This document shows positions 1-64,000 of a stretch of DNA of 64,000 nt, piece by piece. A model generated the notes under the pieces. That model ran no database searches and was not told the DNA's origin. It was given only the letters and a program-made list of their open reading frames with translations. Numbering within the stretch: position 1 is the first letter of the stretch; each line of letters starts with the position of its first letter. The position numbers were made by a program, and so were the translations under genes. Location: positions 1 to 64,000 of the forward strand of contig NZ_CP141821.1 in assembly GCF_035621495.1 (NCBI RefSeq), written 5' to 3'. Origin of the DNA: Thermococcus sp. SY098 (lineage in GTDB: Archaea > Methanobacteriota_B > Thermococci > Thermococcales > Thermococcaceae).

Positions 1-942
1 GTGAGGAAGAACATAGGTGGGAGGCTTTATACATTAAACTATGGCATGATTTCTTCAATGGCTGCTGATCCTGTTGAGAAAAAGCCCCTCTTTCACTTTT
101 TCCCTGGTTCGTGCGCTTTTTCAATAGGTACCGTGGGATGTAACATGCACTGTAAGCACTGCCAGAACTGGGAGATAAGCCAAGCAGATGAGAGATTTCC
201 CTATCTCCAAAATGCCACACCAGAAGGAATAGTAAGCTTGGCAAAACATTATGAATGTGAGAGCATAGCATACACCTATAATGAGCCGACAATATGGTAC
301 GAGTTCGTTCTTGATACAGCGAAGGTTGCTAAAAAAGCCGGGCTGAACAATATTCTGGTCACCAACGGCTACATAAATGAAGAACCCTTCCGTGAATTGG
401 CACCGTATATAGATGCAATGAACATAGATATCAAAGCCTTTGATGACAGGTTTTACATGAAAATAGCGGGTGTGCCAACTGGAGAGCCGAGCAGGAGAAT
501 AGCCAAAATAGCAAAAAAGGAGTTTGGAATTCATGTTGAGCTGACTTATCTCATAATTCCCACGCTTAATGACAAAGAAGATGAAATTCGAGCATTTGCA
601 AGGTGGGTTGCTGAAGAGATGGGGGACGATACCCCTGTGCACTTCTCACGGTTTTTCCCTCACTATAAGCTTCTTAATTTACCCCCCACTCCAATCAAGA
701 CCATTGAAATGGCATATAAGATTGCGAAAGAAGAGGGATTGAAATTTGTTTACATGGGCAACATACCAGGACATCTTGGAGAACATACATACTGCCCAAA
801 ATGTGGAAAACCTTTAATAATGAGATGGGGCTTTACAATTGAAGAATACCATATTGAGAATGGACGATGTGAATACTGTGGTGAGCCAATTCCAATAATT
901 GGAGAATATAAGAAAAGACATTATAGGGGAATGTGGTGGTAA
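1..942 (+). CDS. amrS: AmmeMemoRadiSam-system radical SAM enzyme (5' partial)
   Basis: This is a radical SAM protein of the AmrS/COG1180 (pyruvate-formate-lyase-activating-like) family. The visible 313 residues contain the 4Fe-4S/SAM motif C47-x3-C51-x2-C54 inside GCNMHCKHCQNW, and a C-terminal zinc-ribbon-like part with CPKCGKP and CEYCGEP pairs. Family members normally carry about 30-40 more N-terminal residues with further cysteines before the RKNIGG segment, so the GTG at base 1 is probably an internal Val codon and the true start lies outside the window. The gene runs directly into the next one, whose start overlaps its stop. The physiological substrate of AmrS is not established. Family assignment is firm; the 5' truncation is inferred from usual family length. 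Confidence 0.9.
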   Translation: MRKNIGGRLYTLNYGMISSMAADPVEKKPLFHFFPGSCAFSIGTVGCNMHCKHCQNWEISQADERFPYLQNATPEGIVSLAKHYECESIAYTYNEPTIWYEFVLDTAKVAKKAGLNNILVTNGYINEEPFRELAPYIDAMNIDIKAFDDRFYMKIAGVPTGEPSRRIAKIAKKEFGIHVELTYLIIPTLNDKEDEIRAFARWVAEEMGDDTPVHFSRFFPHYKLLNLPPTPIKTIEMAYKIAKEEGLKFVYMGNIPGHLGEHTYCPKCGKPLIMRWGFTIEEYHIENGRCEYCGEPIPIIGEYKKRHYRGMWW

Positions 943-1775
943 AATTGGCTAATATTGGTGTGATTTTTTATATTGAAGGGCTTGGAAACGACAGGAAAGC
1001 TTTAGAAAGAGCTATAGAACAAGTTGTTAAAGAGCTTAAGGAAGAAACTGCTATAGAGGTTAAACGGGTTAACACTGAGGATATCATAGAGAATCAAGAG
1101 GAAGGAGAACTTCTTAAATACTCAGCTATGATCGAAGCTGAGCTTGAAGGTTCCTTTAGTGAAATTGTAAGGGCTACGTTAAAGTATTCCCCTGTTGTGG
1201 TTGAGGTGCTAAAACCCGGAAGATTAGAGATCACGGCCAAAGAACTGATGAAAATTTTAGGGGATGTGTCTCTGTTTATGGGAAAATTAATGGATCAGTT
1301 CGGGGGTTTGGCTGCTTATCCTCCACTTGACCAGCTCCCTAAACCGAGGATTGGCTATACTGAGGATGAGATTGAAGAGTTCATAGTTGATGAGAGGAAC
1401 ATCAGGTATCAGTTTGTAATTGAGACCTATGGAAAAGACAAGGAGACAATAGAAGAGACCATAATGAAGGCATTCTACCTTGAGGGATGCAAGATCAACA
1501 AGTTTGTTGTTCAAGTGCAGGAGGAAAGGGAAGACAAGGTTTATGCATTAGTGGCAGCTGAACTGCTCTCTTCATTTGAAACCCTCATGCAGCTTACAGC
1601 AAAGTATGCTCCGGTTGCAATTTCAATTCTTGAGCCAGAGATTATTGACGTGACCGCATCAGAACTTCAAAATGTGTTGACGGATTTGGCTGGATTCGTA
1701 CATGAGCTCGTCCATAGGCCTTTGAAGAAGAGGCTTATTGAACATGACACAATAAAGTTTGAAATTTCCAAATAG
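933..1775 (+). CDS. Conserved hypothetical protein with an internal duplication
   Basis: I do not recognise a named family. The 280-residue protein is soluble, acidic and has no signal peptide. It contains two copies of a roughly 130-residue unit: about residues 60-122 (AELEGSFSEIVRATLKYSPV, then ITAKELMKILGDV) match about 205-268 (AELLSSFETLMQLTAKYAPV, then VTASELQNVLTDL). Translation can start at GTG 933 or GTG 936, ten or seven bases inside the end of amrS, so the two are translationally coupled and probably functionally linked. The tandem-repeat architecture suggests a pseudo-dimer scaffold or ligand-binding protein, which is inference only. Confidence 0.75.
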   Translation: MVVKLANIGVIFYIEGLGNDRKALERAIEQVVKELKEETAIEVKRVNTEDIIENQEEGELLKYSAMIEAELEGSFSEIVRATLKYSPVVVEVLKPGRLEITAKELMKILGDVSLFMGKLMDQFGGLAAYPPLDQLPKPRIGYTEDEIEEFIVDERNIRYQFVIETYGKDKETIEETIMKAFYLEGCKINKFVVQVQEEREDKVYALVAAELLSSFETLMQLTAKYAPVAISILEPEIIDVTASELQNVLTDLAGFVHELVHRPLKKRLIEHDTIKFEISK

Positions 1776-1911
1776 TCCCAAGTTAGTGCCCCGTAGTATA
1801 GACAGATATTATCGGCAAAAGGCGAAGGCATTGTAGGCATTTAGTAAAGCTTCTTTTAATTTTTACGGTAATTAGCGAGCTTATTTAATCGTTAGAAAGG
1901 GTCTGAAAGCG

Positions 1912-1926
1912 AAAAGTATATATACC
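1912..1926 (+). promoter_or_regulatory. Promoter (BRE/TATA) of the S-layer gene
   Basis: GCGAAAAGTATATATACC is a near-consensus archaeal BRE/TATA box. Transcription is expected about 25 nt downstream, near 1945, leaving a leader of about 60 nt. The ribosome binding site GGAGGTG lies at 1994-2000, directly before the ATG at 2007. This is one of the strongest promoters by eye in the window, in keeping with a very abundant product. Confidence 0.75.
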
Positions 1927-2006
1927 CCAAGTTTATAGTTAGGTATTGACAACACATTAGAAAACACTTTAGGGCTCTATGCCCAAAACTATGGAGGTGT
2001 TGCGAA

Positions 2007-3740
2007 ATGAAAGTTAGAAAGATTGCGGCCCTTGCAGTTGGTGCCGCAATGGTTGGAGCAACCATGGGCTTTGCAAGTGCTCAAGCGAACCTTCCAGGGA
2101 AGGACTTCTTCGTTAAAGATGGACAGCCAAATGTTAAAATTGTCGTTGGCAGTCAAGCCGCTGCAATGGATGTTGCAAGTGCGGCTGACATTGCCGTTGC
2201 ATTAGGAAGCCTCCTCTACACTGAGAAGGAAGCAGAGGCAGCTGGTGTCAGTGTCGTTGTTAAGAAAGACCTTACTCCTGACTACACATACTACATCCCA
2301 GTTTTCAGCAACTACTATGAAGACACCGGTACCAACCCAAGTGCAACCGACTGGGAACAACTTACAGATAACTGGTGGAACGGAAGTGCCTACAATGGCT
2401 CCTACACAGACTGGACATCATGGACACCAAAGTTTGTTGATGAAGTCAGTGACATGGATGCAATAAACGGTGACTACCAAGTTGACTGGGACTTCACAAT
2501 CAGCAACATTGAGCTCAGTGACCCAGAGCAAAACACAATCGCATATGTTCCAAGGAGCGCTGACCTGACAATCCCAGCAGGCGACTTCACAGTCTTGCTC
2601 AACTACACAATTGCAAACTGGACATACAGTGCAACTGAGCCAGACAGCATTTGGGGTACCCTTAACCCATCAACAGTTTACGATGAGGTTCACGACGATG
2701 ACAACCCAGGAGGATACACATTCTCAGGATACATATATGATGGTGTTGGTGCAGGCGATACGTTTACAGTGCTTGGAAACACCTACTACATCTTGGATGT
2801 ACTGACAGATGGTATTAAGTACGGTCACGACCACGGACAGGTATGGTTCCACGTTGGTGACGTTAAGGAGTTTGACGGCTACAAGATAAGAGCCGTTGAC
2901 ATCAGCGTAAGCCCAAGCAACAAGGCACTCTTTGAGATCACAGCCCCAGATGGAAGAAGCGACCTTGTTATTATAAGCACAGATGAGGGAGATGTTGACA
3001 TCAGCACAAAGTCAGACAAATTCGAGCCAGGAGAGGTTGTCCTTAAGCTTGACGACACATTCGTTGGTATCGACGGCAACTTAATTGCCCAGCTTGAAGT
3101 CAGGACAAACGTTGTTGAAGTCCACACCGGCGATGAGCTTGTTTCAGGATGGGTAGTCAACTTCACCATCGAAAACAACAAGGTCAAATGGCTTACACTC
3201 ACAAACGCCAACGATCTCTCAGGATCAAAGCTTGACATCCTTGGAAAGTACACAATGTGCTACAAGGTTGAGAGCCACACCTTGGAGGCAGACGACACAA
3301 CATACTACGCCGCCAAGGCATACATAGTGGTTAAACCATCAGAGCCAATCGTCAAGACAGAGGAGCTCAAGGTTGGCGACGAGCTCGTTGACTATGATGG
3401 CACACCAACAGGATGGGTTGTTGACCAAATCAAGGGTGGCACATACACCGAAGTTACAGTTATGCACCCAACAGAGCCAATCACATACCTTGACACTGAG
3501 ATTGACCCAGAGAACATCGACAGCAACCTCATCCTTGTCGGTGGACCAGTTGCAAACGCCGTTACCAAGTACCTTGTTGACAACGGCTACAGCAAGGTTG
3601 ACTGGTACAACAGCGCTGGTGACATCGAGTACATCGAGGACTACAACGGATTCGGAATCCTCATCGTTGCAGGTAAGGACAGGTACGCCACAAGAGAGGC
3701 AGCCAAGCAGCTCATGGAGTACCTTTCAAGCCTTAGCTGA
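2007..3740 (+). CDS. S-layer protein
   Basis: Major surface-layer protein of the Thermococcales type, 577 residues, close to the usual length of about 600. It has a classical signal peptide: basic MKVRK, a hydrophobic Ala/Val/Gly core, and a predicted cut after ASA at residue 25. The mature protein begins with a conserved domain (KDFFVKDGQPNVKIVVGSQA, then an ASAADIAVALGS segment) and ends with a related C-terminal module (LILVGGPVANAVTKYLVD, then GILIVAGKDRYATREAAKQL); together these form the split S-layer family domain. The middle is rich in Asp, Thr, Tyr and Trp with NXT/NXS sequons (NGS, NYT, NWT), so it may be glycosylated. Codon use is strongly C-ending (AAC, GAC, TAC), unlike the neighbouring genes, as expected for a highly expressed gene. 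Confidence 0.92.
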   Translation: MKVRKIAALAVGAAMVGATMGFASAQANLPGKDFFVKDGQPNVKIVVGSQAAAMDVASAADIAVALGSLLYTEKEAEAAGVSVVVKKDLTPDYTYYIPVFSNYYEDTGTNPSATDWEQLTDNWWNGSAYNGSYTDWTSWTPKFVDEVSDMDAINGDYQVDWDFTISNIELSDPEQNTIAYVPRSADLTIPAGDFTVLLNYTIANWTYSATEPDSIWGTLNPSTVYDEVHDDDNPGGYTFSGYIYDGVGAGDTFTVLGNTYYILDVLTDGIKYGHDHGQVWFHVGDVKEFDGYKIRAVDISVSPSNKALFEITAPDGRSDLVIISTDEGDVDISTKSDKFEPGEVVLKLDDTFVGIDGNLIAQLEVRTNVVEVHTGDELVSGWVVNFTIENNKVKWLTLTNANDLSGSKLDILGKYTMCYKVESHTLEADDTTYYAAKAYIVVKPSEPIVKTEELKVGDELVDYDGTPTGWVVDQIKGGTYTEVTVMHPTEPITYLDTEIDPENIDSNLILVGGPVANAVTKYLVDNGYSKVDWYNSAGDIEYIEDYNGFGILIVAGKDRYATREAAKQLMEYLSSLS

Positions 3741-3770
3741 TTTCTTTTCTCTCTTTTAATTAACTTTTCT
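3741..3770 (+). terminator. Oligo-T terminator after the S-layer gene
   Basis: Immediately after the TGA stop the sequence is a run of T-rich blocks (TTTCTTTTCT, CTCTTTT, then AACTTTTCT). Archaeal RNA polymerase terminates at such U-tracts without needing a hairpin. Leaky read-through would supply transcript for the small gene that starts 43 bases downstream. Confidence 0.55.
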
Positions 3771-3783
3771 GGAGGTTTCTGGA

Positions 3784-4449
3784 TTGAATAAGCGTCTTCT
3801 TGCTCTTGTGCTGACAATTGTATTGATTGTAGTTCCCCTCGCTGTTGCTTTCTATGGGTATAATAATTACACAAAAGTGATTGAGCCTCAGAGGAAGCCA
3901 CTGGCAGTTAAACCTGTTGCGGTTCCCTTTGAGGGAAGAACATACCCAATTTTGCTTGAGAGCTATATCACCGGTGACCCATTAGTGGATATAAACATGA
4001 CATTGAGGAGCCCCTATGAAAGGGCAACTATAATCTTAGGAGACCCAAGTTTTAAAGACTGTAAGGGTAGCGAAGCCTGTGTTTGGAGGGTTAGAACAGT
4101 TTCGGAGCTTGGAGCCACTATTGGGGCAGTATTTGGGGTTAAGTACTATGTTGAGGATATAATGAAAAGCGGCAGCAACAAAACGGCGGCATATAAAGCC
4201 GCCAAAGAGACCACTGAAAGAATTGATAATAGGTACTTGGCATTTATACCGAAGGTCGAAATAGGTCTTGGACTTATAGGAAACAAAAAGCATCTTTTGG
4301 TAATTTTAAAAGGTCCAAGAGAAGGGGCTGAAAAGAACAGAATTTACTGTCCAAAACCTGGAATTCTTGTAATTGAAGGGACAACAGAAGACACATTGTT
4401 CGTTGAAGTTTTGCTCGTAAAAACGATAATCTCATCTCAAGTTAAGTGA
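3784..4449 (+). CDS. Membrane-anchored hypothetical protein downstream of the S-layer gene
   Basis: A 221-residue protein with an uncleaved-looking N-terminal hydrophobic segment (LLALVLTIVLIVVPLAVAFYGY, about residues 4-25) followed by an extracellular-type domain with Cys-containing DPSFKDCKGSEACVWRV. Translation starts at TTG 3784, set by the GGAGGTTT site at 3771-3778, with no better start nearby. No separate promoter is evident, so it is probably co-expressed at a lower level with the S-layer gene. I do not recognise a family. A role as a cell-surface anchor or S-layer accessory is inferred from position and topology only. Its last codons overlap the end of the convergent radical SAM gene by eight bases. 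Confidence 0.7.
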   Translation: MNKRLLALVLTIVLIVVPLAVAFYGYNNYTKVIEPQRKPLAVKPVAVPFEGRTYPILLESYITGDPLVDINMTLRSPYERATIILGDPSFKDCKGSEACVWRVRTVSELGATIGAVFGVKYYVEDIMKSGSNKTAAYKAAKETTERIDNRYLAFIPKVEIGLGLIGNKKHLLVILKGPREGAEKNRIYCPKPGILVIEGTTEDTLFVEVLLVKTIISSQVK

Positions 4450-6193
4450 CTACTATTTCACTGTACGTTTCTCTCAAGTCTTTGTCCAATAGTGCTAAAA
4501 ACTCCTCTTTGTTTTTAAATGGCCTTTTTGTGAGAATTTTTGTAATTCGTTTCTTGCCTATCCCCGGCAAATAACTGAGGACTTTTGAGCTTTCCTTATT
4601 GACGTTAACAGGAATAGGGATTCCGGTTATGCTTCTGAATCCATGATCGACAATCAAAACGTTGTAGAATTTGTTGAGTTTTATCTGCTTGGGAATGCCG
4701 ACAATTAATGGATAACTCCCGATCTGCCTTCCATAGGTTAATCCATTCTCGTAAACTTCGGCTCTAACGTCTCTTAATATTGTCCCAATTGGGACAACTC
4801 GCTTGAGCATGGGTAAATCAATTTCATGCCTGATTTTGTACTTGTAATGTTTAATCAAATGCTTGTGCTTTTCTGTCTTAACTTTGTCTTTCATAAACCA
4901 TAAAGGAGTTCCGGGAAACACAACCACCTGCCGAATGTTTATCCTCCTGATCATCAACCCATCATCAACCAATCTCTTAAGAAACTGAAACGTTATCTCA
5001 TAGCTTTTCTTAGTTTCGCCAGGCAATCCGAAGATAATATTTATCCCGGGCAGAAGCCAAGGCATGCCATTATATCCTCTCTTAGCTCCGATTTCATTGA
5101 GGATTTTTACAGCTTTGTAGGTTTCCTCGGCTGTAGTATTGAGGTTGTTTCTTTTAGCGACCTTTGGATCAGCCGTCTCTAATCCAAATGCAACCACATT
5201 TCCGGGGGTTCCATATTTTATCAGTGCTTTTGCAATCTTGATGCTCTTTTCTGGATAATTTGCTATTACAGCTGGATTGGCATTATCAACGTGGAGCGTC
5301 TTTATATTTGGGGCGACTTCTCTAATCCCCTTGAAGAGTTTTTCAATTGCCTCTGGATTTGGAATTGGAACTCTTCCATTGGGCTTTGCCATATATGAGA
5401 AGATGCAGCTCTGTCTTCCAACGCGGAAGTGTCTAACTCCAAGATCATATAGGACTTTAATCTCCTCAACTATATCTCCGATAGGCCTGTCTTCAACTCT
5501 TTTATATCTCACGGGCTCTGTACAAAAGCTGCACCCTCCAATTCCCATAGCTTTTGGACAGCCCCTCTGGGTCTCTATCTCAACTATTACGAATTCGGGA
5601 TAATCCGGAAACTGCTTAACTACTTCAGCACCAAGCAGAGCATAATCTCTAAGCTCACCATAAGTTCTGAATCTAAATGGGTCAGCATCTTTGGGGTTAA
5701 TTAAGAGATCATACAGAAAAGCCTCTAAATCCCCGTAGACTATATAGTCAAAAATCTGGTCTGCAAGCATCAACTCGCGGGAGCTTATCCTTGTTCCTCC
5801 CTCATGAGCGGAACCCATGAAAGCGGGCCCGCCAAGGATTTTTGTGCCGTTAAAATGTTTCAAGAATCTGGCTACCTCTTCCACCTGTGATGGAACTGCG
5901 GAGAGGTATTTCCCTGGAGTGTGCAGACCACCGATGTAAATTATTAAATCTGCTTTTGAGAGTATTTCCCTAACCTTGAAGACATTAGGGGTTCTGTTTT
6001 TTGTTCTTATCCCTTGTTCTCCCTCAAAGGTAAAGCGTAAATCATCAATGGTTAGATAGAAGATTTGAGCATCCTTTCTTGCTTTCTTAATTGCCCCATA
6101 TGCATAACGGGGATATATTCCCAAATATGGGGGGACTCCAAGACCCGCTGGCTCATCAGTGTATCCATCAACTATTGCAACTATCATGTTCAT
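4442..6193 (-). CDS. Radical SAM enzyme with C-terminal helix-hairpin-helix (COG1031)
   Basis: A 583-residue protein of the COG1031 group. It has an N-terminal cobalamin-binding-like alpha/beta region (about 1-160), a radical SAM core, and a C-terminal HhH motif (LPGIGKKRITKILTKRPF, about residues 545-562) typical of nucleic-acid-binding proteins. The cluster cysteines appear as C212-x8-C221-x2-C224 in RGCPKAMGIGGCSFCTEP rather than the common C-x3-C-x2-C. ATG codons at 6193 and 6187 are both possible; a TATA-like TTTTTAAA about 20-25 nt upstream and the lack of a Shine-Dalgarno site suggest a near-leaderless mRNA. The substrate is unknown, and the HhH hints at an RNA or DNA target. Confidence 0.85.
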   Translation of the reverse strand: MNMIVAIVDGYTDEPAGLGVPPYLGIYPRYAYGAIKKARKDAQIFYLTIDDLRFTFEGEQGIRTKNRTPNVFKVREILSKADLIIYIGGLHTPGKYLSAVPSQVEEVARFLKHFNGTKILGGPAFMGSAHEGGTRISSRELMLADQIFDYIVYGDLEAFLYDLLINPKDADPFRFRTYGELRDYALLGAEVVKQFPDYPEFVIVEIETQRGCPKAMGIGGCSFCTEPVRYKRVEDRPIGDIVEEIKVLYDLGVRHFRVGRQSCIFSYMAKPNGRVPIPNPEAIEKLFKGIREVAPNIKTLHVDNANPAVIANYPEKSIKIAKALIKYGTPGNVVAFGLETADPKVAKRNNLNTTAEETYKAVKILNEIGAKRGYNGMPWLLPGINIIFGLPGETKKSYEITFQFLKRLVDDGLMIRRINIRQVVVFPGTPLWFMKDKVKTEKHKHLIKHYKYKIRHEIDLPMLKRVVPIGTILRDVRAEVYENGLTYGRQIGSYPLIVGIPKQIKLNKFYNVLIVDHGFRSITGIPIPVNVNKESSKVLSYLPGIGKKRITKILTKRPFKNKEEFLALLDKDLRETYSEIVVT

Positions 6194-6239
6194 GAGTTTA
6201 AGTGGAAGGTTTAAAAATTCACCGAAAGTTAAATGCTCT

Positions 6240-7082
6240 TCATGTGTTTGTTATAGGGTAGCCCAAAATTCCTTCTTTTCTCAGAAATTCTTCAATGTCT
6301 TTTATCTCCCAAATTGAAAGCTGAAAAACTCTCTTTTCGGCATGCGGAATCTTATCAAAGACCCCCCTAATCTCTTTGAATTTTTCCTTGGTTAGTTCCA
6401 GCATGTGATATGAGTCTTTCAAGGCTTTTGATGCCTTTTTTCTCCGGTGCTGGAACAATGCCTTAACTAAGCTCTCATCAAGTTCAATCTGCTCTTCTTT
6501 GGGCTTTGGATTCAAGATTATCACTGCAGAATCGACTTTTGGTTTTGGATAGAATGCTCCCCTCCCGATTCTCTCAACAAGCTCAACATCTGCCTTCGCT
6601 TGAACCATAACTGATAGGCGAGAGTAGTTCTTGTCACCGGGCTTAGCAGTCATCCTCTGAGCAAATTCAAGCTGGTAAATAAGAACTGCCTTCTTAAAAT
6701 CATATCTCAGAAATTTGAAGGTTATCGGGGATGATATCTGGTAAGGTAGATTTGAAACTATTTTGTCGAATTCAGGAAATTCGACTTTAAGTGCATCTCC
6801 ACGAATTATTTCAACATTTTTCCAAGAGTACTCTTTCTGAAGGATTTCAACAAGATGAGAATCCTTCTCAACTGCATAGACTTTCTTTGCATACTTGCTC
6901 AATTCATCTGTCAGAAATCCCAATCCGGGACCAATTTCAAGAACGGTTTCATTTGCTTTTATTTCTGCCCTTTCAATTTCCCTTTTGATGATGTCATCAA
7001 CTATTAAAAAATTCTGCCCCAAATCAGAATTTATTCTCAAATTGTATCTTGAAAGAAGATAAAAAAGACGAGATTTAAGCAT
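6240..7082 (-). CDS. rsmA: 16S rRNA (adenine-N6,N6)-dimethyltransferase KsgA/Dim1
   Basis: SAM-dependent enzyme that dimethylates the two adjacent adenosines in the 3'-terminal hairpin of 16S rRNA during small-subunit maturation. The 280-residue protein has the expected motifs in order: GQNFLIVDD near the N-terminus, motif I ETVLEIGPGLGFLT, the acidic YAVEKD segment, and the catalytic NLPYQISSP, followed by a basic helical C-terminal domain (QHRRKKASKAL). The start at 7082 lies two bases after the DUF655 stop, so translation is probably coupled. Gene order DUF655-rsmA is conserved in archaea. Confidence 0.95.
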   Translation of the reverse strand: MLKSRLFYLLSRYNLRINSDLGQNFLIVDDIIKREIERAEIKANETVLEIGPGLGFLTDELSKYAKKVYAVEKDSHLVEILQKEYSWKNVEIIRGDALKVEFPEFDKIVSNLPYQISSPITFKFLRYDFKKAVLIYQLEFAQRMTAKPGDKNYSRLSVMVQAKADVELVERIGRGAFYPKPKVDSAVIILNPKPKEEQIELDESLVKALFQHRRKKASKALKDSYHMLELTKEKFKEIRGVFDKIPHAEKRVFQLSIWEIKDIEEFLRKEGILGYPITNT

Positions 7083-7084
7083 CT

Positions 7085-7708
7085 CTACTCCCTGAATAGT
7101 CTGTTATGCCCAACAAAGAGCCTATATCTATCTTTGCCCTGAAGTTCATCGAGGATTCTTTTGGCTATCATTTTGACTGGATCAGGAAGACCTTTGACTC
7201 TGTGTCTCAAATCCTCAAAGCTTTCAAATGGTTGTCTTTGCCTCTCTTCAATAATCTCCCACATATGCTTTTTTCCAATTCCAGGTAAAAGCTCCAAGCT
7301 GTGCAGTCTATTCGTTATAGGAGGGGCGATATTAAAGAACCTTATAAATCTATGTTCGTTGTTTTTCACGATTTCTTCGACAACATACGGCAACTCAGCT
7401 TTTGCAGTCGGTGTCAGGTCTTCATATCTGAGCTTTCTGTTTATCATGAGGATTTTATCCCTCTGACCTTTTCCTATGAAGACTCTCTCATATAGCATTA
7501 AATCCGCTTTTGGAACAACCTCAAGAAGCGTAAAAGCCTTCTCTCCTATGACTTGAGCAACGGGCTTATTGTCTCTCTTCATTCTAAAGTGTTCCATATC
7601 GATGTACCCAGTGGGCAAGTAGTCCAATACATAGGCATACTCTTCATACTCTGTGTTTCTTTTCTTTTTTATGCTCTGCATATATGAGTGCTTCCTATAA
7701 TAATCCAT
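7085..7708 (-). CDS. DUF655 protein (COG1491), predicted RNA-binding protein
   Basis: A protein of about 207 residues from the archaeal DUF655 family. It has an N-terminal OB/S1-like region (YAYVLDYLPTGYIDM) and a C-terminal HhH segment (LELLPGIGKKHMWEIIEERQ). It consistently sits between RNA polymerase/ribosome genes and rsmA, which suggests a role in rRNA or translation, though the biochemical function is unknown. I placed the start at the ATG at 7708 (MDYYRKHS), because GGGGGAGA lies directly upstream; an in-frame extension to 7735 would place coding sequence across that site. Confidence 0.88.
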   Translation of the reverse strand: MDYYRKHSYMQSIKKKRNTEYEEYAYVLDYLPTGYIDMEHFRMKRDNKPVAQVIGEKAFTLLEVVPKADLMLYERVFIGKGQRDKILMINRKLRYEDLTPTAKAELPYVVEEIVKNNEHRFIRFFNIAPPITNRLHSLELLPGIGKKHMWEIIEERQRQPFESFEDLRHRVKGLPDPVKMIAKRILDELQGKDRYRLFVGHNRLFRE

Positions 7709-7740
7709 TTTCTCTCCCCCAGAAAATATACACATAGAAG

Positions 7741-7756
7741 GTTTTTATACTTTTGT
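7741..7756 (-). promoter_or_regulatory. Promoter upstream of DUF655-rsmA
   Basis: On the minus strand, AAAAGTATAAAAACC is a good BRE/TATA box. The expected start site near 7720 gives a leader of about 12 nt containing the GGGGGAGA ribosome binding site. DUF655-rsmA can therefore be transcribed separately from the rpl21e-rpoF genes upstream. Confidence 0.6.
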
Positions 7757-7801
7757 CTGCTTTCTTGTAGAAAAGTATAGGGCAGAAAAGATTAAAAAAG
7801 A

Positions 7802-8164
7802 TCACTCTCTGTATTCGTCAAGTATCTTAATTATCTCTTCAGCTTCTTCCTTGGTTGGCATGTAATCCTCCTTGGCAAATATGACTCTGATGTCCATGTA
7901 GTCCTCTGGCATTATATCAACTATTTTTGCTGCCAGTCTTTCGTCCATCCACTCAAATGCAGAAATGAGCCTGTCTTTAAGCTCTTTTGCCTGTTCTGAA
8001 GTAACTTTTGCAAATCTTTCTGCATGTTCAAGGCTTATCCTCGCTTCATAAAACATCGGTTCCTCTGGATTCTCCTTTAATCCTTCCTCTCTCCTTTTCA
8101 GTAGTATCTCTTTTGTTTCTGCAATTGTTAAATAGTGCTCTTCAAGCTTTTTCCTTCCTATCAT
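7802..8164 (-). CDS. rpoF: DNA-directed RNA polymerase subunit F (Rpb4-like)
   Basis: Archaeal Rpo4/RpoF, 120 residues. With RpoE (Rpo7) it forms the RNA polymerase stalk that aids open-complex formation, elongation and termination. The sequence shows the family pattern: N-terminal LTIAETKEILLKRREEG, central EARISLEHAERFAKV, and a C-terminal four-helix HRDC-like part ending AEEIIKILDEYRE. The start at 8164 follows the L21e stop by six bases, so the two genes are co-transcribed and probably coupled. Confidence 0.95.
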   Translation of the reverse strand: MIGRKKLEEHYLTIAETKEILLKRREEGLKENPEEPMFYEARISLEHAERFAKVTSEQAKELKDRLISAFEWMDERLAAKIVDIMPEDYMDIRVIFAKEDYMPTKEEAEEIIKILDEYRE

Positions 8165-8170
8165 TTTGGG

Positions 8171-8464
8171 TCACTTCTGGGGTCTTAAGTGAACTGGATG
8201 GATAAAGAACGTCTTAACCTTTCCACCATCGGTTATCTGGACGATATATGCATCGCCCCTCTTTCCTACGACAGTTCCTGTTCTTCCATGGAATCTTGGA
8301 TCCGGCATGCCTTTGTGATAGCTTGGCTCAATTACGATATGGACTTTCTGCCCGACCTCAAACTCTTGAAGGAATCTCGTGAGTGGGGGAAGTCCTCTTC
8401 TCCTCGGGTGTTTGCTAAGCTTACCTCTTGTCTTCCTCCTAAAGCTGTGTGCTTTTTGGACCAT
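8171..8464 (-). CDS. rpl21e: Large-subunit ribosomal protein L21e
   Basis: Archaeal/eukaryotic-type L21e, an SH3-like beta-barrel protein of the 50S subunit. From the ATG at 8464 it is 97 residues, the usual archaeal length, beginning [18 protein letters not shown]. It contains [19 protein letters not shown] and [16 protein letters not shown]. The further upstream GTG at 8473 belongs to the GAGGTG ribosome binding site and is not the start. An AT-rich BRE/TATA-like region (GAAATTTAATTAAAA) lies around 8485-8500, giving a short leader. Confidence 0.96.
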
Positions 8465-8598
8465 ATCAATCACCTCTTAGAGTTTTAATTAAATTTCGAG
8501 GATTTGGGAATTTACAATTTTAGGTTTGCTTTTCAGCGAAAGGGTCTTTCCCCAAGTGTCATAAGCTCATTTACATAAGCGTTTATAAAGTTTTCACC

Positions 8599-9768
8599 TT
8601 AATCATCCAAGATGTTTAGCACATCTAACTTTTCACACCATGCTTTCTTTCCCAGAATTTCTGAGACTGAAGGGGTTGTTCTGCCATTATCTCCAGAGAT
8701 AAGTTCCTTAATATACAGACCGCCATCTGTGATTAGTCTAAGCTTGAGGTGTTCTTTATCAACAATTTCTGCGCTGACATCATAAACCCTTCTAACCCTT
8801 ACAATGTCTGCTCTCCTTCTAAGAACTCTTCTGGGGGTTCTCTGGTAGATTGTACAGTTTCGAAGCTTCTCTACGATCTTCCTTATATCTTCAGGTGTTA
8901 TGCCTTCTTCAACATAAACGAGAGCCTCGTATTCTTTTTTATGATTGCTCGTAAGTATCCTCCCCATGTCTGTTCTGTTGATAAACTTTAACTCTAAAAC
9001 TTCAACCTTTTTGCTCTGATTGATCTCTTGAGCAATCGCTCTCAAGTCAATTTTCCTTCTGATTGGATTTTTAATTTCAACAATAAAAGGCCTCCCGTTT
9101 CCAAGCATCCTAACATCAACATCCTCTCTTCCTGCCCCATGGAAGATGCACTTACCTTTTGTTACTTTTGCAAAGGGTTTGCATATTATTGAGGCGACGC
9201 TTTCTCTGAAACTCTTTAGCGGCGTTTGAGGAATGCCTCTTACAAGCTTTCTGTACCTGCCATAAACATATAGAGGCTTCATCTGAAGCTCAATCCTCTC
9301 ATTATAGGGGTCAATAATAAAGACTACATCCGGATCTTCTTTATTAACGGGCTTTTGAAGTAGAACTTCAAGAAACTTTCCTACTTCCCGGTTAAGCTCT
9401 CTGTTAATTGGTTCGGCAAATTCTAATCCGAATTCCTCCCAGAGCTGCTTTTCTTTTTCCAGAATTTCTTTTGGAAATCTTGAGCCCACAAGAAAGCTTT
9501 CAAACTCAAGCCCAAGTTTTTGAGCCTTGTCATAGCACAGCCTTGCAAGATATTCAGTTTTTTTGAAGATATTTCCACAGAGCTCGCATTTTTCTGGCTC
9601 CTCAAAAGGGGGCAACCCTTCTGCTTCTCGCTTCATATTGAGTACTAATCTAATTGATTTGCCCCTGATATAGTTGGTGCTCTTTCCTAACCTCCCAAAT
9701 AACCTTCCAAGGCAGTTGTTGCACAAGCTATGCTTTTCTAAGATTTTTTCTGACTTTTCGATTATCAC
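8599..9768 (-). CDS. pus10: tRNA pseudouridine(54/55) synthase Pus10
   Basis: Archaeal Pus10 converts U54 and U55 of tRNA to pseudouridine, replacing the bacterial TruB function for U55. The 389-residue protein has the N-terminal Cys-rich, THUMP-containing module (LCNNCLGRLFGRLG, then CELCGNIF) and a catalytic domain carrying the Asp motif in GAGREDVDVRMLGNGRPF. I prefer the GTG start at 9768, preceded by AGGTGA, over the GTG at 9777, which sits inside that site. It begins the conserved pus10-rpl21e-rpoF set. Confidence 0.94.
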   Translation of the reverse strand: MIIEKSEKILEKHSLCNNCLGRLFGRLGKSTNYIRGKSIRLVLNMKREAEGLPPFEEPEKCELCGNIFKKTEYLARLCYDKAQKLGLEFESFLVGSRFPKEILEKEKQLWEEFGLEFAEPINRELNREVGKFLEVLLQKPVNKEDPDVVFIIDPYNERIELQMKPLYVYGRYRKLVRGIPQTPLKSFRESVASIICKPFAKVTKGKCIFHGAGREDVDVRMLGNGRPFIVEIKNPIRRKIDLRAIAQEINQSKKVEVLELKFINRTDMGRILTSNHKKEYEALVYVEEGITPEDIRKIVEKLRNCTIYQRTPRRVLRRRADIVRVRRVYDVSAEIVDKEHLKLRLITDGGLYIKELISGDNGRTTPSVSEILGKKAWCEKLDVLNILDD

Positions 9769-9872
9769 ATCTATCACCTGTCAAATGTTCAACAGGAATT
9801 TTATTTCTTGGCATCTAATTGATCACATATCCAACCTTAATCTTTATATCTTAGTGCTCACAATTAGCTTTG

Positions 9873-10172
9873 ATGCCAATGATGACTCGAAGGCAGAGAA
9901 TAATAAAGCTTTTGGAGGAAAGGGATTACAGCGTTAGCGAATTAGCCACGATGCTCGACATGAGGGGGAAGGGAAGTAAAAAGGCAGTTCTTGAAGATTT
10001 AAAAGCGATTGCTAAAATTGTTAGAAGGGAGGGGAAAGTTCTGCTTATCCAGCCTGCAATTTGCAGAAAGTGTGGCTTCGTATTTAGGGCTGAAATAAAC
10101 ATTCCCTCTAAATGCCCAAAATGCAAGTCTCAATGGATTGAAGAACCGAGGTTCAAGATAGAGGTGAGGTGA
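9873..10172 (+). CDS. HTH/Zn-ribbon predicted transcriptional regulator (COG3357)
   Basis: About 99 residues. The N-terminal winged-HTH-like part (RRQRIIKLLEERDYSVSELA, then KKAVLEDLKAIAKIV) is fused to a C-terminal zinc ribbon with CRKCGF and CPKCKS. This matches the COG3357 family of predicted archaeal regulators. TTG 9870 and ATGs at 9873, 9879 and 9882 are possible starts; a TATA-like CTTTATATC at 9841-9849 places the transcript start near the first ATG, suggesting a leaderless mRNA. It is four bases upstream of gatD and probably co-transcribed with gatDE. Its target is unknown. Confidence 0.85.
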   Translation: MPMMTRRQRIIKLLEERDYSVSELATMLDMRGKGSKKAVLEDLKAIAKIVRREGKVLLIQPAICRKCGFVFRAEINIPSKCPKCKSQWIEEPRFKIEVR

Positions 10173-10176
10173 TACC

Positions 10177-11496
10177 ATGAAAAAAGTGGAGGTCTTCATG
10201 AAGGAGAGGGGGATAGATCCAGGAGATTACGTCGAAGTTGTTGAGAAAGAAAATGGGAATCACAGCATTTATAGAGGCTTAGTAATGCCTCCCTATGAAC
10301 TTTCAGAGGGAGAAACACTCACATTAAAGCTCGACAATGGTTACAACATCGGGATTCTTGTTGATCAGATAGTTGAAATTAAAGTTCTTGAGAAAGCTAA
10401 GCCACGAGAAGTGAGAGAGTTCAAAGCTCTTTTGCCTAAGAAGCCAAACCTGCCAAATGTAACTATCTTTGGAACAGGTGGGACCATTGCATCAAAGATT
10501 GATTATAAAACCGGTGCTGTTCATCCAGCGTTTACAGCTGAGGAATTAGCTTTAGCTGTTCCAGAGATATTTGAAATTGCAAACATAACACCAAAGCTCA
10601 TCATGAACATCCTTAGTGAAGACATGAAACCAGAATATTGGGTTAAAATCGCTCATGAAGTTGCCAAGGCTTTGAATGAAGGCGAGGATGGAGTGATTAT
10701 TGGACATGGGACAGATACAATGGGATACACTGCGGCGGCATTAAGCTTCATGCTGAGAGATCTGGGGAAGCCGGTTATACTGGTCGGGGCACAGAGGAGC
10801 AGTGATAGACCCTCAAGTGATGCTGCTATGAATCTTATCTGCTCTGTCAGAATGGCCACTGCCGATTTTGGAGAGGTAGCAGTGGTCATGCACGGAGAAA
10901 CGGGCGATACCTATTGCTTAGCCCACAGGGGCACAAAGGTCAGGAAGATGCACACCTCAAGAAGAGATGCGTTTAGGAGCATAAACGATATTCCAATAGC
11001 AAAGATTTGGAGCAATGGAAAGATTGAGTTCCTCAGGGATGACTATAGGAAAAGAACCAAGAGCGATGTGTGGGTGGATGATAAGATTGAGGAAAAAGTT
11101 GCCCTCATAAAGTCGTTTCCAGGAATGCAGAGTGAAATCATTGATTTCCTCGTTGATAAAGGTTATAGAGGCATTGTTATTGAGGGCACGGGTTTGGGGC
11201 ACACTCCAACTCACATAATTCCAAGTATTGAAAGGGCAGTCCAGGAGGGGGTTGCTGTCTGCATGACAAGCCAGTGTCTTTACGGAAGGGTCAATCTGAA
11301 TGTCTATTCAACCGGCAGAAAGCTTCTCAAAGCTGGAGTTATCCCATGCGAAGACATGCTCCCAGAAACTGCCTATGTGAAGCTAATTTGGGTTCTTGGA
11401 CACACTCAGAATCTCGAGGAAGTCAGAAAGATGATGCTAACGAACTATGCAGGTGAGATTACACCTTACACAAGATTTGATACATATCTGAGGTGA
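10177..11496 (+). CDS. gatD: Glutamyl-tRNA(Gln) amidotransferase subunit D
   Basis: Glutaminase subunit of the archaea-specific GatDE complex, which converts misacylated Glu-tRNA(Gln) to Gln-tRNA(Gln); archaea generally lack GlnRS. The 439-residue protein has an N-terminal AnsB-like beta-barrel and an L-asparaginase-type core. The nucleophile Thr lies in [13 protein letters not shown], and further catalytic segments are [15 protein letters not shown] and [15 protein letters not shown]. The stop overlaps the ribosome binding site of gatE. Confidence 0.97.
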
Positions 11497-11501
11497 TGAC
11501 A

Positions 11502-13385
11502 ATGGAACTTAATTACAAAGAGATTGGTCTTAAAGTAGGTTTGGAAATTCACAGACAGCTTGACACTAAAAAACTGTTCTCACCCGTGCCAAGTGAGCTT
11601 CATGAAGAAGTTGATTTTACATTTCAGAGAAGGTTAAGGCCAACGATGAGTGAGCTTGGTGAGATTGACCAGGCAGCTTTGGAAGAATTCAAAAAGGGAA
11701 AGACTTACGTTTACGAAGGGAACTACAAGTTCAGCGATCTGGTTTACATGGATGAGGAGCCACCACACATGCCAGATGAAGAAGCTTTAAGAGTTGCTCT
11801 TCAAATCGCATATCTCCTCAACGCCACTCCCGTTGATGAGGTTCACTTCATGCGTAAAATCGTTATTGATGGTTCCAACGTTTCGGGCTTCCAGAGAACT
11901 GCGATAATAGCAATGAATGGAAAGGTTGATACTCCGTGGGGAAGCGTTGGAATTCCGACAATCTGTCTGGAGGAAGATGCTGCAAGGATAATTGAGAGGG
12001 AAGATGGCAAAGTGATTTACAGGATAGACCGTTTGGGAATTCCATTAGTTGAAATTGCAACAACCCCAGACATTCACCACCCAGAACAGGCAAAGGTTGT
12101 TGCCAAATACATTGGCGATGCTCTAAGGGCAACAAGGAAAGTCAAAAGAGGACTTGGAACAATCAGACAGGACTTAAACGTCTCAATTAAAGGCGGTGCA
12201 AGGATTGAGATTAAAGGTGTCCAAGAGCTGGACATGATACCTATCATAATTGAGCGCGAAGTTATGAGGCAACTAAATCTCCTCAAGATTCGTGATGAAC
12301 TCAAAAAGAGAGGTGCAGATGAGGAAGATCTGAAGGAAGAATTCTATGATGTTACCGATATATTCGAGAACACTCAATCAAAGATTATTGCGAGGGCAAT
12401 TAAGAAGGGTGGAAAGGTTTTGGCATTAAAGCTTCCAAAGTTCAGAGGGTTAATCGGCTATGAAATTCAGCCGGGAAGGAGATTAGGAACAGAAATGGCA
12501 GACAGGGCGAAGAAATACGTTAAGGGAATATTCCACATTGATGAACTGCCTAATTATGGGATTACGCAGGAAGAGGTTGATGCGATCATTGAGAGACTTG
12601 GCTTAGGAGAGCAAGATGCTTTTGTTTTAGTTGCAGCTGAGGAGGAAATAGCCAAGAAGGCTTTGAGAGAAGTCCTTCAGAGGGCTAAGGAAGCACTGTA
12701 TGGCGTTCCTGAGGAGACGAGGAGAGCCCTGCCAGATGGGAACACCCAATACATGCGTCCGCTGCCGGGTAAAGCAAGAATGTATCCAGAGACAGATATT
12801 CCACCTATACTCATAACGAAAGAAATGAAGGGGGAAATTCTTGCAAATCTTCCAGAGCTTCCACAGGCTAAGGTTGAGCGCTATGTTAGGGAGTTCAAGA
12901 TTGACAAGAGCTTAGCTAAAACACTGGTCGATGACGAAAGGGATGAGCTGTTTGAGGAGCTTATTGAGATGGGTGTTAAGCCTTCATTAGCTGCGTCAAT
13001 CCTTGTGGTAGTCCTCAAAGGTCTGAAGAAAGAAGTTCCAATTGATAACATAACTGATAAGCATATCAAGGAGGCATTTAAGCTTTACCTTGACAACAAG
13101 ATTGCCAAAGAGGCATTTGAGGAGATATTCAAGGAATTAGCTTTGCATCCGGAGAAATCAGCGTTTCAAGTTGCTGAAGAAAAGGGACTTACCCTTCTCA
13201 GCCCCGAGGAAGTGGAAAAGATAATTGACGAGATAATCCAGCAGAACATTGATGTTATCAAAGCTAAGGGAATGGGAGCAATGGGTATGCTAATGGGAAG
13301 GGCCATGGCAAAGCTCAGGGGTAAGGCTGACGGTAAGCTTGTCAGCCAACTGGTCAGGAAAAAGATTCAGGAACTGAGTTCTTAG
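11502..13385 (+). CDS. gatE: Glutamyl-tRNA(Gln) amidotransferase subunit E
   Basis: tRNA-binding and kinase/amidotransferase subunit partnering GatD. From the ATG at 11502 it has 627 residues: a GatB-like cradle starting [16 protein letters not shown], an AspRS-like insertion, and a helical plus YqeY-like tail ([19 protein letters not shown]). I chose 11502 because GAGGTGA at 11490-11496 sits five bases upstream; the GTG 11493 and ATG 11496 are within or next to that site. gatD and gatE form a two-gene operon with tight coupling. Confidence 0.97.
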
Positions 13386-13443
13386 CTTTTCTTTTCTTCA
13401 ATAAACTTTTAAGTACCAATATCTAAAGTAATTCGGTGGGCAA

Positions 13444-14067
13444 ATGCCAATTCCGACGCCTTCAACTGTACCTGTCTTCAGAAAAAAGATTGAGAGCACC
13501 CAAAATGAACAATCCAGGAAGAAAAAAGCGAAAAAGAAGGAGTTTAGATTAGTTTATATCAAAATTGAGACAAAAGAGGGTAAAACCGTAGGTGAAGCTG
13601 CCAAAGAACTCGAGATAAGGTTCAAGGGATTTTCCCCAGCGAGGCTTATTGAACCAGACGAAACGAATTTGCTCTTAGCGGTTGAGAAGTTCTTGAAAAA
13701 TAATCCACCAAGGATTTACATTGTTGAGCTGACCGATGGAATCAGCAGATGGTTTTATGTATTTCCAAGTGTCGAGAAGATAAAATTTGAGAAGAAGAGA
13801 GCCTATCGAGTGTTTGTCGTAAAAAAGAAAGATGCTGTTAAGGAAATTCTTAGAAGGATCGTTAGCGGTGAGTTCTCAAGAAGATTTAAGCTTGACTTTT
13901 TAACACTCCTTCAAATTTTAATTGGATTTGTACCTTTTATACTCGCATATATGATGGGACAAAATTCTCTTCAGGATCTATTTAACTATCTCCTCTGGGC
14001 AGTTGCGATTATCTCAGCAATTCAAGGCATCAAAAAAGGATACAAAGAAAAAAGCTGGGAAGAGTAG
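13444..14067 (+). CDS. Membrane protein, paralogue 1 of a five-gene cluster
   Basis: A 207-residue protein of unknown function. It has a Lys-rich N-terminal tail, a cytoplasmic-type alpha/beta region (about 35-150) and two C-terminal transmembrane helices (about 156-172 and 180-194). The core segment YIVELTDGISRWFYVFPSVE is shared with the next genes (LELRQGDNRWFFV, VELDEDNCYLIAS, VELKSDVNRMFYVF). ATG 13444 follows a GGTGGG site, and a TATA-like AAACTTTTAAGTA lies near 13403-13415. It is separated from paralogue 2 by 106 bases, so the remaining four may form their own unit. No known domain recognised. Confidence 0.75.
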   Translation: MPIPTPSTVPVFRKKIESTQNEQSRKKKAKKKEFRLVYIKIETKEGKTVGEAAKELEIRFKGFSPARLIEPDETNLLLAVEKFLKNNPPRIYIVELTDGISRWFYVFPSVEKIKFEKKRAYRVFVVKKKDAVKEILRRIVSGEFSRRFKLDFLTLLQILIGFVPFILAYMMGQNSLQDLFNYLLWAVAIISAIQGIKKGYKEKSWEE

Positions 14068-14173
14068 TCAGTGCATCGGCTCCTCATCACAGCTCAGAGT
14101 GAGGGAAAAAGTCATCATCCTATGTGAAAATATGTAGGTAAAATCTTTTTTAAACACAATGTTATAATTTTTC

Positions 14174-14827
14174 ATGATAAAATTTTTAAACTTCAATGAG
14201 TATCAACAAAAGGTTAAAATGAAAGCTAAGTGGGAGGTTATATATCGTCTTCAAGAGCTTAAAAGTTATGAAGAGCTTGAAAAGAGAAGCTGGGAACTTA
14301 AAGAGGCATGGTTTAGGAGCAGAAAAGTTGTTACACTTTTAAATCCAGATGTGCTGACATTTGAGGGTGCCTTACACGACGTTCTTCTTAACCATAAACT
14401 CGGTTATGTTCTAGAATTAAGGCAGGGAGATAATAGGTGGTTCTTCGTTACTGGGGATGGCTTTATCGTTGATTATTTGCTTAAGGTAAGATACAAAATA
14501 TTCCGTGATAGTGGCATTAGCAGGGTTGCCAAGAAGATTCACTCTGGCATTATCCTATCTCGAAATAGAGTTGAGAGACTCACAAATGGGCTAAATCTGT
14601 TTGTGCTGGGGCTATTGGTTATGAGCTCTCTCCTCCTATCGTGGATTTATCCTGGGATTGTTGAGTGGATATCTAACAATCTTTGGAACCTCATTATATT
14701 GCTTAGTTTAATTGGTCTCTACTACGATATTGCTCCCTACATAACAGGGTACAGGGAGGTTTTGGAGTATGGAGTTTTATCACATAAAAGCAGAGTTCAA
14801 TCCACAATTCTTCGAACGTACCCTTAG
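14174..14827 (+). CDS. Membrane protein, paralogue 2 of a five-gene cluster
   Basis: A 217-residue protein with the same plan as its neighbours: a soluble N-terminal domain, the core LGYVLELRQGDNRWFFVTGD near residues 76-95, and two C-terminal membrane helices (about 139-158 and 168-184). No ribosome binding site precedes ATG 14174, but a TATA-like CTTTTTTAAAC lies about 25 nt upstream, consistent with a leaderless transcript; an internal ATG at 14219 is an alternative. The last 59 bases overlap the next gene. Function unknown. Confidence 0.7.
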   Translation: MIKFLNFNEYQQKVKMKAKWEVIYRLQELKSYEELEKRSWELKEAWFRSRKVVTLLNPDVLTFEGALHDVLLNHKLGYVLELRQGDNRWFFVTGDGFIVDYLLKVRYKIFRDSGISRVAKKIHSGIILSRNRVERLTNGLNLFVLGLLVMSSLLLSWIYPGIVEWISNNLWNLIILLSLIGLYYDIAPYITGYREVLEYGVLSHKSRVQSTILRTYP

Positions 14828-15485
14828 TGATATGCGCTTTATCTACTGGGTTAAGGGCAGTAAAAGTGAGCTGAAACATATATTAGGGGAGTTTATAGAT
14901 GAGAGATATGAGGAATTCTTTTATTTTGTTGAGTTAGATGAGGATAACTGTTATTTAATAGCTTCAACCGTTCCGTTAAAGCTTCCCTTCATTCCCACCT
15001 ACGCAAAGAGGCTTAACTCAAAAAGAAAGCTTTTTCTCAAAACTTTCGCTTCTATTCAGCTTAGTCCAGTTTATACTAAGACATCAATTCTCTTTGCAAC
15101 GATACTTGGACTGATATACATTGGCTATACGATTCTTCTTGCCTCAAAAGATTTTGCCTTTCTTTTTTCTTATCTTGTGGCTGTCTTTTTAAATTATCTT
15201 TTGAAAAACCTTGGATTTGTTGAGAGTAGTGATGATGCAATTAGGGTTTCTGGTAGAATGATTGTCAAAAAGAAAAAGAAGATTAAAGAGACAAGGTACA
15301 TTCACATTGGAATAGTCACAATTTTAATTGTCCTTGCACTTTACAGAGTAAAAGATGTGTCCCAGCAGGATTTATATGCTATGGCAGGGGTTTCACTCCT
15401 TTTCCTTTTTATGTTCTCACCACTTATTGTTGTATTTCTATGGTGGACTATAAGAGATAGGAGGAATATGAGTGAGCTTTCGTAA
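14769..15485 (+). CDS. Membrane protein, paralogue 3 of a five-gene cluster
   Basis: A 238-residue protein. It has a short N-terminal domain with the cluster core FFYFVELDEDNCYLIASTVP (about 50-69), then four predicted membrane helices in two pairs (about 108-124, 130-145, 178-192 and 205-228) separated by a strongly basic KKKKKIKETR loop. It therefore looks like the cluster's two-helix plan with an extra pair. The start ATG 14769 is set by GGGAGGT at 14754-14760, inside paralogue 2. Function unknown. Confidence 0.7.
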   Translation: MEFYHIKAEFNPQFFERTLSDMRFIYWVKGSKSELKHILGEFIDERYEEFFYFVELDEDNCYLIASTVPLKLPFIPTYAKRLNSKRKLFLKTFASIQLSPVYTKTSILFATILGLIYIGYTILLASKDFAFLFSYLVAVFLNYLLKNLGFVESSDDAIRVSGRMIVKKKKKIKETRYIHIGIVTILIVLALYRVKDVSQQDLYAMAGVSLLFLFMFSPLIVVFLWWTIRDRRNMSELS

Positions 15486-16140
15486 GAAGTTTGCTGGATA
15501 TATGGTTGAGTATGTTAAAAACTCAAAAATTTGTGTTTACATTAAGGTTGAGTGCCAATCTCTTACAGAGTGCTCAAAGGAAATTGAGAATTTATTGGTG
15601 TCAAGAGAGATAAAGGTCAATCGTTCAATTGACCCTGAATGTTGGTTTTTCGAGAGCATTGCAGACTCTCTGTTCAATTCTAAGAAGTTCATTCAAGTTG
15701 TCGAGCTGAAAAGTGATGTGAACAGAATGTTTTACGTTTTTTCCACCGATGTTCCCTTGGAGTTAAACTTCAAAACATCTGAAAAGTTTATGTTTAAAAT
15801 AAAGAAAGAGAGTGGCTTGAGGTATCTTCTCAAGTTGATATGTCAGGGGAAGATTGGAGGTAAGAGACATAGATATCGTTCCATTGTAACATTTGGCGTG
15901 AGCGTTGCCGTAGGTTCTGTTATCTCCTCACTCATTGGATTTCAGAACTTTTTATCGTATCTTATTAGTGGGTTGTTTGCTCTGCTGTTAGCATTTGCCG
16001 TGGATTATCCTTTCTCAGTTCTCAGCCTGAAGGGTGTTGATGTAGTTGAAAGTGAATGGAAAATATTCAAAGTTACAATACGAGTAAGAAGGAGGGACAA
16101 GGATGTTTTACGTCAGCTATCTCCAGATTCCCACAAATGA
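15472..16140 (+). CDS. Membrane protein, paralogue 4 of a five-gene cluster
   Basis: A 222-residue protein with the cluster core FIQVVELKSDVNRMFYVFST (about 83-102), the following basic helix (LRYLLKLICQGKIGGKRHR) and two membrane helices (about 140-155 and 161-178). It is the closest in layout to paralogue 1. GTG 15472 is the start, preceded by GGAGG at 15460-15464; it overlaps paralogue 3 by 14 bases. Function unknown. Confidence 0.72.
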   Translation: MSFRKKFAGYMVEYVKNSKICVYIKVECQSLTECSKEIENLLVSREIKVNRSIDPECWFFESIADSLFNSKKFIQVVELKSDVNRMFYVFSTDVPLELNFKTSEKFMFKIKKESGLRYLLKLICQGKIGGKRHRYRSIVTFGVSVAVGSVISSLIGFQNFLSYLISGLFALLLAFAVDYPFSVLSLKGVDVVESEWKIFKVTIRVRRRDKDVLRQLSPDSHK

Positions 16141-16621
16141 TGCTGAGCTTCGCTCTCATGAAATACTGGAGGAGTATTCTGGTTTGAATCTTAGGGAAGT
16201 ATTTAGCTTGCAAGAAGCTCTAAATATGCTTGAGGAAGATAAACTTCTCATAATATTCCACATTTTTGACAGTAGCAGAGAGATAATCCTTTATTCAGTT
16301 ATTGATGATTTAACACTATCTCACCCTTTTGGAGAATTCTATTCGAGTTCTTCGAGAGAATCCCTGATTGAAATTATCTCTGATAAGCAATTCAGAGTTT
16401 TAGCCCGTCAAAAGCACTGGGGTATCTTAAAAGGGTTTGCCTATTTCTTCTTGATAATGTCTGTGATCTTACTGATCGCATTTCCCTCTTTTAGAGAAAT
16501 GTTTTTCACGCTTCAGTCAGCTGTGAGCGTATTCTTCAGTACATTCATTTTTCTGTCCGCAAAATACATGAAGAGAAAGTACAAGAGAAGAATTAACGAC
16601 CAAGCTCCTTATGAGCCTTAG
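16103..16621 (+). CDS. Membrane protein, paralogue 5 of a five-gene cluster
   Basis: A 172-residue protein, the shortest and most diverged of the set. It has a reduced soluble domain with the equivalent core LLIIFHIFDSSREIILYSVI and two membrane helices (about 112-128 and 136-153), ending in a basic tail. ATG 16103 follows GGAGGGA at 16091-16097; it overlaps paralogue 4 by 38 bases and its 3' end overlaps the convergent hmgA gene by 29 bases. Function unknown. Confidence 0.68.
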   Translation: MFYVSYLQIPTNDAELRSHEILEEYSGLNLREVFSLQEALNMLEEDKLLIIFHIFDSSREIILYSVIDDLTLSHPFGEFYSSSSRESLIEIISDKQFRVLARQKHWGILKGFAYFFLIMSVILLIAFPSFREMFFTLQSAVSVFFSTFIFLSAKYMKRKYKRRINDQAPYEP

Positions 16622-17819
16622 CGAGGTGCTTTGCGGCTATTGCTGCCAAGAGTGAAAGTTCTCCAGCCAAAACAGCTCCCGCTATTATTTCCGCGAACTT
16701 CTTTGCATTTGTTCCAGCCGGTTCTCCCCCTCCAGCGACGCCCATAATGCTCAACGCTTCTCTCTGAGGTGGAACCCTTGTCCCTCCGCCGACTGTTCCA
16801 ATCTCTAAGCTTGGCATCGTTATGCTTATGTACAAATCTCCCTCTGGGGTTACCTCTGCTAATGTTATACCATGGGCACCTTCCGTAATTTGGGCTTCAT
16901 CTTGACCTGTTGCCAAGAAAATAGCACCAACGATGTTTGCAAAATGAGCGTTAAATCCATAACTTCCAGCCTGTGCAGAGCCAACTAAGTTCTTGCGGTA
17001 ATTAACCTCTGCTATTAACTCTGGCGTTGTTTTAAGCTTTTTCTCAACAATTTCTCTTGGAATAACAGCCTCAGCTATGACGGTTTTTCCCCTGCCTAAA
17101 ATGAAGTTGAGTGCATTGGGCTTCTTATCGACACATAAGTTTCCAGACAGAGCGAGATATCTAACATCTGGGAACTTTTCTTCAATGACTTTCATTATTT
17201 CCTCGCTCGCTATCGTTACCATATTCATGCCCATAGCATCGCCAGTTTCAAATTCAAATCTTAAATAGAGGTTGTTGCCCACTATAAATGGCTTAACATC
17301 TTTAAGCTTTCCATGTCTTGTAACCTTTGAAACAGCAACTTCTTGCAGATAGTCTATATTCTCTTTTACCCACTCTGCAACTTCTCTTGCCCTTCTTGCA
17401 TCTGGGCACTTTAAGAGAGGTGCTCTTGTCATTTTGTCACCGATAATTGTTGTCTTCACTCCCCCAGCGGCAGTTAAAGCCGAACATCCTCTATTCACTG
17501 ATGCAACCAGTGCTCCCTCTGTTGTAGCTAATGGAATGTAAAATTCTCCTTTGGCATATTCACCATTTATCTTGAGGGGTCCAGCAACACCCATCGGGAT
17601 CTGAACGACGCCAATCATGTTTTCTATATTCTTTCCAATAACCTGATTTGGATCGATTGAGTAGTATCCTATGTGTTCTAAACTTATCCCGAATTTTTTC
17701 TCAAGTGCTTTTCTTCTGATTTCTGTTGCAAGCTTTTTGTCTCCATTGGTGTATCTTTCAACTTGATGGAGCTTAATTTCGCCACTCACGACTTTTTCAA
17801 TGATTTCATCAATGTCCAT
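16593..17819 (-). CDS. hmgA: 3-hydroxy-3-methylglutaryl-CoA reductase
   Basis: NADPH-dependent reductase making mevalonate from HMG-CoA, the committed step towards archaeal isoprenoid ether lipids. The 408-residue soluble protein lacks the eukaryotic membrane anchor and carries the class I signatures: ENMIGVVQIPMGVAGPLKING, the catalytic Glu in ATTEGALVASVNRGC, GDAMGMNMV, and GTVGGGTRVPPQREALSI; the C-terminal His is in AAKHLAKAH. The start at 17819 is preceded by GGAGGTG. It is close downstream of the MinD-like gene. Confidence 0.97.
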   Translation of the reverse strand: MDIDEIIEKVVSGEIKLHQVERYTNGDKKLATEIRRKALEKKFGISLEHIGYYSIDPNQVIGKNIENMIGVVQIPMGVAGPLKINGEYAKGEFYIPLATTEGALVASVNRGCSALTAAGGVKTTIIGDKMTRAPLLKCPDARRAREVAEWVKENIDYLQEVAVSKVTRHGKLKDVKPFIVGNNLYLRFEFETGDAMGMNMVTIASEEIMKVIEEKFPDVRYLALSGNLCVDKKPNALNFILGRGKTVIAEAVIPREIVEKKLKTTPELIAEVNYRKNLVGSAQAGSYGFNAHFANIVGAIFLATGQDEAQITEGAHGITLAEVTPEGDLYISITMPSLEIGTVGGGTRVPPQREALSIMGVAGGGEPAGTNAKKFAEIIAGAVLAGELSLLAAIAAKHLAKAHKELGR

Positions 17820-17840
17820 GAAAATACACCTCCAAAATAG

Positions 17841-18593
17841 TCACTTCACTTTTTCGAAGATCCATTCTTCAACAAGCTGTCCGCTTTCGTAAAATGCGAG
17901 GGATGCATCGCTTCTCGGCTTATATGCCAAGATTGGAATTCCCACATTGACCGATTCGGGGACATCTTCATCAAATGGGATTACACCGAGAACTGGAACG
18001 CCAATGTCATCTTCAACAGTTTCAATAATTTTGTCCACAACATCTTGGGATTCTCTCACTTTATTTAATATTACTCCCACCTTTAACCCATATTCATCTC
18101 CAAGAGCTTTGAGCTTCTCAACTTCATTTTCTACCATAATTTCAAATGAATATATAGGAGAACGCTCGATTTCGACCACTATAATTTGATAATTCGCCAC
18201 TTCAAAAGTGGGTAGAGTATCAAAAGGTATTCCAGTTGGAGAATCCACAAAAACAAGACCAAATTTGTACCTCATTTGATCGACGATATCCCTAAGCCTC
18301 CTTGCAGAGATGCCGAGAACATCTTGAAGGTTCGTGCTTCCTGGCATAACATAGACACCGGTATGAGAATGTTTGTAAATTGCCCATTCTGGATCGAGGT
18401 TTGGATTTTTCAAAATTGAATGAACTGTATATTTTACATTTTCCAGCCCAAAGTGAAATCCAAGATTAGGGAGATATAAATCCCCATCAATTGCGAGAAC
18501 TCTGTACTCTCTCTGAGCAAAATATGTGCTTAAATTAGCGGTTGTTGTAGTCTTACCGGCCCCGCCTCTCCCTGTGACGATTACAACGGCCAT
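17841..18593 (-). CDS. MinD/ParA-family P-loop ATPase
   Basis: A 250-residue SIMIBI-class ATPase of the MinD branch. The deviant Walker A reads VTGRGGAGKTTTT, with Arg at position 9 where the family's signature Lys is usual; switch I LAIDGDLYLPNLG and Walker B FVDSPTGIP follow. There is no obvious C-terminal amphipathic membrane-targeting helix of the bacterial MinD type. Thermococcales encode several MinD paralogues whose cargo is mostly unknown. A TATA-like GAAATTAAATTATGG near 18609-18623 implies a near-leaderless mRNA, and hmgA follows 21 bases downstream. Confidence 0.88.
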   Translation of the reverse strand: MAVVIVTGRGGAGKTTTTANLSTYFAQREYRVLAIDGDLYLPNLGFHFGLENVKYTVHSILKNPNLDPEWAIYKHSHTGVYVMPGSTNLQDVLGISARRLRDIVDQMRYKFGLVFVDSPTGIPFDTLPTFEVANYQIIVVEIERSPIYSFEIMVENEVEKLKALGDEYGLKVGVILNKVRESQDVVDKIIETVEDDIGVPVLGVIPFDEDVPESVNVGIPILAYKPRSDASLAFYESGQLVEEWIFEKVK

Positions 18594-18738
18594 AGATTAT
18601 GCACGCCCCATAATTTAATTTCAAGTGACCCTGATAAATTGAATCACACTTTAACTTTCATTTTATAAAAATATAAGGTTTTCTAAATTCATAATCTGAT
18701 AGCGTGTAAAAAGAGATAGAAGAATTTGGAGATTTAAA

Positions 18739-18993
18739 TTATCCAATCACTTCCCCAAAAGCGAACTTCTGCTTTACGGAGTTGATCACAATTTCTACCT
18801 CATCCCCGATTTTAGTTTGGGGAACAAATACAACAAAACCTTTAATTCTTGCTATGCCATCTCCACCTTTGCCAAGGGCTTCAATTTTGACCTTATATCT
18901 TTCGCCAACCTTAACTGGAGGTTGTCTGCCCCTTGATCTGCTTCTATCAAACTTCTTTCCACCAAACTTCCTATTTTCCAACTCAGACACCAC
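18739..18993 (-). CDS. TRAM-domain RNA-binding protein
   Basis: An 84-residue protein with an Arg/Lys-rich disordered N-terminus ([16 protein letters not shown]) followed by a complete TRAM domain ([20 protein letters not shown], then [12 protein letters not shown] and KFAFGEVIG). Small stand-alone TRAM proteins in archaea bind RNA and have been described as RNA chaperones; this is family knowledge. The start is GTG at 18993 or 18990. A TATA-like AAATTTAAATAG lies near 19029-19042. The upstream intergenic region to tdh (18994-19275) otherwise shows only T-rich sequence and the tdh promoter. Confidence 0.88.
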
Positions 18994-19216
18994 CGCAGGG
19001 ATGTGTGCACTTAAAGCTTCTTTTGAGGCTATTTAAATTTTTTGGTATTTCTTTATGTTTTTCAAAACTTTTGTTGCTAAAATTCATAGCACAGATTTTC
19101 ATACATCTGCAAACTTTTCTTAAAAATATCAATAAGCAATCATCATATTTTTACTTGACATAACTTTTGAATTGGGGTTTTACTGTATGACAGGAATCAG
19201 ATATCCTTTTGCACAA

Positions 19217-19230
19217 AAAGTTTATATCGC
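19217..19230 (+). promoter_or_regulatory. Promoter of tdh
   Basis: AAAAAGTTTATATCG is a TATA box with an A-rich BRE. The predicted start site near 19246 leaves a leader of about 30 nt before the ATG at 19276. Confidence 0.5.
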
Positions 19231-19275
19231 TTCTCATTTAGATACTCATGTAAGCGTTTTATGGGGATGATAAAG

Positions 19276-20328
19276 ATGGCTGATAAGATGATCGCTATTA
19301 TGAAGAGCAAGCCTGCTTATGGTGCTGAGCTTGTTGAAGTTGATGTTCCCAAGCCAAAAGAGGGAGAGGTTCTCATTAAGGTTTTAGCAACCAGCATTTG
19401 TGGAACCGATCTCCACATCTATGAATGGAATGAATGGGCTCAGAGCAGAATTAAGCCACCTCAAATTATGGGACACGAGGTTGCTGGAGAAGTCGTGGAA
19501 GTTGGCCCAGGGGTTGAGGACATACAGGTTGGTGACTATATATCTGCAGAGACGCACATAGTATGTGGCAAGTGCTACCAGTGTAGGACTGGCAATTATC
19601 ATGTCTGTCAAAATACAAAGATTTTCGGTGTTGATACAGATGGTGTTTTTGCCGAATATGCAATAGTCCCGGCTCAGAACGCATGGAAGAATCCAAAGAA
19701 TATTCCTCCAGAATATGCAACTCTTCAAGAGCCATTAGGGAATGCTGTTGATACAGTTCTGGCTGAACCTGTTGCTGGAAAAACAGTGCTCATAACGGGA
19801 GCTGGGCCTCTTGGGCTACTTGGTATCACAGTTGCAAAAGCTGCGGGGGCTTCTCTTGTAATAGTAAGTGAGCCAAGCGACTTCAGGAGAGAATTGGCAA
19901 GAAAAGTTGGGGCAGATGTTGTCATTAACCCATTTGAGGAAGACGTTGTTAAGGAGGTCAGGGATTTAACAGACGGCAATGGTGTTGATGTATTCCTTGA
20001 ATTCAGCGGTGCTCCAAAGGCCCTTGAACAGGGATTGCAGGCAGTAACTCCAGCGGGAAGAGTTTCTCTACTTGGACTCTTTCCAGGGAATGTCTCAATT
20101 GACTTTAACAACTTGATAATATTCAAATCACTCACAGTTTATGGAATAACTGGAAGACATCTCTGGCAGACTTGGTACACTGTTTCAAGGTTGCTTCAGA
20201 GCGGAAAACTCAATTTAGACCCGATAATTACCCACAAGTATAAAGGCTTTGACAAGTTTGAAGAGGCATTTGAGCTTATGCGTGCAGGAAAGACTGGAAA
20301 GGTTGTCTTCTTCCCACACAGGAAGTGA
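19276..20328 (+). CDS. tdh: L-threonine 3-dehydrogenase
   Basis: Zinc-dependent medium-chain dehydrogenase that oxidises L-threonine to 2-amino-3-ketobutyrate with NAD. The 350-residue protein from ATG 19276 ([13 protein letters not shown]) matches the well-studied Pyrococcus/Thermococcus enzyme in length and motifs: catalytic zinc site SICGTDLH and GHEVAGEV, structural zinc loop [15 protein letters not shown], and Rossmann GAGPLGLLG. The ATG at 19261 is possible but is less consistent with the family. Monocistronic, with its own promoter. Confidence 0.97.
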
Positions 20329-20402
20329 ACTTCCTCTTCTCTATTTATTTCCTAACCGCAATTTTTAAGTAAATGCTTGCTAATTTTCTGCGGGGGTTTA
20401 AG

Positions 20403-21914
20403 ATGGAACTAAGTTATCATGAAAAATTAACTCTCATTAAGCTTAAGGACTTAAGAAAGGCAAAATTTGAGGATCTTGTTAAGGAAACAGGACTTGACCA
20501 AGTTGCAGTAATGAGAGCAGTACTATGGCTTCAAAGCAAAGGGCTTGCAAGGCTTCACGAAAAGAAGAAGAAGGTTGTAAAGCTAACGGAAACAGGCAAA
20601 AAATACGCTGAAATTGGACTTCCTGAGAGAAGAGCTCTAATGCTTCTTGCTGAGAGGGGAAGAGTGGCTCTCAAGGATTTAACGGAAGTTCTTAGTGATG
20701 ATGAGCTTAAGCCGATAATTGGAATTCTAAGAAAAGAGGGATGGGCAACGGTTAGAAAAGAAAACGGAAAGCTTGTTCTTGAGGTTACAGAGAAGGGAAG
20801 AGAGGCACTGAATTTGGATAGGCCCATAGATAAAGCTCTCAAAATTCTTGCTGAAAAGGGTGAAGTTGAAGCTAAAGAAATCGAGGACTTAATCTCGTTA
20901 AATGAGCTTAAACGGAGAAAAATTGCAGAGGATGAGCTTAAAACAGAGAGGGAAGTTGAGATAACCGAAGAGGGGCTTAAGTTAGCGGAAAAGGGCTTAG
21001 AACTCAAGGAAGAAATCTCAATCCTCACACCTGAGCTTATAAAGAGCGGTAAGTGGAGAAATGTTGAATTCAAGCGCTTTAATATTAGGGCGCCAGTTAG
21101 GAGAATTTATCCTGGTAAAAAGCAGCCTTACAGAGCTTTTCTTGATAAGATTAGAAGAAAGCTCATTGAGATGGGCTTTATTGAGATGACAGTTGAAAGT
21201 TTAATTGAAACCCAATTCTGGAACTTTGATGCTCTGTTCCAGCCTCAAAATCATCCGGCAAGAGATTGGACAGATACTTATCAGCTTAAGTATCCGAAGT
21301 ATGGATTCTTGCCAAATGAGGAGCTCGTTGAGAGAGTTAAAGCCTCTCATGAGCATGGCTGGATAACTGGCTCAAGGGGCTGGGGGTACAGATGGGATCC
21401 AAGAATGGCCATGATGCTGATGCCAAGGGCTCATGGAACAGCACTGAGTGCTCGCCAGTTAGCTAAGGATATTCAAATTCCAGGGAAGTATTTTGCTATT
21501 CAAAGGGTCTTCAGACCAGATGTTTTGGACAGAACTCACTTGATAGAGTTCAACCAAGTTGAAGGATTTGTTATTGGGGAGGACTTGACATTTAAACACC
21601 TTCTTGGAATACTCAAGCGCTTTGCTACTGAGGTTGCAGGAGCAAAGAAAGTGAAGTTTTTACCTGACTATTATCCATTTACAGAGCCCAGTGTCCAGAT
21701 GAGCGCTAAACATCCAGAGCTTGGCTGGGTAGAGTTCGGGGGTGCGGGCATTTTTAGAGAGGAGATGACCAAGCCTCTCGGAATCGATGTTCCAGTGATC
21801 GCGTGGGGGATTGGAATTGATAGGTTAGCAATGTTTAAGCTCGGAATTGACGACATAAGGTACCTCTTCAGCTATGATCTAAAGTGGCTTAGAGAGGCTA
21901 AGATAATTTGGTGA
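20403..21914 (+). CDS. pheS: Phenylalanyl-tRNA synthetase alpha subunit
   Basis: Catalytic subunit of the alpha2-beta2 PheRS. From ATG 20403 ([14 protein letters not shown]) it has 503 residues: tandem N-terminal winged-helix domains for tRNA binding, then the class II catalytic core with motif 2 around [19 protein letters not shown] and motif 3 [21 protein letters not shown] at 20391-20397 supports this start over the in-frame ATG at 20373. The stop is next to the ribosome binding site of pheT. Confidence 0.97.
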
Positions 21915-21924
21915 GGTGAGCAAA

Positions 21925-23604
21925 ATGCCAAAGTTCGATGTTGCTAAGGAGGATTTGGAAAGGCTCATAGGAAAGTCCTTCACGGTTGAGGAGTGGGAAG
22001 ATTTATTCCTTTATGCTAAATGTGAGCTCGACGACATCTGGGAGGAAAACGGCAAAATTTACTTTAAAGCTGATGCAAAAGACACAAACAGACCAGATTT
22101 ATGGAGTGCTGAGGGGATTGCAAGACAGGTAAAGTGGGCACTGGGAATGAAAAGGGGCTTGCCAGAATACGAAGTTGAGAAGAGCGATATTGTTGTTTAC
22201 GTTGATGAGAAGCTTGAGGATATTAGACCCTATGGAGTCTATGCAGTTGTTGAAAACATTAGGCTTGATGAGGAAGCCCTTAAACAGCTGATTCAGCTTC
22301 AGGAGAAAATTGCTTTAACCTTTGGAAGGAAAAGAAGGGAAGTTGCAATTGGGACTTTTGACTTTGATAAACTCAAGCCCCCCTTTTACTACAAAGCGGT
22401 TGAGCCAGATAAGATAAAATTCATCCCTTTGAACTGTGAGGAAGAGATGACCGCTGATGAAATCCTCGAGAAGCACGAGAAAGGACAGGAATATGGACAT
22501 CTTATTAAAGGAAAGCCATATTACCCCCTTTTGGTTGACAGCGAGGGCAATGTTCTTTCTATGCCTCCAGTTATAAACTCAGAAACTCACGGAAAAGTCA
22601 CTGAAAAAACAAGAAACATATTCATAGACATCACTGGCTGGAACCTAAACAAGATAATGCTCGCTTTAAATGTTCTTGTAACGGCTTTAGCAGAGCGCGG
22701 CGGAAAGATAAAAAGCGTGAAAGTTGTTTACAAGGACTTTGAAATTGAAACACCTGATTTAACCCCAAAGGAATTTGAAGTTGAACTTGATTACATCAAA
22801 AAGCTTGCTGGAATTGAATTAAGCGATGATCAGATTAAGGAGCTCTTAGAGAGAATGTTTTATGAAGTTGAGCTTAAGGATGGAAAAGCCAAACTCAAGT
22901 ACCCAGCGTTTAGAGACGACATAATGCATGCAAGGGATGTATTGGAGGATGTGCTCATCGCTTATGGTTACAACAACATTGAACCAGAGGAGCCAAAATT
23001 GGCTGTTCAAGGAAAGGGAAACGACTTCATTGAGTTTGAGAATGCCATTAGAGAACTGATGATCGGTTTTGGGCTCCAGGAGGTCATGACGTTTAACCTG
23101 ACAAACAAAGAAGCCCAGTTCACTAAAATGAATATTCCAGAAGAGGATATAGTTGAAATCGAAAATCCAGTGAGTTTGAGATGGAGTGCATTGAGAAAAT
23201 GGCTTCTCCCATCACTGATGGAATTCCTCAGCTTAAACACACACGAAGAGTATCCACAAAAGATTTTCGAAGTTGGCAAGGCGACACTCATTGATGAAAC
23301 AAGGGAAACAAAAACGGTAAGCGAGAGCAAATTAGCAGTTGCTATAGCTCATCCAAGAGTTACATTTACAGAGGTCAAAGAAATTCTTGACAGCATTATG
23401 CACCATTTAGGCTTTGAATATGAGCTTGAAGAGACAGAGCACGGCTCATTTATTCCGGGCAGGGTTGGAAAGATAATCGTTGAGGGCAAAGAGGTCGGGA
23501 TAATTGGAGAAATTCACCCGCAGGTTTTGGAGAACTGGGGTATCGAAATGCCCGTTGCAGCTTTTGAGATATTTCTGAGACCTCTCTACAAACCCTCTTC
23601 CTAA
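21925..23604 (+). CDS. pheT: Phenylalanyl-tRNA synthetase beta subunit
   Basis: Structural and editing subunit of PheRS in the short archaeal/eukaryotic form (559 residues), with the B1/B5 DNA-binding-fold and B3/B4 editing modules and a pseudo-catalytic class II domain. It begins MPKFDVAKEDLERLIGKSF. I chose ATG 21925 because GAGGTGA at 21913-21919 is correctly spaced; GTG 21916 is within that site. It forms an operon with pheS. Confidence 0.96.
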   Translation: MPKFDVAKEDLERLIGKSFTVEEWEDLFLYAKCELDDIWEENGKIYFKADAKDTNRPDLWSAEGIARQVKWALGMKRGLPEYEVEKSDIVVYVDEKLEDIRPYGVYAVVENIRLDEEALKQLIQLQEKIALTFGRKRREVAIGTFDFDKLKPPFYYKAVEPDKIKFIPLNCEEEMTADEILEKHEKGQEYGHLIKGKPYYPLLVDSEGNVLSMPPVINSETHGKVTEKTRNIFIDITGWNLNKIMLALNVLVTALAERGGKIKSVKVVYKDFEIETPDLTPKEFEVELDYIKKLAGIELSDDQIKELLERMFYEVELKDGKAKLKYPAFRDDIMHARDVLEDVLIAYGYNNIEPEEPKLAVQGKGNDFIEFENAIRELMIGFGLQEVMTFNLTNKEAQFTKMNIPEEDIVEIENPVSLRWSALRKWLLPSLMEFLSLNTHEEYPQKIFEVGKATLIDETRETKTVSESKLAVAIAHPRVTFTEVKEILDSIMHHLGFEYELEETEHGSFIPGRVGKIIVEGKEVGIIGEIHPQVLENWGIEMPVAAFEIFLRPLYKPSS

Positions 23605-23624
23605 CTTAATTTTTGGTGAGTGCA

Positions 23625-24035
23625 ATGAACTTGGGAGTTGTATTTGTAATTGTCATAGGACTTTTAATCGGAATGTTTATCCCAAAACTTATGGAAAGGC
23701 ACAGGGATTGGGGAAGATTTGTTATATTGCTAATGATGGTCGGTATAGCCCTGGCTAACTGGAAAGCTGGGAGTGTGAGAGATGCATATATATACTTTGA
23801 AATAGTTGTGTGGCTCCTTTTTGGCTTAGTTTCTTATATCGAAGAGTTTGGCATAAAAGTGATGATGACACTTCTCCTTATAGCAGTTGGAATTTTGGGA
23901 TTAACACTATACAGATTTGAGGCGACCATAACGGATATTTTAGGACTGGTCGTTAGTACAGTTGTTGCATTGTATGGGTTTGCATATCTGGGTGATTTAG
24001 TTAATCAAAGAAGGGCTGAGAAGCCTAAAAATTAA
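23625..24035 (+). CDS. Small four-helix membrane protein
   Basis: A 136-residue protein with four predicted membrane helices (VVFVIVIGLLIGMFI, FVILLMMVGIALANW, YFEIVVWLLFGLV, and the pair MMTLLLIAVGILGLTL/LVVSTVVALYGFAYL) and a charged C-terminus. I do not recognise the family. The start ATG 23625 follows GGTGAG at 23615-23620. It is 20 bases after pheT and is probably a read-through passenger of that operon. Confidence 0.65.
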   Translation: MNLGVVFVIVIGLLIGMFIPKLMERHRDWGRFVILLMMVGIALANWKAGSVRDAYIYFEIVVWLLFGLVSYIEEFGIKVMMTLLLIAVGILGLTLYRFEATITDILGLVVSTVVALYGFAYLGDLVNQRRAEKPKN

Positions 24036-24039
24036 AAAA

Positions 24040-24159
24040 CTAAACTTTAAGCTTTTTCTTCTTGATCTTTTCCAATATCTTAATCAACTGAGTGAGCATT
24101 ATCTCGAAGTTTTCAACAGCGCTTAATACTTCATTATCCCTAATACATTTGTTCTCCAC
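24040..24159 (-). CDS. Possible small helical protein (39 aa)
   Basis: A 39-codon minus-strand ORF starting at GTG 24159. It reads as a single amphipathic helix (DNEVLSAVENFEIMLTQLIK) with a Lys-rich end (KIKKKKLKV). A GGGGGTGA site lies about six bases upstream of the GTG, and a TATA-like AAAGTTTAAATG lies at about 24195-24206, so promoter, ribosome site and ORF are in register. It converges on the preceding membrane protein gene. Only conservation in related genomes would show it is real. Confidence 0.4.
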   Translation of the reverse strand: MENKCIRDNEVLSAVENFEIMLTQLIKILEKIKKKKLKV

Positions 24160-24447
24160 TCTCTTCACCCCCAGTAATAATAACCATCCGTGTGCATTTA
24201 AACTTTGTCTCAGTTTTATTGTCAATGTTTCGAAAAATTTAAGACGTATTTGGCTAAATTTGAACATTTTTCCTTTACATTTATAAAGATTTACATAACA
24301 AAAGACACCAATGTTTGTAGAAAAACTTGGAAGGTAACTATTGTACAGCAATGTATAAGATTTTTCAAATCCAAAAAACAAAATAAAAGTTTTATTTCCA
24401 AAAGTCTTTTATAACTAAAGCTTATTATCCAATTGTAGGCGAAAAAG
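24160..24447. other. Intergenic region before truA
   Basis: An AT-rich stretch holding the putative promoter of the 39-codon gene (minus strand, about 24195-24206) and, near its right end, TATA-like sequence for truA (GTCTTTTATAAC around 24401-24412). Longer ORFs crossing it in several frames have no supporting ribosome sites and lack recognisable protein features. No structured RNA was evident. Confidence 0.5.
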
Positions 24448-25248
24448 ATGAGGATTGCGTTGAAAATAGCATATGATGGAAGTAAATTTTATGGATTCCA
24501 GCGACAGCCAGGGTTAAAAACCGTGGAAGGCGAAATAATTAGAGTTCTTCAAAAGCTTGATGTAATTGAGTCTCCGGAAAATGCCAATTTTAAAGGGGCA
24601 TCAAGGACAGACAGGGGAGTTAGTGCTTTGGGAAATGTGGTTGCATTTAACACGGAAAATCCAAAATTAGCCCAGCCCAGAGTTTTAAATCACTATTTAA
24701 GAGATATTTGGGTTTTAGGGGTTGCTCAAGTTCCGGATGACTTCCACCCGAGGTTCTGGGCAAAGAGCAAAATTTACCGGTACTACTTGATTGATGAAGG
24801 GTTTGATGTAAATGCAATGAAAGAATGTGCCAGACTTTTCGTTGGCACCCATGATTTTTCTGCCTTTGCCAGGGTAGAAAAGTTTAAAGACCCTATAAGA
24901 GAAGTTAACAGACTTGAAATTATCTCAAGAGGAGATTTAATCATAATTGAAATTGAAGGAAAGAGCTTTCTCTGGGAAATGGTGAGGAGAATTGTAACTG
25001 CATTAAAGCTGTGTGGTTTTGGTATTGTTGGAACTGAAGATATACGAAAAATGCTGGAAGGGAGAACTGATAAAAAGCTTCCTCCTTCCCCTCCGGAAAA
25101 TCTTGTTCTGTGGGAAATAAAATATGAAAATGCTACCTTTCAAATTGATGAATACTCACTCAGAAAGATTAAACAGGAGTTTTTCGAGAGGTTTAGTAGC
25201 TTTTTGGTCAAAGCTGGCATGTTTAAGGATTGGTTATCTTATTTATGA
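24448..25248 (+). CDS. truA: tRNA pseudouridine(38-40) synthase
   Basis: TruA-family enzyme forming pseudouridine at positions 38-40 of the tRNA anticodon arm. The 266-residue protein has the N-terminal LKIAYDGSKFYGFQRQPG and the catalytic Asp in GASRTDRGVSALGNVV, plus FSAFARVEK and FLWEMVRRIV of the C-terminal half. It converges on the helicase gene with a six-base overlap. Confidence 0.96.
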   Translation: MRIALKIAYDGSKFYGFQRQPGLKTVEGEIIRVLQKLDVIESPENANFKGASRTDRGVSALGNVVAFNTENPKLAQPRVLNHYLRDIWVLGVAQVPDDFHPRFWAKSKIYRYYLIDEGFDVNAMKECARLFVGTHDFSAFARVEKFKDPIREVNRLEIISRGDLIIIEIEGKSFLWEMVRRIVTALKLCGFGIVGTEDIRKMLEGRTDKKLPPSPPENLVLWEIKYENATFQIDEYSLRKIKQEFFERFSSFLVKAGMFKDWLSYL

Positions 25249-26613
25249 TTTTTGTTTGACCTTGGTTGAAATACCATTATCGTAGAATTTTCCGTAATAA
25301 TGCTTCAAAGCTTTCTCCCTTTCGATAAAGTGTGTGAATAATAGCGGATCATCATCCTGCACATCAACTATTACCGCTTCTCTTCCATCCTTTGGTCTCA
25401 AAGCTCTCCCTATGGTCTGGATTGTCATTATGTCACTCTTCCCCCCGCCAGCTAAAATTATAGCAGAAATTTCTGGTATGTCAACCCCCTCTTTAAGCAG
25501 AGTTGAAACCAAGACTTGAATTTCTCCTTTTTTAAATTTCTCAAAAATTTCCCATCTATTGGGGCTTTGAGAGCTTAAAAACTCAGCGTTAACCCTTCTC
25601 TCCTTGAGCATCTTCACCAAGATTTCCCCGTGATCAATTCTCCTGACATCAATCAAGACCCTGTGTCCTTCTTTTGCAAGTTCAATAGCTTTTTCAACTA
25701 TAGCCTTATTTCTTTCCTCATTTTCCATAATCATTTCTTCGTAGAGCTCCTTGTATCTCTCAGCTAATGCTGGCATTTTTGACTTGTATTGTATAATTTC
25801 GAATTTTGGTTTTGCCAAGAATCCTTCTCTGATCAGCTCATCTGCCTTGACCTCATAGATTATAGGTCCTATTGCTCCTTCGATCTTTATCTCTTCCCCT
25901 CTAATTCGTCTCCATGGTGTAGCTGAGAGCCCAAAGCGGTAGACTTGGGGGAGGGACATACCAAGCTGGTAGAACTTTTCAGCAGCTGAAGTTCTGTGAC
26001 ACTCATCAAAAATTACAATAGCATAGGGGAGCTCAAGTTTATCGGCACCTCTTGAAAGAAGCGTCTGAATCATTGCCACAGTTACGGGTTTTTCATTCCA
26101 TTTGTTATCCCCAACAATGCCAGCTTCAATTCCGAGGACTTCTTCAACTTTTTCTTTCCACTGATAGAGGAGTTCTTTAGTGTGAACGACTATAAGGGCA
26201 GAAAGATCGAGTTCGTGGACTATCCTCAAGCCAACAACTGTTTTTCCACTACCAACAGGTAACGCAAGAACACCCATCTTTGCCTTTATTGCCTTTTTAA
26301 CGGCTTTCTGCTGATATCTCCTTAGTTTGTACTTCTCGTTCCATTCTGAGTTCAGCTTGATGCCCTCAACTTCACGTTCATCTATAATCCTCACCCGGTA
26401 ACCCTTGGAATTCAAAAGTCTCTTAACTCTCGGAATCAGACCTACGGGAAAAGACTTCTCATACGGATCATATAAGCTTTCAGGCTTTTCCCATTTACCG
26501 AAATCTCTCTTGTAGCTTAAGGCTTCATAAATCATGAAGTAGACCTTGGGCTCTGCCTTTTCTATGATAACCTTTGCACTTTTATTTGGAATTCGTAACG
26601 TTACCATGGCCAT
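25243..26613 (-). CDS. XPB/Rad25-like SF2 DNA helicase
   Basis: A superfamily 2 helicase of about 456 residues related to archaeal XPB. It has an N-terminal damage-recognition-like region, then the Q-motif area YKLRRYQQKAVKKA, Walker A LPVGSGKTVVG, Walker B IVIFDECHRTSA, motif III SATPWR, and C-terminal VSTLLKEGVDIPE and QTIGRALRPK. A role in DNA repair or transcription is family-level inference. Possible starts are ATG 26613 and ATG 26607; a TATA-like TCTATAAAG centred near 26649 favours a short leader to 26613. No Bax1 partner gene is adjacent. Confidence 0.85.
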   Translation of the reverse strand: MAMVTLRIPNKSAKVIIEKAEPKVYFMIYEALSYKRDFGKWEKPESLYDPYEKSFPVGLIPRVKRLLNSKGYRVRIIDEREVEGIKLNSEWNEKYKLRRYQQKAVKKAIKAKMGVLALPVGSGKTVVGLRIVHELDLSALIVVHTKELLYQWKEKVEEVLGIEAGIVGDNKWNEKPVTVAMIQTLLSRGADKLELPYAIVIFDECHRTSAAEKFYQLGMSLPQVYRFGLSATPWRRIRGEEIKIEGAIGPIIYEVKADELIREGFLAKPKFEIIQYKSKMPALAERYKELYEEMIMENEERNKAIVEKAIELAKEGHRVLIDVRRIDHGEILVKMLKERRVNAEFLSSQSPNRWEIFEKFKKGEIQVLVSTLLKEGVDIPEISAIILAGGGKSDIMTIQTIGRALRPKDGREAVIVDVQDDDPLLFTHFIEREKALKHYYGKFYDNGISTKVKQKS

Positions 26614-26718
26614 CGTCAATCAAAAGACAGTTTTGGAAAAAACTCTTTATAGACTTTTTGCCTCAAATTTGTACAGAAAGGATAAAAGTGGGTTAGCATA
26701 ATTTGGAATGGTGGTGTT

Positions 26719-27987
26719 ATGCTGAGGGAAATCATCGAAAAATTTGAAGATGAAGTTGTCACTATTGAAAAACCCATTAGTAAAAGCCTTGAGATAACGA
26801 AATATTTGCTCAAATATAAAACAAAGCCTGTTCTCTTCAAAGATGTTGATGGATGGGAAGTTGCTGGCAACATCTGGAGCACGAGAGAGAGAATAGCAAA
26901 ATACTTGGGCATTAAACAAGAAGATATTTTGCATGTTATGGAGCACGCAATGGATAATCTTCACGATTACAAATTAATTGAGAAAGCTGAGTTTATGAGA
27001 AACATCACTAAAGATTTCTCCCTTAAAGAACTCCCGATTCCAAAGTATTATCCGAGGGATGGGGGAGAATATTTCACGTCTGCCATTGTTGTTGCAAAAG
27101 ACGAAAACGGCTTTGTGAACATGTCTTTCCACAGAATGATGGTAGTTGATGATAAGAGAGCGGCAATAAGAGTTGTCCCCCGCCACTTGTATGCAATGTG
27201 GAAGGAGAAAGCGGATAGAGGAGAAGAGCTTGATGTCAGAATAATTGTTGGTAATCCAATCTACGTTTTGCTTGCCGCTGCTACAAGCGTGGAATACGGC
27301 AAGAGTGAGCTTAACATAGCATCCGCAATAAAGGAAAAAACCTTAGGGTCGCCTTTAGAGGTTGCCAATGTCAACGGTATTGAAGTTCCAGCAGAGAGTG
27401 AGTTCGTTTTTGAGGCAAAGATTCTGCCGGAGCTGACTGATGAAGGTCCTTTTGTTGACATAACGGGAACTTATGATCACATCAGAAAGCAGCCTGTCGT
27501 GGTTTTTGAGAAGATGTACCACGTTGACAATCCAATTTTCCATGCCCTTCTGCCAGGAGGTTATGAGCACTACATGCTCATGGGCCTTCCAAAAGAGCCC
27601 CAAATCTATAAGAGCGTGAAAAGAGTTGTTCCTAAAGTGCATGGAGTAAGGCTGACGGAAGGAGGCTGCATGTGGCTTCATGCCGTTGTTTCAATTACAA
27701 AGCAGCACGATGGCGATGGAAAGAACGCTATATTGGCGGCATTTGCAGGACATCCATCATTAAAGCACGTTGTAGTTGTTGATGAGGATGTGAACATCTA
27801 CGATGACAGGGAAGTGGAGTGGGCTATAGCGACGAGATTTCAAGCTGATAGGGATTTGGTGGTAATTCCGAATGCTCGTGGAAGTTCTCTTGACCCTTCA
27901 GCTGAAAAAAGCTTAACAGCAAAGTGGGGCATTGATGCCACAAAGCCTTTGGATAAAAAGGAGGAGTTTGAGAGAGCAAAGCTTTAG
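26719..27987 (+). CDS. UbiD-family decarboxylase, likely trans-anhydromevalonate 5-phosphate decarboxylase
   Basis: A 422-residue prenylated-FMN-dependent UbiD-type (de)carboxylase. Recognisable features are the N-terminal [20 protein letters not shown], the central cofactor/metal region [23 protein letters not shown], and the C-terminal [19 protein letters not shown]. In many archaea the UbiD homologue catalyses decarboxylation of trans-anhydromevalonate 5-phosphate in the modified mevalonate pathway; assignment here is by family and by the presence of hmgA in the same window, not proven. ATG 26719 follows GGTGGTG. Confidence 0.85.
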
Positions 27988-28033
27988 AGGAAATTTTGCA
28001 ATACCCTATTTTTCCCTTCTGTATCTGTAACGC

Positions 28034-31009
28034 TTAGCGAAGTATCTTCAGAAGTTCAATGTATAGTGTCAAGATGTCCAGCTCGAAGCTTTCTTCATCT
28101 ATTGGGGTATCAGTTATGGCTTTTAGGATATCTAAATCATATCTTTCCCTTAAATCATCTTCTCCATTGATTACATCCTCGTATTGCTTTGGAAGAGGCT
28201 TCCATGTTTCCTCTTTGTAGTTCTCAAAGACCTCAGCTAAATTTTTGACTATCTTCTCATTTGTTAAATCTGGCACCGGAAGAGTTCTGAGGTGCCATCC
28301 CCTTAGATGACCAAAATTGCCTTCAACCGATGAAATCAGTGGTTTTAGATAAAGTATTGCATAACTACTGTTTAGCCATGCCACGAATGCTTTATCCATT
28401 TGTGAATTCCCGAGTGTCCCAACAAATGCTGCACCGGAAATTAGAGGAGTACTGGAATATACGGCTAAAAGTGGATACGTGTTGAACCTTATTGATTCGG
28501 GGATTATAATATGCCCACTGCTCTCCCTAAACACCTTAACACTTTCTCCTTTCTTTGGAGATATCTTCTCGGTAGTGGATAAATCTAAGCTCAGTCTGTT
28601 CATAACGCTTTTTCCAGTTCTCTTTAAAATTCTAAATTGTCCATTACCTTCTTCAAAGTACTTTTTCAAGTTTGCCCCTCTGAATTTTCTTGGATTCGTT
28701 ACTTTGAGTTCAATCCTTAAATCAAGAATTCTTGTTAAGTTAACCTTATATCCCAAAATCTTTCCGCTCAATAACTCACCAATAAACTCCACCAGCGAAG
28801 GTGGCAAATCTGTCAAAATTGACCAGTTCCAGACAAAATCTTCAATAGTTTTTCTTTTAATCTTGTAAATTTCAGCTTCTGAATTTAATGCTTTAATTTT
28901 CTTAATTGAGCTCCCGTCTAATTTATCCAAAATGGTTCTTGCCATTAAAAGCCCCTCTAGGTTGTTTCTGGGCTGTTTTAGGAATTTGATAATGTAAGTA
29001 TCTCCAATAGGCTTTTCTCCCTTCTTCAGTTTTTTCAGAACGAGAAGGACTTCAGAAAGCTGTGTCGAGTAACTAAAGTTATAGTTTCCAGGCTCAGCAC
29101 TAACAACAATGTATTCAAGCTCATATCCACTCGTAATTAGTGCCCTAACTAGGAAAAATGCTGAGCTTTCTATGACGGTTTTTGGAAGAACTAACGCCAT
29201 TCTGCCATAGGGCTTTAGGTATCTGTCTGCTAAAATGATAAAAGGCAAAGCAGCACCTGCATTTAGTGGGTTCACATTTTGAGGCAAAAACACTTTTCCT
29301 TGTCCAACATATGTATCATATATTGCTTTTATACTGTTTCTCCTTAATAATTCCTCCTCCATGCTATCTATAGTTTCTCTGTATCTTTCCCAAAGTCTCC
29401 TAAACCCCTCTTCGCTAACAACAAAGTCAAAAATCCTTGGTCTTGAACCCTCTTCTCCTGGTGCTGTGGTTCTTGAAAATGGAGGATTCATAATAATGAA
29501 GTCAAATTTTGGTACCCAAACAGTTACTTTTGATGTCCTACCAATACTTCTTCTCTTTAATGGCAATAAGAATGAGTTGGCATTCCATAAATTCAATGAG
29601 CCCAGAGAGCCGCTCTCATCAACTGGTATGTGATATGTATTCATTTTTTCCAGCGGAATTTCAGGCTCGTGAAGGCTGAGAACTACCGAGGCTGTTTGAA
29701 CAGCATGCTCTAATGCATCAAACCCCCAGATGGAGTTTTCTATCATAATTTTGTGGAATTCGTCTAAGGATATTTCTTCTGAATTTTTGCGATATTTGGA
29801 AAGCAATGAACTGTAGGTGGCTGAAAGCAAAGTTCCGGAACCACAAGCAAAGTCACAAACTCTGAAATTTTTAAAAGTTGTCAATTTTCCCCAGTCATTC
29901 TCCCATGCATCATTTGGAGAGTACAGAGCCAAATTAGCTAAAAACGTTGCTATTGGAGCTTTTGTGTAAAATGTTGCATAACCCTTTCTTGTTGCGATAT
30001 CTCCCGTAACTTTATGGTAGATATATCCAATAAAGTCTTGTCTAAGAAGGGCTTTGTTTCTGACAATCTTCGAGACGTATTCAATCAAATCTTCCAATGT
30101 TGCCATTACTCTGTCACTTGACTGCAAATCAAACAATATTCTAACAATACCTAATGCAACATCAAAGACATTCTCATAATCAACTTCTAAGATTTTAGTG
30201 AACCCTTCTTCCATAGCTAAGAGGGGATGTTCATTTTTTCTCAGCAGTACTTGTAGTGATCTCAGTCCATGTTTTTTAGAGACTGATTCATAGAGCGTTG
30301 AAGCCATTAAAAGAGATATATATGCGTGGGAAAGCAGAACTTCATCTGGAACTTCTGGAACCTCAATATCTTCTTCTTTCGCAGGTGAAAATAAAATTCT
30401 GTTTAAATCTTTGAGGAAAGATGCTTTGATTTTTGAATTTTCGAGTTCTTCTAAGGCGACACTAACAAATGTGTTTACCTTTTCTTCGATTTGCTTGAGC
30501 AAGTCTTCTAAAATATCTTCCTTGACAACAAGTTCTACAATTGATTCTAAAAATGTTCCAAACTCGTTAATATCGAGATAAATCCAGCCACTAACACTTT
30601 TTGCTTTTTCCCTTCTCTTTTGTTGAAGAAATTCGAGCAAAGTTCCACTTATATCTCTACCTTGGGTAAAGACCTTAAGCTTTAGTGGATTTTGGATAAG
30701 AACTTTCTTAATTTGAGTAGGGGTTTGGGCATTGTTGAATAGCTCTGGTGGATAGTGAACAGCTATTGAGACAGTATCTATAAGACCTTCTTCAAGCCTT
30801 CTAATTGCATCAGCCTCAGCATCTTTTTCATCGTATGAAGCTTCGAGGATAAATTCTATCCCCCTGAATTCTATCTTGATATCAAATCTTCTTCTTTTGC
30901 CTTTTTTGTGAATAGGTTTTTCTGGAACGACTTTAGCGTGCTCTCCTAAGTGACTACCTAAAATTTCAGCAAGATAAACATTTACAGTATCCTCTTGTGG
31001 CAAGTTCAT
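28034..31009 (-). CDS. Large orphan N6-adenine DNA methyltransferase (type IIG/I-like)
   Basis: A protein of about 991 residues. The central gamma-class methylase core has motif I FRVCDFACGSGTLLSATY (Asp386) and catalytic motif IV DFIIMNPPFSRT (Asn508), followed by a specificity-type C-terminal region. The N-terminal 70 residues contain RRRFDIKIEFRGIEFILEAS: a beta-Asp-x12-Glu-x-Ser pattern (D43, E56, S58) resembling a PD-(D/E)XK nuclease core in which the Lys is replaced by Ser. The protein could be a type IIG enzyme with an altered nuclease or a stand-alone methylase. No hsdR, hsdS or other defence gene is adjacent. Start ATG 31009 follows GGTG. Confidence 0.85.
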   Translation of the reverse strand: MNLPQEDTVNVYLAEILGSHLGEHAKVVPEKPIHKKGKRRRFDIKIEFRGIEFILEASYDEKDAEADAIRRLEEGLIDTVSIAVHYPPELFNNAQTPTQIKKVLIQNPLKLKVFTQGRDISGTLLEFLQQKRREKAKSVSGWIYLDINEFGTFLESIVELVVKEDILEDLLKQIEEKVNTFVSVALEELENSKIKASFLKDLNRILFSPAKEEDIEVPEVPDEVLLSHAYISLLMASTLYESVSKKHGLRSLQVLLRKNEHPLLAMEEGFTKILEVDYENVFDVALGIVRILFDLQSSDRVMATLEDLIEYVSKIVRNKALLRQDFIGYIYHKVTGDIATRKGYATFYTKAPIATFLANLALYSPNDAWENDWGKLTTFKNFRVCDFACGSGTLLSATYSSLLSKYRKNSEEISLDEFHKIMIENSIWGFDALEHAVQTASVVLSLHEPEIPLEKMNTYHIPVDESGSLGSLNLWNANSFLLPLKRRSIGRTSKVTVWVPKFDFIIMNPPFSRTTAPGEEGSRPRIFDFVVSEEGFRRLWERYRETIDSMEEELLRRNSIKAIYDTYVGQGKVFLPQNVNPLNAGAALPFIILADRYLKPYGRMALVLPKTVIESSAFFLVRALITSGYELEYIVVSAEPGNYNFSYSTQLSEVLLVLKKLKKGEKPIGDTYIIKFLKQPRNNLEGLLMARTILDKLDGSSIKKIKALNSEAEIYKIKRKTIEDFVWNWSILTDLPPSLVEFIGELLSGKILGYKVNLTRILDLRIELKVTNPRKFRGANLKKYFEEGNGQFRILKRTGKSVMNRLSLDLSTTEKISPKKGESVKVFRESSGHIIIPESIRFNTYPLLAVYSSTPLISGAAFVGTLGNSQMDKAFVAWLNSSYAILYLKPLISSVEGNFGHLRGWHLRTLPVPDLTNEKIVKNLAEVFENYKEETWKPLPKQYEDVINGEDDLRERYDLDILKAITDTPIDEESFELDILTLYIELLKILR

Positions 31010-31093
31010 TACTAACACCAAGTATAATAGGAAAAAATTTTGGTATTAAATGTTTTCGTAATTATGTGGCATATCTAAAAAGTTTAGAATGAA

Positions 31094-31876
31094 TCAGCGA
31101 TTAATCTCAAGCGATAGAATCTTCGACTTCTTCGTCGCGGCATCCACAGCTTTCATTATCGCCGTTCTTACCCTACTGTCTTCAAGCTCAAAAATCCCAT
31201 CTATCGTTGTTCCTCCTGGGGTTATCACCATATCTCTAATTTGAGCTGGGTGTAAATTTGTCTCCAAGAGAAGCTTTGCTGTGCCCAGAAGGGTCTGAGC
31301 AGCTGCGAGTAGGGCGATATCTCTTGGTAATCCAACTTTTAAACCTCCATATATGAGGGACTCTAAAAAGACGGAGGCATAAGCTGGTCCAGAGCCGCTC
31401 AGACCTGTTATTGCGTCCATGTATTCCTCTTCAATTTTAATGCATTTTCCAAAGGTTTCAAAAATCTCCTCGACGAGCTTTATTTCTTCATCGCTCAGGT
31501 CATTTGTGGCATAAGCTGTGAACGATTCTCTTACAAGAATTGCTATATTTGGCATAGCTCTAACAAACTTTGCATTCGCTAATTCTTTGAGGACTTTCAG
31601 TGGAATACCAGCGGCAAATGAGATGACAATTTTCCCTTTAACTACTTCTCTAATTTCTTCAAGAACTTTTCTAACTTTGTTCGGCTTTACAGTGAGTATA
31701 ATGATATCTGCTACTTCGGCTGCAGCCTTATTGTCCTTCATGAGCTTAACGCCATGTTTTTCGAGCCATCTGACCTTCTCAATTCTTCTCCTTGTGGCTA
31801 TAACTTCATATTTCTCTGAGAGTGCTTTGGCAACGGCACTTCCAACTGTTCCAGCCCCGATTACAGCTATTTTCAT
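31094..31876 (-). CDS. proC: Pyrroline-5-carboxylate reductase
   Basis: NAD(P)H-dependent last step of proline synthesis. The 260-residue protein has the Rossmann MKIAVIGAGTVGSAVAKAL, FVRAMPNIA, and the signature GLSGSGPAYASVFLESL followed by TPGGTTIDGI. Its start overlaps the end of asd by four bases, making it the last gene of the lysC-thrB-thrC-asd-proC operon. Whether its physiological substrate is P5C or a related imine was not determined. Confidence 0.92.
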   Translation of the reverse strand: MKIAVIGAGTVGSAVAKALSEKYEVIATRRRIEKVRWLEKHGVKLMKDNKAAAEVADIIILTVKPNKVRKVLEEIREVVKGKIVISFAAGIPLKVLKELANAKFVRAMPNIAILVRESFTAYATNDLSDEEIKLVEEIFETFGKCIKIEEEYMDAITGLSGSGPAYASVFLESLIYGGLKVGLPRDIALLAAAQTLLGTAKLLLETNLHPAQIRDMVITPGGTTIDGIFELEDSRVRTAIMKAVDAATKKSKILSLEINR

Positions 31877-32859
31877 TTTATCACCCCTAACCTATAAGAT
31901 AGCTCTGCATTTAGAATTGAACCTCCAGCAGCTCCTCTAACTAAATTGTGTCCTAAAGTGACGTATTTGAACTTTTTCTCCCCGATTTTTTCTAATCTTC
32001 CAACTGTAACTGTCATTCCATTACCGAGTTCTCTGTGAAGTTTTGGCTGGGGAATTTCCCTATAAACGATTGGTTTTGCGTATGAAGGAAGTTTAAGCTT
32101 TTTCAATGGATCAAAGGAGTCAAAAGCTTTTCTAAGTTCTTCAACACTGATGTCTTCACTAAGTTCAACGAAAGCTGCCTCTGTGTGTCCATGAGATACT
32201 GGAACCCTCGTTGTAATGGCCGATATCTCAAAGTCAAAGCCAAGGATTTTCCTTGATTCATTCTCGATTTTCCACTCCTCTTTTTCAATGTAAGGGATTA
32301 CGTTGTCAAAGATCTGCAGGGCCGATAAGCCCTTAAATCCAGCCCCACTTATTGCCTGCATCGTTGCAACGTTAACCTTTTTGAGCCTGAATTCTGAAAG
32401 AACTTTCAGTGAAAGCACTAAAATGGCTGTGGAACAGTTTGGGTTTGTAACTATAAACCCTTCCCACCCTCTTTGCTCTTGCTGAAATTCGATAAGCTTT
32501 AACTGGTCCGCGTTGACCTCTGGAACCAAAATGGGTACATCGTCTTCATATCTATGGGATGAAGCGTTGCTGAACACGGGAATTTTCTCGGCAAGCCTTT
32601 CCTCAACTTTACCGGCTATTGAAGAGGGCAAAGCTGAGAAGACTAAGTCCACGTCTGGATTCTTTAGGAAATCTTCCAAGCTCTCTACCTCCATATCCCC
32701 AATATCATCACCGACCCATTCTGCAATCTCTTTGTATCTCTTTCCCTTTGATCTTTCCGAGGCCACTAAGCGCTCTATTTTAAACCAGGGATGGTTTTCT
32801 AAGAGCCTCACAAACGTCTGTCCAACTAAACCTGTAGCACCTAAAATTGCAACCTCCAT
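31873..32859 (-). CDS. asd: Aspartate-semialdehyde dehydrogenase
   Basis: Reduces aspartyl phosphate to aspartate semialdehyde, the branch point to threonine, methionine and lysine. The 328-residue archaeal-type enzyme has the NADP-binding GATGLVGQTFVRLL, the nucleophile Cys in TNPNCSTAILVL, and the His region RVPVSHGHTEAAF. It begins at the last base of thrC and is preceded by GGAGGTTCTCTG, so it is translationally coupled. Confidence 0.96.
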   Translation of the reverse strand: MEVAILGATGLVGQTFVRLLENHPWFKIERLVASERSKGKRYKEIAEWVGDDIGDMEVESLEDFLKNPDVDLVFSALPSSIAGKVEERLAEKIPVFSNASSHRYEDDVPILVPEVNADQLKLIEFQQEQRGWEGFIVTNPNCSTAILVLSLKVLSEFRLKKVNVATMQAISGAGFKGLSALQIFDNVIPYIEKEEWKIENESRKILGFDFEISAITTRVPVSHGHTEAAFVELSEDISVEELRKAFDSFDPLKKLKLPSYAKPIVYREIPQPKLHRELGNGMTVTVGRLEKIGEKKFKYVTLGHNLVRGAAGGSILNAELSYRLGVIK

Positions 32860-34034
32860 CAGAGAACCTCCTTAAACGCTTCCAAACTCGGCTCTATCGG
32901 CTCCGGAAGCTTGAAGTTCTCAATAATTATGTTCGGGTCTTTCAGTCCATGCCCTGTTGTAATTAAAACATAACTTTCATCCGGTTCAATCAGACTAAGT
33001 TCTTTCAGCTTAATCAGACCTGCCAAAGAAGAGGCTGAGGCTGGCTCGACAAAAATTCCCTCCTTTGATGCGAGCAGTTTTTGGGCTTTCAGGATTTCTT
33101 CATCACTCACGCTTTCAAACAATCCGCCTGATTCTTCAACGGCATTCCATGCTTTTTTCCAATTTGCTGGGTTCCCAATCCTTATGGCTGTTGCTACGGT
33201 TTCAGGCTTCTCCTCGGGTTTGAACTCTCTTCTCTCCTTCCATGCTTTAGCCAGTGGAGATGCCCCCTCAGCCTGAATACCAATCATTTTTGGCAGCTTA
33301 TCTATAAATCCTGCCTCGTAAAGCTCCTTGAAACCCTTCCAGATTGCCGAAATGTTACCAGCATTTCCTACGGGCAGAATAACGTTATCTGGAACAGAGT
33401 CAAGCTGGTCAAATATCTCAAAAGCTATCGTTTTCTGTCCCTCGAGGCGGAACGGGTTTATAGAGTTGAGCATGTAAACTCCCAATTCCCTGCTTGCCTC
33501 CACTACAACCCTCAAAGCATCGTCAAAGTTTCCCCTGACTGGAACAACTTTTGCACCATAAACTATCGCTTGAGCAAGCTTTCCTAAGGCTATCTTTCCG
33601 CTTGGTACTAAAACGTAGCTCTTTATCCCGGCTTTTGCTGAATATGCAGCCAAAGATGCTGAAGTATTCCCCGTTGAGGCGCATATAACCTTGTCTATAC
33701 CCAGCTCAATTGCCTTTGAGACACCGACCGTCATTCCCCTGTCCTTGAAAGAACCCGTTGGATTTGCACCTTCGTTCTTGACGTAAAGCTCTCTCATCTC
33801 AAGCTCTTTCTGAAGGTTTTCCAGACGATAGAGGGGTGTCCCTCCTTCCTTGAGAGAGACTCTTTTTTCAACTGGAATAAAGCTCTTGTACTTCCAGAGT
33901 GTTATGTTTTTTCCATCAAAAACATTTTCAACTTCATCCAAATCGATGACTGCCTCCAGTAAGCCGCCACATTCACATCTATATCTAACTTCATCATCTG
34001 GGTATTCTTTGCCGCACTCTATACATCTGAGCAT
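32859..34034 (-). CDS. thrC: Threonine synthase
   Basis: PLP-dependent conversion of O-phosphohomoserine to threonine. The 391-residue protein starts with a zinc ribbon (LRCIECGKEY, then YRCECGGLLE) found in archaeal threonine synthases. The PLP Lys is in NPTGSFKDRGMTV, and the phosphate-binding loop is LPVGNAGNISA. The start ATG 34034 lies inside the end of thrB and follows GGAGGAGC. Confidence 0.96.
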   Translation of the reverse strand: MLRCIECGKEYPDDEVRYRCECGGLLEAVIDLDEVENVFDGKNITLWKYKSFIPVEKRVSLKEGGTPLYRLENLQKELEMRELYVKNEGANPTGSFKDRGMTVGVSKAIELGIDKVICASTGNTSASLAAYSAKAGIKSYVLVPSGKIALGKLAQAIVYGAKVVPVRGNFDDALRVVVEASRELGVYMLNSINPFRLEGQKTIAFEIFDQLDSVPDNVILPVGNAGNISAIWKGFKELYEAGFIDKLPKMIGIQAEGASPLAKAWKERREFKPEEKPETVATAIRIGNPANWKKAWNAVEESGGLFESVSDEEILKAQKLLASKEGIFVEPASASSLAGLIKLKELSLIEPDESYVLITTGHGLKDPNIIIENFKLPEPIEPSLEAFKEVL

Positions 34035-34906
34035 TTCGCTCCTCCTCCAACTTTGGTTATGAAATATTCTGCACTAATTCCCTCATTCTCAAAAGCTTCA
34101 ACCATGGCCTTTCCAATATCCCTTAAATCCTCCCCCAAAGCAAACATTGCTGGACCCGAACCGGACAAAGAAACACCATAAGCTCCGCTTTCCAATGCAG
34201 CTCTTCTAACATTATCGAACCATGGTATGAGCGGTTTCCTGTAAGGAATAGCTAAGTAGTCATCCAGAAGTTTTCCAGCTTTTTCTATATCGCCTTCTTT
34301 CAAAGCTGAAATTAAGGCACTTGCAAGGGCTAAATTTCTGACAGCATCGCTTAGGGGAACATATTTTGGTAACACTGCTCTTGCTCTTTTTGTGCTAACT
34401 TCAACTTTTGGAAGAACTATGACCAGTTTAAAGCTGACATCGAGTTTAAACACTTCAAGAGGTGAGAGGGATTTTAATATTGTAAATCCACCAAAGAGTG
34501 AGGGAACAATGTTGTCTCCATGGGCACTTCCAGATGCAGCTTTTTCTCCCTCAAGAGCAGCCTTTATTATGAGTTCCCTGTTTTCAACTCCAAGGAGCTT
34601 TGCTAATGCTAATGCTCCACCTAAAGCTGATGCTCCAGAACTTCCAAGCCCGCTTTTGGGTCTTATTCCCTTTATAATCTTCATCTTAAAGCCCATCTCT
34701 GCTTTAAGCGTCTTCAAGAGTGCAAGGGCAGATATCGAAGCAACGTTCTTTTCTGGATTTTCTGGTACGTTAAATCCCTCAACTTTTACTTCAATTTCAT
34801 CGCTTTCTTTGATTTTGATGACATCCCTTGGTTCATCAAGGCACAAACCAAACACATCAAACCCTGGCCCAAAGTTCGCTATCGTTGCTGGTGCTGAGAC
34901 TTTCAT
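34019..34906 (-). CDS. thrB: Homoserine kinase
   Basis: GHMP-family kinase phosphorylating homoserine. The 295-residue protein shows MKVSAPATIANFGPGFDVFG, the ATP-loop GHMP motif RPKSGLGSSGASALGGALA, and SLSGSGPAMFALG. Its first 50 bases overlap lysC; its ribosome binding site GAGGTGG lies within that gene. Homoserine itself must come from a dehydrogenase encoded elsewhere, as none is present in this window. Confidence 0.95.
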   Translation of the reverse strand: MKVSAPATIANFGPGFDVFGLCLDEPRDVIKIKESDEIEVKVEGFNVPENPEKNVASISALALLKTLKAEMGFKMKIIKGIRPKSGLGSSGASALGGALALAKLLGVENRELIIKAALEGEKAASGSAHGDNIVPSLFGGFTILKSLSPLEVFKLDVSFKLVIVLPKVEVSTKRARAVLPKYVPLSDAVRNLALASALISALKEGDIEKAGKLLDDYLAIPYRKPLIPWFDNVRRAALESGAYGVSLSGSGPAMFALGEDLRDIGKAMVEAFENEGISAEYFITKVGGGAKCSDV

Positions 34907-35954
34907 TTAAGACCACCTCATGGATCTCGTTTAAAGCAGCTTCAAGATTGTCTCTTTCAACGAGAAAGCATACAAAATTCCTGCCATGTTCGACAATGGG
35001 ATATTCTACATCAACATAAGAAGTTCCAACAACTCCTATCTCTGCAGTATCTCTGAAAGTTCTGTAGGTTATTATTGGCATTTTAAAGCTGATATCCGAA
35101 ACCAATGTTCCCAATCTCCATTCACTTGTCTTTCCAAGGATTAGTGGAACTCTATCTTTTATCGGTTCAATTGTTCTCTCATGTAATGCCTTCATTCCAA
35201 GTCTCGAAGCTATTAAAGCCTCTTCGTAGGATATAAATGGGATAATTCTGGCATTTTTGACTATCCTTGGATCGGCGGTGTAGATTCCTTTAACATCACT
35301 CATTATTAAGACAGCCCTAGCATTCAGCAGATATCCCAAAACTGAGGCGGTGTAATCACTTCCCCCTCTTCCCAGTGTAGTTCTGATGCCGTTAAAACTC
35401 CCAAGAAATCCTGTAACAACTGGAATCCTACCTTTTTTTAGTAGACGCTCTATTGTCCAAATATTGCCTTTTGTTTTTTCCAAATCAACTCGGGCGTTGC
35501 CAAAGTTTCCATCCGTTTCTATTAGATAAAAAGCATCAACTGGAGAGCTTTTGATCCCTTCATCTTCTAAGGCTTTTGAAAAAATCTTTACTGACAGTCT
35601 TTCCCCAAATGATAGGACATGATCCACATACGCCTTTCTGTTTGGGAATCTCTTCTCGTTTTTCAGGATAAATCTAAGTTCTTTGATTTCATCTTCAATA
35701 CTTAGCTCGATTCCAAGCTTTTCAATTGCCCTTAAGTGTGTTTCTTTGAGCTCTTCAAGAATTTCTGGACTCTTGGTTTCTGCTAACTTCAATAGTAAAT
35801 CTGTAACACCCTTTAATGCGGATAGAACAATTACAACTTCATTACCCTCATGAAACTTTTGAACGAGCCCTAATGCTTCACTAAAAGAGTCTCTAACCGA
35901 ACTTCCACCAAATTTAATAACTACCCTTGACTTAGCGGAGAGTTTGTAAATCAC
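34857..35954 (-). CDS. lysC: Aspartate kinase (short form)
   Basis: First enzyme of the aspartate family pathway. The 365-residue protein has the kinase signatures RVVIKFGGSSV and TTLGRGGSDYTASVLGYLL with the substrate loop GIYTADPRIV. After the kinase domain only about 100 residues remain, room for about one ACT-like unit rather than the usual pair, so allosteric control may be reduced or altered. GTG 35954 is the start, preceded by AAGGTGAT. It heads the operon lysC-thrB-thrC-asd-proC. Confidence 0.93.
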   Translation of the reverse strand: MIYKLSAKSRVVIKFGGSSVRDSFSEALGLVQKFHEGNEVVIVLSALKGVTDLLLKLAETKSPEILEELKETHLRAIEKLGIELSIEDEIKELRFILKNEKRFPNRKAYVDHVLSFGERLSVKIFSKALEDEGIKSSPVDAFYLIETDGNFGNARVDLEKTKGNIWTIERLLKKGRIPVVTGFLGSFNGIRTTLGRGGSDYTASVLGYLLNARAVLIMSDVKGIYTADPRIVKNARIIPFISYEEALIASRLGMKALHERTIEPIKDRVPLILGKTSEWRLGTLVSDISFKMPIITYRTFRDTAEIGVVGTSYVDVEYPIVEHGRNFVCFLVERDNLEAALNEIHEVVLNESLSTSNDSELWARV

Positions 35955-35992
35955 CGATAGTGCATCACCTTATCCGTAGAGTTTTTAATATG

Positions 35993-36006
35993 CCTATAAA
36001 TTTTTT
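35993..36006 (-). promoter_or_regulatory. Promoter of the lysC-thr operon
   Basis: On the minus strand, AAAAAATTTATAGGC provides a TATA box about 40 nt before the GTG start of lysC. The expected transcript start is near 35975, leaving a leader of about 20 nt that contains the AAGGTGAT site. Confidence 0.5.
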
Positions 36007-36079
36007 CGAAAATTTTTTGTCTTTTTGTCGAAATTTGCAAAATTCGCCTGAAAATGATTGTCAAAATGACATGTTTTGA
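36003..36079. promoter_or_regulatory. Cluster of palindromes between the divergent thr and aro operons
   Basis: Four symmetric motifs lie within 77 bases: TTTTCGAAAA at 36003-36012; CGAAATTTGCAAAATTCG at 36029-36046 (18 bases, one mismatched pair); TGTCAAAATGACA at 36059-36071; and TCAAAA, 7 bases, TTTTGA at 36061-36079. They flank or sit upstream of the lysC TATA box, about 80-155 bases from the aro promoter. Dyad symmetry of this kind suggests operators for one or more dimeric regulators. The factor is unknown, and AT-rich DNA makes short palindromes easier to find by chance. Confidence 0.4.
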
Positions 36080-36154
36080 TGAGATAATCTTTATGATAGT
36101 TCAACTAACTGCGGTTTAAAATACCATAATGATAAGCTGGCTGGCTTTTCCTGA

Positions 36155-36170
36155 CCAAAAATTTAAATAG
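36155..36170 (+). promoter_or_regulatory. Promoter of the transketolase/aro operon
   Basis: CCAAAAATTTAAATAG is a BRE/TATA match. The transcript is expected to start near 36190, just before the GGTGAT ribosome site at 36193-36198. This placement argues that translation begins at the ATG at 36203 rather than at the far-downstream TTG at 36286. Confidence 0.55.
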
Positions 36171-36202
36171 TAATAAAGAGTCTTCAAAGCTTGGTGATGG
36201 TG

Positions 36203-36223
36203 ATGCCCCGCCAATATCTGTAA
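36203..36223 (+). other. Short start ORF out of frame with the HTH gene (frameshift or upstream ORF)
   Basis: ATG 36203, correctly spaced after GGTGAT, opens a six-codon ORF (MPRQYL) ending at TAA 36221. The downstream HTH gene is in the neighbouring frame, which is open with no stop from well upstream and reads sensible protein (VTQNPEIKRDELVVF) before its first usable start. One extra base between 36206 and 36220 would fuse the two. Either a real or sequencing frameshift has broken the start, or this is a true upstream ORF. Confidence 0.5.
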
Positions 36224-36285
36224 CCCAAAACCCGGAAATTAAAAGAGACGAGTTAGTTGTTTTTAGAAAGCTCTTTTTAAGGGCT

Positions 36286-36522
36286 TTGAATGAAAATCAG
36301 ATGCTAATTCTAAGGAGCATAAACGGAAAGCATCGTTCCCTAAATGCCCTTTTGGAGGAAATAAGCAGAGACACCAAGAAGCCCATTTCAACATTAAAGC
36401 TCAATGCCAGGATTCTGAAAGAGCTCGGCTTAATTGACTACGGCGAAAAGAACAATCCCAAGCCCGTTGAACTGACAAAGCATGGAAAGCTTGTTCTAAA
36501 AATTCTTGAGGTGATAGAATGA
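36286..36522 (+). CDS. Small winged-helix protein heading the aro operon (start uncertain)
   Basis: The 78 residues from TTG 36286 form a winged-helix-like domain: QMLILRSINGKHRSLNALLE, ILKELGLIDYGEK, and a wing ending LTKHGKLVLKILEVIE. The open frame extends about 27 codons further upstream (through RDELVVFRKLFLRAL), so the native protein is probably about 105 residues starting at ATG 36203 if a one-base frameshift is corrected. No ribosome site precedes TTG 36286. It overlaps tktN by four bases and may be the operon's regulator; that is inferred from position. Confidence 0.65.
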   Translation: MNENQMLILRSINGKHRSLNALLEEISRDTKKPISTLKLNARILKELGLIDYGEKNNPKPVELTKHGKLVLKILEVIE

Positions 36523-37184
36523 GCGAAAGCTTGGTTCACTTGATCTTAAGTGACAAGCTCAAAGGGATGCTCTCGGAAGTGAACAACTTCCACCTCAACT
36601 CCTCTGTAACGTGCCTTGAGATTTTAAAGGTAGTGATAGCAAAGAAAAGAGAAAATGACATAATAATCCTAAGCAAAGGACACTCAGCGCCAGCATTTTA
36701 TGTAATCCTTTCAGAGCTCGGACTTTTAAGTGAAGATGAGCTGAAAAGCTTTGCCAATTTAGATGGACTGCCGAGCCACGTTATCAGGGGTTTTCCATTC
36801 ATTGAGGTCTCAAGCGGTTCATTGGGACAGGGATTGTCAGTTGCCAACGGAATTGCACTGGCATCAAAGCTTGAAGGAGAAGAAAGAAATGTTTACGTGA
36901 TCTTAGGCGATGGAGAACTGGATGAAGGGCAAATTTGGGAAGCAGCAATGACTTCTTCGCATTATAAGCTTGACAATGTTATAGCCATTGTCGATAGAAA
37001 CTTTAGGCAGTTAACAGGGAAAACAGAGGAGATAATGTCAAAGGAACCCTTAGCAGAGAAATGGAAATCCTTTGGATGGGAAGTGTTTGAGGTTGAAAAC
37101 AATGCCGAGAAACTCCTAAAGTTGCTCTTTAAGCTCGACAAAGTAAAGGGAAAGCCAAAAGTGATAATAGCTAAATGGGAGTGA
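36519..37184 (+). CDS. Transketolase, N-terminal subunit
   Basis: Thiamine-diphosphate-binding half of a split transketolase. At 221 residues it is shorter than usual N-subunits (about 270). Visible are IILSKGHSAPAFYVIL, GSLGQGLSVANGIAL, and the ThDP/Mg motif ILGDGELDEGQIWEAA ending at NFRQLTG. The usual GHPGGSLS-type loop near the N-terminus reads NFHLNSSVTCLEIL. Co-transcription with DAHP synthase suggests its job is making erythrose 4-phosphate for aromatic synthesis, since Thermococcales lack a classical pentose phosphate pathway. Start ATG 36519 follows GAGGTGATAGA. Confidence 0.9.
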   Translation: MSESLVHLILSDKLKGMLSEVNNFHLNSSVTCLEILKVVIAKKRENDIIILSKGHSAPAFYVILSELGLLSEDELKSFANLDGLPSHVIRGFPFIEVSSGSLGQGLSVANGIALASKLEGEERNVYVILGDGELDEGQIWEAAMTSSHYKLDNVIAIVDRNFRQLTGKTEEIMSKEPLAEKWKSFGWEVFEVENNAEKLLKLLFKLDKVKGKPKVIIAKWE

Positions 37185-37190
37185 AAGGCT

Positions 37191-38120
37191 ATGGGTAAAA
37201 TCATCGAGAGCTTTAGGGAAGCCTTTGGAAGAGCTTTAGTTGAGATAGGAAAGGAGAACGAAAAAGTTGTAGTCCTGGACGCGGATGTAAAGGGTTCGAC
37301 GAAAACGATTTACTTTAAAAAAGCCTTTCCTGGTAGATTCTTCCAGATAGGCATAAGTGAGCAGGATTTAATTTCAACGGCGGCAGGGTTTGCAATAGCT
37401 GGTAAAATCCCAGTGGCTTCTGCTTTTGCAGCTTTTATGATGAGAGCATGGGAGCAGATAAGAAACACAGTGGCAAGGGATAACTTAAACGTCAAAATTG
37501 TTACGACCCATTCGGGTTTTTCCGATTTCATGGATGGCTCATCGCATCAATGCTTAGAGGACATAGCTTTGATGAGGGTTCTGCCGAATATGAAAGTCCT
37601 CGTGCCGGCGGATGCCTATGCAACCAGAGTTCTCCTTAAGCAGATGGTTGAAAGCGAAGGACCCTTTTACATGCGTCTGGGAAGGGATTACACGGTAAAG
37701 GTTTACGATGGGGAAGAGCTTGAAGTTGGTAAGGCAGAAATCTTGGGGGAAGGAGAGGATGTTTTTTTGATTGCCTGTGGATTCATGGTTTCGGTGGCTT
37801 TAGAAGTCGCTGAAAAGCTTAAAGACCTGAGCGTTGGAGTGGCGGATTTTCACACGATAAAGCCCCTTGATGAGAATACTCTCCTCAAAATAGCCAAAAA
37901 AGCCAGCTTAATAGTCACCCTGGAAGAGCACAGCATCTTTGGAGGGCTTGGAGGGGCTGTAGTGGAAGTTTTGAGCGAAAGGATGCCAAAGAGGGTCATT
38001 AGAATTGGAGCAGGAGAATTTGGCAGAAGCTCGAGGGACTACTTAGCGTTACTGGATTTCTACGGCTTAAGTGCAGAAAAAGTTGCAAAGAGAATAGTTG
38101 AGGCAGTTGAAAAACTGTAA
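37191..38120 (+). CDS. Transketolase, C-terminal subunit
   Basis: Pyrimidine-binding half of the split transketolase, 309 residues. The catalytic Glu is in [20 protein letters not shown], with the substrate-binding [21 protein letters not shown] and a C-terminal transketolase domain ([20 protein letters not shown]). It begins six bases after the N-subunit stop and must assemble with it. Confidence 0.94.
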
Positions 38121-38139
38121 AATGCCGGAAGGTGATTTG

Positions 38140-38925
38140 ATGTTTAAATTCAGCAAAGAATACAAAGCTAAGACCGTTGTTAAAGTTAATGGGGTCAAAT
38201 TTGGAGAAGGATTTACCATAATCGCTGGACCGTGTTCCGTCGAATCGGAAGAGCAGATAATGAGAACTGCAGAATTTTTGAGCGAGCTTGGAGTTAAAGT
38301 CCTAAGAGGAGGAACATTCAAGCCCAGAACTTCCCCCTACTCCTTCCAAGGGCACGGGGAAAAAGCCTTGAGATGGCTCAAAAAAGCAGGGGAAGAGTTT
38401 GGCTTAGTTACGGTCAGCGAAGTTATGGATACAAGGAAAGTTGAACTTGTGTCTAAATACGTTGATATCCTGCAAATCGGGACAAGAAACGCTCAAAACT
38501 TTGACCTTCTGAAAGAGGTCGGCAAAAGGGATAAGCCGGTCATTTTAAAGAGAGGTTTTGCCAACACGATCCAAGAATGGCTCTATTCGGCGGAATACCT
38601 CTTAGCTGAGGGAAATGAAAACGTTATTCTTTGCGAGAGGGGCATTAGAACATTTGAAACATCAACACGCTTTACCCTTGACATCTCAGCTGTTCCAGTC
38701 GTTAAAGAGCTGTCTCATCTTCCAATAATAGTTGACCCTTCCCACGCCGCTGGAAAGAGGAGCTTAGTTAAACCCTTAGCCAAAGCAGCGTTTGCCGTCG
38801 GAGCGGACGGAATTATGGTTGAGGTTCATCCAGAGCCCGAGAAAGCACTATCAGATTCAAAGCAGCAACTGAACTTCGATGAGTTCAAAGAACTCTTGGA
38901 GGACTTGAGAAAATGGGGATTATAA
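38140..38925 (+). CDS. aroF: 3-deoxy-7-phosphoheptulonate (DAHP) synthase
   Basis: Condenses phosphoenolpyruvate and erythrose 4-phosphate, the first step of the shikimate pathway. From ATG 38140 ([11 protein letters not shown]) it has 261 residues, the length of the small Ibeta-type enzyme without regulatory extension. Key segments are [54 protein letters not shown] and [20 protein letters not shown] at 38131-38136 supports this start; upstream in-frame codons overlap tktC. With no ACT or chorismate-mutase domain, feedback control must be exerted otherwise, possibly at transcription. Confidence 0.95.
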
Positions 38926-39911
38926 TCGAGAAGGGTGGCATTAAAAAGCTAAAAAGCATTGTTGATGAGATTTCTCCTTACAAAACCGTCATAATAACCA
39001 ACACAACCCTCGAAAAACTTTGGTTAGATAAGATTTTGGATCAAATAAGCGCTATTCCAATTGTCATCCCCGATGGGGAGGGGTTCAAAAGCCTCGAGAC
39101 AGCCCAGCAGATGTGGAAAAAGCTAATTGAAATTGGCTTCACAAGAAAATCTTTGATAATTGGGCTTGGCGGTGGGGTTATAACAGATTTAGCTGCTTTT
39201 GTAGCTTCTACTTTTATGAGGGGGACCTATTTGGGCTTAATTCCAACGACCCTTTTAGCTCAAGTTGATGCCGCTATAGGGGGGAAGACTGGGGTAAACT
39301 TTGAAGGCAAAAACATAATTGGAACTTTTTACCTGCCCAACTTTGTTCTAATTGATCCAGAAACCCTAAAAACGCTCCCCAAGGTTGAAATATTGAACGG
39401 CTTTGGCGAGGTCGTTAAGTACGGGATTCTTGATTCAAGAGCCTACAAGAAGCTCAAGTCTTTTAGGAAAATCGATGAAGGGCTGATTAGAGAATGCGTA
39501 AACGTAAAGCTCAGAATCGTTGAAAAGGACTTAAGGGAAAGCGGGAAGAGAAGAATTTTGAATTTAGGCCACACCGTTGGGCATGCAATAGAGAAAGTTT
39601 CAAATTACAGGATAAAGCATGGCTTTGCCGTCGCTATCGGCTTGATGGCAAGCGCACTAATAGCGGAAAAGATTAGCGGTTTCGATTCTGGAAAAGTCGA
39701 GGAGCTGTTGGATAAGTTTAGCCTCCCAAAGAAGCACAACTTTAAACCAAAAGAGCTTTTGAAAGCCATGAAAATAGATAAAAAAGCTTGGTACGGGAGA
39801 TTAGTTTTCATACTTCCAGAGGATATTGGGAAAGTTACCATAAGGGAAGTTGATGAAAAAGTGGTTTTAGATGTTCTCGAGGTGATAAGAGATGATAGCA
39901 GGGACAATTAA
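38913..39911 (+). CDS. aroB: 3-dehydroquinate synthase
   Basis: NAD- and metal-dependent cyclisation of DAHP to 3-dehydroquinate. The 332-residue protein carries [40 protein letters not shown], the metal ligands in EVVKYGILD and [14 protein letters not shown], and a late His in [13 protein letters not shown]. Start ATG 38913 overlaps aroF by 13 bases, with GGAGG upstream. Confidence 0.96.
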
Positions 39912-40542
39912 AGCAAAAAGCATTGATGAAGTAATTAGAATCATTGAAAAAGATACAGCTGATCTTTATGAGCTCAGAGTTGATGCCATGGAAAGCTTTG
40001 AGGGAATTGAAAAGCTGAAGCCCTTTGCTGAGAAGCTGATAATCACAGTGCGTTCTAAGGAGGAGGGGGGATTCAGAGAGATTGGGGATGAAGAGAGGCT
40101 GAAACTTTTCGAAGGGTTCATGGGGATTAACCCAGCGTTCGTTGATGTTGAGTTCAAATCAAAGATCGCTGAAGATGTAATAAGATTGGCGGGAGAGAAG
40201 GGAGTTGGGGTTATCGTTTCATATCACGATTTTGAGAAAACGCCGAGCTTTAAAGAACTCAAAGCACTCCTGGAGGAAATGAAAAAGCTCAAAGCTGACA
40301 TCATAAAAATAGTCACCTTTGCCAAGCACCACATTGACAATGTAAGGATTGTAAGGCTCTATGAATACGAAAAAAACCTCATTGCTTTTTGCATGGGTGA
40401 AAAGGGGAAGATTTCAAGAGCTTTCAGCTTGGTTTTAAGCCCATTTACTTATGCTTCTCTGGACGAAGCAGCTGCACCCGGACAGCTGAGCGTTGAAGAT
40501 ATGAAGCTGCTTTTGGCTCTCATTGGTGATGGAAATGATTGA
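39892..40542 (+). CDS. aroD: 3-dehydroquinate dehydratase, type I
   Basis: Schiff-base type I dehydroquinase, 216 residues. Characteristic segments are LYELRVDAME, LIITVRSKEEGG, the active-site His in VIVSYHDFEKTPSF, the Lys in DIIKIVTFAK, and the C-terminal PGQLSVEDM. It overlaps aroB by 20 bases and aroE by eight. Confidence 0.95.
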   Translation: MIAGTIKAKSIDEVIRIIEKDTADLYELRVDAMESFEGIEKLKPFAEKLIITVRSKEEGGFREIGDEERLKLFEGFMGINPAFVDVEFKSKIAEDVIRLAGEKGVGVIVSYHDFEKTPSFKELKALLEEMKKLKADIIKIVTFAKHHIDNVRIVRLYEYEKNLIAFCMGEKGKISRAFSLVLSPFTYASLDEAAAPGQLSVEDMKLLLALIGDGND

Positions 40543-41362
40543 CGCCAAAACGAAGCTCTATGGGTTAATCGGGAAGCCCGTTGAGCACTCGCTAAGTCCA
40601 GTTATCCACAACGCCTTATTCAAAAAATACAACATCAACGCGGTTTATTTAGCCTTTGAAGTTGATGATTTAGATTCAGCGGTTAAAGGGGTTAGAGCTC
40701 TTGGGATTTCTGGATTGAATGTTACAATGCCCTACAAAGAGCAAATTTTAGAGTTTTTAGATGAGCTTTCCGAAGAAGCCAGAGCGATTGGAAGCGTGAA
40801 TACAGTAGTAAACAGAGAAGGGAAACTTGTTGGATACAACACTGACGGCATTGGTGCGTTAAAAGCTCTAAAGCGTTTTACAAAAGTTGGGGAAAAAAGA
40901 ATTCTGCTTCTGGGGGCTGGAGGTGCCGGAAAGGCAATAGCTTACACTCTCTCCAGGTTAGCCAAAGTCGTCGTGCTTAACAGAACTGAGAGAAAAGCGA
41001 AAGAGCTTGAAAAGTTTGGCGTCAAAGGGGAGAAGCTGAGCAAAGAGAGCTTGGAGCATTACTTAAGCTGGGCTGATATCGTGATAAATGCCACATCTCT
41101 TGGCATGAACGAAGATAAGAGTCCAATTCCAAAGGAGCTTTTGAGAGAAAATTTGGTTGTTTTTGATATCGTTTACTCTCCCTTGGAAACCAAGCTCTTA
41201 AGGGAAGCCAGAGAAATTGGCTGTTTGACTATTGACGGCTTGTGGATGCTAATCTACCAAGGAGCGGAGAGCTTTAAGCTGTGGACTGGAGTCAAGCCAG
41301 ACGTTGAGTTCATGCGTAAAGTTGCCTTGGAGGCGCTTAAAAGTGAAAGGCAAAGCATTTAG
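40535..41362 (+). CDS. aroE: Shikimate dehydrogenase
   Basis: NADP-dependent reduction of 3-dehydroshikimate. The protein of about 275 residues has [17 protein letters not shown], the catalytic [23 protein letters not shown], the Rossmann [16 protein letters not shown] and [14 protein letters not shown] placed the start at ATG 40535, because GGTGATG at 40525-40531 is a ribosome site and includes the earlier candidate codons. Confidence 0.95.
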
Positions 41363-42158
41363 CGCGGTAACGGTAATCAACGCCTTTGCCACTGGAAAGG
41401 GAGGAGCAATTGGAATAGATTTGAAGGTTAGCGTTAGGGTTAAGCTAACTGATGAAGGAATTAGCGGGAAAATCTTTGTTAGAGGGGAAAAGTTTGAGGA
41501 TTTTTCGTTAGTTAAAGCAGTTTTGGAGACAATTAAAGATAAATTCGGCTTGGATTTTGGTGTTAAAGTTAAGATAGATTCGGAAATTCCAGTTGGAAAG
41601 GGCTTGAAGAGCAGTTCTGCAGTGGCAAATGCCCTAACAGATGCAATCTTAAAAGAGCTTAAAATTGAGTTGCCTGATATTGAAGTTGTTAGGCTCGGCG
41701 TTGAAGCCGCTAAGAGAGCTGGTGTAACTTTAACGGGAGCATTTGACGATGCTTGTGCCTCTTATTTTGGAGGTTTGTGTTTGACGGACAACTTGAAGCT
41801 TGAGCTCTTGAAGAGGGAGGAAGTGGGAAAAATTCCAGTAGTTTTGCTAATTCCCCAAGAAACTCTCCTGACGTCAAGTTTAAAGAACAAAAACTTCAAA
41901 GTCCTCGCTCCATACGTTGGAGAAGCCTTTAAGTTGGCACTAAGAGGAGAGTGGAAAAAAGCTTTGCTTTTAAACGGGCTGATATATGGGTCTTTCTTGG
42001 GATACAATCTCGAACCCATTGCTGAGGCTCTAAGAGCTGGAATGGTTGCCGGACTTTCAGGAAAAGGTCCTGCAATGTTTGCAATAACTGAAGAGCCCGA
42101 AAAAATTGTAGAAACTTGGAGAGACTATGGGGAAGTTTTAACAACAAGGCTGAGGTGA
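41343..42158 (+). CDS. aroK: Shikimate kinase, archaeal GHMP type
   Basis: Archaeal shikimate kinase is a GHMP-family enzyme unrelated to bacterial AroK/AroL. From GTG 41343 ([15 protein letters not shown]) it has 271 residues with the ATP-binding [35 protein letters not shown] and [13 protein letters not shown]. The start is supported by GGAGG at 41329-41333. The upstream ATG at 41304 would lie deep in aroE. Confidence 0.95.
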
Positions 42159-42162
42159 GCTG

Positions 42163-43374
42163 ATGATAGAAATCACGCCGATAAAAACTTTGGATGGAAA
42201 AATTAAAGCGCCTCCCTCAAAGAGCTACACTCATAGAGCACTATTTTTAGGATTGCTTTCGGAAGGGAAAACAAAGATAGAGAATCCACTAATCTGCACT
42301 GATACACTTGCAACGCTAAACGCTGTGAGAGCATTTGGAGCCAAAGCAGATTGGAACTTTGTCGAAAGCTCTGGAGAAGTTAAGCCAGCCAAAATTAACG
42401 CTTTTGAATCAGGAACAACCGCGAGATTGGCCATAGGGATCAGTGCCTTAGCAGATGGAGAAAGCGTGATAGACGGAAAAGGATCTTTAAGGAGACGCCC
42501 CATGGAACCTTTACTTAAAGCTTTAAGTGATTTAGGTGTAAAAACTCAATCAAATGGGTTTTTACCAGTAAGGGTTTTTGGTGGGGAGATAAGAGAGGAT
42601 TACGTAAGAGTTGATGGAAGCATTTCATCACAGTTCATCACCGCCCTGCTCTTCTTGGCAGCTAAAGTTGGGCTGAGCATAGAGGTGCTAAACCCAGTTT
42701 CAAAGCCTTACCTTGAGATAACGCTTAGAATGCTAAAGTGTGCCAATGTTAAGGTTGAAAGAAATGATGGCATTTTCCACGTTTATCAGGGTATAAAAGC
42801 TGAGCATTTCTCAATTCCCGGTGATTACTCCTCGGCTTCATTCTTTTTAGTGGCTGGAGCAATATTCGGTAAGGTTAGGGTTGAGGGATTGGATAAAGAT
42901 GATGTTCAGGCCGATAAAGTGATAGTTGAACTCTTGAGGGAGTTTGGGGCAAAAGTAAGAACGGGCAAAGACTACGTTGAAGTTGAGAGAGACGAATTAG
43001 TAGGTCAGGAAGTTGACTGCAGGGATTTTCCTGACCTCTTTCCAATTTTAGCTGTTTTAGGAGCCTACTCAGAAGGAAGAACGGTTTTGAGAGCAAAGCA
43101 TTTGCGCTACAAAGAGAGCGACAGGATAAGGACTATGACGTTGAACTTGGCAAAGATGGGTGCAAGAGTAAAAGAACTCAACGATGGTCTGATAATAAGC
43201 AAGAGCGAGCTTAGAGGTGCCAGATTGAATCCGCAAAATGACCACAGGATTGCGATGGCATTAACAATTGCCGCTTTAGGTGCAAGAGGGAAAAGCCTCA
43301 TCTTAAACGAGAGATGCGTCGAAAAGTCCTATCCGAACTTCTTTGAGGATTTAAGGGGGTTGGTCAGCCAATGA
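42163..43374 (+). CDS. aroA: 3-phosphoshikimate 1-carboxyvinyltransferase (EPSP synthase)
   Basis: Transfers the enolpyruvyl group of PEP to shikimate 3-phosphate. The 403-residue protein shows the N-terminal APPSKSYTHRALFLGLL, SGTTARLAIGISAL, SLRRRPMEPLLKAL, SISSQFITALLFLA, and RYKESDRIRTM, with NDHRIAMALTIA near the end. Start ATG 42163 follows GAGGTGAGC. Confidence 0.97.
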   Translation: MIEITPIKTLDGKIKAPPSKSYTHRALFLGLLSEGKTKIENPLICTDTLATLNAVRAFGAKADWNFVESSGEVKPAKINAFESGTTARLAIGISALADGESVIDGKGSLRRRPMEPLLKALSDLGVKTQSNGFLPVRVFGGEIREDYVRVDGSISSQFITALLFLAAKVGLSIEVLNPVSKPYLEITLRMLKCANVKVERNDGIFHVYQGIKAEHFSIPGDYSSASFFLVAGAIFGKVRVEGLDKDDVQADKVIVELLREFGAKVRTGKDYVEVERDELVGQEVDCRDFPDLFPILAVLGAYSEGRTVLRAKHLRYKESDRIRTMTLNLAKMGARVKELNDGLIISKSELRGARLNPQNDHRIAMALTIAALGARGKSLILNERCVEKSYPNFFEDLRGLVSQ

Positions 43375-44453
43375 TGGGAAAAATGCTCAGATTTTCGCTC
43401 TTCGGCGAGAGCCATGGAAGAGTTATTGGGGTTTTAATTGAAGGAGTTCCACCAGGAATTAAAGTCAACTCAGAGAAGATGAAAGCTGAGCTTGAGAGGA
43501 GAAAGGGCATTAAAAGATTCTCAACTAAAAGAAGGGAGGAGGACAAGCCAGTAATCCTCTCGGGGGTCTTCAACGGCTTTACGACCGGTTCCCCTATAGC
43601 TGTAATCATTGAGAACAGAGATGTTAATTCATCCTATTATGAGGAAATAAAAAACACTCCACGGCCCGGACACAGTGATTACACAGCTAAAATCAAGTAT
43701 TTTGGATTCAACGATTACAGAGGGGGTGGATTTTTCTCCGGCAGGTTGACAGCTGGAATAGTAATAGCCGGCTACTTTGCGAAGGAGATTTTAGCAAAAG
43801 CTGGAATAGAAGTGAAAGCTTACATAAAATCCATTGGAAAGATAAAAGCAAAGGATTTGAGCCTTGAAGAAATCTTTATCTCAAAAAACAGCTTTTGTCC
43901 AGATGAAGAAGCGTTTCAAAAAATGCTCGAAGAAATGGAGAGGGCAAGGAAAGAGGGAGACAGCGTCGGAGGTGTTGTGGAAGTTGTTGCTATAAACGTT
44001 CCTCCTGGCATTGGCGGTCCTTATGATGAAGATTTGGAAGGGGATTTAGCTAAAGCCTTCTTTGCAATTCCAGCTGTCAAAGGGGTTGAATTTGGTTTAG
44101 GCTTTAAGATAGCCGAGCTTAGAGGAAGTGAGGCAAACGATCCCTTTGTTGTCAAAGATGGGAAAATTATGACAGAGACCAACAACTGCGGCGGCATTTT
44201 GGGAGGAATAAGCAATGGAATGCCAATAGTTGCGAGAATTGCATTCAAACCAACACCTTCCATTTATATTCCACAAAGAACGGTTGACTTGAAGAAGATG
44301 AAAGAAACCGAGATAAAGCTCAGAGGTCGCTTTGATTCCTGCATAGTGCCAAAAGCTCTGCCAGTTGTTGAATCCATGATGGCGCTGGTTTTAGCAGACC
44401 ATTTGCTGAGGTGGTTGAGTTGGAAAGGCTTCATGAGCTTAGGAAAAGGATAG
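43371..44453 (+). CDS. aroC: Chorismate synthase
   Basis: Reduced-FMN-dependent elimination giving chorismate. The 360-residue protein has FSLFGESHGRVIGVLIEGVPPG, RPGHSDYTAKIKYFGFNDYRGGG-type core segments, GDSVGGVVEVVA and RGRFDSCIVPKALPVVE. The start overlaps the aroA stop by four bases, in the usual ATGA-like coupling. Confidence 0.97.
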   Translation: MMGKMLRFSLFGESHGRVIGVLIEGVPPGIKVNSEKMKAELERRKGIKRFSTKRREEDKPVILSGVFNGFTTGSPIAVIIENRDVNSSYYEEIKNTPRPGHSDYTAKIKYFGFNDYRGGGFFSGRLTAGIVIAGYFAKEILAKAGIEVKAYIKSIGKIKAKDLSLEEIFISKNSFCPDEEAFQKMLEEMERARKEGDSVGGVVEVVAINVPPGIGGPYDEDLEGDLAKAFFAIPAVKGVEFGLGFKIAELRGSEANDPFVVKDGKIMTETNNCGGILGGISNGMPIVARIAFKPTPSIYIPQRTVDLKKMKETEIKLRGRFDSCIVPKALPVVESMMALVLADHLLRWLSWKGFMSLGKG

Positions 44454-44650
44454 ATGAGATTGATAAACAAATAATTGAGCTCTTGGAGGAGAGGGTTAGG
44501 ATTGCTGAGGAAATAGGAGAAATAAAGAAAGAGTTAAACTTGCCCATAACGGATGAAAAGAGAGAGGAAGAAGTCCTTAAAAAAGCCGGCAAGTTTAGGG
44601 AAGTCTTCGAGAAGATAGTGGAGGTTTGTAAGGATGTTCAACGTTTATGA
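44420..44650 (+). CDS. Chorismate mutase (AroQ type)
   Basis: A compact all-helical chorismate mutase of about 76 residues that converts chorismate to prephenate. It shows ELRKRIDEIDKQIIELLEER, VRIAEEIGEIKKE and the DEKREEEVL segment of the AroQ active site. I prefer TTG 44420 as the start, because GAGGTGG at 44408-44414 is correctly spaced; GTG 44411 lies inside that site. It overlaps the end of aroC. Confidence 0.88.
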   Translation: MERLHELRKRIDEIDKQIIELLEERVRIAEEIGEIKKELNLPITDEKREEEVLKKAGKFREVFEKIVEVCKDVQRL

Positions 44651-45671
44651 ATTTTTTAACAAAATATCATCGCTTAATCCTAAGATAAGATTAGATGCAG
44701 GACAGCCAGATATAAAGGTGGATGAAAGGATAATAGAAGAGGCCATGAGCTCTTTAAAGAGAAGTGAAACGGGCTATACTAAAACCCCCGGCTTAGATGA
44801 GCTTAGGGAAAAGATAGCAGAGGTTGAGGGCGTGGAAAAGGAGAATGTAATAGTCGGCAACGGTTCAAAGATTTTAATTGCTTCGCAAATCTTAAGGGCT
44901 AAGAGGATAGGAATAATTTCCCCTCACTGGCAGGCTTATGAGAGCACAGCTAAAATGTTCGGAAAAGAGCTCAAAATTTTTAAAACTTCCCTTGAAGAAA
45001 GCTGGGAGCCAAGGATAGAAAGCTTAAATGTTGACTTACTCATCTTAAACTATCCAAACAATCCAACGGGAAAAATTCTACCAAGGGAAAAGCTTAAAGA
45101 AATCCTTGAGATCGCTGAGGATGAAAATGTAAAAGTTTTAGCCGATGAAATTTACTCTGATATAACTTTTAAACCCTTTACACCAGCGAGGGAACTTTAT
45201 GACAATGTTGTAAGCGTTAAAGGCTTCTCAAAGCTTTTCTCCATGACGGGATTTAGATTAGGATATGCAATAGCACAAAGGGAGGATATTAAAGCTATGC
45301 AGAAGTTTCTTGAAGTAACAACAACTTGTGCTCCAATATTTATCCAAAGGGCTGGAGTTAAAGCGCTGGAAATTAGGGAGGAGATCAAAAAGAGGGTTGT
45401 AAGGATCTACGAGGAGAGAACAAGACTTGCTTCAAGAATCCTGAAAGGGACATTTGAATTTTACAAGCCCGATGGTACGTTTTACCTCTTTGTTAAAACA
45501 GGGGTTGATGGGCTTAGCTTTGCCGAGAAGCTTTTGGAAAAGGGTGTTTCTGTTTTTCCAGGAATAGCCTTTGGAGATTATGGAGATTTTATCAGAATTT
45601 CGTTGGTAAGTTCGAGGCTTGAAGAAGGACTCAAAATAATTAAGGAGGTTAAGCTATGCGCATCGGAATAA
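44634..45671 (+). CDS. PLP-dependent aminotransferase, class I/II
   Basis: A 345-residue fold-type I aminotransferase. Features are GYTKTPGLDELREKIAE, the cofactor-binding LNYPNNPTGKIL and LADEIYSD, the Schiff-base Lys in VKGFSKLFSMTGFRLGY, and a late Arg in GDFIRISLV. Its place between chorismate mutase and prephenate dehydrogenase points to aromatic aminotransfer (hydroxyphenylpyruvate, phenylpyruvate or prephenate), but the exact substrate cannot be read from sequence. GGAGG at 44621-44625 precedes ATG 44634. Confidence 0.88.
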   Translation: MFNVYEFFNKISSLNPKIRLDAGQPDIKVDERIIEEAMSSLKRSETGYTKTPGLDELREKIAEVEGVEKENVIVGNGSKILIASQILRAKRIGIISPHWQAYESTAKMFGKELKIFKTSLEESWEPRIESLNVDLLILNYPNNPTGKILPREKLKEILEIAEDENVKVLADEIYSDITFKPFTPARELYDNVVSVKGFSKLFSMTGFRLGYAIAQREDIKAMQKFLEVTTTCAPIFIQRAGVKALEIREEIKKRVVRIYEERTRLASRILKGTFEFYKPDGTFYLFVKTGVDGLSFAEKLLEKGVSVFPGIAFGDYGDFIRISLVSSRLEEGLKIIKEVKLCASE

Positions 45672-46441
45672 TCGGCTATGGAAAAATGGGGAAGCTGTTT
45701 GCCAAAGAGTTCAGCAAAAAGCATGAAGTTGGAATTTACTCAAACCATGCAGAAAAGAGTGAGTTTAAGCTGTTTGGCTCAATAGAGGAGCTTTTTAAAT
45801 GGGCAGATGTGATTATTGCTGCAAAATCTCTTGAAGAGACCCCTCAAGTTTTAGAAACGCTCGCAAAACTGAGTGAGAAAAGCGAGGGGAAAGTTATTTT
45901 TGACATCTCGACATTCAAGAGAGATGTGATAGAGATTTACAAAAGATTTCCGGAGAGCGTTAAGGTTTGCAGTGTTCATCCGATGTTTGGTGCTGGAGCT
46001 AAGAGCTTCGAAGGGAGAAGGTTCATAGTAATTCCAGTTGAGGGAAGGGAAGAGGATATAACTCCAGTGATAAATCTTTTCAAGCAATTTAAAGCCGAAG
46101 TCTTCATTGCAGATGCAAAGACTCACGATGAAATGATGAAACTTGTCATTGGGATTCCGTATTTCATTGGCGTCTCATTCCTGAGCTTTCTCTCGGAATT
46201 TGAAGGAGTTGAAAACTTCGGAGGCACATCATTTGAGTATTTAGCCACTTATGCAAAGGCTGTGCTCAATGACTCACCGGAGTTTATTAAAGAGGTTTTG
46301 GAGTTCTCAAAGGATAAAATTAGAGAATTCCTCAGATTTGCTGAAAAAGGAGAATTTGATATTGAAATGCTGAGGAAGAAGTTTGAACATGAAATTAAGG
46401 AGAGCTATAAGAGATTTTACAAAGTGTTAAGCGAAACATGA
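45656..46441 (+). CDS. tyrA: Prephenate dehydrogenase
   Basis: NAD(P)-dependent oxidative decarboxylation of prephenate to 4-hydroxyphenylpyruvate for tyrosine. The 261-residue protein has the Rossmann MRIGIIGYGKMGKLFAKEF, FDISTFKRDV, and the catalytic VCSVHPMFGAGAKSFEG. It overlaps the aminotransferase by 16 bases and ends the operon. No pheA (prephenate dehydratase) gene is present in the window. Confidence 0.92.
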   Translation: MRIGIIGYGKMGKLFAKEFSKKHEVGIYSNHAEKSEFKLFGSIEELFKWADVIIAAKSLEETPQVLETLAKLSEKSEGKVIFDISTFKRDVIEIYKRFPESVKVCSVHPMFGAGAKSFEGRRFIVIPVEGREEDITPVINLFKQFKAEVFIADAKTHDEMMKLVIGIPYFIGVSFLSFLSEFEGVENFGGTSFEYLATYAKAVLNDSPEFIKEVLEFSKDKIREFLRFAEKGEFDIEMLRKKFEHEIKESYKRFYKVLSET

Positions 46442-46482
46442 TTAAACTGACAAATTCCGTCTAAATGACATTATCTCTCCGA

Positions 46483-46494
46483 AAAACTTTTTAT
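46483..46494 (+). promoter_or_regulatory. Promoter of the HAD phosphatase gene
   Basis: CGAAAAACTTTTTATCG provides a BRE/TATA-like element about 35 nt before ATG 46526; a GGGAGTG ribosome site lies at about 46513-46519. The gene therefore appears to be transcribed separately from the aro operon. Confidence 0.45.
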
Positions 46495-46525
46495 CGCTTA
46501 AGGATTTCAAAAGGGAGTGTTGAAA

Positions 46526-47116
46526 ATGGAGAAGATAGCATTCATAGACGTTGAAGGGACTTTGGCTGACTTTGAGTTCTGGAATGAGATAGCGAATTAC
46601 GTAGAGAATGGAGACGAGATTAGGGCTTTACTTTATCTTGGACTTGCGGGAAAAATTAATTGGCTTCAGGGGTTCTTGATGAGAATTGATCTAATTAGAG
46701 GGCTCAAGATTTCTACAGTCAAAAAAGTCTCTAAGAAGTTTAAACTTAAAAATAGGGTAATAAAAACAATTTCTTACCTCAAACAAGATGGGTTTAAGGT
46801 TATTCTTATAAGTGGAATGTTTAAGGAGGTTATTGGAAAAGAACTCTCAAAATCAAAAGCAGATATAATTTCAAACAGTTTAATAGTCAAAAATGGTATC
46901 GTCGTTGGAGCAAATTTAAATTTTATTGACAAAGGAAGCGTTGTTAAAAGATATCGGCGTCAAAACGTATTTGTGTTGGCTGTTGGTGACGGAGCAAATG
47001 ATTTGCCGATGTTTAGATGGGCTGACATTAAAATATGCATTGGGGATAATCCAGTTCTTAGAAGAGAATCTGATTTTTGCATTAATGATTTCACTGAGAT
47101 TATTAATGTGATTTAA
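46526..47116 (+). CDS. HAD-family hydrolase, phosphoserine-phosphatase-like
   Basis: A protein of about 196 residues with a SerB-like HAD fold: motif I FIDVEGTLADFEFW, motif II VILISGMFKEV, and motif III/IV VLAVGDGANDLPMFRWAD. In motif I the second acidic residue (position 10) is Glu instead of the usual Asp of DxDGT, which is atypical because that residue acts as general acid/base. Substrate unknown; serine phosphate or another small phosphomonoester is possible. It is monocistronic, lying between the aro and his regions. Confidence 0.8.
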   Translation: MEKIAFIDVEGTLADFEFWNEIANYVENGDEIRALLYLGLAGKINWLQGFLMRIDLIRGLKISTVKKVSKKFKLKNRVIKTISYLKQDGFKVILISGMFKEVIGKELSKSKADIISNSLIVKNGIVVGANLNFIDKGSVVKRYRRQNVFVLAVGDGANDLPMFRWADIKICIGDNPVLRRESDFCINDFTEIINVI

Positions 47117-47160
47117 ATTGTCTTTTTACTATTGTGATTGTTAATGCAGAGCTAAAAAGT

Positions 47161-47877
47161 TCATAAAAGAGACTGCAAAAATTCATTCACGTCCTTGATA
47201 TCTCTACCCACCATAAGGAAGTTGAAATCTTTTCCGTAAGCTTTTTTGTAATTCTTCACAAGCAGTTCGTCGTTTATTGTATCCCCAATGTAAACTCCTT
47301 CTTCGCCTTTTGTGAGATGCCAGAGGGCTTTTGGATCAGGCTTGACATAGAGTTCTCTTGTCACAGCATTTTTGAAGTGAAACCCAACTATTTTCTCCGC
47401 CAACTCAAGCTCTAAGGCACTCCTCCCTGTTATAACCCCAAGCTTAAATCTTTCGTTGGCTTTTTCTAAGAGCCCTTTTTTCACTATTGGCTTTTCCTTC
47501 TTCCAAAGCCCCTCAAAGTCGAAAGCTCTCTCTTTGTAGTGTTCACCAAGGTAGAATGTGTTGAAAATTCTCTCAATGGTTTTAGGATCTATTACTACTC
47601 CAAACTGCTTTCTAACCCAACTTATTCCTTCTCCGGCTGGAAAGTTTTGCACAAAGCTCCTTAGGTCTCCAGTCAAGACTCCGATTATCAAAGCTTCACT
47701 AACTTTGAAGTCATCTCCAAATGCTCCTTTCCTTCGTAGAGCCCTTATCAAATCTAATTCGACTTCAATGCTTTTGCCGAGCTTTTTTAGGAAGTACTCA
47801 ACTGTCAGCTTTGTTGCCAGGTCGTAGCTCTCGCTCACGTCAATTAAAACGCCGTCAACGTCAAATATCAACCACAC
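47161..47877 (-). CDS. HAD-family phosphatase, candidate histidinol-phosphatase
   Basis: A 238-residue HAD subfamily IA hydrolase (TIGR01548-like): motif I WLIFDVDGVLIDVSESYD, motif II GVITGRSALE, and motif III/IV VKPDPKALWHL with VYIGDTINDELLVKN. The his operon in this window encodes every step except histidinol-phosphate phosphatase, and HAD (DDDD-type) histidinol phosphatases are known, so this gene at the operon's 3' end is a good candidate. That is inference. GTG 47877 follows GGGGGTT, 14 bases after the vapC stop. Confidence 0.82.
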   Translation of the reverse strand: MWLIFDVDGVLIDVSESYDLATKLTVEYFLKKLGKSIEVELDLIRALRRKGAFGDDFKVSEALIIGVLTGDLRSFVQNFPAGEGISWVRKQFGVVIDPKTIERIFNTFYLGEHYKERAFDFEGLWKKEKPIVKKGLLEKANERFKLGVITGRSALELELAEKIVGFHFKNAVTRELYVKPDPKALWHLTKGEEGVYIGDTINDELLVKNYKKAYGKDFNFLMVGRDIKDVNEFLQSLL

Positions 47878-47891
47878 TTATTTAACCCCCG

Positions 47892-48293
47892 TTAAAGCCA
47901 AATTCTTTTTATTGGAATCTTATCAAAGTCTTCATCTTCTGTCACTATTGCTTGAATCCCGTTGTTCTCTATTACAGCCAGATGAATGGCATCGGAAGGT
48001 TTCAGATTGTATCTCAAAATGTTCTCCTTTGCTTTAAGGTACTCCATGAGTCCAATTGGAAGAACCTCAACGTAGGGAATTATAATCTCATTAAGCATGT
48101 CGATTGTTTCAGAATAAGACACTTTGTATTTCTTCTTTGAGATATGTATAACCTCATCAAGAACGAGAACGTCTGTGTAGAGCTTGTTGCCAGTTATAAG
48201 TTGCTTGTAAAGGGCGTCAATTTTTTCTGCAAGACTATCTGGCACATCAACGTTGAGATAGATGATGAAGCTGGCATCAAGAAATATCCTCAT
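47892..48293 (-). CDS. PIN-domain toxin (VapC family)
   Basis: A PIN-domain ribonuclease of about 133 residues. The acidic active-site residues are visible in MRIFLDASFIIYL, VLVLDEVIHI, LKPSDAIHLAVI and VTEDEDFDKI. VapC toxins cleave specific RNAs, often tRNA or rRNA, and are held inactive by the cognate antitoxin. I chose ATG 48293, spaced nine bases from GGAGG; ATG 48302 abuts that site. It overlaps the antitoxin gene by 17 bases. Confidence 0.88.
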   Translation of the reverse strand: MRIFLDASFIIYLNVDVPDSLAEKIDALYKQLITGNKLYTDVLVLDEVIHISKKKYKVSYSETIDMLNEIIIPYVEVLPIGLMEYLKAKENILRYNLKPSDAIHLAVIENNGIQAIVTEDEDFDKIPIKRIWL

Positions 48294-48546
48294 CAAACTC
48301 ATCCTCCAAGTCCATGTTCCTCAGGTCGCCAAGCTTGGCTTGGATTCCAACTCCTTTCATCATCTTCCTTCTTTCTTTGAGCTTTTCCATTAGTGTTTTA
48401 ACATCAGCTGGGGCTTTGATTACTAACCCTTTATCAGTTGGTTCAATTATTACTTCACCACCCTCTTTAATTCCGTAGGCTTCCCTGAATACCTTTGGGA
48501 TAACTATCTGTCCCTTGGGTCCAACTTTGAGTCTGATACTAACCAT
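48277..48546 (-). CDS. AbrB/SpoVT-type antitoxin (VapB family)
   Basis: An antitoxin of about 89 residues. The N-terminal swapped-hairpin DNA-binding domain (VSIRLKVGPKGQIVIPKVFR, then EGGEVIIEPTDKGLVIK) is followed by a charged C-terminal tail that would wrap around the PIN toxin. It should autoregulate the pair. Start ATG 48546 follows GGTGATACTG. A TATA-like TTTTAAATAG at about 48578-48588, overlapping the end of hisC, could give vapBC its own promoter. Confidence 0.87.
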   Translation of the reverse strand: MVSIRLKVGPKGQIVIPKVFREAYGIKEGGEVIIEPTDKGLVIKAPADVKTLMEKLKERRKMMKGVGIQAKLGDLRNMDLEDEFDEDIS

Positions 48547-48580
48547 CAGTATCACCATGTTATACTTATGGTTTTACTAT

Positions 48581-49591
48581 TTAAAACCTTTCGATAAACT
48601 CCTTTAATGCTTTAATAAACTCGTCGTTTTCCTCTCTCTTGCCGATGGTAACTCTTATGTGTCCTTTCAATCGTCCACCGAGCTTTCTCACCACGATGCC
48701 TTTCTCAAGAAGGAATTCATAGGCATCTAAGCTCATGAGTAAAAAGTTTGCCTCGCTTGGGTAAGCGTAACCTTTGAATTCTTTATAGATGCGCTCACGC
48801 TCCTTAATTATGTAATTAACTCTTTCCATAACTACATCATAGTGATTCAGCATGACTTTTGCCGTGATCATTGTTAAGGAGTTGAGGCTGAATGGAGATT
48901 TAATTCTGTAGAAAGCATTGATAATCTCTTTATCTGCCAAGAGGTAACCTACCCTTGCTCCGGCCAAACTGAAAGCCTTTGAAAATGTTCTCAAAATTAT
49001 GAGGTTTTCGTATTCATCAAGCAGATCAATACAGCTCTTTCCTGAAAATTCTGCATAGGCTTCATCCAGAACAACCGTAACACCGGTATCGAGGACTTTG
49101 AGTATCTCCTCCCTTGGCTGGGTATTACCTGTTGGATTATTTGGAGAGGTTATGAAAACAATGCTTGCTCTTTTAGCTTTCTCTGCGATCATATCGCCGT
49201 TTATGGTAAAGCTTTCGTCCAGAGGTACTTCTACGACGGGAATTTCATTCAGCCTTGCATAGAAATAGTACATACCAAAAGTCGGAGGTGTTGTAACTAT
49301 GTAGTCCCCTTTAAAAAGTCTGGTCAAATAGCTCAGAAGTTCATCTCCTCCGTTTCCTACGGCAACATTCTCTGGACTGAGCCCATAAAACTCCGCTATA
49401 GCCTCCCTCAGAGGCATGGCTGTTATGTGGGGGTAGCGATTGAAGGGGGTTTTCCTGAGCTCTTCAAAAATCTCTTCTTTTATTTCTGGCGGCAAGTCAA
49501 AGGGATTCTCGTTCTTGTCGAGCCAAATTTTGTAGTTACCCTCCAAAACCCTGTAAGGCTCAAAACTTTTAATTAATTCTCGAATCTTCAC
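48581..49591 (-). CDS. hisC: Histidinol-phosphate aminotransferase
   Basis: PLP enzyme converting imidazole-acetol phosphate to histidinol phosphate. The 336-residue protein shows the family start [14 protein letters not shown], the cofactor pocket [14 protein letters not shown] and [12 protein letters not shown], the Schiff-base Lys in [17 protein letters not shown], and [10 protein letters not shown] near the C-terminus. GTG 49591 overlaps the hisIE stop by four bases. Confidence 0.95.
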
Positions 49592-50214
49592 TTTCTCCGC
49601 CTCCTCAATTCCTCCATAACTTCCCCTAAGCTTATTTCATTGTAGGCAAGCAAAACCAGCAAATGATAAAGCAAATCGGCAGTCTCGTAGATTATTCTCT
49701 CCCTTCTTTCAGCGACTAAAACCTCAATTGACTCCTCTCCAAACTTCTTGTAGATCTTTTCCTTCCCCTCTTTGAACAGCCTTGACGTGTAAGAATCTTC
49801 TTTTGGATTCTCTTTCCGCTGCTTTATCAGCTCTTCAAGCTCCCTCAAAATTGTCAGCGAGTAATCTATTCCACCAACGGCTTTTTCAGGCTCTCCTAAC
49901 TTTCTGTAAAAGCATGAATAATTGCCAGTGTGGCATGCAACACCAACTTGCTCAACAATTAAAAGCAAAGCGTCATTGTCGCAGTCTATCCTAATCTCCT
50001 TTACTTTTTGAACGTTTCCGCTCACTTCCCCTTTCATCCTAATTCTCTTTTGACTCCTTGAATAGTAGTGGGCATAACCCGTTTCAAGCGTCTTCATTAA
50101 AGCTTCTTTGTTCATGTAGGCTAATGTTAGGACTTCTCCTTTTGTATCCTGGACAACTACCGGAACAATTCCATTGTTCTTCTCCCAGTTGACTTTTTCA
50201 ATGAGCTCCTTCAT
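49588..50214 (-). CDS. hisIE: Bifunctional phosphoribosyl-AMP cyclohydrolase / phosphoribosyl-ATP pyrophosphatase
   Basis: Fusion of HisI and HisE, catalysing steps 2 and 3 of histidine synthesis. The HisI part (about 1-110) has [30 protein letters not shown], the metal ligands in [10 protein letters not shown] and [11 protein letters not shown]. The HisE part (about 115-208) has [21 protein letters not shown] and [14 protein letters not shown] placed the start at ATG 50214, spaced from GGAGTGA; ATG 50220 and GTG 50223 lie in or near that site. Confidence 0.94.
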
Positions 50215-50219
50215 TTTCA

Positions 50220-50975
50220 TCACTCCAGTCTTATAGGAATGCCCTTCTTAGCAAGATAGTCTTTCAGCTCTCTAACCGTGTACTTTCCATAGTGGAATAT
50301 CGAAGCTGCCAAAGCTGCCTCAGCACCTATTTTAAATGCTTCATAAAAGTGCTCCGGACTTCCAGCACCACCGGAGGCTATAACTGGAATATCCACGGCT
50401 TCAACGATCGATTTAGTCAGCGGAATATCAAAGCCTTGCTGAGTTCCATCTGTGTCCATTGATGTCAGGAGTATTTCTCCAGCACCTAAGCACTCAACTT
50501 CCTTTGCCCACTCTATAGCATCAAGTCCTCTTGCTTTTCTTCCCCCGTGAGTGTATACCTCCCAAAACTTGCCATTCCACTTTGCATCAATCGCTATGAC
50601 CAAATTCGCACTCCCAACAACTTTTGCCGCTTCGCTTACGAGCTTGGGATTGTCAACTGCCGCTGTATTTAGGAAAACCTTATCAGCACCGCTTTTGATG
50701 ATCTCCCTTATCTCTTCGACGCTTCTAATTCCTCCACCAACTGTAAATGGGACATAGATCTCTTCAGCTATTCTCTTAACTAAATCGAGGAGGATTTTTC
50801 TTTTTTCGTAAGAGGCAGTGATATCTAAGAAAACTATCTCGTCTATTCCTTCTTCCTCATAGCGCTTCGCTAATTCTATTGGATCCCCAGCATCTCTGAT
50901 GTTTTGAAACTTTATTCCCTTGACCACTCTACCCTCCTTTATATCTAAAGCCGCGATGATTCTTTTGGCAAGCAT
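50220..50975 (-). CDS. hisF: Imidazole glycerol phosphate synthase subunit HisF
   Basis: Cyclase (beta-alpha)8 barrel that with HisH yields IGP and AICAR. The protein of about 251 residues starts [20 protein letters not shown] with one catalytic Asp; the second is in [15 protein letters not shown]. Phosphate-binding loops are VGGGIRS and [10 protein letters not shown]. The start ATG 50975 is family-typical and follows GGGTGATT; it falls two bases after the hisA stop. Confidence 0.96.
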
Positions 50976-50976
50976 C

Positions 50977-51666
50977 TCAATCACCCAAGACATTTAACAG
51001 CTCTTCTAAAGTGACCTTACCCTCATAGAGCGCTTTTCCCACTATAGCTCCAGAGAATCCAATCTCTCTAAGCTTTATCACATCACTTACGCTTGAAACT
51101 CCTCCAGCATAAATGAATTCCTCATTGTTCCAAAAGCGCTCTATGCTTCCTATCCCAGTTAAAGTACCATCTCTTTCGATTGCCGTGTAAATAAACCTTT
51201 TAACGTAGTTTCTAAGCATTTCGTAGGCTCCCTCAACACGTATTGAGCTCTCCTCAAGCCAGCCCTTCACTGCTATCTTTCCGCCCCTGGCATCTAAGCT
51301 AACAGTAATTCCTTCAAAATCTTGTGTTACCCTTTCTAAAAACTTCAAGTCAAAGGCTTTCGTGCCAATTATGATGTTTTCGACGCCGATTTCATAAGCC
51401 CTTGCTATGCTCTCATAGTCTCTGAAGCCACCTCCAAGCTGAATCCTCAGTCCTGTTTCCTCTATTATTCGCTCAACAACATCAAGATTTTGAGGCTTTC
51501 CGCTAAAAGCCCCATCCAAGTCCACTATGTGGATTTTGTCAAAGTATTCGGCGAAGCCCTTAGCTATTTCCACTGGATCACCGTAAACTTTCACTTTATC
51601 CTTTCTTCCCTTGTAGAGGCGAACGGCTTTTCCGTTCATTAAATCTATAGCGGGATAAATCTTCAT
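50977..51666 (-). CDS. hisA: ProFAR isomerase (HisA)
   Basis: (Beta-alpha)8 barrel isomerase of step 4, 229 residues. It begins MKIYPAIDLMNGKAVRLYKG with the catalytic Asp; others are IHIVDLDGAFSGKPQN, LGGGFRDYES, TAIERDGTLTGIG and YAGGVSSVSD. GGAGGTTG precedes ATG 51666, one base after hisH ends. Confidence 0.95.
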   Translation of the reverse strand: MKIYPAIDLMNGKAVRLYKGRKDKVKVYGDPVEIAKGFAEYFDKIHIVDLDGAFSGKPQNLDVVERIIEETGLRIQLGGGFRDYESIARAYEIGVENIIIGTKAFDLKFLERVTQDFEGITVSLDARGGKIAVKGWLEESSIRVEGAYEMLRNYVKRFIYTAIERDGTLTGIGSIERFWNNEEFIYAGGVSSVSDVIKLREIGFSGAIVGKALYEGKVTLEELLNVLGD

Positions 51667-51667
51667 C

Positions 51668-52258
51668 TCACAACCTCCTGAAGTTCGCTAAGAGCTTTAA
51701 CCCAACTCTGCTCGATTTTTCTGGGTGGAACTGAACCGCGTAGACGTTGTCTCTGCATACTGCAGAGGTAAAAATCACTTCGTTGCCCTTCGACTGATAG
51801 TCTGTAACCCCTGCGACTATGCTCTTGTCTTGGGGATCTGCGTAGTAGGAGTGGACAAAGTAGAAATAAGCTCCATCCTTTATGCCTTCAAAGAGCTTGC
51901 ATTCTTTCTTCTGCCACACCTGATTCCATCCGATGTGCGGTGTCCTAACGCCTCTAAAGCGCACAACTTTGCCTTCAAACACGCCAAGTCCTTTACTCCC
52001 TGGACTCTCTTCACTCTCTTCAAAGAGCAGCTGAAGCCCAAGGCATATGCCAAGGAAGAGTTTTCCGTCGTTTATGGCATCTATGATAACTCCCCTCAAA
52101 GGTTCAAGCTTCTCCATCACAGCTCCAAAGTTTCCAACGCCAGGCAAAACTATTTTCTCGGCTTTCTCTATTTCATAAGGATCGCTCGTAATGACTCCAC
52201 CTAAAGCTTTTCTCACGTTGGCTAAGTTGCCGATCCCTAAATCAACTATTGCTATCAC
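51668..52258 (-). CDS. hisH: Imidazole glycerol phosphate synthase subunit HisH
   Basis: Class I glutamine amidotransferase supplying ammonia to HisF. The 196-residue protein has the triad in FLGICLGLQLLFEESEE (Cys) and VQFHPEKSSRVGLKLL (His, Glu), and the oxyanion LPGVGNFGA. GTG 52258 follows GGGGGTGTTGTA. It lies after the only large gap among the his biosynthetic genes. Confidence 0.95.
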   Translation of the reverse strand: MIAIVDLGIGNLANVRKALGGVITSDPYEIEKAEKIVLPGVGNFGAVMEKLEPLRGVIIDAINDGKLFLGICLGLQLLFEESEESPGSKGLGVFEGKVVRFRGVRTPHIGWNQVWQKKECKLFEGIKDGAYFYFVHSYYADPQDKSIVAGVTDYQSKGNEVIFTSAVCRDNVYAVQFHPEKSSRVGLKLLANFRRL

Positions 52259-52270
52259 TACAACACCCCC

Positions 52271-52438
52271 TCAGCCCTTTGCTTCGCATGTTGGGACAAA
52301 GTCCCAACACGTCGGGAAGCTTTGCTTCCCACGAAGCGCTGGCGGAAATTTTTCACCTGCCAAGGGCTTGTCCTCACAGTTGGTGTTCCAATATGCCTTT
52401 TGAGTGCATTTTAGGGTGCTCTCTACGGAATTTCCCAT
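52271..52438 (-). CDS. Possible 55-aa ORF filling the hisB-hisH gap
   Basis: ATG 52438 directly follows the hisB stop, with GGGGGTG five bases upstream inside hisB, and the frame stays open for 55 codons to TGA 52271, twelve bases before hisH. The product begins MGNSVESTLKCTQ, ends FVPTCEAKG, and contains four Cys and two Trp but no recognised domain. Much of its DNA is the palindromic element described separately, so the ORF may be a by-product of an inserted repeat. Real translation is uncertain. Confidence 0.3.
   Translation of the reverse strand: MGNSVESTLKCTQKAYWNTNCEDKPLAGEKFPPALRGKQSFPTCWDFVPTCEAKG
52273..52368. repeat. Nested palindromic element in the his operon
   Basis: Perfect inverted repeats nest here. 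The outer arms are AGCCCTT (52273-52279) and AAGGGCT (52362-52368). Inside these, GCTTCG (52281-52286) pairs with CGAAGC (52332-52337) and encloses two hairpins: GTTGGGAC-AAA-GTCCCAAC (52290-52308) and GGGAAGC-TTT-GCTTCCC (52314-52330). A three-way junction would result in RNA or cruciform DNA. TTTGCTTC also occurs twice as a direct repeat (52278 and 52321). GC-rich within AT-rich surroundings, it looks like a small mobile palindromic element or a processing structure. Confidence 0.65.
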
Positions 52439-52969
52439 TCACAGCACCCCCTTAGTGCTCTCCAACCGCTCACCCTCACTCAAAGCTTGTCTCAAAGCAA
52501 TACCGAGTCCCTTAAATGTAGCCTCGACTATGTGATGTGCATTAACTCCAGCCAATTGCTTCACGTGGATTGTGGCATTTAATGTCCTTGCCAAAGCCCA
52601 GAGAAATTCCCTAACTAACGTAACCTCGAACCCTTCCTCGCTCTCCTTTATATCGAGCTCAAGGTTAAGGTATGGTCTTGAGATGTCAACGGCGACAAGG
52701 ATTAACGCATCATCCATCGGCATTATTGCGCTCCCAAAGCGTGCTATTTTTTTGCCCTTGATCTTCTCCCTGAGCTCTTCGCCCATGGTAATGCCCAAAT
52801 CCTCCCACAGGTGGTGCCTTAAGTCATAGCTCGCTTTAATGTTAATTTTCTCACGCATGTAAAAGAATAAAGCGGTAAGGAGGTGGTCAAATATCCTGTC
52901 CCCTGTTTCTATGCTTCCCTCAACACCGACCTCAACAATTATATCGGTCTCTTTCGTTTTGCGCCTCAT
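52439..52969 (-). CDS. hisB: Imidazoleglycerol-phosphate dehydratase
   Basis: Manganese enzyme of step 6, monofunctional (no phosphatase domain). The 176-residue protein has [15 protein letters not shown], the metal motif [16 protein letters not shown] and the second [18 protein letters not shown]. It is somewhat shorter than most homologues (about 190). GGAGGTC precedes ATG 52969, overlapping hisD by four bases. Confidence 0.95.
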
Positions 52970-54099
52970 TTTCTGACCTCCATTGACTTCTTGTGCATCT
53001 CCATTCCCTCTATCTCTGCCAGCCGAATTCCGAGATAGCGCTCGCTTAGGAATTCTCCTTTGCTTACGTAGGCTAAGCTTATTCTCTTCATGAAGTCCAT
53101 GACTGTTAAAACCCCGCTGAACTTTGCAGCTCCCCCGGTTGGCAGAACGTGATTAACTCCAAGGAAATAATCAGCCGCCGGCACAGGTGTGTATTCGCCG
53201 AGATAAATCGCTCCGGCATTTTCAATTAAATCTACGAGCTTCAGCGGTTCCTTCGTGATTATCTCCAAGTGTTCTGGAGCTATCTCGTTAGCTTTTTCGG
53301 CACATTCCTCCAAGCTTTCACACACGACAACTTCAATTCCGTCCCTTCTGCAGTACTCCGCTAATTCCTTTGAAGTCGTTAAAAGCCAAGCTTTGCTGTC
53401 TTTTCCGTGCTCCAGCTGGGAAAGCAAATCGTATAAAACATACTCCTTATTCGCTGTCTCATCGGCTATAACGGCTATCTCTGATGGTCCAGCTAAGCTG
53501 TCAATTCCTACAACACCAAAGACCTGCCTCTTCGCTTCGTTCACGAACTTATTGCCTGGACCGAAGATTTTGTCTACTTTCTTCATTCCAATTCCGTAAG
53601 CCATTGCTCCAATCGCTTGAATCCCACCGAGCTTGTAGACCTCTTCGATGCCGAGAAGCTTTGCAACATACAGGATGTACGGATTGATTTTGCCGTTTTT
53701 AGGTGGTGTTGTAACCGCTATCTCTTTAACACCTGCTACTTTTGCTGGAACTCCCACCATCATGAGCGTCGAAGGCAGAGGTTTTCCTCCAGGGACGTAG
53801 ATACCGATTCTCCTTATCGGCTTGTAGATTATACCATAAAGTGAAGCGTTCTTTATGTAGAGCTTATCGCTCTCAAGTTGTTTTTCGTGGTAAAGGCGGA
53901 TTCTTTCTATGGTGCGCTTGATTATCTCTTTGTCCTTCTCTGGAATCTGCCTCTCTGCTTCTTCAAACTCCTTCTCACTAACAAGGAATTCCCCATCATA
54001 GCCGTCAAACTTCCTTGAGTATTCCTTTACAGCTTCAATACCCCTTTCCCTTATGTCTTTCAAAATTTGAGCCACATAGCTTTCTAACTCAAGATTCAT
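52966..54099 (-). CDS. hisD: Histidinol dehydrogenase
   Basis: Zinc- and NAD-dependent final two oxidations to histidine. The 377-residue protein shows [20 protein letters not shown]-type central segments, [44 protein letters not shown] with zinc ligands, and PEHLEI. C-terminal [16 protein letters not shown] is also typical. It is about 50 residues shorter than bacterial HisD. GGAGGTTATC precedes ATG 54099. Confidence 0.95.
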
Positions 54100-54706
54100 C
54101 TTTGATAACCTCCTTAATTTTTAAAACAAGCTCGTTAATCTCCTTAAACTTCGTCTTCTGGGAGATTCTGTTCACCAAAAGCAAAGCCGAAACATCCATA
54201 ATCTTCTCCACCTCAACTAACCCATTGGCTCTCAATGTGTTTCCTGTCTCGACAATGTCAACGATGGCATCTGCAATGCCAATTTTTGGGGCAAGCTCAA
54301 TGCTTCCGTGAAGCTTTATCACCTCGACCTCAACCCCTCTTTTCTCAAAGAACTTCCTTGTAAGGTTTGGGTATTTGGTGGCTATTCTAAAACCATCCAT
54401 CTCTTCAACGCTGACTGCATTTTCCTTGGGCATCGCCAAGCTTAAGCGGCACTTTCCAAAAGGCAACTCAAGAGGAACGAGGACGTCACTTTCCCTTTCC
54501 TCAACAACATCGCTTCCAGCTATCCCAACATCAACACCATACTCGACGTAAACCGGGACATCAAAAGCCCTTGCAAGGAGAAGCTCATACCTGCCGTTTT
54601 TCACAATCAGTTCTCTGTTCTCTGGCGGTTTAAGTTCAATCCCGGCTTTTTGCAGAATTTCAAGGGAACCCTTGAATAGCCGTCCTTTTGGGAGAACAAA
54701 CCTCAT
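54089..54706 (-). CDS. hisG: ATP phosphoribosyltransferase catalytic subunit, short form
   Basis: First step of histidine synthesis. The 205-residue protein begins [18 protein letters not shown] and has [13 protein letters not shown] and the PRPP loop [19 protein letters not shown]. It lacks the C-terminal regulatory domain of long HisG proteins, so it is a HisGS enzyme that needs HisZ, encoded immediately upstream. It overlaps hisZ by four bases. Confidence 0.95.
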
Positions 54707-55593
54707 TCTTCCACCTCCACCGGAATACCGAGTTTCACGAGTTCCCTCGCAAGTTTGTATGCTTCTTTCATCTCCCCTCTGATTCTCTTTCTGCTCTTCT
54801 CTATTTTCCCATCAAAGAGCTTTGAGAGGGCATTTAAGTCGAATGCAAATCCAAAAGCGCTGACTCCCTTGAAAGTGTATTCCCCTCCGCCTCCGAGCGG
54901 CTTTCCAACTCTTGGAGAGTAGACCTCAAAGATTATGTCGCTATAGTAAGGAAGGGGTCTTATTGTGCCGAAATCTATAAAGACTCTCTCATCGTCGACT
55001 GCCTCAATAATTTTGTTAAGCTTTTCATATTCACAGCTCTTTCCTCTGAAATTAAAGAGCTGCCAGAGCTCTTCTTTCTTCTCCTCATTTATAGGCAGTC
55101 TTTCGATGATTTCAAAGTTTCTTCGTGTTAATGCCCTGAAAATTTCTGCTTTGAATTCTTCAATTCCCTTAATTGCTTCCTCCCAAACCTTTAAGCTGCC
55201 GACATCGATGTAGAAGTCCTCGATACCGAGCGCTTCCAAGGAAGTTATAACAGTTAAAAGAACCTCGACCTGCATTTTAATGTCATCTCCTCCGATGAAC
55301 TCAACTCCAGCCTGCCAATCTCCTTTAATCCCACCGTTCAGCACTTCGCTGATGTAGTAGACCTTAAGTCTCCTTGGCTCTTTGAGGTTTGCAAGGATCT
55401 GGGATGTTAGGTCGGGCTTTATTACATAGAATTCATTGTTGTAGGCAAATTTTGTCCCTTTCCTAAGCTGCTCACTGAACTCCTCTATTGTCGGCAAGAA
55501 TATCTCCCTATAGCCCCAAAGCTCGAATGTTCGTCTTAAATACTTTGTAATATCCGCTAACCTCTCTGATTCGGAAAATAAATCCTTCTTCAA
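54703..55593 (-). CDS. hisZ: ATP phosphoribosyltransferase regulatory subunit HisZ
   Basis: A HisRS-like paralogue without tRNA charging function that activates and confers histidine feedback on short HisG. The 296-residue protein retains class II traits: motif 1 [32 protein letters not shown], motif 2-like [10 protein letters not shown], and C-terminal [17 protein letters not shown]. It is shorter than typical bacterial HisZ (about 390) and HisRS and has no anticodon domain. TTG 55593 is the start, set by GGAGG at 55601-55605. It heads the his operon. Confidence 0.9.
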
Positions 55594-55616
55594 AATAATC
55601 CCTCCAAGAACTTTTC

Positions 55617-55654
55617 AATAAAAATATCCCCTGCTAAATAGTGTCCAACTAAGC
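55617..55654 (-). other. Imperfect stem plus U-tract between leader ORF and hisZ
   Basis: On the transcript, GCTTAGT (55654-55648) can pair with ATTTAGC (55639-55633) with one mismatch and one G-U around an eight-base loop, followed nine bases later by TTTTT (55624-55620). A weak stem followed by a U-tract upstream of the first structural gene could act as a transcription terminator or pause. The pairing is weak by eye, so the function is hypothetical. Confidence 0.3.
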
Positions 55655-55671
55655 TAAGTACTTCAGAACAG

Positions 55672-55770
55672 TCAATGATGATGGCAGTAGCTCACCAGAA
55701 GAGCGATGGAAAATCCAACCTCTCCCCCAAGGCTTATGCTTCTTTCGCTGTTTACTCTCCACTCTCTCAT
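55672..55770 (-). CDS. Putative histidine operon leader peptide (32 aa, ends HHH)
   Basis: A 32-codon minus-strand ORF lying wholly within the his leader. ATG 55770 is preceded, seven bases away, by GAGGTG; the product begins MREWRVNSER and ends LLVSYCHHH, and the three His codons (CAT at 55683-55675) are followed at once by TGA. The TATA box at 55803-55810 puts it on the his transcript, and hisZ begins 78 bases after its stop. Consecutive regulatory codons near the end of a short leader ORF are the hallmark of ribosome-mediated attenuation in bacteria; in archaea this is not established. It could instead be a small protein of unrelated function. Confidence 0.6.
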   Translation of the reverse strand: MREWRVNSERSISLGGEVGFSIALLVSYCHHH

Positions 55771-55800
55771 TTTAAACACCTCAACATCCAATGTTCCGTA

Positions 55801-55817
55801 CCATATATAAGTTTAAC
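55801..55817 (-). promoter_or_regulatory. Promoter of the his operon
   Basis: On the minus strand, GGTTAAACTTATATATGG contains a clear TATA box (TTATATAT at 55810-55803) with an upstream BRE-like GTTAAAC. The transcript start expected near 55780 is just before the GAGGTG site of the leader ORF, so the leader peptide would be the first thing translated. Confidence 0.65.
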
Positions 55818-55864
55818 CTATGAAAGTTTGCCAATATGACAAAGATTTGCGAAAAATATTAGGT

Positions 55865-56653
55865 CTAAAGGGAAGCCAGCTCAAAGATAAGCTCAGCTTT
55901 GGAACAGTATTTTTTCAATCTTTCTTTAACTTCTGCATGCTTTCCAAGAACGGGCCAGAGAATTGAATCTATGTGAAGAGGTGGAATATTGACCTCTTTT
56001 GCAATCCTTGACCAGAAGCTTGTGGGTAGCTCGTTCGTAAATCTATTTGTATAGGCATTTATTCTCACATCATCTGGAATTTCAATTTCCATTGGATAGG
56101 GAATGAACTCCCTAAATGCTATCCTGCCCGCATACCCAAACATCTTCACAGCAAAGACTATTGTTTTGGCATTTCGTTTGGAATTCAGCACTTTTGCAAG
56201 GTCGTTCCTTAGAGATGTCATTGAATAGTAGTAATTTTTGAGGTCTTTAAGTTTAAGCTCAGCCAAGAAAGGCTCAAGCTTTTCAAGCCTTTTAATTTTT
56301 GCAGCTGTCAGCCTTCTGTTAGTTTTTGACTCTGCTAAAAACCTTGAATAAGCATTGACAATCCCTATTTCTGGGGGATTCAATGAAAAATGCTCTGCAA
56401 ATTCCCACCACCACTCTTCTCCAGTGGCTGTCAGCTGATAACTGACTATTGCATTGGCAATTACGAGCTTTATGAATAGCTCATCGTTTTTGAGATTTTT
56501 GTGAAGATACTCCAGAGCTGAAAACTGCAGATCAACTTTCTCCTCGATAGTTCTGGCACATTCTATGCCCAACTCTTTAAGGATTTCCTTTAATCTCTCG
56601 ATTTTTGGCTTGTTCTCCTTGTGTTTGACTGTGATGAAGCGGTCGAGGGTCAT
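55865..56653 (-). CDS. N-glycosylase/DNA lyase, AGOG type
   Basis: Archaeal 8-oxoguanine DNA glycosylase/AP lyase removing oxidised guanine from DNA. The 262-residue helical protein has the family HhH region, here KTIVFAVKMFGYAGRIAF followed by IPDDVRI. Lys163 and Asp195 are 32 residues apart, the spacing reported for the catalytic Lys/Asp pair of the Pyrobaculum enzyme. EEWWWEFAEHF and the C-terminal PPLHIDSILWPVLGKH are further AGOG features. It starts two bases after the beta-RFAP synthase gene and is co-transcribed with it. Confidence 0.9.
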   Translation of the reverse strand: MTLDRFITVKHKENKPKIERLKEILKELGIECARTIEEKVDLQFSALEYLHKNLKNDELFIKLVIANAIVSYQLTATGEEWWWEFAEHFSLNPPEIGIVNAYSRFLAESKTNRRLTAAKIKRLEKLEPFLAELKLKDLKNYYYSMTSLRNDLAKVLNSKRNAKTIVFAVKMFGYAGRIAFREFIPYPMEIEIPDDVRINAYTNRFTNELPTSFWSRIAKEVNIPPLHIDSILWPVLGKHAEVKERLKKYCSKAELIFELASL

Positions 56654-56655
56654 AT

Positions 56656-57627
56656 TTATCCCTTCGCTACGCTGTTTATCAGCCTCAGCAGATAGGCATT
56701 TTCCATCACAATTTCTGCTCCTTTGTTCCTTGGAGTTCCGAGCTCTACCTTGGCTTTAATACCGTGATCCTTCAGAAAGTCGTGTAGCTTTGCCTTCAGC
56801 ATAGAGTATTCGCTCTTCTGTATTAGCCCATAAACAGCTGGACCCCACGAGCTCTGCCCGTATCCATAAGTGTTCTCTTTCAAAAACTCCATGATTAGCT
56901 TGACATCTTCCCTGAATTCGCCTCCCTGATAATCCTCAAAATGCTTTCCAACCAGCCTTTGAATTTCACTCAAATGCTTTCCGAAAGTCTTAATGTCCCT
57001 TTCTTTTAGAGCTGGCAGAAGTCCAAGCAGAATTCTGTGGCTTATTTCCGTTGCAATTTCAGATTTGCCTCTAATGCTTGCCATTATAGGCTTTTCCTCC
57101 TCTTCGTTAAATCCTCTCTTAACTTGAGGAATCACCAAAAGAAAAGCCCAGTTCTCGGGGAACTCCTCTCTAAAAATCAGAGGTGGTATTCCTTCCTTAA
57201 CTCCCCCATCAATAACAAAGCCGCCGTATTTGAAGGTGTAAATCCCGGCGCCGCTGTTCTTTCCTCTTTCAAAAATTTCAGCCAGCTCTTCAATTTCAGC
57301 ATTTATGTTGTTCAGCTTTGCTATTCCTACACCAACAGCTAAAGATAGCTGAGTTGTTGATCCTAAGCCAATATGCCTTGGGATTGCCTTTCTGACTTCA
57401 ACAAGATAGTTGAAGCCCGTGCTAAAATGTTTGTTCATCCTTCCAATGATGAATTTAATTGTTTCCCTGTCTTCTCCTTCAGCCCTAATTTCAAGTTTTT
57501 CATGGGGCATGAGCTTTATCTCGTAGCCTTCTTCAAGAGCAACACCTAAGCTTCCAAATCTCCTTCCCAAAGAACCAGAAGGATCAATTAGACCCAAATG
57601 CAGTCTCTTTGGGGTTTTGATTATCAT
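56656..57627 (-). CDS. Beta-ribofuranosylaminobenzene 5'-phosphate synthase
   Basis: GHMP-fold enzyme joining p-hydroxybenzoate or p-aminobenzoate with PRPP in the first committed step of tetrahydromethanopterin-type cofactor synthesis. The 323-residue protein starts MIIKTPKRLHLGLIDPSGSLGRRFG-like and has RHIGLGSTTQLSLAVG, GKNSGAGIYTFKYGGFVIDGG, and SSWGPAVYGLI. I chose ATG 57627 because GGTGGTG is just upstream. A TATA-like GAATTAAAAAGG is at about 57659-57670. Confidence 0.9.
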   Translation of the reverse strand: MIIKTPKRLHLGLIDPSGSLGRRFGSLGVALEEGYEIKLMPHEKLEIRAEGEDRETIKFIIGRMNKHFSTGFNYLVEVRKAIPRHIGLGSTTQLSLAVGVGIAKLNNINAEIEELAEIFERGKNSGAGIYTFKYGGFVIDGGVKEGIPPLIFREEFPENWAFLLVIPQVKRGFNEEEEKPIMASIRGKSEIATEISHRILLGLLPALKERDIKTFGKHLSEIQRLVGKHFEDYQGGEFREDVKLIMEFLKENTYGYGQSSWGPAVYGLIQKSEYSMLKAKLHDFLKDHGIKAKVELGTPRNKGAEIVMENAYLLRLINSVAKG

Positions 57628-57726
57628 GAGCACCACCATATTGGATTCGAGAGCTGCCTTTTTAATTCATTTGCCATTGCATGACAAAAATGATTTAACA
57701 ATGAAAGTCAAAATGCAGTTTGGTGA

Positions 57727-58542
57727 GTGGCTGTGCCGTTTATTGACGTAGATGGGATTAAGATCCATTTCTATGACTCTGGAAAGGCTGTGGGGGAGAA
57801 TTTGCCGGCTCTCCTATTTCTTCATGGCTCTCCGGGTCAGATTAGCAACTGGAAACATATTCTACCGTGCTTTGAAGGGAGTTATAGAGTTGTTGCAGTG
57901 GATTTGAGAGGGTATGGAAAATCGGATAAGCCATCAAATGTTGCACTTGAGGACTACATCAGGGATATTGATGCAGTAAGATCAGAACTTGGACTTGAAA
58001 ACATTGTTCTAATTGGACACAGCTTTGGGGCGATGATAGCAATCGAATATGCTGCTCGGAGGCATGTTAATGGGATTGTGTTGATAGGTCCAGTTGCGTA
58101 TTTAAAAACAGATGCTATTGACAAGATTATAATGCATTTGCCTCCTGCAATTTGGAAACCGATTCTCTTCAAAAGCAATCCCCTCACAAGACGGATGTAT
58201 AGGAAGATGTTTTTCAGTCCATCAACGCCAGATGAAGTATTCTTAGAGTTCATGAAGGACAATAAAGACTACATAGAATCCTTGCCCCCACAAAGCTTCA
58301 GATATTTAATTCATCTTGCAGGATATAATGCCAAACCTTCTGCAGAGAAAGTAAACGTTCCTACTTTGATAATAGTTGGAGAAGATGATGTTGTTACACC
58401 GCCCGAACATGCAAAGCTGATACATAAGTGGGTTGAAAATTCAAAGCTTGTAATTATACCAAAAGCTGGGCATTTGGTACTCTATGAAAAGCCTGAAGAA
58501 ATATGCAGGCTGATTAAGGAGTTTATCAAAGGGGCAGATTAG
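57727..58542 (+). CDS. Alpha/beta-hydrolase
   Basis: A 271-residue alpha/beta-hydrolase-fold enzyme. The oxyanion segment is FLHGSPGQISNW, the nucleophile Ser in LIGHSFGAMIAIEYAA, the acid in IVGEDDVVTPPEHA and the His in PKAGHLVLYEKPEE. GTG 57727 or GTG 57733 is the start; GGTGA at 57722-57726 favours the second. It is 14 bases upstream of the dihydropteroate synthase gene, so an esterase or hydrolase step linked to pterin metabolism is possible, but the substrate is unknown. Confidence 0.85.
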   Translation: MAVPFIDVDGIKIHFYDSGKAVGENLPALLFLHGSPGQISNWKHILPCFEGSYRVVAVDLRGYGKSDKPSNVALEDYIRDIDAVRSELGLENIVLIGHSFGAMIAIEYAARRHVNGIVLIGPVAYLKTDAIDKIIMHLPPAIWKPILFKSNPLTRRMYRKMFFSPSTPDEVFLEFMKDNKDYIESLPPQSFRYLIHLAGYNAKPSAEKVNVPTLIIVGEDDVVTPPEHAKLIHKWVENSKLVIIPKAGHLVLYEKPEEICRLIKEFIKGAD

Positions 58543-58556
58543 GGAGGTTAACGGAA

Positions 58557-59381
58557 ATGAAGTTTGCTGGTGTTAATCTTGAGGAACCGAAAATTATGGG
58601 AGTTATCAACGTTTCCCCGGAAAGCTTTTACAAGGGAAGTGTCAAGCAGAGTGAGGACGAGCTGATTAGAACAGCTTTAAAAATGATTGAGAATGGAGCC
58701 TCTTTTATTGATATTGGGGCAAAATCTACAGCTCCTTATTTAGAAACCCAAATTCCAGTTGAAGAGGAAATCAGAAGGGCAGTCTGGGCGATCTCAACAC
58801 TAAGGGATCATGTTAATGTTCCAATCAGCATAGATACAACAAATGCAAAGGTTGCTGAGGAAGCAATAAAAGCTGGAGCAGATATCATCAACGACGTTTC
58901 TGGACTTAAAGGGGACCCAGAAATGGTTAAAGTTGCAAAGGAATATGGTGTTCCCGTGATAATCTGCGCCCATGGAGAAGTTAGGGACTTCATGGAGCCT
59001 GTTCACACCGTAATCAGCTTCCTCCAAGAGAGTCTCCGGATTGCATACAAAAACGGAATTGAGAAAGAGAACATTGCAATCGACCCAGCAATTGGCTTCT
59101 TGAGACCAAATTATCCTCCCTGGTATGAGTGGGATTCAAAGATCATAGCAAATTTAAACATGCTCAAGATGTTTGGGCTTCCGATTTTGGTGGGTGTTTC
59201 CAGAAAGTCCTTTATCGGTGCAATAACGGGAAGAAAAGACCCGGGTGAAAGGCTGCCAGGCTCACTGGCAGCAACGGCAATAGCTGTTTGGAATGGGGCG
59301 AATATCATAAGAACCCATGATGTTAAAGAAACATTTGATGCAGTTAGGCTTGCATGGTTTATTAGGAGGTTCCGGGCATGA
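58557..59381 (+). CDS. folP: Dihydropteroate synthase-like protein
   Basis: (Beta-alpha)8 enzyme coupling a pterin pyrophosphate to an aromatic amine. The 274-residue protein carries IMGVINVSPESFYKG, the pterin-binding FIDIGAKSTAPY, PISIDTTNAKVAEEA, INDVSGLKGDPEM and the phosphate-binding LVGVSRKSFIGAI. In Thermococcales the acceptor may be beta-RFA-type rather than pABA, given the nearby beta-RFAP synthase gene; that is inference. Start ATG 58557 follows GGGAGG. Confidence 0.9.
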   Translation: MKFAGVNLEEPKIMGVINVSPESFYKGSVKQSEDELIRTALKMIENGASFIDIGAKSTAPYLETQIPVEEEIRRAVWAISTLRDHVNVPISIDTTNAKVAEEAIKAGADIINDVSGLKGDPEMVKVAKEYGVPVIICAHGEVRDFMEPVHTVISFLQESLRIAYKNGIEKENIAIDPAIGFLRPNYPPWYEWDSKIIANLNMLKMFGLPILVGVSRKSFIGAITGRKDPGERLPGSLAATAIAVWNGANIIRTHDVKETFDAVRLAWFIRRFRA

Positions 59382-59388
59382 ACATTTG

Positions 59389-60186
59389 TTATAATTTGAC
59401 CTCTTCAATTTCAAATCTTTCTGTTTTTGGATAAATTTTGACGTAGAATGCCGTTCCGTTTTCAACTTCTTCGAATGGGATGTATGAATAATGTTCGAAA
59501 GTTGATGAGACCACTGCAAAGACATCAGCACCTTCAAAATATAGCAATCTGCCATAGTAGTAGTTCAAAGTGTCTGAAGCATATACATCGGTCATATATG
59601 CAGTTATAAACGCTCGAATTTCCTTTTTATTGTTCATGAGGAGTGTTACTGTGTTCATAAGAGATTTTGCTGTTAATTTAATTTCTTTGAATCTGTTCAG
59701 CAGATGTTCTTTTTCAATTCCTTCTAAAAAGCGGCAGAGGTAAGCTCCCATTACATAGCTGTCTGAAGCCCCTTTTAATTCTTCGGGATTAAGATCTCCC
59801 ATCTCTATCAGCTGCTTTTTGTTTAAATCTCCGTTATGTAGCGTCCAGAATATAAAGCCCCTTCTCGTTGAAAAGCCAAAGGGCTGAACGTTAAACAGAT
59901 TTTTCTCCCCCTGACTTGCGGCTCTTGTATGAGCCATAAATATTACGAAGCCATCCAGTTTTTCCATTGCTTCTTTAACCTTTTTCTTGTCCTCAAAAAT
60001 TGCACTCTCACTGCGATAGTGCTCGATGTAACCATCTTTCAACAAGAGATAGCCCCAGCCATCTTTGTGCTGGCTTCCCTTTTTGCGGGCGAGTTTGTAA
60101 GGGTCATGTTCTGAAGATTTAAGCAGAGCCTCAAGAAGAGGTCTTACCCTTTTTCCATCACCTGTAGCGAACAGTATTCTGCACAT
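59389..60186 (-). CDS. Class II glutamine amidotransferase-like protein
   Basis: A 265-residue N-terminal-nucleophile amidotransferase. The catalytic Cys is residue 2 (MCRILFATGDG) and is exposed after Met removal, which fixes the start at ATG 60186. HKDGWGYLLL, VIFMAHTRAAS and FWTLHNGDLN are the glutamine-binding segments. There is no synthase domain, so it resembles YafJ-like stand-alone amidotransferases. Its nitrogen acceptor is unknown. Confidence 0.88.
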   Translation of the reverse strand: MCRILFATGDGKRVRPLLEALLKSSEHDPYKLARKKGSQHKDGWGYLLLKDGYIEHYRSESAIFEDKKKVKEAMEKLDGFVIFMAHTRAASQGEKNLFNVQPFGFSTRRGFIFWTLHNGDLNKKQLIEMGDLNPEELKGASDSYVMGAYLCRFLEGIEKEHLLNRFKEIKLTAKSLMNTVTLLMNNKKEIRAFITAYMTDVYASDTLNYYYGRLLYFEGADVFAVVSSTFEHYSYIPFEEVENGTAFYVKIYPKTERFEIEEVKL

Positions 60187-60213
60187 TAAGACCACCAAAG
60201 GTTTTTAGCTTTT

Positions 60214-60226
60214 CATAGTATAAAAA
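60214..60226. promoter_or_regulatory. Shared TATA element between divergent genes
   Basis: CATAGTATAAAAATTT can be read as a TATA box towards the DUF364 gene (ATG 60241, leaderless or nearly so) and, in reverse, AAATTTTTATACTATG towards the amidotransferase gene. Only 54 bases separate the two start codons, so a common element is likely. Confidence 0.4.
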
Positions 60227-60240
60227 TTTGGGGATCGAGA

Positions 60241-60993
60241 ATGATACTTAGAAAGTTGAAGAAGGAAGCACTTCGAATGATTGACGAAGACTTCACGATC
60301 GTAGATTTTTCATTTGCTCTCCCGTACACTTATGTTGTTATCGAAGGGAAGAGGGGAAAATCTTTAGGAGTTGCAATGACGCTTCCAGAAGAGATTCAAA
60401 TGTATTCAAATGAAATCGGAGATGTGAATGTTGAGGAATTAATTGAAAAAGTGGACAGCTTAAACATAATTGAGCGTACTTTGGCAATAGCGACGATAAA
60501 TGCAGTCTCCCAATATTACATAGATTTAAGCAGAGCCAAAAATGAAGATGCCGTAGAGCTCTTAGATGACAGCATTGGAAAAATTGCAGTAATTGGCAAT
60601 ATGCATCCCATAGTGAAGACGCTAAAAGAGAGGGGTTTTGATTTGTATGTATTTGAAAGAAACCTCAAGCTTTGGGACAGGGAAACCCTAAGCGATTCTT
60701 TGGAATACTGGCTTCTTCCAGAGATGGATGCAATTATTGTAAGCGGATCTGCATTGGTAAATGCTACTTTGGACATGATCCTTGAAAGATCTAAGAAAGC
60801 CAAACTGATTGTTTTAACCGGTCCAACAGCTCAACTTTTGCCTGAGCTTCTCAAAGGTTCCGGTGTGACTCATTTGGCATCAATGAAAGTTCTAAACATA
60901 GAAAAGGCACTTATCAGGCTTAAATTAGGCTCATTCAGGGGCTTTGAACAAGAAAATAAAAAGTACATCATTGAGGTGCCGGGGGATGGATAA
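60241..60993 (+). CDS. DUF364 protein (putative heavy-metal chelation domain)
   Basis: A 250-residue protein of the DUF4213/DUF364 type. The N-terminal region FTIVDFSFALPYTYVVIEGKRG-like strands are followed by ATINAVSQYY, IAVIGNMHPIVKTLKERG, and IIVSGSALVNATLD and VLTGPTAQLLPEL of the Rossmann-like second domain. The family is annotated as possibly metal-binding from structure; the biological role is unknown. It overlaps the next gene by eight bases. Confidence 0.82.
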   Translation: MILRKLKKEALRMIDEDFTIVDFSFALPYTYVVIEGKRGKSLGVAMTLPEEIQMYSNEIGDVNVEELIEKVDSLNIIERTLAIATINAVSQYYIDLSRAKNEDAVELLDDSIGKIAVIGNMHPIVKTLKERGFDLYVFERNLKLWDRETLSDSLEYWLLPEMDAIIVSGSALVNATLDMILERSKKAKLIVLTGPTAQLLPELLKGSGVTHLASMKVLNIEKALIRLKLGSFRGFEQENKKYIIEVPGDG

Positions 60994-61855
60994 GATAGAA
61001 AAGGCAATACTCGACGTTCTCAAAAAAGTAAATGAACACAGGAAATTGTATGAAAGAAATGAGGAAGCAGTAAAACAACATTTAATTGGTGGGATATTCC
61101 AAGCCCTTGGCTGGGAGTGGGACAATCCCAAGGAGGTGCGCCCAGAGGAGAGAACTGAGGAAGGGAGAGCAGATTATGCATTAATCACTGGTGATAGAGT
61201 GGTTGCGTTTATTGAGGCTAAGAATCTTAGTATAAATGTCCTCAAAAAGGAAAAACCACTGAGACAGCTTGGGAGATACTGCTTCAATAATGGGGTTAAA
61301 TATGGTATTCTGACGAATGGAGTGGCATGGGTGGTTATTAAAGCATTTGAGGAAGGTTCTCGCCTTGAGGACAGGGTTATTTTAAGCGTGGACATAGAAA
61401 ATGAGCCAATTGAGAGAACAACCCTCAAACTAAGTCTATTATCAAAAAGTAGAATAGAAAAACTCGAAAGATTTGCAACCCTCCTAAGAGCCTTAGAATT
61501 CAGCTTTGATGAGCTTAAGCGGGAAGGTATCAGCGAGAGAAAGCTAATAGAGTTTTTAACTGCTTCAAAGAAGAGATTACTCACTTTGGAGAAGTTAAGA
61601 GGAGATGAGCTTCCGAGAGCTCTCTACCTCTATGATGATGGATGGAAGATCGTTCCTCTCGTAGAGAGAAGTATTAAGGGAGTTTTGTTGTCTCTTCTTC
61701 TCTACCTTAGTGAGAGAAGTGAAGGGGAAGAAAAAGCTCAGATTAAAAAGGCTTATGCATATCTCAAGGAAATGCCAATTGATACTCAAAAAATTCTAAG
61801 GCTTCTGCATGAAATAGAAAAAGAGAAAGGAATCAGGATAGGGATTGAAATTTAA
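60986..61855 (+). CDS. HsdR-N-like PD-(D/E)XK domain protein
   Basis: A 289-residue protein. The first half matches the N-terminal nuclease domain of type I restriction HsdR subunits: AVKQHLIGGIFQALGWEWDN, then RADYALITGDRVVAFIEAKNL (Asp, Glu-x-Lys), LRQLGRYCFNNGVKYGILTNG. The second half is helical with no helicase motifs. Translation starts at ATG 60986, after GAGGTG. There is no hsdM or hsdS gene next to it; it may be an orphan nuclease-like protein with a housekeeping or defence role. Confidence 0.85.
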   Translation: MDKIEKAILDVLKKVNEHRKLYERNEEAVKQHLIGGIFQALGWEWDNPKEVRPEERTEEGRADYALITGDRVVAFIEAKNLSINVLKKEKPLRQLGRYCFNNGVKYGILTNGVAWVVIKAFEEGSRLEDRVILSVDIENEPIERTTLKLSLLSKSRIEKLERFATLLRALEFSFDELKREGISERKLIEFLTASKKRLLTLEKLRGDELPRALYLYDDGWKIVPLVERSIKGVLLSLLLYLSERSEGEEKAQIKKAYAYLKEMPIDTQKILRLLHEIEKEKGIRIGIEI

Positions 61856-63375
61856 CCGTTGTTTTTCCATGGAACCTCGGTTTTGATTTTCCAGATGCCC
61901 AAAAGCTTTCTTGAGCCCCAGGTTGCCTGAATTTCAAAAGCAACGATCATGTCTTCATATACGTCAATCAAATTGAATGAGTTTCCAAATGGATCTCTAT
62001 GCAGCTCCCAGCTTATTGAGCCGGCATTGATTACCGGTGTTCTCTCAATTCTGACTCCAAATGCATTACCGCCGTGTCCTGTCATTACAAGTTCTGTCCT
62101 TTCCTCAGTGAGTATTTTTAGGACATTTCCAGCATCTTCAAGGAATCCAAGCTCCCTGCTTCTTGGGATTGGTATGATATTGTGATGCATTACAACTGCC
62201 GTGAACTTTTCTTTATGCTCTTCAAGAAGGGATTTCAAAAGCCTTTGACCCATCCTGCCAACTACCCCTATGGGCGTCTCGTATTGTGCTGTCAGCAGGG
62301 GGATGAAAACAAAATCTCCAAACTCTTTAATCTCAGGCTCCCCAAAGTACTCCTTGAATAAGTCATAACCAAGGTATGTTATGTCATTGTGTCCAGGAAC
62401 GATCATTTTTTCAGCTTTAATCTTCTCGTAGTACTCTGCTGCCATTTCGTAGTATCTCTCAATCCCAACATCAACAATGTCGCCGCAGTGTATGACCAGA
62501 TCAGGTTTGTATTTTTCGTTTATTGCCCTTATTGCATTTTCAAGAACGCGTTTTCTGAAATAAATCCTGTCAGAAACGTTGCTTTCGCTCATCTGAATTA
62601 TCCTCAAAAGATGCTTTCCTTTTGGAATGAAAATCTTTGGCTTCACGGATTTGTAGCTCTTTTTCAGTTCATCCCCGGTAACTCTCCTTATCGTCACATC
62701 TATTCTCCCATCTCCATTTAGTTTGATGATATTGTAGCTGTTCACGTCACCTTTCCTTGTCTTTCTGCATGATGTACAGCCGGCATTTACAACGACCAAA
62801 TCCTCAATATTGTAAACATTTGGAACATGCTTGTGTCCGCAGAGATACAGATTAACCTCATGCCTCAAGAGCAGATCCAGAACGTCGCCCGCATTGTACA
62901 GAACATTCCTCTCCCTTCCTGTGTCTGGAAGAGGGACAAGGTGGTGGTGAGCAGCGACGATTTTAAATTTTTTGTGCGAATACTCTTCAAGCTTTTCTTT
63001 CAGCCAACGGAACTTATACCCCCCAACTCTTCCATCGCTTAAATCGGGTATCGTTGAATCTATCCAGATTATCACAAGATTGTCTCGTTCATAAACCCCG
63101 TATAGCGGACCAATGTATTTCTCAAACAGCTCATATCCAACATTTCTGGCGTCGTGATTTCCGGGGAGCACAATTAGAGGCTTTCTAATTTTCCTGATTA
63201 GATAGCTGGCATGCTCGTACTCTTCTTTAAGACCTTGGTTCGTTACATCTCCGGTATGAATTACTAAGTCAAAATCACCCCGATTTACCTCGTTCACTAT
63301 CAGATCATAGGCATAGGACTTGAAAGCTGGGTCTTGGGTTATATGGGTGTCGCTTATATGTGCTATCCTAACCAT
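61852..63375 (-). CDS. Tandem calcineurin-like metallophosphoesterase
   Basis: A protein of about 507 residues with two phosphoesterase domains. Domain 1 (about 1-235) has all metal motifs: HISDTH (D9, H11), HTGDV, PGNHD, AAHHH and CGHKH. Domain 2 (about 250-505) has diverged counterparts: MSESN in place of SDTH, HCGDIVD, PGHND in place of GNHD, MHHN and MTGHGG in place of GHKH. Only domain 1 looks fully competent. Start ATG 63375 is spaced from GGAGTGA. Substrate unknown; DNA, nucleotides or phosphoproteins are possible. Confidence 0.87.
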   Translation of the reverse strand: MVRIAHISDTHITQDPAFKSYAYDLIVNEVNRGDFDLVIHTGDVTNQGLKEEYEHASYLIRKIRKPLIVLPGNHDARNVGYELFEKYIGPLYGVYERDNLVIIWIDSTIPDLSDGRVGGYKFRWLKEKLEEYSHKKFKIVAAHHHLVPLPDTGRERNVLYNAGDVLDLLLRHEVNLYLCGHKHVPNVYNIEDLVVVNAGCTSCRKTRKGDVNSYNIIKLNGDGRIDVTIRRVTGDELKKSYKSVKPKIFIPKGKHLLRIIQMSESNVSDRIYFRKRVLENAIRAINEKYKPDLVIHCGDIVDVGIERYYEMAAEYYEKIKAEKMIVPGHNDITYLGYDLFKEYFGEPEIKEFGDFVFIPLLTAQYETPIGVVGRMGQRLLKSLLEEHKEKFTAVVMHHNIIPIPRSRELGFLEDAGNVLKILTEERTELVMTGHGGNAFGVRIERTPVINAGSISWELHRDPFGNSFNLIDVYEDMIVAFEIQATWGSRKLLGIWKIKTEVPWKNNG

Positions 63376-63380
63376 TAGCA

Positions 63381-63788
63381 TCACTCCACTGAGATTGATG
63401 TTTCAAGCTTCCTCCTTGTTGCTTCAAGCAGATCGCTCAGTGTGAAAATACCTACTATTTTTCCTTCTTCCTCAATTAAGATGTGCTTAATTCTATGATA
63501 TGCCATTGTCTTGAGAACTTCTCTCACTGGGGTGTTCGCATCCGTAGTTATCAATTCCCGGGTCATTATTTCCTTTACTGGAGTCGTGTATGGCAAGCCA
63601 GGTACAATAACCCTTCTTATGATGTCCGATTTTGTGAAGAAACCAACAACCCTGTCATTCTCAATAACAACTAAAGATCCTATGTCAAACTTCACCATAA
63701 TCTTGCAGGCTTCCTGGATGGTGTCATCAGGGTTTACCCCAATGAGTTTTCTCGTCATGTAAACTTTAATTGGTGCATTTCTTTCCAT
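63381..63788 (-). CDS. Two-CBS-domain protein
   Basis: A protein of about 135 residues made of a single Bateman module. CBS1 (about 8-62) has VYMTRKLIGVNPDDTIQEAC and GSLVVIENDRVVGFFTKSDI; CBS2 (about 72-128) has EIMTRELITTDANTPVREVL and HILIEEEGKIVGIFTLSDLL. CBS pairs sense adenine nucleotides or SAM and here probably act as a stand-alone regulatory protein. ATG 63788 follows GGTGATAG. Its downstream neighbour is the metallophosphoesterase, five bases away. Confidence 0.9.
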   Translation of the reverse strand: MERNAPIKVYMTRKLIGVNPDDTIQEACKIMVKFDIGSLVVIENDRVVGFFTKSDIIRRVIVPGLPYTTPVKEIMTRELITTDANTPVREVLKTMAYHRIKHILIEEEGKIVGIFTLSDLLEATRRKLETSISVE

Positions 63789-63852
63789 AACTATCACCAC
63801 ATCTTAAATGGAATTGAGTATCCATCCTTAAAATAAACTTTGCTTCATATTT

Positions 63853-63868
63853 CGGCAAATATATAAGG
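63853..63868 (-). promoter_or_regulatory. Promoter of the CBS/metallophosphoesterase operon
   Basis: On the minus strand, GTCCTTATATATTTGCC is a TATA box. A transcript start near 63836 gives a leader of about 45 nt before ATG 63788. Confidence 0.5.
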
Positions 63869-63910
63869 ACACCATATTGACGCACCTGAACTAAAATTGA
63901 ATAATGGATA

Positions 63911-64000
63911 TCACTCCCAAATTTCAATGCCCCGCTCCTTCAATCGCTCCAAGACTTCTTCCATGAGACGCTCCATTATTGCGTTCACCGTTTTTTCAAG
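63911..64000 (-). CDS. C-terminal end of an unidentified gene (partial)
   Basis: The last 29 codons of a minus-strand gene whose body lies beyond the window. The visible tail is a charged helix (TVNAIMERLMEEVLERLKER) ending GIEIWE and TGA at 63911. Too little is present to name a family. Confidence 0.6.
   Translation of the reverse strand, partial: LEKTVNAIMERLMEEVLERLKERGIEIWE

Follow-up and report, generated by a model that had tools for sequence, protein, structure and literature searches.

The his operon of Thermococcus sp. SY098 is probably governed by a leader-peptide attenuator, in which a shortage of charged tRNA-His would stall a ribosome at terminal His codons and thereby free the translation of hisZ. 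The putative leader is a short ORF upstream of the operon, and its parts are listed in Table 1. The window, i.e., the whole stretch of DNA that was analyzed, is 64,000 nucleotides long. On its minus strand the order is a TATA-like box, a GAGGTG Shine-Dalgarno (SD) sequence, the leader ORF, a 78-nt spacer, and hisZ-hisG-hisD-hisB-hisH. The leader ends with TGC CAT CAT CAT TGA. An earlier sequence-only reading had named the TATA box, the GAGGTG site, the 32-codon ORF and the Cys-His-His-His preceding TGA, and its coordinates proved exact on this strand. The first gene of the operon, hisZ, encodes the HisRS-like regulatory subunit of ATP phosphoribosyltransferase (its score falls under the strict NCBIfam cut-off and over the Pfam tRNA-synt_His cut-off). 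Among the 648 ATG-started ORFs of 10–45 codons in the window, the HHH ending is unique to the leader. The SD energy of the window's leader is −9.5, vs. a mean of −1.9 for random ATGs.

Table 1. Features of the his leader region and operon in the window.
Feature	Position	Strand	Remarks
TATA-like box TTATATATGG, his promoter	55801..55810	-	consensus
Leader Shine-Dalgarno, GAGGTG	55777..55782	-	
Leader ORF, 32 codons plus TGA, MREWRVNSERSISLGGEVGFSIALLVSYCHHH	55672..55770	-	frame kept in relatives
Leader ATG	55768-55770	-	stop ends at 55672
Conserved CTTCTGGTGAG within leader, candidate alternative anti-SD	55691..55701	-	consensus folds, clades A, H, I
Three CAT (His) codons, putatively regulatory	55675..55683	-	
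Post-stop motif CTGTTCTG, candidate anti-SD	55664..55671	-	TTCT core
hisZ Shine-Dalgarno, GGAGGG	55600..55605	-	
hisZ, TTG start at 55591-55593	54703..55593	-	family models
hisG, hisD, hisB, hisH, later genes of operon	51668..54706	-	family models

The leader recurs at every his locus of the Thermococcaceae that was readable. Orthologs of hisZ were collected from 38 genomes of the family in a first search, and further ones came from a scan of genome contigs and a hisG search. With duplicates removed, 47 loci were readable upstream of hisZ, and all 47 carry a short ORF that finishes with 2–4 His codons or has them within a few codons of its stop. As a check, the sequence-only reading had asked whether such an ORF recurs in relatives with its His ending conserved and its other residues drifting. 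This is what the alignments show, with the reading frame kept. The N-termini of the leaders are unalignable between clades. The frame of the His codons is open in 44/44 scored loci, vs. 0/44 for the +1 frame and 10/44 for the +2 frame. An SD energy of −6.9 or lower, which 5% of random ATGs match or better, precedes the leader in 91% of the 44 loci. A TATA-like box lies roughly 35–50 nt 5′ of the leader ATG in 43 of them, a distance that accords with the short 5′-UTRs of T. kodakarensis (median 16 nt; PMC4247193).

The way in which these sequences change is that of a translated frame with little demand on its residues. Substitutions between close relatives, counted in gap-free ORF pairs, number 63, 72 and 73 at codon positions 1, 2 and 3, and because they are spread so evenly the leader residues appear hardly constrained. 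All five indels inside alignable ORF pairs are in frame, vs. 2 of the 19 just upstream (p = 0.0005; two unalignable pairs were set aside). The His codons of the leaders are almost all CAT (108 CAT:2 CAC), vs. 206:243 in the long frames of the same loci (p ~1e−28). TGA is the leader stop in all 44 scored loci, and in several clades it lies 2–3 codons past the His run, giving the endings HHLF, HHPF and HHRLF. The leader can be as short as 11–12 codons (MMPLTYRLHCHH, locus L039). In a pattern search of the family's genomes, a 16-base core pattern matched almost only at the leader site. The sequence comparison strongly supports a conserved ORF that lies first behind the promoter, ends in His codons, and is constrained in its frame though not in its residues.

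Two peculiarities of the leader end were noted. A single locus, L027 (G037, a metagenome-assembled genome, MAG), has lost the stop right after HHH (TGA to TGC), so that the ORF runs on for a few codons. Since the genome is a MAG, this is possibly a sequencing error. In most loci the CATTGA sequence also supplies a TTG start codon that overlaps the stop of the leader (55672-55676 in the window) and opens a second mini-ORF beginning MT[VLI]L. We rejected this mini-ORF as a candidate element, since in most cases it stops far short of hisZ, and loci whose leader stop has moved do not have it.

We propose that the leader ORF is the sensor of the his-operon attenuator. The mRNA from the his promoter would carry it as the first cistron. 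When histidine is plentiful, ribosomes would read through the terminal CAT codons and come off the mRNA at TGA. The TTGAC-N-TTCT-G sequence at and behind the stop, and the CTTCYGG of the leader, could then pair with the SD and start region of hisZ, and this pairing would keep hisZ translation, and the operon along with it, low. Under a shortage of charged tRNA-His, a ribosome would stall on the CAT codons and cover the pairing elements. The TTCT core is 6–13 nt from the A site and would fall inside the footprint of the stalled ribosome, leaving hisZ free for translation. Translation of the leader and stalling of ribosomes on it are inferred, and the sensing of charged tRNA-His is very probable on the pattern of sequence conservation.

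How a stalled ribosome would be translated into operon output is less clear-cut. Occlusion of the hisZ SD is the leading candidate, at roughly even chances. All aligned loci have TTCT at 3, 6 or 9 nt past the His run, and thus without exception in phase, and this motif can pair with the hisZ SD. In consensus folds, the partner of the hisZ SD is the post-stop sequence for clades B, C, D, F and J, whereas for clades A, H and I it is the CTTCYGG inside the leader. The SD/post-stop pairing has z-scores of −1.5 to −3.9 in clades B and C. An arm-swap test for coevolution of SD and anti-SD gave no overall signal (P ~0.4–0.6) and was positive in clades B and E only, and covariation in clades A and B combined was no better than in shuffled sequences. 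With the region covered by a His-stalled ribosome masked, the SD became only slightly more accessible on average (0.32 vs. 0.26). Energy parameters for 37°C are doubtful near 85°C. The support is mixed, with effects that are weak or missing in the other clades, and SD occlusion appears plausible in some clades rather than as a general rule.

The chief rival to SD occlusion keeps the sensing of charged tRNA-His and places the output at transcription, via termination at a U-run or factor-dependent polarity before hisZ. Thermococcus is known to couple transcription to translation and to show polarity, and a T-run of at least 5 occurs in 14 of 44 leader-hisZ spacers, the window's included. The other 30 have none, and because such runs are confined to so few spacers, intrinsic termination is unsupported as a common output. 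Some spacers are just 24–32 nt long, which gives a terminator little room, and consensus folds yielded no recurring terminator hairpin between the leader and the first gene. Simple polarity also has the wrong sign, since a stalled ribosome should expose more naked RNA. We consider a transcriptional output unlikely. The sequence-only reading had offered control of either downstream transcription or hisZ access, and access is the likelier of these because the spacer has no consistent intrinsic terminator.

Three further rivals were considered. A nascent arrest peptide of the TnaC or SpeFL kind, which would respond within the exit tunnel to histidine or some other ligand, would make the residues before the His codons matter. 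The invariant TGA across the 44 loci fits this idea, as does the C-terminus, which loosely follows the pattern V-S-Y-[CYR]-HH(H), but those residues vary widely (VSYC, VTYY, VIYC, VDYC, RVSL, SDSC), a leader of 11–12 codons would have to suffice in one locus, and the DNA letters are conserved at least as strongly as the peptide. We regard an arrest peptide as improbable. It is more improbable still that the conserved stretch is a protein-binding site in DNA or RNA, or an antisense C/D RNA, with the ORF incidental. The GTGAGCTAC.GCCATCAT and TTCT sequences are indeed conserved as letters, and there is a weak Rfam match to sR35 on the other strand, at 15.6 bits vs. a gathering score of 60. However, such a site would leave unexplained why an ATG, an SD and an open frame are retained across ~60–75 nt of unalignable upstream sequence, why the indels are in frame, and why the His run has 2–4 codons. 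Least credible of all is a leader that does not sense histidine and only boosts hisZ translation as ribosomes terminate and re-initiate. The overlapping TTG would lend itself to this, and for bacteria it has been proposed that leader cistrons enhance translation (PMC4833913). Yet the second mini-ORF mostly ends well short of hisZ, and re-initiation explains neither His codons at the end of the his leader nor the Ile/Leu/Val codons found before ilv (see below).

Similar His leaders occur beyond the family. In six genomes of another family of the same class, a leader ending in HHH, HHN or HHQ lies ~30 nt before hisG. These genomes encode a long HisG and have no HisZ match. All six carry mcrA and are therefore methanogens, probably Methanofastidiosales. 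One of their leaders reads MGIINENVKFDSSIILSCTAHHH up to the stop. Directly 3′ of the leader stop, a small hairpin of the form ACGCC-loop-GGCGGAGG (CGCC/GGCG) extends into the hisG SD, and only 1–5% of shuffles of each sequence reached equal stability. When longer context was folded, an SD-freeing effect was not clear for most of the methanogen loci. The methanogens have a second hisG paralog, and no His leader was found in its vicinity. In a neighboring phylum (that of genome G095), ~28 readable hisG loci yielded no comparable His leader. In several of the methanogen leaders (loci L132–L134 and L243–L245), the start sequence AUGGGCA or AUGAGCA can pair with UGCCCA or UGCUCA just 5′ of the His codons. 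This start-region pairing forms a series of G-C, G-U and A-U variants and resembles the 1:2 stem of bacterial attenuators.

A comparable leader precedes another amino-acid operon. A short ORF with many codons for Ile, Leu and Val toward its end lies upstream of ilvB-ilvC in five genomes, which appear to be Pyrococcus/Thermococcus (loci L122–L126 in G012, G007, G020, G016 and G051; a sixth genome was left out). The leaders include MNVRTSTLTFMSSLPLTLAILILLVIIIIIILI, MNTLNLHPRTILQTLLIVILVIIIIIIRA and one ending in IIIGLIILL, each followed by a stop. The assignment of start codons and SDs is less secure here than for the his leaders, and folding with a stalled ribosome gave no SD-freeing effect in 4/5. 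A perfect hairpin, CCCGGC-CAA-GCCGGG, comes immediately after the G051 leader. A sensor that detects charged tRNA by ribosome stalling would need just such features, with His codons closing a conserved but otherwise drifting leader in front of his, and Ile/Leu/Val codons in front of ilv. The chances seem evenly divided that the class Thermococci, methanogens included, possesses a general system of ribosome-stalling leaders, covering at least his and ilv, that would act on translation initiation and not through a bacterial-type terminator. At the positions examined, we saw no Trp leader before trpC (12 genomes) or before trpE of the class relatives, and no Thr, Ile or Met leader before hom. No aromatic leader was seen before aroF, which, like several of the other genes that gave negative results, lies inside an operon; the true 5′ ends of these operons were not always reached. 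Upstream of trpC (L055–L064), several Thermococcales share a TGTCCAAA-type element beside the promoter, which may be a repressor site.

In bacteria, leader-peptide attenuation is a classic mode of gene control, and the principle itself is old. Like the bacterial his, ilv, leu, thr and trp attenuators, the archaeal leader is an SD-led short ORF with a run of cognate codons between the promoter and the first gene, and his and ilv versions occur within one lineage. It differs from them, e.g., from the enterobacterial his leader, in being archaeal, in carrying its His codons right before the stop, and in lacking a consistent terminator hairpin and U-run. The Rfam His_leader model had no match up to E = 5 in 55400–55900, and no other Rfam family matched there. 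The proposed freeing of the next gene's SD by a stalled leader ribosome is shared with erm-type translational attenuators, but here the stall would be caused by the lack of a charged tRNA and not by a drug, and SD occlusion is predicted in some clades only. The his T-box riboswitches of Firmicutes and Actinobacteria resemble the leader as proposed sensors of tRNA-His charging, but they contain no leader ORF, and the T-box model did not match at the his leader. DNA-binding regulators such as TrpY and the Lrp family are known to control amino-acid operons in archaea. The his leader would likewise control amino-acid biosynthesis, through the ribosome rather than through protein-DNA contacts at initiation.

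What would be new is its use in Archaea, where the bacterial terminator apparently plays no part. The sequence-only reading knew of no established archaeal leader-peptide attenuator, and we likewise found none in the open-access literature searched. A his leader in the Thermococcaceae and in methanogen relatives, together with its ilv counterpart, would show that Archaea read amino-acid supply via a stalling ribosome. T. kodakarensis is genetically tractable.

A his operon resembling that of the Thermococcaceae was also encountered outside the Archaea. A Caldiserica MAG (L051) has a hisZ-hisG-hisD-hisB-hisH run behind an aro-type gene. No leader was found upstream of hisZ in this MAG. Its HisZ is 52% identical to the archaeal protein, which suggests transfer between the lineages, or else a binning error.
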